A DNA stretch of 41,021 nt from Ruminococcus sp. (lineage in GTDB: Bacteria; Bacillota; Clostridia; Oscillospirales; Ruminococcaceae). A program made the translations under genes and the position numbers. This document shows positions 1-41,021 of this stretch, one piece after another. The notes under the pieces were generated by a model. The model was not told where the DNA came from, did not search any database, and saw only the letters and a list, made by a program, of their open reading frames with translations. Numbering within the stretch: position 1 is the first letter of the stretch; every line of letters begins with the position of its first letter. Where the stretch lies: NCBI GenBank assembly GCA_017649325.1, contig JAGCHA010000088.1, positions 1-41,021 of the forward strand, in the 5' to 3' direction.

Positions 1-1
1 C

Positions 2-2791
2 TAGAAGTACGGTATCAACTAGAAGGTATCCTTCAAGGTGCTCCGAGACATCATGGAGAACTCCGCAGACGCTTAGGAACTCGAGGAGAACATCAAGAAG
101 CGTGTTGATGAGCTCGTTCCCAAGCACATCATCCTCGACGATATCTTCGCAACTATCAGCTACTTCATCAACCTCTGCGAGGGCGTAGGTACAGTTGACG
201 ATATCGACCATCTCGGCAACAGACGTATCCGCTCCGTAGGCGAGCTTCTCCAGAACCAGTTCCGTATCGGCTATGCCCGTATGGAGCGCGGTATCCGCGA
301 GAGAATGAACATCCAGACTCAGGACGTGAACACCCTCACGCCCCAGACTCTCATCAATATCAGACCCATATCCTCGGCAATGAAGGAGTTCTTCTGCTCA
401 TCGCCCCTGTCCCAGTTCATGGACCAGAACAACCCCCTCGCCGAGCTTACCCATAAGAGACGTCTCTCCGCGCTCGGCCCCGGAGGTCTTTCCAGAGACC
501 GTGCGGGATTCGAGGTCCGCGACGTTCACTACAGCCACTACGGCAGAATGTGTCCTATCGAGACTCCTGAAGGACCTAACATCGGACTTATCTCCTACCT
601 TGCAACATTCGCAAGGATAAATGAGTACGGCTTCGTAGAGGCACCCTACCGCAAGGTAGACAAGGCAACGGGCGTTGTCACGAACGAGGTAGTATATATG
701 ACTGCCGACACCGAGGACAACTTCGTAGTTGCACAGGCTAACGAGCCTCTCACAGAAGACGGCAAGTTCGCACGTCCGCGTGTAAATGCAAGATACCGCG
801 AGCAGATACTCGAAATAGACAACGAAAAGGTAGACTACATGGACGTATCGCCTAAGATGGTCGTTTCCGTAGCTACCTCCATGATACCCTTCCTCGAGAA
901 CGATGACGCTAACCGTGCGCTCATGGGCTCGAACATGCAGAGACAGGCAGTACCGCTCCTCAAGACCGAGCGTCCGTTCGTCGGCACAGGTATGGAGTAC
1001 AAGGCGGCTGTTGACTCGGGCGTATGCGTAGTATCCGACTACGACGGCAAGGTAACATACGTTGACGCCGACAAGATACACATGATAGACTCCGAGGGCA
1101 TCGAGCACAAGTACGAGCTCATAAAGTTCAAGCGCTCGAACCAGGGCACGTGTGTAAACCAGAGACCTATCGTCACAGCAGGCGAAGAGGTCAAGAAGGG
1201 ACAGGTGCTCGCTGACGGTCCCGCAACCGCAGACGGCGAGATATCCCTCGGCAAGAACGCCCTCATCGGCTTCATGACATGGGAGGGCTACAACTACGAG
1301 GACGCCGTTCTTCTTAACGAGCGTCTCGTAAGAGAAGACGTATTCACATCAGTTCATATAGAAGAGTACGAGATAGAGTGCCGCGACACCAAGCTCGGAC
1401 CCGAAGAGATAACCCGCGATATTCCAAACGTCGGCGACGACGCTCTCGCGAACCTCGATGAGAACGGTATCATCCGCATCGGTTCCGAGGTAACATCGGG
1501 CGATATCCTCGTAGGTAAGGTAACGCCGAAGGGCGAGACCGAGCTCACCGCCGAGGAGAGGCTCCTCCGCGCAATCTTCGGCGAGAAGGCAAGAGAAGTC
1601 CGCGACAACTCCCTCAAGGTACCTCACGGTGAGGCCGGCGTTATCGTTGACGTCAAGGTATTCACCCGCGAGAACTGCGACGAGCTCAGCGCAGGCGTAA
1701 ACAAGCGCGTTATCTGCTACATCGCCCAGAAGCGTAAGATAACGGTCGGCGATAAGATGGCTGGTCGTCACGGTAACAAGGGCGTCGTATCGCGCATACT
1801 CCCCGAGGAGGATATGCCTTTCCTCCCCGACGGCACACCGCTCGATATCGTACTCAACCCCCTCGGTGTTCCTTCACGAATGAACATCGGACAGGTGCTT
1901 GAAGTCCACCTCGGCATGGCGTGCAAGGCTCTCGGCTGGCACATCATGACCCCTGTATTCGACGGCGCACACGAGGGTGATATCCGCGAATGCTTCAAGA
2001 TGGCAAACGACTACGCTCAGGAGCACAAGGACGATATGTTCGAGCTCAAGGCAATGGATAAGGTCATCAACCCCAAGGCACTCGAATTCACAGACGACTG
2101 TAAATTCACACTCTACGACGGACGCACAGGCGAAAAGTTCGACAACCGCGTAACGGTGGGCTATATGTACTACCTCAAGCTCCACCACCTCGTAGACGAT
2201 AAGATACACGCACGTTCGGTAGGACCGTACGCTCTCGTAACACAGCAGCCGCTCGGCGGTAAGGCGCAGTTCGGCGGACAGCGTTTCGGAGAAATGGAAG
2301 TTTGGGCTCTCGAGGCTTACGGTGCAGCCTATACTCTTCAGGAGATACTCACCGTCAAGTCAGACGATACCATCGGACGTGTCAATACCTACGAGGCAAT
2401 CGTCAAGGGACAGAACGTTCCTACACCTGGTATACCCGAGTCCTTCAAGGTCCTCATCAAGGAGATGCAGTCACTCTGCCTCGACGTCAAGGTGCTCGAC
2501 AGCAATCAGGAGGAGATCGACCTCAAGCAGAACTTCGACGACGATCCGATCCCTGCAAGAGATTCCTATGCTGACGAGGATACAGCCGACGGCACAAGCT
2601 ACTCCGACGACGAGCTCGGCGAGGCAGGCTTCGGCTTCGAGGACGGCGAAGATTTCGACAGCGTTGACAAGGATGACGAGTTCAGCTTCGACGATGACGA
2701 GTCTGAGGACGACCTCGACTTCAACGACGGGGAGGAAGGCGACGATGTATTCGACAGCTTCGACCTCGACGAGGAAGGCGACGAGAACTGA
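2..2791 (+). CDS. rpoB: RNA polymerase beta subunit, 5' end outside window, interrupted by three in-frame TAG codons
   Basis: This is the catalytic beta subunit of RNA polymerase. The frame enters the window at base 2 and runs to a TGA at 2789-2791, with TAG codons at 2-4, 20-22 and 74-76. Between and after these the translation is clearly RpoB: a [15 protein letters not shown] segment, [13 protein letters not shown], the rifampicin region ([27 protein letters not shown]), then [20 protein letters not shown] and the C-terminal [10 protein letters not shown] and [20 protein letters not shown] blocks. The ATG at 281 is an internal Met of the conserved SRMER/ARMER segment with no ribosome binding site, so it is not a real start. 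The last 60 or so residues are an unusually acidic Asp/Glu tail. rpoC follows after 52 bases. The TAGs could be sequence errors, nonsense mutations or readthrough sites; the frame is otherwise undamaged. Identity is certain; translation across the TAGs is not. Confidence 0.93.
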
Positions 2792-2843
2792 TAAACAGTC
2801 GGTATACGAAATGAATCGGCAATAAATTGCAGGAGGTAGCAGT

Positions 2844-5800
2844 TTGGAAAACACGACTTTTGAATCAATAAAGATCGGTCTTGCAGCGCCCGAGCAGATA
2901 AGAAGCTGGTCGTACGGTGTTGTTGAAAGACCTGAAACTATAAATTACAGAACCCAGAAGCCCGAGAGGGACGGTCTTTTCTGCGAAAGGATATTCGGAC
3001 CCACAAAGGACTGGGAGTGTCACTGCGGCAAGTTCAAGAAGATCCGCTTCAAGGGCAAGGTCTGCGACCGCTGCGGAGTTGAGGTAACAAGAGCAAGAGT
3101 CCGCCGCGAGAGAATGGGACACATCGAGCTTGCAGCTCCCGTGTCGCACATCTGGTACTTCAAGGGCACACCGTCCCGTATCGGACAGGTGCTCGAGGTA
3201 TCGCAGAAGCGCCTCGAGGAGGTACTCTACTTCACAAAGTACATCGTAACAGACCCGGGCAACACCGAGCTTGTGAAGAAGCAGCTCCTCTCTGAGAAGG
3301 AGTACCTCTCCTACGTTGAGAAGTACGGCGACGATTTCAAGGCAGAAATGGGCGCCGAGGCTATCAAGAAGCTCCTCAACGAGTACGATCCCGCAAGATA
3401 CGACACACAGAAGAACCGCCTCATCGAAACAGGCAAGATAAACATCGGCAGCAGCCGTGTTGAGTGCTATAACAACCCGCTCGAGTGCGAGTGTGAGGAG
3501 TGCCGCAAGTTCGCGGAGCTCACAGACATCGAGTGGAAGAACAACATCGAGATAGTTTCCGACGACCTCAAAAACGAGCTCGTTGGACTTCCCTCGGGAC
3601 AGAAGAAGGTCAAGCTCTTAAAGAGACTTCAGATAATCGAGGCATTCCGCCTCTCCGGAAACAAGCCCGAGTGGATGATACTTGATGTAGTACCCGTTAT
3701 CCCGCCCGACCTCCGTCCTATGATAATGCTCGACGGCGGACGCTATGCTACATCCGACCTCAACGACCTCTACAGACGTGTTATCAACAGAAACAACCGT
3801 CTGAAGAGAATGCTCGAGCTTGACGCTCCCGACATCATCGTAAGAAACGAGAAGCGTATGCTTCAGGAAGCCGTTGACGCACTCATCGACAACGGCAGAC
3901 ACGGCAGAGCCGTAACAGGTCCGAGCAACCGTGCTCTCAAGTCGCTCTCCGATATGCTCAAGGGTAAGCAGGGACGTTTCCGTCAGAACCTTCTCGGTAA
4001 GCGTGTTGACTACTCAGGACGTTCGGTTATCGTCGTAGGACCTGAGCTGAAGATGTACCAGTGCGGTCTCCCGAAGGAGATGGCACTCGAGCTCTTCAAG
4101 CCTTTCGTACTCAAGAGACTCGTTGACAAGAAGGCAATCGCAAATATCAAGTCCGCAAGAAAGCTCATCGACCGTGCCGACAACAAGGTATGGGACGCTC
4201 TCGAGGACGTCATCAAGGACCACCCCGTAATGCTCAACCGAGCTCCTACGCTCCACCGTCTTGGTATACAGGCATTCGAGCCGATACTCGTAGAGGGCAG
4301 AGCCATCAAGCTCCACCCGCTCGTATGTTCGGCGTTCAACGCTGACTTCGACGGCGACCAGATGGCTGTACATCTCCCGCTCTCGGCAGAGGCACAGGCA
4401 GAGGCGAGATTCCTTATGCTTGCGGCAAACAACCTCCTCAAGCCCTCGGACGGAAAGCCTGTTGCCGTACCTTCGCAGGATATGGTACTCGGTTCCTACT
4501 ACCTTACAATGGATAAGCCCGGCGAGCCGGGTGAGGGCAAGGTGTTCCGTGACGTGAACGAGGCTCTCATGGCGTACTACGAGCACGACGTATCACTCCA
4601 CGCGAATATCAAGGTCAAGATAACGAAGGACATCGGCGACAAGAAGGTGTCCAAGATAATAGACGCAACAGTCGGAAGACTCATCTTCAACGAGAACATC
4701 CCGCAGAACCTCGGATACGTTGACAGAACGAACTCCGACAAGCAGTTCGACCTCGAGGTAGCATTCCTCGTAGGCAAGAAGCAGCTCTCCGACATCATCG
4801 AGCGCTGCATCAAGATACACGGCACAACAACGACCTCCGAGGTACTTGACCGTATCAAGGCTCTCGGATACAAATACTCCACAAGAGCAGCTCTTACCGT
4901 TGCTGTATGTGATGCCTCCATTCCTCCGCAGAAGAAGGAGATACTCGCAAAGGCTGACGAGGAGGTTGCACGTATCACAGAGGATTACGAGTACGGCTAC
5001 ATCTCCGCAGAGGAGAAGTCCAAGCAGGTAATCGAGCTCTGGACCAACACCAACGACGAGGTTACAGCCGCACTGAAGGCAAACTTCGACCGCTACAATC
5101 CTATCTGGATGATGGCGGACTCGGGTGCCCGTGGTTCTATCTCTCAGATACGTCAGCTCGCAGGAATGCGCGGACTTATCGCCAACACCTCGGGTGCCGT
5201 AATCGAGATCCCTATCAGAGCTAACTACCGTGAAGGTCTTAACATCCTCGAATACTTCATCGCATCCCGTGGTGCCCGTAAGGGACTTGCCGATACGGCT
5301 CTCCGTACCGCTGACTCGGGTTACCTGACCCGTCGTCTCGTTGACGTATCACAGGACGTTATCATCCGCGAGGAGGATTGCGGTACAACAGACGGTATCG
5401 AGGTATACGAGATAAAGAACGGCAACGAGATAGTCGAGCCGTTTGCAGAGCGTCTCGTAGGCAGATTCCTCTCGGAGGACCTCCGCGACGAGGCAGGCGA
5501 GCTCATCGTCTCCAAGAACAAGCTCATCAACGACGCAGACGCCAAGAAGATAATCGAGGCAGGCGTCGAGAGGATAACCATCCGCTCCGTGCTCAACTGT
5601 AAGGCAAGGAACGGCGTATGCGCCAAGTGCTACGGTGCTAACCTCGCATTCAACAACGTAGTATCGGTCGGCGAAGCTGTCGGCGTAATTGCCGCACAGT
5701 CCATCGGCGAGCCCGGTACACAGCTCACCATGAGAACCTTCCATACCGGCGGTGTTGCATCTGCCGACGCGGAAGATATCACACAGGGTCTTCCCCGTGT

Positions 5801-6566
5801 CGAGGAGCTCTTCGAGAGCAGACGTCCCAAGGGCGCGGCTATCCTCTCCAAGATATCGGGCAGGATAACCATTGAGGAAGTAAAGACCACCCGCAATATC
5901 ATCGTTACCAACGACGAGACAGGCGAGAGCGAGAGCTACATGATACCTTACAACCTCAAGATACGCGTATAGGAGGGCGAGCAGATAACCAAGGGCACGC
6001 GCCTCACCGAGGGCAACATCTACCCGACAGATATCCTCAATATCCTCGGCATCCACGACGTTCAGAACTACATCATCAACGAAGTTCAGAAGGTTTACCG
6101 CTTACAGGGTGTTGACATCAACGACAAGCACATCGAGGTAATCGTACGTCAGATGCTCCGCAAGGTCAAGGTCGAGGATTCGGGCAGCAGCTACCTGCTC
6201 CCGGGCAACCTTGTAGACCGCAAGGAGATAGACGCAATAAACGAGGAACTTCAGGCACGTATAGACGCAGGCGAGTACGATGTACAGCTCGTACAGGTAA
6301 CTCCCGTGCTTCAGGGTATCACGAAGGCATCCTCCAACTCCGACAGCTTCATGTCGGCGGCTTCCTTCCAGGAGACCACAAAGGCGCTCACAGACGCCGC
6401 AATCAGAGGCAAGAGCGACAAGCTCCTCGGACTCAAGGAGAACGTTATCATCGGTAAGCTCATACCCGCAGGTACAGGTATGGACTGCTACAGCCATGTC
6501 AAGGTCGTAAAGAACGAGACAGCAGCCGAGCACAATCCCGCGATAAACAACGCTCCGATAGTTTAA
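2844..6566 (+). CDS. rpoC: RNA polymerase beta' subunit, interrupted by one in-frame TAG
   Basis: This is the beta' subunit, partner of RpoB. The TTG start at 2844 is chosen because an AGGAGG site lies 7 bases upstream (2831-2836). The N-terminal zinc site is visible as CHCG followed by CDRCG (about residues 59-77). The catalytic magnesium loop is [14 protein letters not shown]. The C-terminal zinc cysteines are in [17 protein letters not shown] at 5970-5972 (codon 1043) splits the gene. The frame continues without any shift as [14 protein letters not shown], then [31 protein letters not shown] and [14 protein letters not shown], and stops at TAA 6564-6566. Full length would be 1240 residues, normal for Clostridia. 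A standard gene call would give a 1042-residue protein plus an orphan C-terminal piece starting near 6153. The lost C-terminal part is essential in known RpoC, so either readthrough, a second gene copy or a sequence error must be involved. Confidence 0.95.
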
Positions 6567-6577
6567 AAAACAAAAAC

Positions 6578-6603
6578 ATCCCCGATGTTGCGGCATCGGG
6601 GAT
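6578..6603 (+). terminator. Hairpin after rpoC
   Basis: A 10-bp perfect stem, ATCCCCGATG and CATCGGGGAT, encloses a 6-base loop 12 bases after the rpoC stop. The 3' side has only a weak T tract, while the 5' side is A-rich (gtttaaaaaacaaaaac), so as an intrinsic terminator it would work better leftward. It may act as a 3'-end stabiliser or a leaky terminator before the TSCPD gene. Confidence 0.6.
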
Positions 6604-6626
6604 ATCTATAGAAGCAGGTGAAAAAT

Positions 6627-6884
6627 ATGAGATACACATACAAGCCGAAAATGGTCTGTGCCCAGCAGATAAGCTTTGAAATCGAGGGCAATGTCATCAC
6701 GGACGTCTCCTTCCTCGGAGGCTGCAACGGCAACCTCAAAGCCGTATCCAAGCTTGTAGACGGCATGACGGTCGAGGAGATAGAGGCGAAGCTCAAGGGC
6801 AATATCTGCGGCACCCGCCCTACATCTTGCGCTGACCAGCTATGCCTTGCTATCCGCGAGGCTTACGACAAAACAAGAGCATAA
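6627..6884 (+). CDS. TSCPD-domain small protein (TIGR03905-like)
   Basis: An 85-residue protein of the small stand-alone TSCPD family (TIGR03905 type). It resembles a C-terminal domain of vitamin B12-dependent ribonucleotide reductase, but its own function is not established. The ATG at 6627 follows an AGGTG site; a GTG at 6618 is possible but overlaps that site. The visible family pattern is an N-terminal beta strand (RYTYKPKMVC), GGCNGNLKAVSKLVDGM in the middle and GTRPTSCADQLCLAI near the end. The diagnostic TSCPD motif reads TSCAD here, so the proline is replaced. It sits 60 bases behind rpoC, separated by a hairpin, and is followed by another hairpin, so it may be read through from rpoC or have its own message. 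No catalytic role is assigned. Confidence 0.85.
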   Translation: MRYTYKPKMVCAQQISFEIEGNVITDVSFLGGCNGNLKAVSKLVDGMTVEEIEAKLKGNICGTRPTSCADQLCLAIREAYDKTRA

Positions 6885-6896
6885 CGACTGTGAAAA

Positions 6897-6930
6897 CAGG
6901 GACGACCTCTCGCAAAGAGGACCGTCCCTG
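6897..6930 (+). terminator. Hairpin after TSCPD gene
   Basis: CAGGGACG pairs with CGTCCCTG, and an inner CCTCT pairs with AGAGG around a short loop, 12 bases after the TSCPD stop. The bases after it (tctgttatgt) are only moderately T-rich, so this is a probable but not textbook intrinsic terminator. Confidence 0.6.
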
Positions 6931-6988
6931 TCTGTTATGTAAAGTGTTACGAGCAATTTACGATAGAATTACATTTTACGCTGACTGA

Positions 6989-7017
6989 TTGACATTTCCT
7001 TTATGGCATGATATGAT
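6989..7017 (+). promoter_or_regulatory. Sigma-A promoter for the secreted/membrane protein
   Basis: TTGACA at 6989-6994 and TATGAT at 7012-7017 are separated by exactly 17 bases, a near-consensus vegetative promoter. The start codon at 7047 lies about 30 bases downstream of the -10 box, giving a short leader. Confidence 0.8.
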
Positions 7018-7046
7018 AGAAAAAAGCCTTTTCGGGAGGTTCAGCC

Positions 7047-7823
7047 GTGAAACGTTTTATAATATCGTTCACCATTGGCATAATTACCGTTTTCACTATG
7101 CTCTGCGGAGCAATGAACGCTAACGCCATGGGGTTCTATGAGTGTGAAATAGTTATCAAATACAAAAATGCTCCTGAGGGGACTGTCTTTGCGGATATTC
7201 TTTTCAAGAAGGTTGAGGACGATGAGTATGCTCTCACTGGGGAGGCGTCAGACCATAGGGTGAGGTATGTCTGCATTGATTCGGGGAACATTGAGCTTGA
7301 CGAGCACTGCGGGCTTGCCGAATATGATGACGGCTTCACGAGCTTTATGATGAACAGATGCCTTCCAATTACAAATATGGTATATTCCGATAGCTGCTCC
7401 CTTGACTGGGGTGAGCCGACATCTGTATACAATAGCGATCTCTTTGAATACTACGGCGAATTCAAGGTCGCTTACTGCGATAAGGAAGGGAATGTCCTCC
7501 TTGTCACCGACCCTGTAAGAGTCAAGCCGAGGGGCTATACTCTTTATGAGGTCTATGCCGACGGAGCAAAGGCGGAATACAATGGCATAAGGGACTTATC
7601 GGAATATTTCGCATTTGCGATGATCGCGTTCATTATAGGGCTGCCTGCATTGCTTATCGCGATAACAGCCGCCATTGTTTTCATTATCATCGGGAAAAAG
7701 AATGCTCCCAAAGGACAGGAAAAGAAAGCCTCTGGTTTTTTCCCCGTACTGGTTGTAATGGGGATAACAGCAGCCGTCGTCACAGCGGGAATGGCGGTGA
7801 TCGTGAGGTTCGCTTTTTTCTGA
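7047..7823 (+). CDS. Secreted/membrane-anchored protein of unknown function
   Basis: A 258-residue protein that I do not recognise. The GTG start at 7047 is set by GGGAGG at 7034-7039 with a 7-base spacer. Residues 1 to about 27 form a signal peptide (MKRF, a hydrophobic core, then NANA), so cleavage near ANA-MG is likely. The next 160 or so residues form a predicted extracytoplasmic region with six cysteines. Two hydrophobic helices follow, near residues 190-213 and 230-256, separated by a basic linker (GKKNAPKGQEKKASG). This gives a type I-like ectodomain with a C-terminal double anchor. Codon use includes more AT-rich codons than the neighbours (aaatacaaaaatgct, attgattcgggg), which may indicate weaker expression or a different history. 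It has its own consensus promoter and stands alone. I assign no function. Confidence 0.8.
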   Translation: MKRFIISFTIGIITVFTMLCGAMNANAMGFYECEIVIKYKNAPEGTVFADILFKKVEDDEYALTGEASDHRVRYVCIDSGNIELDEHCGLAEYDDGFTSFMMNRCLPITNMVYSDSCSLDWGEPTSVYNSDLFEYYGEFKVAYCDKEGNVLLVTDPVRVKPRGYTLYEVYADGAKAEYNGIRDLSEYFAFAMIAFIIGLPALLIAITAAIVFIIIGKKNAPKGQEKKASGFFPVLVVMGITAAVVTAGMAVIVRFAFF

Positions 7824-7906
7824 TTCAGCAAAAATAAGGGAAAGCTTCTTAAAAGACTCAGACCTCAGCAATATAGAACACATAACGACGCTTGGGAGGC
7901 GTGGCT

Positions 7907-10078
7907 ATGAATCATAAAAAACGTCCGGTTATCGCCGTAGTGACTGCTCTTGCGAACGGTTTTGCGGAGAAGGAGATACTCGGCGGTATCATTTCAGAGA
8001 ACAGGAAAAACGGCTATCCTACGGTCGTTTTCTCGAATATTTACAACATTGTCCAGCAGAACGACGAGCTCCTATGCGAACAGAAGATATACGATTTTGT
8101 ACGTTCGCCAGATATCAGCGGCATAATACTGCTCTGCGAATCCTTTGTCGAGGATCATATACGCAAGCGCATCACTTCCTTGCTCAGCAGGATTAATGCC
8201 CCGATAATCGGCATAGGCACACGCCTTGACGAGTTTGAGCCTCTCGACTACACCCTGCTCAGTACCGATGATGTCGCCGACATGGAGGAACTCACCTCGC
8301 ATCTTATCGAGGCACATGGCTTCAGGGACATCGACATCCTCACAGGAATGCAGGAGATAGAGTCCTCTCGGCTTCGTGTCGTGGGCTACCTCAGCGCGCT
8401 CAGGGCATACGGGATAGCTCCCGACGAGAGCAGGATACATTACGGCGACTTCTGGTTCACCTCGGGCGAGCAGCTTGCCGACCGTTATATCAGCGGCGAG
8501 CTTAAGTTACCGCAGGCGGTGGTCTGCGCTAACGACTTTATGGCATACGGTATGCTGCGCCGCTTTTCGGACGCGGGCATACGCGTTCCCGAACAGGTCA
8601 CGGTCGTTAGCTATGAATATTCCGACATACGTATCTACTACTCGCCCGCGCTGACATCTATGCGCAAGAACCGACGTGCTCTCGGAGCTGCCGCAGCAGC
8701 CCGTCTGCAAGCTGTTCTTGAGGGCAGGACTCCGCCCGAGTTCGTGCCGCCGCGCGGTGAGTTGGTATTCGGCGGGAGCTGTCCCTGCAAAGGTGATGAG
8801 GCTCGGTCGCTGTCGGAGCTCCGCGACGCTGAGCGCCGCAAGAACTTTATCGACCTCAGCCTGTTCAGCACCATGGAGCACAGGCTCACACTCTGCCGCG
8901 ATATGAAGGAATTCATAAGCATAATCAGCGACCACCAGTGGATGATACAGGACAAGCGCAACATCTTTCTCTGCCTCTTCTCTGACTGGAACGAGGCTGA
9001 TCCGGAGAATTCATCTATAATGCATTCGGTCAGCATGATAGACGGCACAGAGGCATTCGAGGCTGACTGCCTTGACCTGCGCGTTTTCTTCGAGCGCGAC
9101 CGTGATTCCTCTGTCTGCTACCTGAACCCGCTCTTTTCCGGAAAGAAACTTTTCGGCTATATGGCACTGCTCTATGGTTCGGCTTCGAGCTACGACGACG
9201 TATACCGTCACTGGCTGAAATCCGTCTCGATAGGATTGGAGTTCCTGCGCCTGAAAAACGATATCCGCTACCTGATAAGCTGCCAGAACGTGTCCGAATA
9301 CAGGGACACGCTCACGGGCATGAACAATAAGAAGGGACTGCGCCGCGCATTTCAGGCGGTGCGTATCCACAACAACAGGAGACTGTATTTCGTTGCGCTC
9401 CGTATCGACCTCTTTCCGCGCCAGCTCAACGATGAAGAGATACGCCGCAAGACTGAGGCTGTCATCGGAGTGTCGAAGGCGATAGCGAAGTTCTGCGGGA
9501 ATCATGATATATCGGGGCGCGTGGCAGAGGATACGTTCGTCTGCCTCGTGCAGAGCCTTGTCGAGCCCGATGTAGTTGCCGATCTGCTTGGAGCAGTGCT
9601 GTTACAGGAGAGGGCATACATCGACTACGCGGGGACGAGCTCATTCGCCTGCTGCGCCATACCCTGCGAGAGCGAGAGTTTTGACAGCCTCCTTGCACAG
9701 AGCACGGAACGGATAAACGAGGAACAACGCAGGATAGCTGCGTTCCGAAAGAATCGGTACTACGCGGATATGCTCGCCGTGCGCGACCGCATATACTCCG
9801 AGACCGAGATCACCTTTGACTCTGACAGCGAAAACAGCTTCACCGACCGTATCGATTTCTTCCGCCGCAACTACAAGAGCTGCTTCGGCACAGCCTTTCA
9901 TCAGGACTGCATAAATGCGCGTATCGCAAAGGCAAAATACTACCTTGCGACCACCTCACTGGCTATAACCGACATTTCCGAGAAGTGCGGCTACGTAGAC
10001 TACAAATACTTCCAGCGGCAGTTCACAGCCAATACGGGACTGCCCGCATTGAGATACAGGAACCTGATAAAGGGGTAG
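7907..10078 (+). CDS. Hybrid transcription regulator: LacI-type sensor, degenerate GGDEF-like domain, AraC-type HTH
   Basis: A 723-residue regulator. The ATG at 7907 follows GGGAGGCG; an in-frame TTG at 7892 would overlap that site. Residues 1 to about 280 resemble the periplasmic-binding-protein fold of LacI/GalR sensors (RPVIAVVTALANGFAEKEIL, GEQLADRYISGE, VVCANDFMAYGMLRRF), but the usual N-terminal LacI helix-turn-helix is missing. From about residue 465, RDTLTGMNNKKGLRRAF matches the start of a GGDEF domain. The catalytic loop reads VAEDTF (about 539-544) in place of GGDEF, so cyclase activity is not expected. Residues 665-723 form an AraC/XylS-type HTH (AITDISEKCGYVDYKYFQRQF). It lies directly upstream of the GH5 cellulase in the same orientation, so control of cellulase expression by a sugar ligand is a reasonable inference. 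It ends in TAG, one of only two annotated genes here to do so. Confidence 0.85.
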   Translation: MNHKKRPVIAVVTALANGFAEKEILGGIISENRKNGYPTVVFSNIYNIVQQNDELLCEQKIYDFVRSPDISGIILLCESFVEDHIRKRITSLLSRINAPIIGIGTRLDEFEPLDYTLLSTDDVADMEELTSHLIEAHGFRDIDILTGMQEIESSRLRVVGYLSALRAYGIAPDESRIHYGDFWFTSGEQLADRYISGELKLPQAVVCANDFMAYGMLRRFSDAGIRVPEQVTVVSYEYSDIRIYYSPALTSMRKNRRALGAAAAARLQAVLEGRTPPEFVPPRGELVFGGSCPCKGDEARSLSELRDAERRKNFIDLSLFSTMEHRLTLCRDMKEFISIISDHQWMIQDKRNIFLCLFSDWNEADPENSSIMHSVSMIDGTEAFEADCLDLRVFFERDRDSSVCYLNPLFSGKKLFGYMALLYGSASSYDDVYRHWLKSVSIGLEFLRLKNDIRYLISCQNVSEYRDTLTGMNNKKGLRRAFQAVRIHNNRRLYFVALRIDLFPRQLNDEEIRRKTEAVIGVSKAIAKFCGNHDISGRVAEDTFVCLVQSLVEPDVVADLLGAVLLQERAYIDYAGTSSFACCAIPCESESFDSLLAQSTERINEEQRRIAAFRKNRYYADMLAVRDRIYSETEITFDSDSENSFTDRIDFFRRNYKSCFGTAFHQDCINARIAKAKYYLATTSLAITDISEKCGYVDYKYFQRQFTANTGLPALRYRNLIKG

Positions 10079-10113
10079 TGCAGATTTTGTCCACTATTAT
10101 CCAACTTTATGGG

Positions 10114-10142
10114 TTGTAAATAATCCTCTCTGAATGTACAAT
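10114..10142 (+). promoter_or_regulatory. Promoter for the GH5 cellulase
   Basis: TTGTAA at 10114-10119 and TACAAT at 10137-10142 with a 17-base spacer. The GH5 start codon is 50 bases downstream. It lies in the 113-base gap between the hybrid regulator and the cellulase, which is where an AraC-type operator would be sought. Confidence 0.6.
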
Positions 10143-10191
10143 AGTTACGATAAGCAATGTGCGTGACTATTTCTTTCAGGGAGGATTTTTT

Positions 10192-11619
10192 ATGAGGATA
10201 AACAGAATCGTAGCTTCGGCAGCGGCTGCCGTTACAATGCTGGCGAGCATTGCATCAGCAGCACCCGTACCCGTACCCACCTGTGCCGCAGAGGAGATGC
10301 GTGACATCACAACTATGGAGCTTGTAAAGGATATGGGCATCGGTATCAATCTCGGCAACACATTCGAGGCTTGCCCCGACTGGTACGGTGAGGACTGGAT
10401 AGCCAAGTGGAGCGACGGAACGCCTAAGGACTACGAAAAGTGCTGGGGCAGTCCCGAGGTCACCAAAGAAATGATAGAGGGTATGGCAAAGGAGGGCTTC
10501 GGCGTTCTGCGTATACCTGTTGCGTGGTCGAATATGATGGCGCATGACGGTACATACACTATCAATCCCGATTATGACGCCCGTATACACGAGGTCGTTG
10601 ACTGGACGCTTGAAAGCGGTATGTACTGCATAATCAATATCCACTGGGATGGCGGCTGGGTAAACAAGTTCCCCGACGACAAGGAAGAGAGCATGAAGCG
10701 CTATTCCCATATGTGGGAGCAGATAGCCGACAGCTTCAAGGATTACGACGACTATCTGATGTTTGAGTCACAGAACGAGGAACTCGGCTGGGAGTCTCTG
10801 TGGAACCCATGGGGCGGCACAGAAGGCAAGGCAGAGTCCTATGCGCTCTGCAACGAGATAAACCAGAAATTTGTAGACATAGTAAGAGCTTCGGGCGGCA
10901 ACAATCCCAAGCGACATCTGCTGATATCGGGATATAATACGGGAATAGACCGCACCTGCGACGCTCTGTTCAAGATGCCGAACGACCCTGCCAACAGGAT
11001 GGCGATCTCAGTACACTACTATACGCCCGCAGGCTTCTGTATCCTTGAAGATAAGGACGAATCGTGGGCTAAGGCTCGCAGCACATGGGGCACCGATGAC
11101 GACTACAAGGAGCTCAACGGGTGGTTGGATATGATGAAGACAGGTTTTGTCGACAAAGGCATACCCGTTATCATCGGCGAGTATGGCTGTCCCACAAAGG
11201 GCAAGGAATCCGATTCCGTAAGACGTTTCATCAGCTCTGTCTGCAAGTCAGCCTACGAGCGACAGCTCTGTCCTGTACTCTGGTCAACACCCGATTCGAC
11301 CACCGATGGCGGAGATATCATCAAGGGTCACTATGACCGCACAGCATACAAACTCACAGACCAGCAGCTTCAGAAGGAGCTGTTCGAGATAGGCGGCAAG
11401 GAATTCTCGCCGCGACAGTCAACTCCCGCCGCAGTAAAGGGCGATGTGAACGGAGACGGCGTGCTTGGAGCAGCCGACCTCGTAACGCTCAGCAAGTGGC
11501 TGCTCGGCGACAAGAGCGCAGAGCTTGTAGGGGAGTGGAAGAACGCCGACCTTGACGGCGACGGCAGGGTAGATACCTACGACCTCTGCCTTATAAGAAA
11601 AAGCCTTCTCCAAATGTAA
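10192..11619 (+). CDS. Secreted GH5 endoglucanase (subfamily 4-like) with C-terminal type I dockerin
   Basis: A 475-residue secreted cellulase that hydrolyses beta-1,4-glucan. The ATG at 10192 follows GGGAGG. A signal peptide covers about residues 1-23 (MRINRIVASAAAAVTMLAS, then ASA). The GH5 domain spans about 38-400 and shows GINLGNTFE typical of subfamily 4, the general acid in FESQNEE (about Glu196), SVHYYTP (His275) and the nucleophile in VIIGEYG (about Glu330). Residues 413-475 form a type I dockerin with two calcium-binding repeats, DVNGDGVLGAADLVTLSKWL and DLDGDGRVDTYDLCLIRKSL. It should therefore dock onto a cohesin in a cellulosome scaffoldin, as in R. flavefaciens and R. champanellensis. 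There is no carbohydrate-binding module, so substrate targeting would come from the complex. It is monocistronic between its own promoter and a strong terminator. Subfamily and substrate (glucan versus xyloglucan or xylan) are inferred from motifs only. Confidence 0.93.
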   Translation: MRINRIVASAAAAVTMLASIASAAPVPVPTCAAEEMRDITTMELVKDMGIGINLGNTFEACPDWYGEDWIAKWSDGTPKDYEKCWGSPEVTKEMIEGMAKEGFGVLRIPVAWSNMMAHDGTYTINPDYDARIHEVVDWTLESGMYCIINIHWDGGWVNKFPDDKEESMKRYSHMWEQIADSFKDYDDYLMFESQNEELGWESLWNPWGGTEGKAESYALCNEINQKFVDIVRASGGNNPKRHLLISGYNTGIDRTCDALFKMPNDPANRMAISVHYYTPAGFCILEDKDESWAKARSTWGTDDDYKELNGWLDMMKTGFVDKGIPVIIGEYGCPTKGKESDSVRRFISSVCKSAYERQLCPVLWSTPDSTTDGGDIIKGHYDRTAYKLTDQQLQKELFEIGGKEFSPRQSTPAAVKGDVNGDGVLGAADLVTLSKWLLGDKSAELVGEWKNADLDGDGRVDTYDLCLIRKSLLQM

Positions 11620-11630
11620 AAATTCCCGAA

Positions 11631-11661
11631 AAAGACCGTGCCGAGAGGCACGGTCTTTTTT
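11631..11661 (+). terminator. Intrinsic terminator after GH5
   Basis: AAAGACCGTGCC and GGCACGGTCTTT form a 12-bp stem with a GAGA tetraloop, followed by a run of T (11655-11661), 11 bases after the cellulase stop. This is a textbook rho-independent terminator. Confidence 0.92.
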
Positions 11662-11730
11662 GCTTTGCGTGGAACTCCGCGGCAGTTTCACATCTGAAAC
11701 ACAAAAAACTCAAATATCTTCCCGTGCCTA

Positions 11731-11759
11731 TTGCATTTTTGCTGATAATATGATACAAT
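11731..11759 (+). promoter_or_regulatory. Promoter of the yicC-to-spoVM operon
   Basis: TTGCAT at 11731-11736 and TACAAT at 11754-11759 with a 17-base spacer, in an AT-rich region. The message would have a leader of about 90 bases before yicC, containing a five-codon mini-ORF. Most following genes overlap or are spaced by a few bases, so this is probably the main promoter of the whole cluster. Confidence 0.65.
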
Positions 11760-11818
11760 AATATAATAGCATAGGTATGCCCATATCATAGCACAAGCAT
11801 CGCTGTCGGAGGCATATT

Positions 11819-11836
11819 ATGCACGAAAAAAACTGA
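11819..11836 (+). CDS. Possible five-codon leader peptide
   Basis: ATG CAC GAA AAA AAC TGA reads MHEKN. It has a full GGAGG site at 11808-11812 and a 6-base spacer, better placed than that of yicC itself, and ends 19 bases before the preferred yicC start. It may be a translational coupling or attenuation leader, or simply a remnant start. The peptide is too short to test by homology. Confidence 0.3.
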   Translation: MHEKN

Positions 11837-11855
11837 AAAGGTGGCGAAAAATACA

Positions 11856-12770
11856 GTGATAAGAAGCATGACAGGCTATGGCAGAGCGCAGAAGATACTG
11901 AGCGGCAGAGACATCCTTGTCGAGATACGCTCGGTCAATCACAGATACTACGAATATTCCTCACGTATCCCGCGTACATACAGCTACATCGACGAAAAGC
12001 TGAAAGCGATGCTGAAGAGCGGCATCTCGCGCGGCAAGGTCGAGGTCAACGTCACGATAAACAACATCGAGGGCAGGGACACAGTCGTTGCTCTTAACAA
12101 GGGACTTGCCGAGGAGTACCTCCGCGTGCTGAAAGAATTCGGCGAGGAGATAAACGACAAGTACGTTGATTGCGACGAGATAGAGGACTACGTCGAGGAC
12201 GACCTCACCCTCTCCAAGCTCATCAAGCTGCCAGATATCTTCACGATACAGAAGGCACCCGACGACGAGGAGCAGGTATGGAGCGACGTATCTGAGGTAG
12301 CGGCCGAGGCACTTGCCAAGTTCGTAGCAATGCGCGAGACCGAGGGCGCTAAGCTCCGCTCGGACGTGCTCGACAAGGCAGATGGCATACTCGGCATGGT
12401 AGCGAAGGTCGAGGAGCAGTCTCCCAAGACCGTTGAAAACTACCGCAGCAAGCTTTACCAGAAGCTTACCGAGATACTCGAGAGCAAGGACGTCGACCAG
12501 CAGCGCATACTCACAGAGGCAGCTATATTCGCAGAGAAAGTAGCAGTCGACGAGGAGACTGTGCGCCTGCGCAGCCACATCTCACAGCTTAAAGATATGC
12601 TCGCATCGGAGGAGGCAGTCGGACGCAAGCTCGACTTCATCGTACAGGAGATGAACCGCGAGGTCAACACTATCGGCTCGAAGGCGCAGGACCTTAACAT
12701 CACGAAGGTCGTTGTCGACATGAAGGCAGAGATAGAGAAGATACGCGAGCAGATACAGAACATCGAGTGA
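11856..12770 (+). CDS. yicC: YicC/YloC family endoribonuclease
   Basis: A 304-residue YicC (YloC) protein. Family members have been reported as endoribonucleases that affect stationary-phase survival and small-RNA turnover. The GTG at 11856 is preferred: it gives VIRSMTGYGRA, the usual N-terminus, and lies 11 bases after AGGTGG (11839-11844). A GTG at 11841 inside that site would add five residues. The hallmark MTGYGRA, EIRSVNHRYYEYSSRIPR and, near the end, ELDFIVQEMNRE-like (KLDFIVQEMNREVNTIGSKA) segments are present, ending in DMKAEIEKIREQIQNIE. It is the first gene of the conserved cluster and is followed after three bases by remA, as in B. subtilis (yloC-remA-gmk). Spacing indicates co-transcription. 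Confidence 0.93.
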   Translation: MIRSMTGYGRAQKILSGRDILVEIRSVNHRYYEYSSRIPRTYSYIDEKLKAMLKSGISRGKVEVNVTINNIEGRDTVVALNKGLAEEYLRVLKEFGEEINDKYVDCDEIEDYVEDDLTLSKLIKLPDIFTIQKAPDDEEQVWSDVSEVAAEALAKFVAMRETEGAKLRSDVLDKADGILGMVAKVEEQSPKTVENYRSKLYQKLTEILESKDVDQQRILTEAAIFAEKVAVDEETVRLRSHISQLKDMLASEEAVGRKLDFIVQEMNREVNTIGSKAQDLNITKVVVDMKAEIEKIREQIQNIE

Positions 12771-12773
12771 GCC

Positions 12774-13031
12774 ATGAGACTGATAAACATCGGCTACGGG
12801 AATATGATATCCGCAGCAAGGATAGTAACGATAGTCAGTCCCGATTCCGCCCCGATAAAGCGCCTGATACAGGAGGCTAAGGACGACGGCAGGGCTATCG
12901 ACGCAACATACGGCCGCAAGACGCGAGCGGTGATAGTGATGGACAGCGGACACATGATACTGTCCTCGCTGATAACCGAGACACTTGCGGCGAGAATAAA
13001 CGGGACAGGTGATACAGAAAATGAAGAATAA
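12774..13031 (+). CDS. remA: RemA/DUF370 regulatory protein
   Basis: An 85-residue RemA-like protein. In B. subtilis RemA is a DNA-binding activator of matrix genes and osmoprotection, forming ring-like oligomers. The conserved family pattern is nearly complete: [56 protein letters not shown] and [13 protein letters not shown]. The C-terminus has an extra short polar tail ([11 protein letters not shown]). The ATG at 12774 is three bases after the yicC stop. The 3' end overlaps the gmk start by 11 bases. Whether it controls matrix genes in this organism is unknown; its position next to gmk is the standard one in Firmicutes. Confidence 0.92.
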
Positions 13032-13629
13032 AGGCAGACTTATCGTGTTCTCAGCGCCGTCGGGCTGCGGAAAGGGCACGATGCTCGCGGAGATACTGAA
13101 AGATGAGAGCTTCCGCTGCTCGGTGTCGGCAACGACCCGCAAGCCGCGCGAGGGAGAAGTCGAGGGCGTGAACTACTACTACATCACGAACGAGGAGTTC
13201 GAAAGCAGGGTAGCTAACGGAGAATTTCTCGAGCACGCAGGCTACTGCGACCACTACTACGGCACGCTCAAGTCCGAGGTAGACCCCTACCTCGAAAAGG
13301 GCATCAACGTCGTACTCGAGATAGAGGTACAGGGAGCAATGAACATCCGCAAGGCGCGTCCCGATGCGCTGCTCGTGTTTATTGCGCCGCCGTCGGTGCA
13401 GGAGCTCAGCCGCCGCCTCCACAAGCGCGGCACCGAGACCGAAGAGGTCATCGCGCAGCGTGTAGCTGCCGCATACGAGGAACTGACATACGCTCCGAAA
13501 TACGATTACATTATAGTCAACGACGCTCTTGAAGACGCGGTCAGCGACTTCTTCGCGGTGATACGCGCAGAGCAGCTGAACTCGAAATATCAGAGCGAAT
13601 TTATAGATGAGGTGTTAAAAAATGCTTAG
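13021..13629 (+). CDS. gmk: Guanylate kinase
   Basis: A 202-residue guanylate kinase that phosphorylates GMP to GDP with ATP, in cytosolic purine metabolism. The P-loop is [11 protein letters not shown]. The GMP-binding region includes [19 protein letters not shown] and [14 protein letters not shown], and the core continues with [15 protein letters not shown] and [20 protein letters not shown]. The ATG at 13021 is preferred; an upstream in-frame GTG at 13009 overlaps the AGGTG site. The gene overlaps remA upstream and rpoZ downstream (by 8 bases, ATGCTTAG). It stops at TAG. If that TAG were read as sense the protein would gain 11 residues before a TGA near 13662, which is not a family feature, so TAG appears to be a genuine stop here. 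Confidence 0.96.
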
Positions 13630-13822
13630 ACCCGCAGTAAACCAGATAATATCAAAGAATGAGAGCTGCTACTCGCTCGTAATCGCAGTAGCAAAGCGCG
13701 CAAGAGAGATATCCGAGGAGCTCTACGAAAACGGCGAGACTCTCGAGGAGAAGCCCGTAAAGACGGCTGTTGAGGAGCTTGCGAGCGGCAAGTGCAAGAT
13801 AGTCAGCACAGACGAAGAATAA
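13622..13822 (+). CDS. rpoZ: RNA polymerase omega subunit
   Basis: A 66-residue omega subunit, which assists assembly of beta' into RNA polymerase. The N-terminus [20 protein letters not shown] and the core VAKRAREISEE match the family. The C-terminal KPVKTAVEELASGKCKIV is typical of Firmicutes. It overlaps the end of gmk by 8 bases and its TAA shares the A of the priA ATG, so translation is coupled on both sides. In B. subtilis coaBC follows at this point; it is missing here. Confidence 0.93.
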   Translation: MLRPAVNQIISKNESCYSLVIAVAKRAREISEELYENGETLEEKPVKTAVEELASGKCKIVSTDEE

Positions 13823-16266
13823 TGCCCCTTATCGCGGAGACGGCGGTCAGCGGTACGGCGTACTCGTTCGATATGCTGTTCAGCTACGCGGTGCCCGGAC
13901 ATATGAAGCTGAAAGAGGGCTGCCGCGTGCTTGTGCCGTTCGGCAGGAGCAACAGGCGCAGGATAGGCGTAGTTATGCGGCTGAGCGAAGGTGATGGCTC
14001 TGCCCTGAAACCGATAGTCGCTCAGGTAGATGACGAGCCCGTCATATCGGGCGAGCTTATGAAGCTTGCGGAGTTGCTCCGCGAGCAGACCTTCTGTACC
14101 TATTTTGACGCGGTGAGGACTATGCTCCCGCCCGCAATGGGAGTCAAGGCGAAAGAGACCTTCCGCCTTGTCAGGGACTTTGCCGACGTTTCATCGCTCA
14201 GTCCCGAGGCTGACGAGCTGCTCGAAGTCCTGCGGTGCGCGAAAGGCGACAGAGAACTGACGGCTCTGCTCGACAGCTACATCGTCGACAACGGCAGACG
14301 TCTGCCCGACGAGCTGCTCGACGCGGGTGCTCTTGAATCAAACAATGCTTTTCGTCAGAATGTGGGGGACGCTTCCGTGAAAATGGTGCGCCTCTCGGAC
14401 GAATACCTTGCCGACCCGACGAACTTCGACCTCACGCCGAAGCAGATAAAGGCGGCGGAATTCCTCACAGAGTACGGCGCGGCGTCCGTTAGGGAAGTCG
14501 CGTATATGTGCGGCTTCACGGACGCGGTCATCAAGCGGCTCGCGGCGTCGGGAGCGGCAGAGGAATACGATATGGAAGTCCTCCGCGGCGTGGAGGACGG
14601 CTCCGACGAGCACATCGACCCGCGTGACGTCGTGCTTTCGGAAGAACAGCAGACAGCGCACGACGAAGTGCTTGCACAGGTAAATGAACACAAGCCCGCA
14701 GTCTTTCTGCTCCACGGCGTCACGGGGAGCGGAAAGACCTCGGTTTTTGAGAAGCTGATATACGACACGACCACGCTCGGGCGACAGGTGCTTATGCTGA
14801 TACCCGAGATAGGTCTGACCCCGCAGGTGCTGAGGCGTTTCCGCTCGCTGTTCGGCGAGAGGGTCGCCGTCATCCACAGCGGACTGTCGCTCGGTCAGCG
14901 TCTCGACGAATACAAGCGGATAAAGCGCGGCGAGGCAGACATCGTAGTCGGCACGCGAAGCGCGGTATTCGCACCGCTCGACAACATCGGTCTCATCATT
15001 ATCGACGAGGAGGGCGAGCGCTCGTACAAATCCGACAGCTCCCCGCGCTATCTCGCGCACGACATCGCCAAGCGCAGGTGCGTGTACCACAACGCGGTGC
15101 TGCTGCTTGCGTCGGCGACTCCGAGCATCGAGAGCTACTACCTCGCAGAGCGCGGCGTGTACCGTCTGCTCGAGCTGAAAAAGCGATACAGCAGCAACCC
15201 GCTGCCCGAGGTGAGCATCGTTGATATGAACGGTGAGCGAGAGTCGGGGAACACATCGGAATTCAGCCGACAGCTCGTCAGCGAGGTCAACGCAAATCTG
15301 AAGCGAGGCGAGCAGAGCATACTGCTGCTGAACAGACGCGGCTACCACACGATAACGAGCTGCGTGGACTGCTTCCAGCCGATATACTGCCCGAACTGCT
15401 CGGTTCCGCTGACCTTCCACAAGAAGAACGGGAAGCTTATGTGCCACTACTGCGGCTACGCGGGCGACGAGCCGAAGGCGTGTCCCGTTTGCGGCTCGGA
15501 GCGTCTGAAGCGCATGGGCTTCGGCACACAGAAGCTCGAAGAGGAGCTCAGCGAGCTCTTCCCGACGGCAAGGATACTGCGAATGGACGCAGATACGACG
15601 TTTTCGCGCTACTCGTACGAGAAGGGCTTCAACGCCTTCCGCGACGGCGAGTACGACATAATGATAGGCACGCAGATGATAGGCAAGGGTCTGGACTTTC
15701 CGAACGTCACGCTCGTGGGAGTCATGTCCGTGGACAAAGCGCTGTACAACGGCGATTTCCGCAGCTATGAGCGCACATTCTCGCTGATAGCGCAGGTCGT
15801 CGGCAGAGGCGGGCGCGGCGAGCGCTCGGGCAGGGCGATATTGCAGACCTTTATGCCCGACCACTACGTGATGAACCTCGCGGCTGAGCAGGACTACAAG
15901 GGCTTCTACACGGAGGAGATCGCGATACGCAGGGCGATGGTGTTCCCGCCGATATGCGATATGTACATCTTCTGCTTTGCGGGAGCTGCGGAGCCCGCCA
16001 CGAAAAAGGGCGCGGACGCGGTACTGGAGCTTATGAATGTCAGACTCCGCGAATTACAGCCGAAAACGCCCGTGCGTGTGCTCGGACCCGTAAAGGCGTC
16101 ATACGGACGTCTCGGCGGCAAGTACCGTTACAGGATAATAATGAAAAGCAGGAACACGCCGGAGATACGCAGCTTTATCAGAGGGATACTGACCGAGGGC
16201 GCAAAGCTCCCTGATATGCGGAATATAGGACTGTACGCCGATATGAACGGCGACGTCGGCGTATAA
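13822..16266 (+). CDS. priA: Primosomal replication-restart helicase PriA
   Basis: An 814-residue PriA, the superfamily 2 helicase that reloads the replisome at stalled forks. The ATG at 13822 overlaps the rpoZ stop. The N-terminal DNA-binding domain begins MPLIAETAVSGTAYSFDMLF. Walker A is LLHGVTGSGKTSVFEKL. The Walker B/DEAH box reads IIIDEEGERSYKSD, with Gly where PriA often has His. Eight cysteines for two zinc ions lie in CVDCFQPIYCPNC and CHYCG plus CPVCG. Motifs V and VI include IGTQMIGKGLDFPNV and QVVGRGGRGERSGRAILQT, the latter with Gly-Gly where many PriA proteins have Ala-Gly. Length is normal for Clostridia. It is followed by def after 27 bases. Confidence 0.96.
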   Translation: MPLIAETAVSGTAYSFDMLFSYAVPGHMKLKEGCRVLVPFGRSNRRRIGVVMRLSEGDGSALKPIVAQVDDEPVISGELMKLAELLREQTFCTYFDAVRTMLPPAMGVKAKETFRLVRDFADVSSLSPEADELLEVLRCAKGDRELTALLDSYIVDNGRRLPDELLDAGALESNNAFRQNVGDASVKMVRLSDEYLADPTNFDLTPKQIKAAEFLTEYGAASVREVAYMCGFTDAVIKRLAASGAAEEYDMEVLRGVEDGSDEHIDPRDVVLSEEQQTAHDEVLAQVNEHKPAVFLLHGVTGSGKTSVFEKLIYDTTTLGRQVLMLIPEIGLTPQVLRRFRSLFGERVAVIHSGLSLGQRLDEYKRIKRGEADIVVGTRSAVFAPLDNIGLIIIDEEGERSYKSDSSPRYLAHDIAKRRCVYHNAVLLLASATPSIESYYLAERGVYRLLELKKRYSSNPLPEVSIVDMNGERESGNTSEFSRQLVSEVNANLKRGEQSILLLNRRGYHTITSCVDCFQPIYCPNCSVPLTFHKKNGKLMCHYCGYAGDEPKACPVCGSERLKRMGFGTQKLEEELSELFPTARILRMDADTTFSRYSYEKGFNAFRDGEYDIMIGTQMIGKGLDFPNVTLVGVMSVDKALYNGDFRSYERTFSLIAQVVGRGGRGERSGRAILQTFMPDHYVMNLAAEQDYKGFYTEEIAIRRAMVFPPICDMYIFCFAGAAEPATKKGADAVLELMNVRLRELQPKTPVRVLGPVKASYGRLGGKYRYRIIMKSRNTPEIRSFIRGILTEGAKLPDMRNIGLYADMNGDVGV

Positions 16267-16293
16267 ATGATATAAAAGAAAGGAAAGATAGAT

Positions 16294-16755
16294 ATGGCAT
16301 TGAGAAATATACTGACAGACAAGGACGAGGTGCTCCACAAAGTATGCAGACCCGTTGAGAAGTTTGACGAAAAGCTCGCGATACTGCTTGACGATATGCA
16401 CGAGACTCTCGACAAAGCACAGGGACTCGGTCTTGCGGGACCGCAGGTCGGCATATGCAGACGCATCTTCATCATGCACCTCGAGGAGGGCAGCTTTGAG
16501 TGCATAAACCCCGAGGTATCGCAGCGCGAGGGCAGCCAGCGCGTACAGGAAGGCTGTCTCTCGTGCCCGAATGTGTGGGGCTATGTTACCCGTCCCCAGA
16601 GCGTACACCTGAAAGCACAGGACAGGAACGGCAACTGGTTCGAGCGAGACTTCACGGACCTCGGAGCACAGTGTGTCTGCCACGAGAACGACCACCTTGA
16701 CGGTCACGTATTCACCGAAATAGTGGAAGAATTTTTTGTTCCCGAGGAGGAATAA
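16294..16755 (+). CDS. def: Peptide deformylase
   Basis: A 153-residue peptide deformylase that removes the N-formyl group from new proteins with a bound metal. Motif 1 is GLGLAGPQVGI (most enzymes have GLAAPQVG). Motif 2 is EGCLSCPNVWG, with the metal-binding Cys in the usual EGCLS. Motif 3 is CHENDHLDGHVF, the HExxH metal ligands. The ATG at 16294 follows AAAGGAAAG. The protein uses Cys after EGCLS where Val or Ile is common, so these are type-specific variations rather than loss of activity. The fmt ribosome binding site lies inside its last codons, consistent with the classic def-fmt pairing of deformylation and formylation. Confidence 0.95.
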   Translation: MALRNILTDKDEVLHKVCRPVEKFDEKLAILLDDMHETLDKAQGLGLAGPQVGICRRIFIMHLEEGSFECINPEVSQREGSQRVQEGCLSCPNVWGYVTRPQSVHLKAQDRNGNWFERDFTDLGAQCVCHENDHLDGHVFTEIVEEFFVPEEE

Positions 16756-16756
16756 T

Positions 16757-17686
16757 ATGAAGGTAGTATTCATGGGAACTCCCGATTTTGCGGTACCGTG
16801 CCTGCGCGCACTCGCGGAGGGCGGCTGTGAAGTCGCGGCGGTGTTCACACAGCCCGACAAGCCGAAGGGCAGGGGATACAAGATGATACCCACCCCCGTG
16901 AAGCTGGCGGCAGAGGAGTATGGCATCCCCGTGTACCAGCCGCTCTCGCTGAGAAAAGGTGAGGACGCGGAGGAGAGTATGCGAATCTTGAACGATATTG
17001 CTCCCGAACTGATAGTGGTCACGGCATACGGACAGATACTGCCGAAGGAGATACTGGAACTTCCCGGGTACGGCTGCGTGAACATCCACGCGTCGCTGCT
17101 CCCGAGGTACAGGGGAGCTGCGCCGATAAACTGGGTCCTGCTCAACGGCGAGACCGAAACGGGCGTGACCTCAATGCAGATGAGCGAGGGACTTGACACT
17201 GGCGATATGCTCATCAGGAGGAGCACGAAGATCGGCGAAAACGAGACATATGAGGAGCTTTACGCCCGCCTGTCCGCAATGGGCGGCGAGGTGCTCATGG
17301 ATACGATAAAGGCAATAGAGAGCGGCACGCTCACCCCCGAGAAGCAGGACGACACACAGACCTGCTATTCACCGATGATACGCAAGGAGATGAGCGCACT
17401 TGACTTCACAAAGACGGCTGCCGAGGTACACAACACCATCAGAGGCGTGACGGGCTTTGCAATGCTTGAGGGCAAGCGTATCAAGGTCTATCGCTCGGTG
17501 ATTTCGGACAAAATTGCTGCCGATGCGGAGAACGGCGCGATAGTCGACACCGCTTCCTTCACTGTGAAATGCGGTGACGGCAGATGCGTGACCTTTCTCG
17601 AAGTCCAGCCCGAGGGCAAGAAGCGTATGAAAACGGAGGATTTCCTCCGCGGAAAGAAGCTGACACAGGGCGAAGTCCTCGCCTGA
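16757..17686 (+). CDS. fmt: Methionyl-tRNA formyltransferase
   Basis: A 309-residue enzyme that formylates initiator Met-tRNA using 10-formyltetrahydrofolate. MKVVFMGTPDFAVPCL and VFTQPDKPKGRG open the N-terminal domain. The active-site block is GCVNIHASLLPRYRGAAPIN, with the catalytic Asn-His-Asp set completed by EGLDTGDML. The C-terminal OB-like domain is shorter and less conserved. The ATG at 16757 follows GAGGAGG at the end of def. The next gene starts 13 bases later, in the same operon. Confidence 0.96.
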   Translation: MKVVFMGTPDFAVPCLRALAEGGCEVAAVFTQPDKPKGRGYKMIPTPVKLAAEEYGIPVYQPLSLRKGEDAEESMRILNDIAPELIVVTAYGQILPKEILELPGYGCVNIHASLLPRYRGAAPINWVLLNGETETGVTSMQMSEGLDTGDMLIRRSTKIGENETYEELYARLSAMGGEVLMDTIKAIESGTLTPEKQDDTQTCYSPMIRKEMSALDFTKTAAEVHNTIRGVTGFAMLEGKRIKVYRSVISDKIAADAENGAIVDTASFTVKCGDGRCVTFLEVQPEGKKRMKTEDFLRGKKLTQGEVLA

Positions 17687-17699
17687 CGGAGGTACAGAC

Positions 17700-18404
17700 A
17701 TGAACTACGGATACAATTTCGGCGCGATATCGCCTTATATCTTTGACCTTCTGCTGCTTGTCGGAATGCTGGTGCTGCCGCTCATCGCGCAGCTCGGCGT
17801 GAGCATGACGTTCAGCAAATACAGCAAGAAGCGAAGCTCCCGCGGACTTACAGCCGAGCAGGTCGCGAGGCGTATCCTCGACCTCAACGGGCTGCATACC
17901 GTGAGAATAGAGCGCGTGAGCGGCAAGCTCACCGACCATTACGACCCGCGCGACGACGTCGTCCGCCTCTCGGAGAGCGTATACGGGAGCACTTCCGTGG
18001 CGTCGATAGGCATCGCAGCGCACGAGTGCGGACACGCGTGTCAGCACGCCGAGGCATACAAGCCGATAATCCTCAGGAACAAGCTTGTTCCCGCCGCGAG
18101 CATATGCTCGCACCTGTGGTTCTACGTGTTTTTGGCGGGCTGTTTTTTCACATTCCTTCCGTTCCTGAGATATGTCGGGATACTGATGTTCTGCGGCGTG
18201 GTGCTGTTCCAGCTGATAACGCTCCCGACCGAGCTCAACGCCAGCAGCCGCGCGATGAAGACGCTGCGTGACGACAGCATACTTGAAACGTCGGAGCTCC
18301 GCCCCGCACGCAAGGTGCTGACAGCCGCCGCCATGACCTATATCGCGGGACTTGCGTCGTCGATGATGCAGCTCCTGCGCCTGCTGATGAGGACGAGACG
18401 ATGA
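17700..18404 (+). CDS. Membrane-bound zinc metallopeptidase, YugP/DUF2268-like (Peptidase_M48-like neutral zinc protease)
   Basis: A 234-residue integral membrane protease of the YugP family. The ATG at 17700 follows GGAGGT. The zinc motif is IAAHECGHACQH (HExxH plus a third ligand). Hydrophobic helices are visible at about residues 10-35 (IFDLLLLVGMLVLPLIA), 138-158 and 160-180. The pre-motif region TAEQVARRILDLNGLHTVRI and DHYDPRDDVVRLSESVYGS is typical of the family. It is inserted between fmt and rsmB. Substrates are not known for any well-studied relative; membrane protein quality control is often suggested. It overlaps rsmB by four bases (ATGA), so it is translated in the same operon. 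Confidence 0.9.
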   Translation: MNYGYNFGAISPYIFDLLLLVGMLVLPLIAQLGVSMTFSKYSKKRSSRGLTAEQVARRILDLNGLHTVRIERVSGKLTDHYDPRDDVVRLSESVYGSTSVASIGIAAHECGHACQHAEAYKPIILRNKLVPAASICSHLWFYVFLAGCFFTFLPFLRYVGILMFCGVVLFQLITLPTELNASSRAMKTLRDDSILETSELRPARKVLTAAAMTYIAGLASSMMQLLRLLMRTRR

Positions 18405-19690
18405 ACGACCCGAGATATCTGACAGTTAAGCTGCTGAGCAAGACGTTCCGCAGCGGCAGCTACTCGAATATACAGCTCAGCGCAGGGCTTGACGCTTCCG
18501 ACCTCGACGAGCGAGGGAAGAAGCTGTGCTCTGCGCTGTATTACGGAGTCATCGAGCGGCGGATAACGCTCGACCACATCATTTCGGGAATGTCTTCACG
18601 CCCGATAAGCAAGCTCGACGACGAAATTGTAAATATATTGCGGTGCGGGATATACCAGATAATGTACATGGACAGCATCCCCGACAACGCCGCAGTGAAC
18701 GAGTCGGTGAACCTTGCCAAGCAGTTCGGCAAAACGAGCGCAGCGGGCATGGTGAACGCGATACTGCGCAGCTTCATACGCAGCGGCAAGCAGCTCACCC
18801 TGCCCGAATACGCGATAAAGCGCACATCCATCGAATTCTCCGCGCCCGAGGAGCTCGTCCGCGAGCTGATGAAGAACGACGCGCTGGAGGTGCTGACCTG
18901 CAAGCACAGGGACGGAGCCTGTGTCCGCAGAAACCATCTGAAGTGCACGGAGGAGGAGTTTAAAAGCTCGCTCTCCGCAGCACTCGGCGAGGCGAATATC
19001 CGCCGAATAGAGGCACTTCCCGACTGCTGGACGGTAGCTGGAGACCTCATACATACGTCCGCCTTTGAGAATGGCTGGTTCCACGTGCAGAGCGTGGCAT
19101 CACAGTACATATGCACAGCGCTCGCCCCGACCGAAAACGACCGAGTCCTCGATATCTGCGCGGCTCCGGGAGGCAAGACCTTCACCATGGCGGAGATGAT
19201 GAACGGGCGTGGAGAGGTATACGCCTTCGACCTTCACGAGAAGCGCGCGAAGCTGATACGTGACGGAGCGGAACGGCTCGGACTTGCCAATATACGGGCG
19301 TCCGCCGGCGACGCAAGGAAGTTTGACCCGAGCCTGCCGCAGTTCACGAAGATACTCTGCGACGTTCCCTGCTCGGGGCTCGCGGTAATCAGTGTCAAGC
19401 CCGAGATAAAGTACAAGAAGTTGTCGGAATTCGACGGCTTGCCTGAAATTCAGTACAATATTGCTCACAACGCCTTGAACTATCTTGCGGTAGGAGGAGA
19501 GCTGGTCTACTCGACCTGCACGATACGCCGCGAGGAGAACGAAAAGGTCTGCGCGCGGCTGCTCCACGCTCACCCCGAGCTCGAGCCCGTAGAGCTGCCC
19601 GACACAGGGCTTGCTCCCGACCGCAGGACCGAGCAGCCATACCGCTCGGTGAACGGTTTTTTCGTGGCGAAATTCAGACGCAGGGTGTGA
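18401..19690 (+). CDS. rsmB: 16S rRNA (cytosine-C5) methyltransferase RsmB
   Basis: A 429-residue enzyme that methylates cytosine (C967 in E. coli numbering) of 16S rRNA using SAM. An N-terminal NusB-like RNA-binding domain spans about residues 1-130 (ERRITLDHIISGM, NILRCGIYQIMYMDSIPDNA, AVNESVNLAKQFG). The methyltransferase domain shows the SAM-binding DICAAPGGKTFTMAEMM, the catalytic Cys in CDVPCSGL (about residue 324) and the second conserved Cys in VYSTCTIRREENE. The ATG overlaps the stop of the YugP-like gene by four bases. rlmN follows after 34 bases. Confidence 0.95.
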   Translation: MNDPRYLTVKLLSKTFRSGSYSNIQLSAGLDASDLDERGKKLCSALYYGVIERRITLDHIISGMSSRPISKLDDEIVNILRCGIYQIMYMDSIPDNAAVNESVNLAKQFGKTSAAGMVNAILRSFIRSGKQLTLPEYAIKRTSIEFSAPEELVRELMKNDALEVLTCKHRDGACVRRNHLKCTEEEFKSSLSAALGEANIRRIEALPDCWTVAGDLIHTSAFENGWFHVQSVASQYICTALAPTENDRVLDICAAPGGKTFTMAEMMNGRGEVYAFDLHEKRAKLIRDGAERLGLANIRASAGDARKFDPSLPQFTKILCDVPCSGLAVISVKPEIKYKKLSEFDGLPEIQYNIAHNALNYLAVGGELVYSTCTIRREENEKVCARLLHAHPELEPVELPDTGLAPDRRTEQPYRSVNGFFVAKFRRRV

Positions 19691-19724
19691 GCGCAGCCCG
19701 ATACGTAGAAAGGAGGTGTGGTAA

Positions 19725-20783
19725 TTGGGAAAAACGGATATAATGAGCCTTGACCTGTCCGAGCTGGAAGCACAGCTTGAGGCGGGGGGAGAGAAAAAAT
19801 TCCGCGCAAAACAGATATACAAGTGGCTTCATGTTAAAAGAATTTTTGATTTTGACAAAATGACTGACCTATCTGTCCAATTACGCGAGCACCTCAAAGA
19901 TAATTTTTGTATAAATGGACTATTTGTGCAGAAAAAGCTTGAATCTTCTATAGATAATACTGTAAAATATCTGTATAGGCTTTCTGACGGGAACTATGTT
20001 GAGACCGTGCTCATGGAATACAGCTACGGTCACAGCATATGCGTGTCGACGCAGGTGGGCTGCAAAATGGGCTGCCGATTCTGTGCCTCGGCGATAGCTG
20101 GCTTCGTGCGGAGCCTCGAACCGTCGGAGATACTGATGCAGATATACGAGACCGAGAGAAACTCGGGCGTAAAGGTGTCGGGCGTCGTGCTCATGGGCAT
20201 AGGCGAACCGCTCGACAACTTTGACAACGTGGTAAAGTTCCTGCGGATACTCTCGGACGGCAATGGCAACAATTTCAGCCTGCGCCACGTATCACTGTCG
20301 ACCTGCGGCATCGTCCCGAGGATAAACGACCTTGCGGAGCTGAAACTCCAGCTCACGCTGTGCATATCGCTGCACGCCTCGGACAATGAAGCAAGAAGTG
20401 AAATAATGCCTGTCAACAGGGCATATAATATACAGGAGCTCCTCGGAGCCTGCCGTCATTACATCGAAATGACGGGGCGCAGGATAACCTTCGAGTACGC
20501 AGTCATCAGCGGGGTGAATTCCTCGGATAAGGACGCGGACAGGCTATCCGACCTGCTGAGGGGCATCAACTGCCATGTGAACCTTATCCCCGTGAATAAG
20601 GTCAGAGAGAGAGATTACCATACCGCTTCGAGCGCAGTAGCGGACTTCGCAAAGCGCCTCGGAAAGCGCGGGATAAACGCGACCGTGAGACGCACTCTCG
20701 GGAGCGATATAGAGGCGGCGTGCGGACAGCTCAGGCGTGACGCCGCAAAGAGAGAAACAGAGAACGGAGGTGCGGATGCGTGA
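19725..20783 (+). CDS. rlmN: 23S rRNA/tRNA (adenine-C2) methyltransferase RlmN
   Basis: A 352-residue radical-SAM enzyme that methylates C2 of A2503 in 23S rRNA and A37 of some tRNAs. The iron-sulfur cysteines are in GCKMGCRFC (CxxxCxxC). MGIGEPLDNFDNV, SLSTCGIVPRI, ISLHASDNEARSEIMPVNRA and the C-terminal catalytic Cys in IEAACGQLR follow. The TTG start at 19725 is supported by AGGAGGTG at 19711-19718 with a 6-base spacer. The stretch 19830-20000, coding for the N-terminal helical domain, is much richer in A and T than everything around it, with codons such as tta, tct, aat and aga that neighbours avoid. This suggests a recombined patch; the product is still in frame and full length. Confidence 0.95.
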   Translation: MGKTDIMSLDLSELEAQLEAGGEKKFRAKQIYKWLHVKRIFDFDKMTDLSVQLREHLKDNFCINGLFVQKKLESSIDNTVKYLYRLSDGNYVETVLMEYSYGHSICVSTQVGCKMGCRFCASAIAGFVRSLEPSEILMQIYETERNSGVKVSGVVLMGIGEPLDNFDNVVKFLRILSDGNGNNFSLRHVSLSTCGIVPRINDLAELKLQLTLCISLHASDNEARSEIMPVNRAYNIQELLGACRHYIEMTGRRITFEYAVISGVNSSDKDADRLSDLLRGINCHVNLIPVNKVRERDYHTASSAVADFAKRLGKRGINATVRRTLGSDIEAACGQLRRDAAKRETENGGADA

Positions 20784-21505
20784 GATTCAAATACGGTTCG
20801 GACATAGGTCTGAGGCGTGAAGAAAATCAGGACGCGGTAAGATGCGAATACTTCGGTCACAACGTCCTCGCTGTCGTGTGCGACGGCATGGGCGGTGAGC
20901 GTGCGGGCAGAGAAGCCAGCCAGATAGCGATAGGCGAATTCTACCAGCGCTTCTCCGACGGCTACAGTGAGAGCCTCGATACCGACGGTATCCGCAAGCT
21001 GATGATATCAGCGGTATCTGCGGCAAACTCCGTGATATACACCAAGGCAAGGCTCGATTTCAAGAACTTCGGCATGGGCACGACCTGCGTAGCGGCATTC
21101 GTTACGGCTGACAAGGCGTTCATCGCCAATGTGGGCGACAGCCGGGCCTATCTCGTCACCGATACAGGTATCCACCAGATAACCACCGACCACAATGTCC
21201 CCGCACTGCTGTTCGAGCAGGGCAAGATAACCGAGGAAGAGATAGTCGGCCACCCGCAGAGACATATGCTCGTGCGCGCGGTGGGCGTGGAAAAGACAGT
21301 CCTCACAGATACCTTCATACTCGACTACGAGGACAAGATACACCTCCTGCTGTGTTCCGACGGCTTGTCGGGCTACTGCACGGACGAGGAGATATACAGC
21401 GTCATCAGCGGGCATGAGCTCGACGGTATGACGGACGAGCTCATCAAGCTCGCAAACGACAAGGGCGGGCGCGACAACGTGACCGTAGCAGTCGTATGGG
21501 ACTGA
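20780..21505 (+). CDS. stp: PP2C-type serine/threonine phosphatase
   Basis: A 241-residue PP2C/PPM phosphatase (PrpC/Stp type) that opposes the neighbouring kinase. The GTG at 20780 overlaps the rlmN stop and lies 9 bases after GGAGG. Metal-binding and catalytic motifs are complete: SDIGLRREENQDAV, VCDGMGGERAG, GTTCVAAFV, IANVGDSRAYLV, LLLCSDGLSGY and GGRDNVTVAVV. The protein is cytosolic, with no signal or membrane segment. Pairing with prkC is the standard Firmicute arrangement that controls cell-wall and translation targets. Confidence 0.95.
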   Translation: MRFKYGSDIGLRREENQDAVRCEYFGHNVLAVVCDGMGGERAGREASQIAIGEFYQRFSDGYSESLDTDGIRKLMISAVSAANSVIYTKARLDFKNFGMGTTCVAAFVTADKAFIANVGDSRAYLVTDTGIHQITTDHNVPALLFEQGKITEEEIVGHPQRHMLVRAVGVEKTVLTDTFILDYEDKIHLLLCSDGLSGYCTDEEIYSVISGHELDGMTDELIKLANDKGGRDNVTVAVVWD

Positions 21506-21570
21506 GTCCCCACAAAAAAGTTTATGATTAATGCCAAAGAGAACAACAGATCTGCAGGAAGGATAAGACC

Positions 21571-24030
21571 ATGGATACGTCCAGTGGCAAAAAACTTGAA
21601 GGCAGATACGAGAGAACCGAGCTCATAGGCGTCGGCGGAATGGCTGAGGTCTACAAGGGCGTGGACGTTATCGACAACAAGGCGGTCGCCATCAAGATAC
21701 TCAAGAAGGAGTATGCCGAGAACGAGGAGTTCCTCAGACGCTTCAGGAACGAATCCAAGGCTGTAGCAGTCCTCTCGCACCCAAATATCGTGAAGATATA
21801 CGATATGGGCTTCTCGGACAAGCTCCAGTACATCGTTATGGAGTACATCGACGGCATCACACTCAAGGAGTACATCGAGGAGGAGAAGATACTCACGTGG
21901 AAGGACACAGTCCACTTCGTGATACAGATACTCCGCGCACTCCAGCACGCTCATGACAAGGGCATAGTCCACCGCGACATCAAGCCGCAGAACATAATGA
22001 TGTTCAGTGACGGCACTATCAAGGTCATGGACTTCGGCATCGCCAAGTTCTCGCGTGAGGAGGGCAAGACGGCTACCGATCAGGCTATCGGAAGTGTCCA
22101 CTATATCAGCCCCGAGCAGGCGAGCGGCGGCGTGACCGACGCCAAGAGCGATATCTACTCTGTAGGCGCGATGATGTACGAGATGCTGACGGGCAGAAAG
22201 CCCTTCGACAGCGACAACCCCGTAGCTATCGCAGTTATGCATATGCACGATATCCCCGAGCGTCCGAGAGCTATCAATCCCGATATCCCCGACGGACTTG
22301 AGGAGATAGTCCTCAAGGCGATGGAGAAGGCACCCGAGGACAGATACCAGTCCACAGCAGATATGATAGCGGATATAGAGAAGTTCAAGGCTGAACCGTC
22401 GACCACCTTCGGCTACTACGTCGAGGAGGGCGAGGATGACAACGAGAACACCCGCTTCTTCAATACACAGTCGGTTTCGCGCGATAATATGGCTCAGGGC
22501 GGCGTACAGCCCCAGCAGGAGCAGCCGCAGGTACAGCAGCCCGTATATGCCGGAGTACCCGCAGGCGCAGCCGCTCCCTACGGCGGACAGCAGGCATATC
22601 CTCCGCAGCAGCAGCCCTACGGCGGCGTATACAACCCCGACGATTACTACGAGGACGAGGAGGAAGAGGAAGAGGAGGAAGAGCGTTCATCGCTCATAAT
22701 CCCCGTACTCACAGCAGTAGTCGTAGTTGTCATCATCGTGGGAGTCATCGTCATATCCCTGCTCTTCACTGATATGCTGAAAGATACATCACAGAAGAAC
22801 GACTGGAAGATGCCCTCCGTAATTGGTATGGACTTCAACGATGCTGTAGCCAAGTACGGCAACAACATCCAGTTCAAGGAGGACGGACAGGTCTACAACG
22901 AGGCAGAGCCCGGCGTGATAGTCGAGCAGGATCCCTCCGAGGGCGTCGAGTTCAAGAAGGGCGCTATCCTCAAGGTAAAGGTCAGCAAGGGAATGCAGAC
23001 CGTCGAGATACCGAACGTTACAGAAATGAACGTCGAGCTCGCAAAGGATATGCTCACACAGAAGGGACTCAAATGTGAAATACGTAATTCTTCGAGCGCG
23101 AAAGTTAAAAAGGGCTATGTCATCAAGACCGAGCCCGCGGCAGGAGAGGAAGCACACAAGGACGCAACGATCATCCTCTACGTAAGCATGGGCGAGGAGG
23201 CAGGACAGGTACAGGTCGATGACTGGGTAGGAAAGTCCATTGACGACGCCAAGATGCTTGCGGAGTACGCAGGCCTGAAAGTAACAACAAAGGGTGTAGC
23301 CTCCTACGAGAAGGAGAACACCGTAGTAAAGCAGAGCATAAAGAAGGGCGAGAAGGTCGAGACGGGAACGGAGATAGTCTTCGAGTTCTCTGACGGCACC
23401 AACCCCGACGGCGTTATCCCGTTCAGTGTTGAATTCCCGTCAGATGCGGACGGCAGATTCGTTATCAGCTTCATGATAGTGAACGACGACGGCAGCCGTG
23501 ACAGTCAGGACACACGTACTATCTACGTACCCGAGGAGCTCAGCATCACACAGGATGTCAAGGGCTCGGGCGAGGACGCAACAGTAAACGTGCTTCTTAC
23601 GAACCTCAATAACAACAAGCGTGCATCTATCGGCACATACAAGTTCAATTTTGCAGACGGCACTATCACGAGCAAGTCGGGCGGAGACATCGACGCGGCA
23701 CTCACACAGGTAGACGGCTATCACCAGGAAGTGACAACTCAGCCTGAGGAGCCCGATACAGTTACCGTACCCGGTCTCATAGGCAGTGACTACGATACCG
23801 CAGTGGCTAATTACAGCGATTACTTCAATATCGTATCTAACGGCTCTCAGCCTTCTGCTGACTATCCTACACCGAATACGATAATTTGGCAGAGTGCATA
23901 CGGCACAGAGCTTGAAAAGGGCTCGACCATATACGTAACGCTCAGCTCGGGACCCGCACAGGGCGGCGAACAAGGTAACGAGCAAGGCGGCGGACAGGGC
24001 AACGAGCAAGGCGGCGAGAATCAGTGGTAA
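21571..24030 (+). CDS. prkC: Membrane serine/threonine kinase with PASTA domains
   Basis: An 819-residue PrkC/Stk1-type kinase. The cytosolic kinase domain (about 1-270) has the glycine loop GVGGMAEVYKG, Lys42 in VAIKILKK, the catalytic HRDIKPQN (Asp136), DFGIAKFS (Asp154) and GSVHYISPEQA. A Gln/Pro-rich linker, an acidic run (DDYYEDEEEEEEEEE) and one transmembrane helix (about 373-398) follow. The extracellular part holds three PASTA-like repeats (about 405-615), then a beta-rich segment of about 110 residues without PASTA motifs, a fourth PASTA-like repeat (TVPGLIGSDYDTAVANY) and a Gly/Gln/Glu tail. PASTA domains of this family bind peptidoglycan fragments or lipid II. The interposed segment and charged linkers distinguish it from B. 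subtilis PrkC, which has contiguous PASTA repeats. Confidence 0.95.
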   Translation: MDTSSGKKLEGRYERTELIGVGGMAEVYKGVDVIDNKAVAIKILKKEYAENEEFLRRFRNESKAVAVLSHPNIVKIYDMGFSDKLQYIVMEYIDGITLKEYIEEEKILTWKDTVHFVIQILRALQHAHDKGIVHRDIKPQNIMMFSDGTIKVMDFGIAKFSREEGKTATDQAIGSVHYISPEQASGGVTDAKSDIYSVGAMMYEMLTGRKPFDSDNPVAIAVMHMHDIPERPRAINPDIPDGLEEIVLKAMEKAPEDRYQSTADMIADIEKFKAEPSTTFGYYVEEGEDDNENTRFFNTQSVSRDNMAQGGVQPQQEQPQVQQPVYAGVPAGAAAPYGGQQAYPPQQQPYGGVYNPDDYYEDEEEEEEEEERSSLIIPVLTAVVVVVIIVGVIVISLLFTDMLKDTSQKNDWKMPSVIGMDFNDAVAKYGNNIQFKEDGQVYNEAEPGVIVEQDPSEGVEFKKGAILKVKVSKGMQTVEIPNVTEMNVELAKDMLTQKGLKCEIRNSSSAKVKKGYVIKTEPAAGEEAHKDATIILYVSMGEEAGQVQVDDWVGKSIDDAKMLAEYAGLKVTTKGVASYEKENTVVKQSIKKGEKVETGTEIVFEFSDGTNPDGVIPFSVEFPSDADGRFVISFMIVNDDGSRDSQDTRTIYVPEELSITQDVKGSGEDATVNVLLTNLNNNKRASIGTYKFNFADGTITSKSGGDIDAALTQVDGYHQEVTTQPEEPDTVTVPGLIGSDYDTAVANYSDYFNIVSNGSQPSADYPTPNTIIWQSAYGTELEKGSTIYVTLSSGPAQGGEQGNEQGGGQGNEQGGENQW

Positions 24031-24902
24031 GCGCTGAGACAAGCGGAATAATAATAAAATGCTTAGGGGGACTCTACACAGTAGAGTCCCCCGATGGTAT
24101 ATTTGAGTGTAAGGCGAGGGGAGTATTCCGCGCCAGAGGGATAAGTCCTGCGGTAGGCGACAGCGTGACAGTCAGCGGCGGCGTCATCACGGAGATAGGC
24201 GAGCGCAGGAACTACCTCATAAGACCACCCCTTGCCAACCTTGACCGGATACTTTTCGTGGTGTCGACGGTAAGTCCCGCCCCGAATTTCCTCATCCTCG
24301 ACAAATTCATAGCTATCGCGGAGTACAAGGGGATAGAGCCCGTAGTGGTCATCACCAAGACCGACCTCGGCGACGGCAGAGCAGTCCGCGAGGTCTACGA
24401 CTCTATCGGCGTAAAGACGGTGGAGATTGACTACTCCGACGAAGAGTCGGTACAGCGTGTGCGCGAGCTCCTGAACGGGAAGATAAGCGCATTCACAGGC
24501 AACTCGGGAGCGGGCAAGTCCACGCTTCTGAATGCGGTCGACCCGACCCTCAACATCGCGACGGGCGAGATAAGCAAAAAGCTCGGCCGCGGCAGGCACA
24601 CCACCCGTCACGCCGAGCTGTACAAGCTCACAGGAGGCGGCTACATCGCCGATACTCCCGGTTTTTCCACGTTTGAGACCAACCGCTACGACGTGATACG
24701 CAAGGAGGAGCTCGCTGGATGCTTCCGCGAATTCGCCGAATTTACGGACAGCTGCCGCTTCCGTGACTGCTCGCACACCTGCGAGAAAGGCTGCGCGGTA
24801 GTGGAGGCGGTCATGGCGGGGAAGATACCTAAGATACGCCACGAGAGCTACTGCACGATGTACGAGGAAGCAAAACAGCTGAAGGAGTGGGAGCTGAAAT
24901 GA
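24024..24902 (+). CDS. rsgA: Ribosome small-subunit-dependent GTPase A
   Basis: A 292-residue circularly permuted GTPase that helps mature the 30S subunit. An N-terminal OB fold (GLYTVESPDGIFECKARGVF) comes first. The GTPase motifs then appear in permuted order: G4 ITKTDL, G1 FTGNSGAGKSTLLN (near residue 160) and G3 ADTPGFSTFE. The C-terminal zinc site is CRFRDCSHTCEKGC. The GTG at 24024 overlaps the prkC end by 7 bases, so it is translationally coupled. In B. subtilis rpe follows; here thiN follows directly. Confidence 0.95.
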   Translation: MVSAETSGIIIKCLGGLYTVESPDGIFECKARGVFRARGISPAVGDSVTVSGGVITEIGERRNYLIRPPLANLDRILFVVSTVSPAPNFLILDKFIAIAEYKGIEPVVVITKTDLGDGRAVREVYDSIGVKTVEIDYSDEESVQRVRELLNGKISAFTGNSGAGKSTLLNAVDPTLNIATGEISKKLGRGRHTTRHAELYKLTGGGYIADTPGFSTFETNRYDVIRKEELAGCFREFAEFTDSCRFRDCSHTCEKGCAVVEAVMAGKIPKIRHESYCTMYEEAKQLKEWELK

Positions 24903-25537
24903 AAAGGTGTCATATCTTTGCAGGCGGCGACCTCGGCGATATCGCGGACTATTGGTTCCCGAACCACCACGGTTTCGTGATATGCGCCGACAGCGGCTAC
25001 AAGCACGCTAAGAAGCTGAAAATAGAGCCGGACGTGATAGTCGGCGACTTCGATTCCTACAGCGGGAAGCTCCCGAATGACTGCGAGATAATACGCACAG
25101 TCCCCGAGAAGGACGACACGGACACGCTCATGGCTGTGAAAATAGCCATTGAGCGCGGATATGAGCATATATACCTCTACGGAGCACTTGGCGGAGCGCG
25201 TTTCGACCACGCCTTCGCGAACATACAGACCATGCTCTATGCCCGTGAGCACGGGGCTGACCTTTCGCTCATCGGAAACGGTTTTATATGCGTGCAGGGA
25301 GCCGATGACGGTGAAGTTATGTATCCCGAAGAGAGCAGGCGCTGGGGATATAAATATCTTTCCGTGTTCGCACTGACCGAGACAGTGAGGATAAGTGAGC
25401 TGAGGGGCGTGAAGTACCCGCTCACGAACTACGAGATGAAGCAGTCGTTCCCGATCGGCGTGAGCAATGAGATAACGGGCGAAGCCGCCTTTCTCACGGT
25501 AGAGAACGGGCTTGCGCTTGTGATACAGACAAAGTAA
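24899..25537 (+). CDS. thiN: Thiamine pyrophosphokinase
   Basis: A 212-residue enzyme that makes thiamine pyrophosphate from thiamine and ATP. The ATG at 24899 overlaps the rsgA stop (ATGA). Motifs are CADSGYKHAKKL, PDVIVGDFDS, the DTDT metal/pyrophosphate motif in EKDDTDTLMAV, ALGGARFDHAFANI and the C-terminal GVSNEI. The domain boundaries fit the single-function Firmicute ThiN. spoVM follows after 54 bases. Confidence 0.94.
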   Translation: MKRCHIFAGGDLGDIADYWFPNHHGFVICADSGYKHAKKLKIEPDVIVGDFDSYSGKLPNDCEIIRTVPEKDDTDTLMAVKIAIERGYEHIYLYGALGGARFDHAFANIQTMLYAREHGADLSLIGNGFICVQGADDGEVMYPEESRRWGYKYLSVFALTETVRISELRGVKYPLTNYEMKQSFPIGVSNEITGEAAFLTVENGLALVIQTK

Positions 25538-25591
25538 CGAAAACCTCTGCTGTGAATATAATAGAGTATATCACAGAAGGAGGGATACAGA

Positions 25592-25675
25592 GTGAAGATA
25601 GTAGTTATCAAGAGCCCGCGTTTCCTGTCGGGCATACTGCGGACCATATTCGGTATCAAAAAGGACGAAGACTGA
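25592..25675 (+). CDS. spoVM: Stage V sporulation protein M (SpoVM)-like amphipathic peptide
   Basis: A 27-residue peptide starting at GTG 25592, 7 bases after AGGAGGG (25578-25584), and ending in TGA. It reads MKIVVIKSPRFLSGILRT followed by IFGIKKDED. This matches the known SpoVM plan: MKxxxIK, the conserved Pro at position 9, FLxGIxR, a short amphipathic helix and a basic/acidic tail. SpoVM recognises the positively curved forespore membrane and recruits SpoIVA. Its place after thiN is the same as in B. subtilis. A perfect terminator follows at 25683. Homology is by motif and position only. Confidence 0.85.
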   Translation: MKIVVIKSPRFLSGILRTIFGIKKDED

Positions 25676-25682
25676 AAATGAC

Positions 25683-25712
25683 AACAGCTCCCGTTAACGG
25701 GAGCTGTTTTTT
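25683..25712 (+). terminator. Terminator of the housekeeping operon
   Basis: A perfect palindrome, AACAGCTCCCGTT and AACGGGAGCTGTT, is followed by T residues, 7 bases after spoVM. It abuts the stop codon of the convergent ytaF-like gene (25711-25713) and its symmetry allows termination in both directions. Confidence 0.93.
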
Positions 25713-26334
25713 ATCCGCAGACAGATTCGACAATGGCAAACGCTATGAGCATAACGCCGCCGAGCCACGACAGCTCGCAGTCGGAGGCAGCAATTTTTCT
25801 GCCTGCAAGGCTCCCGACAGCGACGGCAGCAAAGCCCGCGAAGAAAGCGAGGGCTGCAGTCCTGAGCGGCGAGATACCGCAGAAACCGCAGCTCAGCCCC
25901 GTAGCGGCAGAATCGAGCGAGCTTGCGAGCGCGAGAGCGGCAGCCTCCGACGGCGAAAGCGACTTCGAGCCGTCAGTGTCGGCGGCGGTGTCATCGAGGT
26001 AAAGCTTTATGATGAGCCCGCTGCTGCCCGTTCTCAGCGAGAGCTCGCCCCTTTGCGAGAGCCGCCTGACGAGTATGCGGACGAGGCTCTTGAACACGGT
26101 GATAACGCCGATAGACGTAAGCACGATGAGCCCGAGAGTGCGGCAGAGCTCGGCGGGTATGAAGCCGCCCGCGATATCGGAGAGCGTGAGCGCGAGTCCG
26201 AGCACAGCAGCCCCCATAAGGTTAATGACAGCCACAGACGTGAACGGGATCCTTATGCCGCTGTTGCAGTAAGCAGCGGCGACGAGAAAGGTGTCGAAGC
26301 TGACGATGAATGCGAGAAAGACCTCTTGAAGCAA
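25711..26334 (-). CDS. ytaF: Sporulation membrane protein YtaF-like (MntP superfamily)
   Basis: A 207-residue polytopic membrane protein on the minus strand. The TTG start at 26334 is preferred: GGGAGGTG (26347-26340 on the minus strand) is 5 bases away, and it gives LLQEVFLAFIVSFDTFLVAA, the usual first helix with the conserved SxD. Later helices include INLMGAAVLGLALTLSDI, an internal repeat with SSLDSAATGLSCGF, and LAFFAGFAAVAVGSLAG. The duplicated D-containing helix pattern is that of the MntP/YtaF family. YtaF is linked to sporulation by expression in Bacillus, but its substrate is unknown; a cation exporter role like that of MntP is possible. It is convergent with spoVM, sharing the terminator. 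Confidence 0.75.
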   Translation of the reverse strand: MLQEVFLAFIVSFDTFLVAAAYCNSGIRIPFTSVAVINLMGAAVLGLALTLSDIAGGFIPAELCRTLGLIVLTSIGVITVFKSLVRILVRRLSQRGELSLRTGSSGLIIKLYLDDTAADTDGSKSLSPSEAAALALASSLDSAATGLSCGFCGISPLRTAALAFFAGFAAVAVGSLAGRKIAASDCELSWLGGVMLIAFAIVESVCG

Positions 26335-26386
26335 GTCATCACCTCCCAGCACATAATATGCAGTCGGAGGCAGCATTGACAATAAA

Positions 26387-26412
26387 GCGGGCCGACTCGG
26401 AAATCGACCCGC
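26387..26412 (-). terminator. Hairpin downstream of the VanZ-family gene
   Basis: On the minus strand GCGGGTCGA pairs with TCGGCCCGC (one G-U pair) around an 8-base loop, 14 bases after the VanZ-family stop, followed by tttattg. On the plus strand the same position is a C-A mismatch, so the structure fits a leftward transcript. Confidence 0.6.
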
Positions 26413-26425
26413 GATCTTAATTTTT

Positions 26426-26932
26426 TTATCGGAGCTCGGCAGTTCCCCGCCTTTTCAGCCGCATTATGATGAACATAACAGCCATTGAAACGAGCAATCC
26501 CGTGAGTGCGCCGCACGAATCTATGCAGACGTCGCGCAGCTCGCAGGAGCGTCCCGCCACGAAGTGCTGGTGCAGCTCATCCGAGCAGGCATAGAGAATG
26601 CATATTGCCCATGCTATAGCACTTCCGAGGGAGAAAAGCTTACGTTTCCCGACGGCGCAGGAGGTGCAGAATCCGAGGGAGGCATAGGCGCTGAAGTGGG
26701 CGCACTTGCGGATAATAAAGCTGACGAGCCCGTGCATCTCGTCCTGTCTCTCGGGAGGGAGTTCGGCGAACCCTTTTACGAAATGTCGGAGCACGAAGTC
26801 GGTGAAGAATCCGCTGGTCTCGGAGGACTTATCGGCGTTTTCACAGGAGAGACAGAATATCGCAGCCATGACGGCGGCAGACAGCAGGCTGAAAATAATT
26901 CTTGAGTGAGTAAAAAAAGGTTTCTTATCCAT
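26426..26932 (-). CDS. VanZ-family membrane protein
   Basis: A 168-residue protein with four hydrophobic segments. The VanZ-like core is IRKCAHFSAYASLGF and SDELHQHFVAGRSCELRDVC followed by IDSCGALTG, matching the family's conserved Glu-His and Arg-x3-D-x3-D/N pattern. VanZ gives low-level teicoplanin resistance in one enterococcal cluster, but most chromosomal members have no tested function. The ATG (complement of 26930-26932) follows GAAAGGA. It has its own promoter on the minus strand and is divergent from the next gene. No resistance claim is made. Confidence 0.85.
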   Translation of the reverse strand: MDKKPFFTHSRIIFSLLSAAVMAAIFCLSCENADKSSETSGFFTDFVLRHFVKGFAELPPERQDEMHGLVSFIIRKCAHFSAYASLGFCTSCAVGKRKLFSLGSAIAWAICILYACSDELHQHFVAGRSCELRDVCIDSCGALTGLLVSMAVMFIIMRLKRRGTAELR

Positions 26933-26955
26933 AGCATATCCTTTCTTGCTGTTCT

Positions 26956-26984
26956 ATTGTAGCATATAAGCGCCAAAAAAGCAA
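26956..26984 (-). promoter_or_regulatory. Promoter of the VanZ-family gene
   Basis: On the minus strand TTGCTT (26984-26979) and TACAAT (26961-26956) are 17 bases apart, 23 bases before the start codon. Confidence 0.65.
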
Positions 26985-27018
26985 CTGTACCGATTTGCAA
27001 GTTTTATCCCTGTATGAC

Positions 27019-27047
27019 TTGCAATTTAAAAACATATGTGATATAAT
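27019..27047 (+). promoter_or_regulatory. Promoter of the membrane protein at 27090
   Basis: TTGCAA at 27019-27024 and TATAAT at 27042-27047 with a 17-base spacer. The -10 box has a TGn extension (TGATATAAT). The start codon is 42 bases further on. Confidence 0.8.
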
Positions 27048-27089
27048 AACTCTATATGGACAATTACAGAATCTCAATCGGAGGTCAAA

Positions 27090-28322
27090 ATGAAAGCATT
27101 CTTAGATAACGTCTGGACCAAGCGGGTAGTCTCGGTCATAGCGGCGTTTTACACGGTATGCGTCTGCTACCTTTGTTACTACTCGATATTCTACAACATA
27201 CACGTTGAACAGCGCGGCTCGGTATGCCTGATAGTATCGGCAGTATCGGTGATAGCGCTGGTGCTGATGCTCTACACCCGCAAGCAGATAGTCACGCGGA
27301 TATGCAGCTTTATAATACTGCCCGCGATGCTGCCCGTTGTGCTGATGTACTTCGACCACAAGGAGATACTCATCCCCGTCATTGCAGTGGGAGTTATGGT
27401 ACTCCTTCTCTCCGGAGCGGGAGAGGGCGCAAAGACGGCGGTAGGCACGGTAGTGCTGCTGCTGTACATCTTCGGAGCGCTGGGATACTTCCTTTTCACC
27501 TCATTCTTTGTCACGGCAGCAAAGCAGGAGACCTACAAGAGTGGTGAGTCGCCCTCGGGTATGTACCGTTACAGGATAGTCAATACTGAGGACAGCTCCA
27601 ACGGCAGCACAGCAGTATACATCGAGCCCAACTACGCCGACGTAAAGTACCGCTTCGTGACCTTCACGCTGAAAAATATGGAGCGCGTTGTATATATGGA
27701 GCGCCCCAAGTGCGAGAATATAGAAATATCGTGGGCTACCCAGACGCGCCAACAGATAACTGGCGAGCTCAACTCCATTTCGGATAATATCGCGGTACAC
27801 GTAACGCGTGCGGAAATGGCAGCGCTCGGCTACAGATACGACACCACCCTCGAGATAAGCGACGTCAACATCTATGAGCTGCTTGAGATAGGCAAGACGG
27901 CACAGGACGTAGACGCGATAAAGCTCGACGACCTCACCGACGAGCAGCTCGCACATTTCGGCATAGGCAAGGACAGCTCAGGCAGATACTCCGTGCTCAA
28001 CCCCACGGACGAGATACTTCTCGACGCGGGCAAGAACAGGGGCGAGAAGGTATATTTCAGTGACCTCAGCGCCGAGGGTTTCGAGCTGTACAACAAAATC
28101 AACACTGACGTGTGGGGCAATCCTCTATGGACAGTCTCCTCCGACAACAGTGTAAAGCTGAAGGACCTCAGTGACTCACAGCTTGCACAGCTCGGCGTAT
28201 CGGAGTCCGGCGACGTGCTCACCTTCAACGGCAAGGTCTGCTTCCGCTATTACGTAGCGGAACTCGAGGACTACTATGACACCGAGTCGCGTTCTCTCTC
28301 GTTAGACCTTCTCAACACCTGA
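27090..28322 (+). CDS. Membrane protein of unknown function
   Basis: A 410-residue protein that I do not recognise. The ATG at 27090 follows GGAGG. About five hydrophobic helices occupy residues 12-150: VSVIAAFYTVCVCYLCYYSI, VCLIVSAVSVIALVLML, ICSFIILPAMLPVVLM, ILIPVIAVGVMVLLLS and TVVLLLYIFGALGYFLFTSF. A soluble region of about 250 residues follows, beginning ESPSGMYRYRIVNTED, which resembles the short SPDGKY-type beta strands of several lipoprotein or DUF5412-like domains. It includes two similar stretches, LDDLTDEQLAHFGIGKDSSG and LKDLSDSQLAQLGVSESG, each about 85 residues apart, so the C-terminal part may be an internal duplication. It stands alone, divergent from the VanZ-family gene. 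No function is assigned. Confidence 0.8.
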   Translation: MKAFLDNVWTKRVVSVIAAFYTVCVCYLCYYSIFYNIHVEQRGSVCLIVSAVSVIALVLMLYTRKQIVTRICSFIILPAMLPVVLMYFDHKEILIPVIAVGVMVLLLSGAGEGAKTAVGTVVLLLYIFGALGYFLFTSFFVTAAKQETYKSGESPSGMYRYRIVNTEDSSNGSTAVYIEPNYADVKYRFVTFTLKNMERVVYMERPKCENIEISWATQTRQQITGELNSISDNIAVHVTRAEMAALGYRYDTTLEISDVNIYELLEIGKTAQDVDAIKLDDLTDEQLAHFGIGKDSSGRYSVLNPTDEILLDAGKNRGEKVYFSDLSAEGFELYNKINTDVWGNPLWTVSSDNSVKLKDLSDSQLAQLGVSESGDVLTFNGKVCFRYYVAELEDYYDTESRSLSLDLLNT

Positions 28323-28350
28323 GAGCCCTGAGTCCGGAACAATGTATATG

Positions 28351-28472
28351 AAGCCTTTATCGATGCAGGGGCTGCCTTTGGCGGCCGACGATGATAAAAC
28401 CTGCGGACGCCTCTGCAAGGGTACGAAGGCTTTAAAATAAAATCGCAGACACAGGGGCAGATATGCCCCTGT
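28351..28472 (+). other. Structured leader upstream of xylA (candidate cis-RNA)
   Basis: In the 182-base gap before xylA, AAGCCTT (28351-28357) pairs with AAGGCTT (28426-28432). Inside it GCAGGGGC (28365-28372) pairs with GCCTCTGC (28409-28416, one G-U). A second hairpin follows, ACAGGGGCA (28451-28459) with TGCCCCTGT (28464-28472). The latter is about 15 bases before the ribosome binding site and has no T run. No known riboswitch was recognised. It may be a regulatory leader or a mobile-repeat relic. Confidence 0.4.
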
Positions 28473-28504
28473 AATACTATGCGGTGAAAAGGAGTGTATA
28501 AAAA

Positions 28505-29827
28505 ATGGGCGAATTCTTCAAAGGCATAGGCAAGATAGGCTATGAGGGCAGGGACTCGATGAATCCCCTCGCTTTCAAGTATTACGACCCCGACGAGGTC
28601 ATCGGCGGCAAGACCATGCGCGAGCAGCTCCGCTTTGCGCTCTCGTGGTGGCACACCATGGGCGGCGACGGCACGGATATGTTCGGCGTAGGCACAGCCG
28701 ACAAGACATGGGGCGAATCCGACCCTGCTGCAAGGGCAAAGGCGAAGGTCGATGCGGCATTCGAGATAATGGACAAGCTCTCGATAGGCTTCTTCTGCTT
28801 CCACGACCGAGACCTCTCCCCCGAGTACGGCACCCTCGCCGAGACCAACGCAAAGCTTGACGAGATAACGGACTACATCAAGGCAAAGCAGGCAGAGACG
28901 GGCATCAAGTGTCTGTGGGGCACAGCCAAGTGCTTCGACCACCCGAGATATATGCACGGCGCAGGAACGTCCCCCTCAGCGGACGTCTTCGCATACGCCG
29001 CCGCACAGATAAAGAAGGCTATCGAGGCTACCGTCAAGCTCGGCGGAAACGGCTACGTATTCTGGGGCGGACGCGAGGGCTACGAGACCCTGCTCAACAC
29101 GGATATGGGGCTGGAGCTCGACAATATGGCACGCCTCATGCGTATGGCAGTGGAGTACGGACGCTCTATCGGCTTCAAGGGCGACTTCTACATCGAACCC
29201 AAGCCCAAGGAGCCCACGAAGCACCAGTACGACTTCGACACAGCAACGGTGCTGGGCTTCCTGCGCAAGTACGGACTTGACAAGGACTTCAAGATGAACA
29301 TCGAGGCGAACCACGCGACCCTTGCGATGCACACATTCCAGCACGAACTCCGCGTAGCGCGTGACAACGGCTTCTTCGGCTCTATCGACGCCAATCAGGG
29401 CGACACGCTTCTCGGCTGGGACACCGACCAGTTCCCGACGAACGTATACGAAGCGGCGCTTTGTATGTACGAGGTCCTGAAGGCAGGCGGCTTCACAAAC
29501 GGCGGACTCAATTTCGACTCCAAGGCTCGCCGCGGCAGCTTCACACCCGAGGACATCTTCCACAGCTACATAGCGGGCATGGACACCTTTGCACTGGGAC
29601 TTCGCATTGCACAGAAGATGATAGACGACGGACGCATCGACAAGTTTGTCGCGGACAGGTACGCATCGTGGAATACAGGCATAGGCAAGGACATCATCGA
29701 CGGAAAGGTCGGCTTTGCGGAGCTCGAGAAGTACGCACTTGAAAAGGGCGAGGTAACGGATTCGCTCGGCAGCGGCAGACAGGAAATGCTCGAATCTGTA
29801 ATGAACAACATAATGTTCAGCCTGTGA
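28505..29827 (+). CDS. xylA: Xylose isomerase
   Basis: A 440-residue class II xylose isomerase that interconverts D-xylose and D-xylulose with two divalent metals. The ATG at 28505 follows [26 protein letters not shown] and [12 protein letters not shown] carry the catalytic His/Asp pair. [49 protein letters not shown] and [17 protein letters not shown] carry the metal ligands. Length fits the long clostridial and Bacteroides form rather than the short Streptomyces form. It is in the order xylA-xylB but with a 177-base structured gap between them. A structured leader precedes it. Confidence 0.97.
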
Positions 29828-29860
29828 GGAGAACTCAGAACTAAGAGCTAAGAACTAAGT

Positions 29861-29978
29861 AAGGGCGGCGTTCTGTGCGCTATCCTTAACGGAAAAAGCG
29901 GGTCACCGAGCCTCGAACTTGCGTTCTGAACTCAGTGACCCACGAAACAGGCTGAAGGGACACCCTTCCGCCGCCCTT
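29861..29978 (+). repeat. Nested inverted-repeat element between xylA and xylB
   Basis: The outer arms AAGGGCGGCG (29861-29870) and CGCCGCCCTT (29969-29978) are perfect 10-base inverted repeats. Inside, GGGTCACCGAG (29900-29910) pairs with CTCAGTGACCC (29931-29941, one G-U), enclosing a small GAAC/GTTC hairpin. No ORF is convincing. It could be a palindromic repeat related to the other GGGCGG hairpins or a structured intercistronic RNA that uncouples xylA and xylB levels. Confidence 0.55.
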
Positions 29979-30004
29979 TATTCTTATCGAAGGGAGTGAA
30001 CAAT

Positions 30005-31528
30005 ATGTCATACATATTAGGCGTGGACTGCGGTACGAGCGCTACCAAGACAGTTCTCTTTGACGAGGCGGGAGCAGTAATTGCTTCCGCGACAGTAGAG
30101 TACCCGATGTACCAGCCGAAGAACGGCTATGCGGAGCAGGAGCCTGCAGACTGGGCAAACGCGATGAAAGACACGATAAAGGCCGTAATGGCGAAGAGCG
30201 GAGTGGACAAGCATGACGTCAGAGGCATAGGCATCTCAGGACAGATGCACGGACTCGTCATGCTCGACCGCGACAACAGCGTCCTCCGTCGGAGCATAAT
30301 CTGGTGCGACCAGCGCACAGCCGCGGAGGTTGACGAGATGAACCGCACGGTCGGACGCGACAAGCTCGTGGAGATAACAGCGAATCCCGCACTGACGGGC
30401 TGGACGGCGGCGAAGATACTGTGGGTGAAGAACAACGAGCCCGAGGTATACAGCCGCGTAGCGCACATACTTCTGCCGAAGGATTACCTGCGCTTTATCC
30501 TCACAGGCGAGTACGCAACGGAGGTCAGCGACGCGTCGGGAATGCAGCTTCTCGACGTCCCGAAGAGGCGCTGGTCGGACGAGCTGCTCAGCGCGTTCGA
30601 GATAGACAGGCAGTGGCTCGGACAGGTGTACGAATCCTGCGAAGTCACAGGCACGCTGACCAAGGCAATGGCTGACGAGCTCGGCTTGTGCGAGGGCACG
30701 GTCGTAGTCGGCGGAGCAGGCGACAACGCGGCTGCCGCGGTCGGCACGGGAGTCGTCGAGGACGGCAAAGCATTCACGACCATAGGCACCTCTGGAGTGG
30801 TATTCGCGCACACCTCCGAGATATCCATAGACAAGCAGGGCAGGGTACATACCTGCTGCGCGGCGGTACCGAACGCGTGGCACGTAATGGGTGTAACGCA
30901 GGGCGCAGGCTTGTCGCTGAAGTGGTTCCGCGACAACTTCTGCATGACCGAAAAGGAGACAGCGCGGCTCATGGGCACAGACGAGTACGTCCTCATGGAC
31001 AAGGCAGCGGAGGCAGTCCCCGTGGGGGCGAACAGACTGCTGTATCTGCCCTATCTTATGGGCGAGCGCACGCCTCACCTCGACCCTGACGCACGAGGCG
31101 TATTCTTCGGACTTTCGGCGATACACACGCGCAGGGATATGCTGAGAGCAGTAATGGAAGGCGTGAGCTATTCGCTCCGCGACTGCGTGGAGGTATTCCG
31201 CGAGATGAAGGTAAGCGTGAGCGATATGGCGGCTTGCGGAGGCGGAGGCACATCGCCTCTGTGGAGAAGCATGCTTGCAGACCTGTACAACTGCGAGGTC
31301 AAGACAACGGCATCGAAGGAGGGCCCCGCCCTTGGAGCAGCAATTCTCGCGAGCGTGGGAGCGGGACTTTACAGCAGCGTGCAGGAGGCTTGCGGAGCGA
31401 TAGTGCGCACAGACAAAGTGCAGTCCCCGAACGCAGCAAATGTGACGGAGTACGAGAGATATTATCAGCTCTACCGCGAGATATACCCCGCACTGAAGGA
31501 TAGCTTTGGAAAGCTTGCAAAACTGTAA
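30005..31528 (+). CDS. xylB: Xylulokinase
   Basis: A 507-residue FGGY-family kinase that phosphorylates D-xylulose to xylulose-5-phosphate. The ATG at 30005 is 8 bases after AGGGAG; a GTG at 29996 lies within that site. YILGVDCGTSATKTVLFDEA is the N-terminal phosphate-binding loop. GISGQMHGLVMLDRD and IIWCDQRT bind the sugar, the catalytic Asp lies in VVGGAGDNAAAAVGTG, and ACGGGGTSPLWRSMLADLYN is the C-terminal FGGY signature region. It ends exactly where a MITE-like palindrome begins, so its TAA stop forms part of the presumed target-site repeat. Together with xylA it feeds xylose into the pentose phosphate pathway. Confidence 0.96.
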   Translation: MSYILGVDCGTSATKTVLFDEAGAVIASATVEYPMYQPKNGYAEQEPADWANAMKDTIKAVMAKSGVDKHDVRGIGISGQMHGLVMLDRDNSVLRRSIIWCDQRTAAEVDEMNRTVGRDKLVEITANPALTGWTAAKILWVKNNEPEVYSRVAHILLPKDYLRFILTGEYATEVSDASGMQLLDVPKRRWSDELLSAFEIDRQWLGQVYESCEVTGTLTKAMADELGLCEGTVVVGGAGDNAAAAVGTGVVEDGKAFTTIGTSGVVFAHTSEISIDKQGRVHTCCAAVPNAWHVMGVTQGAGLSLKWFRDNFCMTEKETARLMGTDEYVLMDKAAEAVPVGANRLLYLPYLMGERTPHLDPDARGVFFGLSAIHTRRDMLRAVMEGVSYSLRDCVEVFREMKVSVSDMAACGGGGTSPLWRSMLADLYNCEVKTTASKEGPALGAAILASVGAGLYSSVQEACGAIVRTDKVQSPNAANVTEYERYYQLYREIYPALKDSFGKLAKL

Positions 31529-31529
31529 A

Positions 31530-31701
31530 GGCAATACCGCACAAAGCTTGTGCTGGAGATGCGCCGACAGATTTTTCGTCAGATTGTATAGAAATTCCGC
31601 AGGCATACTGACGTATGTCAAGGAATTTCTGTGCAAGATGATGGAAAATATGCAAGCATATCCAGTACAAAGCCTTCAGGCGGGCTTTGTGCGGTGTTGC
31701 C
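31530..31701 (+). mobile_element. MITE-like palindromic element, 172 bp
   Basis: GGCAATACCGCACAAAGC at the left and GCTTTGTGCGGTGTTGCC at the right are inverted repeats with one mismatch over 18 bases. Further inside, GAAATTCC pairs with GGAATTTC and most of the intervening sequence can also pair, so the whole unit can fold into one long hairpin. The element is flanked by TAAA on both sides (31526-31529 and 31702-31705), a likely 4-bp target duplication. It has no transposase and no convincing ORF. These are the traits of a non-autonomous miniature inverted-repeat element. The parent transposase is not in the window. Confidence 0.7.
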
Positions 31702-31710
31702 TAAAAGATA

Positions 31711-31735
31711 AACGGACGCGATCGCGTCCGTTTTT
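31711..31735 (+). terminator. Bidirectional terminator between xylB and the M23 gene
   Basis: AACGGACGCG and CGCGTCCGTT form a 10-bp stem, followed by TTTTT on the plus strand. The minus strand reads into a moderately T-rich stretch. It serves xylB and possibly the convergent M23 gene. Confidence 0.9.
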
Positions 31736-31767
31736 GCTTTTGGATACAGAATTTGAAATAATGTAGG

Positions 31768-31786
31768 GGGCGGATATCATCCGCCC
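31768..31786. repeat. GGGCGG/CCGCCC palindrome
   Basis: GGGCGGAT, a three-base loop and ATCCGCCC, flanked by TGTAGG and CGCAAAT. It lies between two convergent genes. This is one member of a set of similar intergenic hairpins in the window. Confidence 0.6.
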
Positions 31787-31809
31787 GCAAATCTCCCGTC
31801 CCGAAACAC

Positions 31810-32577
31810 TCACGTCAATTCGCTCATGGGGTCGATATAGGAGCCGTTGTGGAGCATTTCAAGATGCAGATGAGGAGTGAGAGCGCTCTCGATGTCAGCG
31901 GTATTGCCGAGAGTACCGATGAGGTCGCCCCCCGAGAGCTTATCGCCCTTCTGGACGCTGAGAGCCTGTGAGAGCCCGCAGTACCGCGTAACATAGCCGT
32001 TCAAGTGGTCAACGGTGACAGTCACGCCCCATACGGGGTCATTTTTGACTTCCGTGACCTCACCGCCCGCGACGGCGTAGACCTCAGCGCCCACATCGGC
32101 AGCGAAGTCGGTGCCGTTGTGGGTCTGCCACGACCCCGTAGTCTCATTGCGGACAAGCTCGCTCCCCGAAAACGGCGTTATCATAAAGCTCATATCCTCG
32201 AGCGGCGGCTTGGCATCGGAGAGCTTTACCGCAGCCGCGGGCACTTCAGCTTCGGGCTCACCGACGTCTAACGCAGCGGCGGGCAGAGTAGCCGCAGGAG
32301 CGGTCGTGACGGTCACAGTCGTGAACGAAGCGGCAGTACGTACGGGAGCGGAAGTCCTCGCAGCGGCAGTGGTAGTCTTAGGCACGTTGTAGGCACGCTT
32401 GTTAACGGGAGCTTCAGACTCGGAGACTCTGCTTTCAGCGGTCAGACCGTCTGAGAGCTTTTTGCTCTGACCGTAGGCGAACCAGCAGGCGGAGCCTATC
32501 ATGACTGCGCTGATACCGAGAGCGGCATAGAAGCTTTTAGAACCTTGTTTGTTATCGGAAAACAGATTTTTCTTCAC
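31810..32577 (-). CDS. Membrane-anchored M23 peptidase, SpoIIQ-like
   Basis: A 255-residue M23 (LytM) protein on the minus strand. The GTG at 32577 is set by GGAGGTG with a 6-base spacer; an in-frame GTG at 32586 overlaps that site. One N-terminal transmembrane helix (about residues 13-35, FYAALGISAVMIGSACWFAY) is followed by a Thr/Ala/Val-rich linker and the peptidase domain. Zinc ligands are in HNGTDFAADVG (HxxxD) and HLHLEM (HxH), so the metal site is complete. WQTHNGTDFAADVGAEVYAV, VDHLNGYVTRY and LGNTADIES resemble clostridial SpoIIQ, which retains the zinc site lost in B. subtilis SpoIIQ. A general cell-wall hydrolase is the alternative. No spoIIIAH is nearby. Confidence 0.82.
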   Translation of the reverse strand: MKKNLFSDNKQGSKSFYAALGISAVMIGSACWFAYGQSKKLSDGLTAESRVSESEAPVNKRAYNVPKTTTAAARTSAPVRTAASFTTVTVTTAPAATLPAAALDVGEPEAEVPAAAVKLSDAKPPLEDMSFMITPFSGSELVRNETTGSWQTHNGTDFAADVGAEVYAVAGGEVTEVKNDPVWGVTVTVDHLNGYVTRYCGLSQALSVQKGDKLSGGDLIGTLGNTADIESALTPHLHLEMLHNGSYIDPMSELT

Positions 32578-32640
32578 GTATAACACCTCCGCAAGTATTA
32601 TTGACCGATAATCCGCGAATATACCTGAAATGTTATGTTA

Positions 32641-32669
32641 TGGACAAAGCAGCTCGATTGTGATATAAT
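32641..32669 (+). promoter_or_regulatory. Promoter of the rhodanese-TtcA-like gene
   Basis: TGGACA at 32641-32646 and TATAAT at 32664-32669 with a 17-base spacer and a TGn-extended -10 (TGATATAAT), 28 bases before the start codon. Confidence 0.7.
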
Positions 32670-32696
32670 AGTAGTAATCATTATGAGAGGTGAGCT

Positions 32697-33815
32697 ATGG
32701 ATATTGAGATAACGGCTTCGGAGCTCTCACAGCTCCGCGGCGACTTTGCAATGATAGATATACGTGACGCCGTCGCCTATGATTACGGACACATAGGCGG
32801 TGCAGTGAATGTTCCGCTGAATGAGCTTGCAGAGGCTGAGCTCCCGCAGAAGAAGCTCGTGCTGTACTGCAAGTCGGGACAGATAAGCGTCGATGCAGCA
32901 GAGGAGCTCCGCGGCAGGGGATTTGAAGCGTACAGTCTCGCAGGCGGCTACATAGACTGGCTTCGCGAGCGCATGGCAGACCGCAGTCTTACAGAGCAGG
33001 TAGAGCTGAGTCTGCGGAAGAAGTTCAAGAAGAGCATATGGTGCAAGTTCACGAAGGCAATAAACGAGTACGAGCTTGTGCAGCCGAACGACAGGATAGC
33101 GGTGTGCATATCGGGCGGCAAGGACTCGATGCTTATGGCGAAGCTTTTTCAGGAGCTGAAACGCCACGACAAATTCCCGTTCGAGGTGGTATTCCTTGTT
33201 ATGGACCCCGGCTACAGCCCTGAGAACCGGCGAATTATAGAGCGGAACGCGGAGTCGATGTCGATACCTGTTGAGATATTCGAGTCAACGATATTCGACT
33301 CGGTATTCCACATTGAGAAGAACCCGTGCTACATCTGCGCGAGGATGAGGCGAGGGTATCTGTACAGCAAAGCGAAGGAACTGGGCTGCAACAAGATAGC
33401 GCTCGGTCACCACTTCGACGACGTCATCGAGACAATACTCATGGGTATGCTCTACGGCGGACAGGTGCAGACGATGATGCCGAAGCTTCACAGCACGAAC
33501 TTCGAGGGCATGGAGCTGATACGCCCGCTGTACTTGGTACGCGAGGCAGACATCAAGCACTGGCGCGACTACAACGACCTGTATTTCATACAGTGCGCGT
33601 GCAAGTTCACGGAGAACTGCTCATCGTGCAGCGAGAACGGGCAGTCGGAGTCGAAGCGGCTGGAGGTCAAGAACCTCATCGCGGAGATGAAGAAGATAAA
33701 TCCGCAGGTCGAGAAGAACATCTTCCGAAGCGTCGAGAACGTCAACCTCAGTACCATCATCGCCTACAAGGAGAAGGGGACAGTCCACCACTTCCTCGAC
33801 GATTATGATGAATGA
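32697..33815 (+). CDS. Rhodanese domain fused to TtcA-like PP-loop tRNA thiolase
   Basis: A 372-residue two-domain protein. Residues 1 to about 97 are a rhodanese domain (MIDIRDAVAYDYGHIGGAVN, VLYCKSGQISVDAAEEL) with the sulfur-carrying Cys58. Residues about 115-372 are a PP-loop ATPase with CISGGKDSMLMAKL (near 137-150), Cys211 and Cys214 in NPCYICARMRRGYLY, ALGHHFDDVIETILMGMLYG, and a Cys-rich segment CACKFTENCSSC. TtcA makes 2-thiocytidine 32 in tRNA and holds an iron-sulfur cluster. Here the fusion could pass persulfide sulfur within one chain. The exact tRNA position and whether it is TtcA or another thiolase are not settled. The ATG at 32697 follows AGAGGTG. The gene stands alone. Confidence 0.87.
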   Translation: MDIEITASELSQLRGDFAMIDIRDAVAYDYGHIGGAVNVPLNELAEAELPQKKLVLYCKSGQISVDAAEELRGRGFEAYSLAGGYIDWLRERMADRSLTEQVELSLRKKFKKSIWCKFTKAINEYELVQPNDRIAVCISGGKDSMLMAKLFQELKRHDKFPFEVVFLVMDPGYSPENRRIIERNAESMSIPVEIFESTIFDSVFHIEKNPCYICARMRRGYLYSKAKELGCNKIALGHHFDDVIETILMGMLYGGQVQTMMPKLHSTNFEGMELIRPLYLVREADIKHWRDYNDLYFIQCACKFTENCSSCSENGQSESKRLEVKNLIAEMKKINPQVEKNIFRSVENVNLSTIIAYKEKGTVHHFLDDYDE

Positions 33816-33836
33816 GCCATCAGCTTTTGTAACGAC

Positions 33837-33853
33837 CGCGGAATTATTCCGCG
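33837..33853 (+). terminator. Short hairpin after the rhodanese-TtcA-like gene
   Basis: CGCGGAA and TTCCGCG form a 7-bp stem with a three-base loop, 22 bases after the stop, followed by gcgaaatag without a T run. It is a possible terminator; the GGGCGG hairpin at 33878-33895 lies just downstream. Confidence 0.4.
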
Positions 33854-33877
33854 CGAAATAGTAATGTCGTTTTATGC

Positions 33878-33895
33878 GGGCGGTGAACGCCGCCC
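33878..33895. repeat. GGGCGG/CCGCCC palindrome
   Basis: GGGCGG at 33878-33883 and CCGCCC at 33890-33895 with a six-base loop, in the gap before metG. Same family as those at 31768, 36025 and 40992. Confidence 0.55.
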
Positions 33896-33908
33896 CCTAT
33901 ATCAACGC

Positions 33909-33937
33909 TTGCATTTACTGCAAATATGTGGTATAAT
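33909..33937 (+). promoter_or_regulatory. Promoter of metG, with a short leader hairpin downstream
   Basis: TTGCAT at 33909-33914 and TATAAT at 33932-33937 with a 17-base spacer. The leader of about 56 bases contains a hairpin, CCTTTTCC (33950-33957) with GGAAAAGG (33967-33974), ten bases before the AAGGAG site. The leader is too short for a T-box. Confidence 0.75.
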
Positions 33938-33999
33938 ATATTTTGCTTACCTTTTCCTCACATTTGGGAAAAGGATAAATCATAAAGGAGCGATTCATT

Positions 34000-35982
34000 A
34001 TGTCAAAGACATTCTACATCACCACCCCCATCTATTATCCCTCGGGCAACCCGCATATCGGTCACTGCTACACCACCGTTGCGTGCGACTCCATTGCCCG
34101 CTACAAGCGAATGCAGGGGTATGACGTAATGTTCCTTACAGGCACAGACGAGCACGGTCTGAAGATAGAGCAGAAGGCTGCCGAGGCGGGCGTTACTCCC
34201 AAGGAGTACGTTGACGTCATCGTTGACAGGTTCAAGAAGCTCTGGAGCTATATGAACATCTCCTACGACCGCTATATCCGTACAACTGACGATTACCACG
34301 TCGAGAGCGTTCAGAAGATATTCAAGGCGCTCTACGACAAGGGATACATCTATAAGGGCAAATATTCGGGCAAATACTGCACTCCCTGCGAGAGCTTCTG
34401 GACAGACTCGCAGCTCGACGAGAACGGCTGCTGTCCCGAGTGCCACAGACCCGTTAAATTCGCCGAGGAGGAAGCCTACTTCATGAAGATGGCTCCCTTC
34501 GCGGACAGGATAGAGAAGCTCCTCACCGAGACGGACTATCTCCGTCCCAAGACAAGAGCTGTCGAGCTGGTAAACAACTTCATCAAGCCGGGTCTCGAAG
34601 ACCTCTGCGTATCGCGCACCTCGTTCACATGGGGAATCCCTGTGTCGTTCGACGACAAGCACGTCGTATACGTGTGGATAGACGCACTCTCCAACTATAT
34701 CACGGCGCTCGGCTACGAGAATTCGGCGTATGGCGACTTCGACAAGTTCTGGCCTGCGGACGTCCACATGGTAGCAAAGGACATCATGCGCTTCCACGCC
34801 ATTATATGGCCTGCTATGCTGATGGCTCTCGACCTGCCGCTCCCGAAGCACCTTGCTGTTCACGGCTGGATCACAATGGCTGGCAAGAACGGCGAGAGCG
34901 AGAAGATGAGCAAGTCGCTCGGCAACGTCGTTGACCCGTTCGTGCTTGGCGAGAGATACGGTCAGGACGCTATAAGATACCACATCCTCCGTGAAATGGC
35001 TCTTGGTGCAGACAGCCTTTTCTCGAATGAGATAATGATAAACCGCATAAATTCCGACCTTGCGAACGGCTTCGGCAACCTTGTTTCGCGAACAGTCGCA
35101 ATGGCAGAAAAGTATTTCGGCGGCACTCTTCCGACAGAGCGCGAGAGCGACCCTCTCGACGAGGAGTTCAAGTCTGTGATACTGGGACTCTGCCCCGCAG
35201 TTGACGGCTTCGTGGACGAGACCAAGCTGAAGCAGGCGCTCGAGACCATATTCGAGGGCGTGGCGCGCGCTAACAAGTATATCGACGAGACCGAGCCGTG
35301 GAAGCTCGGCAAGGACGAGGCTAAGCGTGCAAGACTGGCGGCGGTGCTCTATAACCTGCTCGAGGCTATCCGCGTGATATCGGCGCTCCTCGCACCGTTC
35401 ATGCCCACTGTTATGCCCAAGGTATGGGAGCAGATCGGTGCAACAGCTGAGGACGTGAAGTACGAGAACCTCGGAAAATTCGGCGTACTGCCCGCAGACG
35501 TAAAGGTGAACAAGGGCGAGATACTCTTCCCGCGTATCGACGTGGACAAGGAGATAGAGGAACTGAACGATATCCTCAGAAAGAACATGGAGGCAGCGCA
35601 GGCAAAGCTCTCCGCTGAGGAAAAGGGCGACGCTCCCGCAGAGCCTATCACCCTCGCTCCCGAGATAACCATCGACGACTTCGCAAAGGTGGAGATTCGC
35701 GTTGCAAAGGTTACGGCGTGCGAGAGGGTGAAGAAGTCCGACAAGCTCCTGTGCCTGCAGCTTGACGACGGCATGGGCGGACGTCAGGTAGTATCGGGCA
35801 TAGCGCAGTATTACGCCCCCGAGGACCTTATCGGCAAGAAGCTTCAGCTGATAGCAAATCTGAAGCCTGTAAAGCTCAGAGGCGTGGACAGCAACGGCAT
35901 GATATGCGCAGCAGACACTCCCGACGGCGTGAAGGTCATCTTCGTAGACGATTCGATACCTGTCGGCTCAAAGATAAGATAA
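34000..35982 (+). CDS. metG: Methionyl-tRNA synthetase
   Basis: A 660-residue class I synthetase that charges tRNA-Met. The ATG at 34000 is 9 bases after AAGGAG. The ATP-binding HIGH motif is in YPSGNPHIGHCYTT. The zinc knuckle is CTPC followed by CCPEC. KMSKS is in SEKMSKSLGNVVDP (about residue 302). The C-terminal extension (about 555-660) is an EMAP-II/OB tRNA-binding domain (DFAKVEIRVAKV, DKLLCLQLDDG, VSGIAQYY), which also dimerises the enzyme. It is monocistronic, with its own promoter and terminator. Confidence 0.97.
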   Translation: MSKTFYITTPIYYPSGNPHIGHCYTTVACDSIARYKRMQGYDVMFLTGTDEHGLKIEQKAAEAGVTPKEYVDVIVDRFKKLWSYMNISYDRYIRTTDDYHVESVQKIFKALYDKGYIYKGKYSGKYCTPCESFWTDSQLDENGCCPECHRPVKFAEEEAYFMKMAPFADRIEKLLTETDYLRPKTRAVELVNNFIKPGLEDLCVSRTSFTWGIPVSFDDKHVVYVWIDALSNYITALGYENSAYGDFDKFWPADVHMVAKDIMRFHAIIWPAMLMALDLPLPKHLAVHGWITMAGKNGESEKMSKSLGNVVDPFVLGERYGQDAIRYHILREMALGADSLFSNEIMINRINSDLANGFGNLVSRTVAMAEKYFGGTLPTERESDPLDEEFKSVILGLCPAVDGFVDETKLKQALETIFEGVARANKYIDETEPWKLGKDEAKRARLAAVLYNLLEAIRVISALLAPFMPTVMPKVWEQIGATAEDVKYENLGKFGVLPADVKVNKGEILFPRIDVDKEIEELNDILRKNMEAAQAKLSAEEKGDAPAEPITLAPEITIDDFAKVEIRVAKVTACERVKKSDKLLCLQLDDGMGGRQVVSGIAQYYAPEDLIGKKLQLIANLKPVKLRGVDSNGMICAADTPDGVKVIFVDDSIPVGSKIR

Positions 35983-35990
35983 GAGCTAAG

Positions 35991-36024
35991 AAAAGGCGGA
36001 CCATAAGGTTCGCCTTCTTTTTTT
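35991..36024 (+). terminator. Terminator of metG
   Basis: AAGGCGGACC and GGTTCGCCTT (one G-U) form a stem with an ATAA loop, followed by CTTTTTTTT, shortly after the metG stop. Confidence 0.92.
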
Positions 36025-36049
36025 GCAGGCGGGCGTCCCGCCGCCCTGC
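36025..36049. repeat. GC-rich palindrome after metG
   Basis: GCAGGCGGG and CCCGCCGCCCTGC form an imperfect hairpin directly after the metG terminator, again with the GGCGGG/CCCGCC core shared with other intergenic repeats. Confidence 0.5.
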
Positions 36050-36111
36050 ATCCTTTTTATATAATATATACTATTATATATATGAATATTCAAAATTAAT
36101 CAAGATTTATA

Positions 36112-36140
36112 TTGACTTATTGTGTCGATAGGTGTATAAT
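36112..36140 (+). promoter_or_regulatory. Promoter of serC-serA
   Basis: TTGACT at 36112-36117 and TATAAT at 36135-36140 with a 17-base spacer in a very AT-rich stretch (36055-36175). The start codon of serC is 50 bases further on. Confidence 0.85.
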
Positions 36141-36190
36141 TGATATGTATTGCAAATACTCACTTTAAATAAATTTTGGAGGTTTTTTCA

Positions 36191-37276
36191 ATGAGCAGAG
36201 TTTACAACTTCAGTGCAGGTCCTGCGGTTCTCCCCGAGGAGGTACTCAGGGAGTGCGCAGAGGAAATGATGGATTACAAGGGCTGCGGCATGTCGGTAAT
36301 GGAGATGTCACACCGTTCCAAGGTATATGACGAGATAATCAAGGAAGCAGAGAAGGACCTCCGCGACCTCATGAATATTCCCGACAACTACAAGGTCATC
36401 TTTGCACAGGGCGGCGCATCGCTGGTATTTGCGGGCGTACCGATGAACCTGATGAAGAAGGGCAAGGCAGCATACATCATCACAGGTCAGTGGGCAAAGA
36501 AGGCTGCACAGGAGGCTGAGAAGTACGGCGAAGTAGTAAGAGTTGCATCCTCTGCTGACAAGACCTTCTCATATATCCCCGACTGCTCCGACCTCGATAT
36601 CCCCGAGGACGTTGACTATGTATACATCTGCGAGAACAACACCATCTATGGCACAAAGTTCTGGGAGCTCCCCAACACAAAGGGACACGAGCTCGTAGCT
36701 GACGTAAGCTCCTGCTTCCTTTCGGAGCCTGTAGACGTAACAAAGTACGGCGTAATTTACGGCGGTGTACAGAAGAATGTAGGACCTTCCGGCGTACAGA
36801 TAATCATCGTACGCGAGGACCTCATCGCAGACGGTCCCGCACTCTCCATCACTCCCACAATGATGGACTGGAAGATTCAGGCTGAGAACGAGTCACTCTA
36901 CAACACACCTCCCTGCTACGGCATCTATGTATGCGGCAAGGTATTCAAGTGGATAAAGAAGATGGGCGGCCTCGAGGCTATGAAGGCTCACAACGAGAAG
37001 AAGGCTAAGATACTCTACGATTTCCTCGACAGCAGCAAGATGTTCAAGGGCACAGTAGAGCCCAAGGACAGAAGCCTTATGAACGTTCCCTTCATCACAG
37101 GCAACGACGAGCTCGACAAGAAGTTCGTAGCTGAGTCCAAGGCAGCAGGCTTCGAGAACCTCAAGGGACACAGAAGCGTAGGCGGAATGAGAGCATCTAT
37201 CTACAACGCAATGCCTATCGAGGGCGTAGAGAAGCTCGTAGCCTTCATGAAAAAGTTCGAAGAAGAGAACTCATAA
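36191..37276 (+). CDS. serC: Phosphoserine aminotransferase
   Basis: A 361-residue PLP enzyme converting 3-phosphohydroxypyruvate and glutamate to phosphoserine. The ATG at 36191 follows TGGAGG (36177-36182). MSRVYNFSAGPAVLPEEVL and MSVMEMSHRSKVYDEI are class signatures. QGGASLVFAGVPMNL and the PLP-binding lysine in YGGVQKNVGPSGV are present. It is followed by serA after an 87-base gap with a GCGGGA/TCCCGC hairpin. The third step, a phosphoserine phosphatase, is not in the window. Confidence 0.97.
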   Translation: MSRVYNFSAGPAVLPEEVLRECAEEMMDYKGCGMSVMEMSHRSKVYDEIIKEAEKDLRDLMNIPDNYKVIFAQGGASLVFAGVPMNLMKKGKAAYIITGQWAKKAAQEAEKYGEVVRVASSADKTFSYIPDCSDLDIPEDVDYVYICENNTIYGTKFWELPNTKGHELVADVSSCFLSEPVDVTKYGVIYGGVQKNVGPSGVQIIIVREDLIADGPALSITPTMMDWKIQAENESLYNTPPCYGIYVCGKVFKWIKKMGGLEAMKAHNEKKAKILYDFLDSSKMFKGTVEPKDRSLMNVPFITGNDELDKKFVAESKAAGFENLKGHRSVGGMRASIYNAMPIEGVEKLVAFMKKFEEENS

Positions 37277-37301
37277 GCGCAGTCGCTCGTATATATGGAC
37301 G

Positions 37302-37317
37302 GCGGGACTTTTCCCGC
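37302..37317. repeat. GCGGGA/TCCCGC hairpin between serC and serA
   Basis: GCGGGA, loop CTTT, TCCCGC. It has no T run, so termination is doubtful. It may be a processing or stability element or another member of the GC-rich intergenic repeats. Confidence 0.5.
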
Positions 37318-37363
37318 GAGTCTTACATTTTTCCGCATAATAAACTTGAAAGAGGTAATGGAA

Positions 37364-38530
37364 ATGTTCAACATACAGACACTCAATAAGATATCACCCG
37401 TTGGTACGGACGTTTTCGACAAGAGCAAGTACGCTATTGCTGACGCTCCCGCTAATCCCGACGCTATCATGGTCCGCTCCGCAAAGATGCACGATATGAC
37501 ATTCGGTGACAAGCTCATCGCTATCGCACGTGCAGGCGCAGGCGTGAACAACATCCCCGTTGACCGCTGCGCACAGGAGGGCATCTGCGTATTCAATACT
37601 CCCGGCGCAAACTCAAATGCTGTTAAGGAGCTCGCTATCTGCGCTCTGCTCCTCGCTTCAAGAAAGATAGTCGAGGCTGCACAGTGGTCTGCTTCCCTCA
37701 AGGGAACAGAGGATGCTCCCAAGACTGTTGAGAGCGGCAAGAGCAAGTTCGCAGGTCCCGAGATAGCAGGCAAGACTCTCGGTATCATCGGACTCGGCGC
37801 TATCGGCGGCAAGATCGCAAACGCTGCTGAGGCACTCGGCATGAAGGTCATCGGCTACGACCCCTACCTCTCCGTAGGAGCAGCCCTCCACCTCGAGCCC
37901 TCTGTACAGGTAGTAAGGGACATCAATGACATCTACAAGAACAGTGATTATATCACCATTCATATGCCTTACACACCCCAGACAAAGAACACTATCGACG
38001 CTGAGCAGATAGCAATGATGAAGGACGGCGTACGTCTCATCAACCTCGCAAGAGGCGAGCTCATCAACAGCGAGGCAGTAGTAAAGGCAATAGCAGACGG
38101 CAAGGTAGCCAAGTACGTAACAGACTTCGCTGACGACATCGTCCTCGGAGCCGAGAACGTTATCGTACTTCCCCACCTCGGAGCATCCACACCCGAGAGC
38201 GAGGACAACTGTGCAGTAATGGCAGCAGAGGAGCTCATCGACTACCTCGAGAACGGCAACATCAGAAACAGCGTAAACTACCCGAACCTTTCAATGGACA
38301 GCACAGACACCAAGATCTGCGTTATCCACAAGAACGTTCCCACGACCATAGCATCTATCACATCAGCAGTAGGCAACGAGGGAATCAACATCGAGAACAT
38401 GGCAAATGCGAGCAAGGGCGACTTTGCGTACACAATGCTTGATGTTACAGGCGAGGTACCCGCATCTGTTGAGGGCAAGATAAACGCAGTAGACGGCGTT
38501 ATCCGTGTAAGAGTCATCAACAAGAAGTAA
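37364..38530 (+). CDS. serA: D-3-phosphoglycerate dehydrogenase (short form with ACT domain)
   Basis: A 388-residue enzyme for the first step of serine synthesis, oxidising 3-phosphoglycerate with NAD. The ATG at 37364 is 8 bases after AGAGG; one at 37358 is too close. The Rossmann motif is GIIGLGAIGGKIANAAEALG. INLARGELINSEAV carries the substrate-binding Arg, and LPHLGASTPESEDNCA carries the catalytic His. A C-terminal ACT-like domain (about 318-388, ICVIHKNVPTTIASITSAVG) suggests feedback by an amino acid, probably serine. The length fits the short clostridial form without the intervening domain. Confidence 0.96.
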   Translation: MFNIQTLNKISPVGTDVFDKSKYAIADAPANPDAIMVRSAKMHDMTFGDKLIAIARAGAGVNNIPVDRCAQEGICVFNTPGANSNAVKELAICALLLASRKIVEAAQWSASLKGTEDAPKTVESGKSKFAGPEIAGKTLGIIGLGAIGGKIANAAEALGMKVIGYDPYLSVGAALHLEPSVQVVRDINDIYKNSDYITIHMPYTPQTKNTIDAEQIAMMKDGVRLINLARGELINSEAVVKAIADGKVAKYVTDFADDIVLGAENVIVLPHLGASTPESEDNCAVMAAEELIDYLENGNIRNSVNYPNLSMDSTDTKICVIHKNVPTTIASITSAVGNEGINIENMANASKGDFAYTMLDVTGEVPASVEGKINAVDGVIRVRVINKK

Positions 38531-38546
38531 GATATATTATATTAGC

Positions 38547-38580
38547 AAAGGCTGTCGGATAACCGACAGCCTTTCTGTTT
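38547..38580 (+). terminator. Terminator of serC-serA
   Basis: AAAGGCTGTCGG and CCGACAGCCTTT form a 12-bp stem with an ATAA loop, followed by CTGTTTG, 17 bases after serA. Confidence 0.88.
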
Positions 38581-38611
38581 GTGAACAAATTGTAAACAAT
38601 CCCTGTCGGAC

Positions 38612-38640
38612 TTGACTTGCGGTCGGAAAAGGGCTATACT
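38612..38640 (+). promoter_or_regulatory. Promoter of htpG
   Basis: TTGACT at 38612-38617 and TATACT at 38635-38640 with a 17-base spacer. The transcription start would lie at the left edge of the CIRCE element. Confidence 0.85.
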
Positions 38641-38644
38641 ATTA

Positions 38645-38671
38645 TTAGCACTCGAACACAGCGAGTGCTAA
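38645..38671 (+). promoter_or_regulatory. CIRCE operator (HrcA binding site)
   Basis: TTAGCACTC (38645-38653), a 9-base spacer and GAGTGCTAA (38663-38671), a perfect match to the CIRCE consensus. It overlaps the expected start site of htpG, so HrcA should repress this gene under normal conditions and release it on heat shock. Confidence 0.96.
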
Positions 38672-38693
38672 TAATTTTATGGAGATGTTCATA

Positions 38694-40598
38694 ATGGGCA
38701 CAAAACAGTTTAAAGCGGAGTCGAAAAGGCTTCTGGAAATGATGATACACTCGATATACACGCACAAGGAGATATTCCTGCGCGAGCTGATATCGAACGC
38801 GAGCGATGCGATAGACAAGCTTTACTTCAAGTCGCTGACGGACGATAAGGTCGGTCTGAACAAGGACGACTTTGCGATATGGATAGATTCGGACAAAGAG
38901 AGCCGCACGCTCAAGATAACGGATAACGGCATCGGCATGACGGAGGAGGAGCTGGAGAACAACCTCGGCACGATAGCTAACAGCGGTTCGTTCAAATTCA
39001 AGAGCGAGAACAAGCTGGAGGAGGATAACCAGATAATCGGACAGTTCGGCGTGGGCTTCTACTCGGCGTTTATGGTGGCGAAGAAAGTCACGGTTATATC
39101 CAAGGCATACGGAAGCGACAAGGCATACCGCTGGGAGAGCGAGGGTGTCGACGGCTACACGATCACCGAGGACGAGAAGGAGACGGTCGGCACAGTAATA
39201 ATCCTCGAAATGCTTGACGACACCGACGACGAGAAGTACGGCGAATTCCTTGACGAGTACCGCATAAAGGGACTCATCAAGAAGTATTCGGACTACATCC
39301 GCTTCCCCATCAAGATGAAGGTACAGCACAGCCGTCCCGTGGAGCAGTCGGAGGAAGACAAGGCAGCAAACAAGCCTGTCGAGTACGAGGACTACATCGA
39401 GATAGAGACGCTCAACAGCATGGTACCGCTGTGGAAGAAGAGCAAGTCTGAGCTGAAAGAGGAGGACTACAAGCACTTCTACACGGAGAAATTCTACGAT
39501 TACAATGAGCCGCTGAAGTACGCGCACGTAAAGAATGAGGGTGTGCCGAGCTACAACGCACTGCTCTATATACCGTCGAAAGCGCCGTTTGACTACTACT
39601 CTAAGGAGTACGAGAAGGGCTTGCAGCTCTACTCGAACGGCGTGCTGATAATGGACAAGTGCGCAGACCTTCTCCCCGACTATTTCAGCTTTGTAAAGGG
39701 ACTCGTAGACAGCGAAGACCTCTCACTGAACATCTCACGTGAGATGCTCCAGCACGACCGCCAGTTAAAGGTGATAGCGAAGAGCATCGAAAAGACGGTA
39801 AGCTCCGAGCTGAAGAAGATGCTGAAGAACGAGCGCGAGAAGTACGAGGAGTTCTGGAAAGCGTTCGGAATGCAAGTGAAGTACGGCGTATACAGCGAGT
39901 TCGGCATGAACAAGGACAAGCTGCAAGACCTGCTTCTGTTCACTTCCTCGAAGGACAACAAGCTTGTAACGCTTGACGAATATGTAACCGGAATGCGCGA
40001 GGAGCAGAAGTACATCTACTATGCAACAGGCGAGAGCACAGCCCGCATAGAGCAGCTCCCGCAGACAGAGCTGGTCAAGGACAACGGCTTCGAGATACTC
40101 TACCTCACGGACAGTATCGACGAGTTTGCGATAAAGGTAATAACGAAGTACAAGGACAAGGAGTTCAAGAACGTATCAGCGGACGACCTCGGACTTGAGA
40201 CCCCCGAGAAGAAGGAGGAGCTCAAGGCTAAGGAAGAGGAGAGCGCGGATATGCTCAAGGAGCTCGGCGAAGCGCTTGACGGCAAGGTAACGAAGGTAGT
40301 CCTCTCGCAGAGACTGAAATCCCACCCTGTATGCCTTACGAGCGAGGGCGAGATAACTCTCGAGATGGAGAAGGTGCTCAACTCGATGCCCACAGACCAG
40401 CAGGTACACGCCCAGCGTGTACTGGAGATAAACCCCGAGCACGAGATATACGGCAAGCTGAAAGCGATAGCCGAGGCAGGGGATAAGGACAAGCTGACGA
40501 AGTACGCGAAGCTGCTTTACACGCAGGCGCTGATGATAGAGGGAATGCCGATAGACAATCCTGTAGAGTTCTCGAACCTCGTCTGCGAGCTTATGTAA
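38694..40598 (+). CDS. htpG: Molecular chaperone HtpG (Hsp90)
   Basis: A 634-residue bacterial Hsp90. The ATG at 38694 is preferred because GGAG (38681-38684) lies 9 bases upstream; an in-frame ATG at 38679 has no site. The GHKL ATPase motifs are [36 protein letters not shown] and [16 protein letters not shown]. The middle domain has [20 protein letters not shown] and the conserved catalytic Arg in [11 protein letters not shown]. The C-terminal dimerisation domain ends at a TAA. It is controlled by a perfect CIRCE element, unlike B. subtilis htpG, which is not in the HrcA regulon. Confidence 0.97.
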
Positions 40599-40804
40599 GC
40601 GGCGGGGAGCTCTCCACGTGCATATACTATTATAATAGGGGAGTGTTTCTTAGCAACAGCAGGGGCGCATTCCGTGCGCCCGCCTGTTCTCTTTAAACAC
40701 AGGAGAAATACAGTTGTATTGTGTATAATGTGCAGAGCGATGGCTGTAGAGTTGGTGAAAATGCCAAAAAAATCTATATAAAAATGTTTTTTTGAGGATT
40801 TCAC
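40599..40804. other. Intergenic region after htpG, no gene seen
   Basis: The region contains a GC-rich hairpin, AGGGGCGCA with TGCGCCC, bordered by AACAG (40655-40659) and CTGTT (40684-40688), a probable htpG 3' structure of the intergenic-repeat type. The rest, to the promoter at 40805, is AT-rich. A 13-codon frame near 40740 has no ribosome binding site and is not called. Confidence 0.5.
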
Positions 40805-40833
40805 TTGACGAAAAGTGTGATTTGCGGTATAAT
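40805..40833 (+). promoter_or_regulatory. Promoter of the candidate small RNA
   Basis: TTGACG at 40805-40810 and TATAAT at 40828-40833 with a 17-base spacer, one of the strongest promoters in the window, with no ORF behind it. Confidence 0.8.
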
Positions 40834-40839
40834 AACTAC

Positions 40840-40960
40840 AGTGATTAAATAATTATGAATTATTTATCACTCGTTTTGTTGTCTCCTTTCTTTTGTTCTA
40901 CACATATTTTTCTTTTTATCTCATCTTCAAAACCCGACGGAAACGTCGGGTTTATTTTTT
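40840..40960 (+). ncRNA. Candidate small RNA with 5' hairpin, anti-Shine-Dalgarno tract and terminator
   Basis: Starting 7 bases after the -10 box, AGTGATTAAATAATT (40840-40854) pairs with AATTATTTATCACT (40858-40871) with one bulged base. A pyrimidine-rich, largely unpaired stretch follows (40872-40929), including TCTCCTTTCTTTTG, complementary to AAGGAG-type ribosome binding sites. The unit ends in AAACCCGACG, a GAAA loop and CGTCGGGTTT, then ATTTTTT. The predicted transcript is about 120 bases. A frame starting at ATG 40855 lies in the 5' hairpin loop, has no ribosome binding site and runs through the terminator, so coding is unlikely. No known RNA family was recognised. Confidence 0.6.
40930..40960 (+). 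terminator. Intrinsic terminator of the candidate small RNA
   Basis: A 10-bp stem, AAACCCGACG and CGTCGGGTTT, with a GAAA tetraloop and a following ATTTTTT. Confidence 0.93.
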
Positions 40961-40991
40961 GTCCTTTTGTTTGTGTGCTATCCCACGGCAG

Positions 40992-41010
40992 GGGCGGTGT
41001 TCCGCCGCCC
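40992..41010. repeat. GGGCGG/CCGCCC palindrome at window end
   Basis: GGGCGG at 40992-40997 and CCGCCC at 41005-41010, with flanks GCAGG and TCGAATC, similar to the repeats at 31768 and 33878. Confidence 0.5.
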
Positions 41011-41021
41011 TCGAATCTACC

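Follow-up and report, generated by a model that had tools for sequence, protein, structure and literature searches.

In-frame TAG codons in rpoB and rpoC of a Ruminococcus draft genome: probable base errors, at a contig edge in rpoB, rather than a UAG read as sense

The rpoB–rpoC locus and its TAG codons

The stretch of DNA analysed here (the window) is 41,021 nucleotides long and constitutes one entire contig (C64, positions 1–41,021), base 1 being the contig edge. The draft genome to which it belongs comprises 143 contigs totalling 2.23 Mb and is 83.7% complete. The organism is Ruminococcus-like: among the matches listed, the best-matching named rpoB records are from Ruminococcus metagenome genomes, and the window also contains a GH5-dockerin gene. 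Rfam and ARAGORN gave no matches on the window.

The first gene, on the forward strand, is rpoB (2–2791). The contig edge truncates it at its 5' end, and the missing portion is found on a second contig of the same genome, C136. As an earlier note on this DNA had observed, the frame contains TAG at 2–4, 20–22 and 74–76 and no later frameshift; it stays open until a TGA at 2789–2791, and this continuation carries the expected Rpb2 domains. We have annotated bases 1–76 (forward strand), within rpoB, as the edge of a contig where base errors are probable. The next gene on the same strand, rpoC (2844–6566), holds the fourth TAG that the note had claimed, which we place at 5970–5972; the frame runs on to a TAA at 6564–6566 and aligns past the TAG with the RpoC proteins of relatives. 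It is also correct that a Lys or Glu codon follows each TAG (AAG, AAG and GAA in rpoB, then Glu at the rpoC site). The TAG letters are thus genuine, but they are very probably not biology.

For comparison 109 rpoB loci were given (29 plus 80 named records), at least one pair of which looks like the same contig, and 107 of them could be aligned over the start of the window. A stop at 2–4, 20–22 or 74–76 occurs in none of the 107. The site at 20–22 is nearly invariant (Glu in 103, Gly in 3, Asp in 1), that at 74–76 is Glu in 53 and Asp in 39, and that at 2–4 varies (Glu 44, Lys 21, Ala 13, Asp 5, the rest others). In the four closest loci the three codons read GAG/GAG/GAG (twice), GAG/GAG/GAC and GAT/GAG/GAA. 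The rpoC site was covered by 19 of the 23 loci given, 11 of them from the same genus; no stop occurs in the 19, and the 11 same-genus loci have CAG (Gln) in nine cases and TCA and CGT in one each.

The earlier view that the original rpoB residues cannot be fixed, since Gln, Glu and Lys would all fit, can now be largely set aside, because C136 reads Glu at two of the sites and close relatives have Glu or Asp at the third. Judged from these sequences, the residues in the cell are most likely acidic: Glu, Glu, and Glu or Asp.

The overlapping contig C136 and other contig ends

When window bases 1–200 were searched against the same genome, bases 12947–12999 of C136 matched window bases 3–55. Window bases 1 and 2 are covered by C136 as well, giving an overlap of window 1–55, and on C136 the 5' part of rpoB reads as an open frame without stops. 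The two copies differ at three positions, 2, 20 and 46, where the change from C136 to the window is G>T, G>T and C>A, respectively. C136 has GAG (Glu) at both 2–4 and 20–22; the site at 74–76 lies just beyond the overlap. At 2, 20 and 46, then, an independent copy of these bases disagrees with the window, as expected of an error at a contig end. The earlier note had left three possibilities, namely that the cell reads TAG, that it holds another copy of the gene, or that the bases are wrong, and it is the last which C136 favours.

C136 and the window are taken to be neighbours because they abut in the gene order of a close relative, G008, where the ends of C136 match stretch L221 at 16358 and 2772 and the window starts at 2824 of the same stretch. 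Past the point corresponding to window base 55, C136 (L193) continues up to its own end with 232 bases (13000–13231) unrelated to rpoB. The minus-strand translation of this tail has a weak likeness to Helicase_C (14.7 bits against a cut-off of 23.5), and the tail therefore looks, from its sequence, like a chimeric end. Since the tail is unrelated to rpoB and the window tip conflicts with C136, both sides of the junction are damaged.

The possibility of another rpoB copy found no support in the genome, in which rpoB was matched once and no second copy was matched. The related proposal, that this rpoB–rpoC is a second copy in decay, or a pseudogene, whose intact counterpart was lost in binning, could draw on the incompleteness of the draft (83.7%); we give it next to no credence. 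No second stretch of rpoC (5800–6150) was found in the genome either, the stops are confined to the contig tip and one other codon, and C136 provides the 5' half of rpoB without stops. In addition, 119 of the 129 differences between this rpoB and that of G008 fall at third codon positions, which speaks against decay.

Other contig ends of the same genome behave in a comparable manner. We examined 127 of the 286 ends, 14 of these 127 being mostly N. Eleven antiparallel end matches exceeded 90% identity, of which four pairs were not end-to-end and were dropped; the seven overlaps kept, including that between C136 and the window, range from 36 to 374 bases, four with mismatches and three with none. 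The overlap between C20 and C9 (L093/L198) is 374 bases long and has nine mismatches (up to 2.4%), and it includes an in-frame TGA near base 85 of C9 where C20, near base 292, has AGA in an open frame. From this and the other mismatched overlaps it follows that the overlapping ends of this assembly can disagree, with a stop (TGA, not TAG) in one copy only. Divergence from G008 at contig ends was also considered; too few ends aligned for a rate. As a separate observation, contigs C84 (L034) and C91 (L035) share identical first 141 bases (100%), including a tRNA-Met gene. Two contigs of G008, L298 and L299, have one tRNA-Met each near one end, and given this likeness the 141-base duplicate may be a real repeat.

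Strain mixing may contribute to the overlap mismatches, and the ends could differ through strains instead of errors, three of the seven overlaps being free of mismatch. A stronger form of this idea is that the window tip derives from another strain of the same species that was mixed into the bin and carries real nonsense changes. The disagreement of up to 2.4% between overlapping ends is what strain mixing would give. The rpoB gene is essential, however, and three nonsense codons within 25 are not viable without suppression in any strain; this origin of the tip is accordingly rated as highly improbable, if a shade less so than the pseudogene.

An unlikely alternative: UAG as a sense codon

There remains the possibility that UAG is decoded in this strain, by a suppressor tRNA or under an altered code, as Glu or Gln. 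Several observations could be cited for it: rpoB, with its single match in the genome, is otherwise conserved, as the third-position differences indicate; the rpoC TAG is mid-contig and sits where nine of the 11 same-genus loci have Gln; and in a check of ORFs for homologues in G008 (23 of the 255 had a match at ≥75%, a small sample) every stop inside a real gene was a TAG, and each of these lay in rpoB or rpoC. In that check a TAA at 10117 of the window was found to lie upstream of a start at 10159. On the other side stand the GAG codons of C136 at two of the sites and the results that follow, and we regard sense reading of UAG as extremely unlikely.

Under reassignment of UAG one would expect loss or change of release factor 1. 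The prfA gene is present in an open frame, and its product scores 526.8 bits against the TIGR00019 equivalog (cut-off 423.25). A tRNA with a CUA anticodon was not called at any locus of the 28 tRNA hits, a set from which many tRNAs are missing and in which one contig-edge hit is uncalled; for G008, none was called in 25 of the 30 loci for its 55 tRNA hits. A suppressor tRNA could be present and unseen, the genome being 83.7% complete with many tRNAs missing.

A reassigned TAG should also be avoided as a terminator. Among the 21 gene ends that were compared, TGA occurs 12 times, TAA eight times and TAG once. The single TAG, at 10076–10078 on the forward strand, is the ordinary terminator of an AraC-like regulator gene, and the G008 homologue (85.8% identical) ends with TAG at the same place. 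TAG thus terminates a gene where the relative also uses it, although the argument about avoidance rests on this one case.

Lastly, reassignment would place in-frame TAG codons at conserved positions in many genes. A coding-score scan was made of a 373 kb sample, of which 12 kb was masked; it needs 40 codons on each side of a stop and is blind to contig tips. The only TAG scoring ≥0.3 on both sides was that in rpoC, and it was again the only one in a smaller sample at a threshold of 0.2. At low threshold the scan gave mostly shadow-frame noise (19 TAG in this genome and 29 in G008), and only high-scoring sites were used. On the scans and the comparison of terminators we reject genome-wide recoding of TAG. 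Two other candidates on contig C97 were discarded: a TAA at 17658, the one other site to score ≥0.3 on both sides, marks the boundary of two in-frame adjacent genes, and a 621-residue frame with three TGA codons was first considered a broken gene, but its alignment suggests that the stops fall in a shadow frame preceding the true start codon.

A narrower variant would place an amber suppressor in part of the population only, with UAG in rpoB and rpoC read as Glu or Gln and C136 derived from a suppressor-free strain; we attach only a minute probability to it. A literature search for UAG stop codons and suppressor tRNAs in Ruminococcus found no paper. Genetic code 15, in which TAG specifies Gln, is reported for crAss-like phages (PMC9523058). 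The present case resembles those phages in having in-frame TAG within an otherwise conserved gene; it differs in that RF1 is present, TAG terminates, the same genome contradicts two of the sites, and close relatives have Glu or Asp, not Gln, at the rpoB positions.

Kind of base change and origin of the codons

The third TAG of rpoB (74–76) is, like the two in the overlap, a G>T change, in this case relative to both G008 and the intact relative L005. Between window bases 3 and 4285, G>T accounts for only four of the 197 substitutions that separate the window from G008, and two of these four are at TAG sites. In comparisons with more distant relatives G>T is seen more often (30 of 701 for L014). 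As far as these comparisons of sequence go, the pattern points to an error process and not to ordinary divergence; oxidised bases and errors at read ends are candidate processes.

That all three stops are TAG has a simple counterpart in the codons of the gene. Across the homologous 25 codons of L005, eight of the nine single-base changes that give a stop yield TAG, as do 185 of 276 over 927 codons. Most stop-giving changes being of this kind, the TAG-only pattern needs no recoding, and the L005 counts bear out the caution of the earlier note that it is no proof of recoding. Within the same 25 codons there are 22 possible G>T changes, four of which yield a stop, in each case TAG. For three G>T changes made at random, the chance that every one yields a stop is about 0.3% (by hand from the L005 counts), but the site was chosen for its stops.

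We judge the rpoB TAGs to be sequence errors because C136 of the same genome reads Glu codons at two of them. From the sequence evidence it is almost certain that all three arose as base errors where an assembled contig of the draft genome ends. The third would have the same cause as the two that C136 contradicts. That cause would be error-bearing reads at a contig tip of low support or tangled between strains, with changes from G:C to T:A at the tip. Draft metagenome assemblies are known to carry base errors and chimeric tips at the ends of their contigs. The present case resembles these in the position of the TAGs within 76 bases of the edge, in the conflict within the overlap and in the unrelated sequence at the end of C136. 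Nothing essential differs; what is unusual is that all three nonsense changes are TAG.

The rpoC codon requires a separate explanation, as it lies mid-contig and nothing within the genome contradicts it directly. Its most likely origin is a consensus error distinct from those in rpoB, or a base from a minor strain. An isolated error is likely here because of the codons found in relatives, because the residue is variable within the genus, and because RpoC is essential.

Sense reading of UAG in an essential gene would, for a Ruminococcus-like bacterium, amount to a striking variant of the code, but that is not where the evidence leads. The case serves instead as a caution. Before an in-frame stop within about 100 bases of a draft contig's edge is taken at face value, it should be checked against any overlapping contig from that genome. 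Where GAG, AAG, CAG and TAC codons abound in a gene, most nonsense errors that arise by chance will be TAG.
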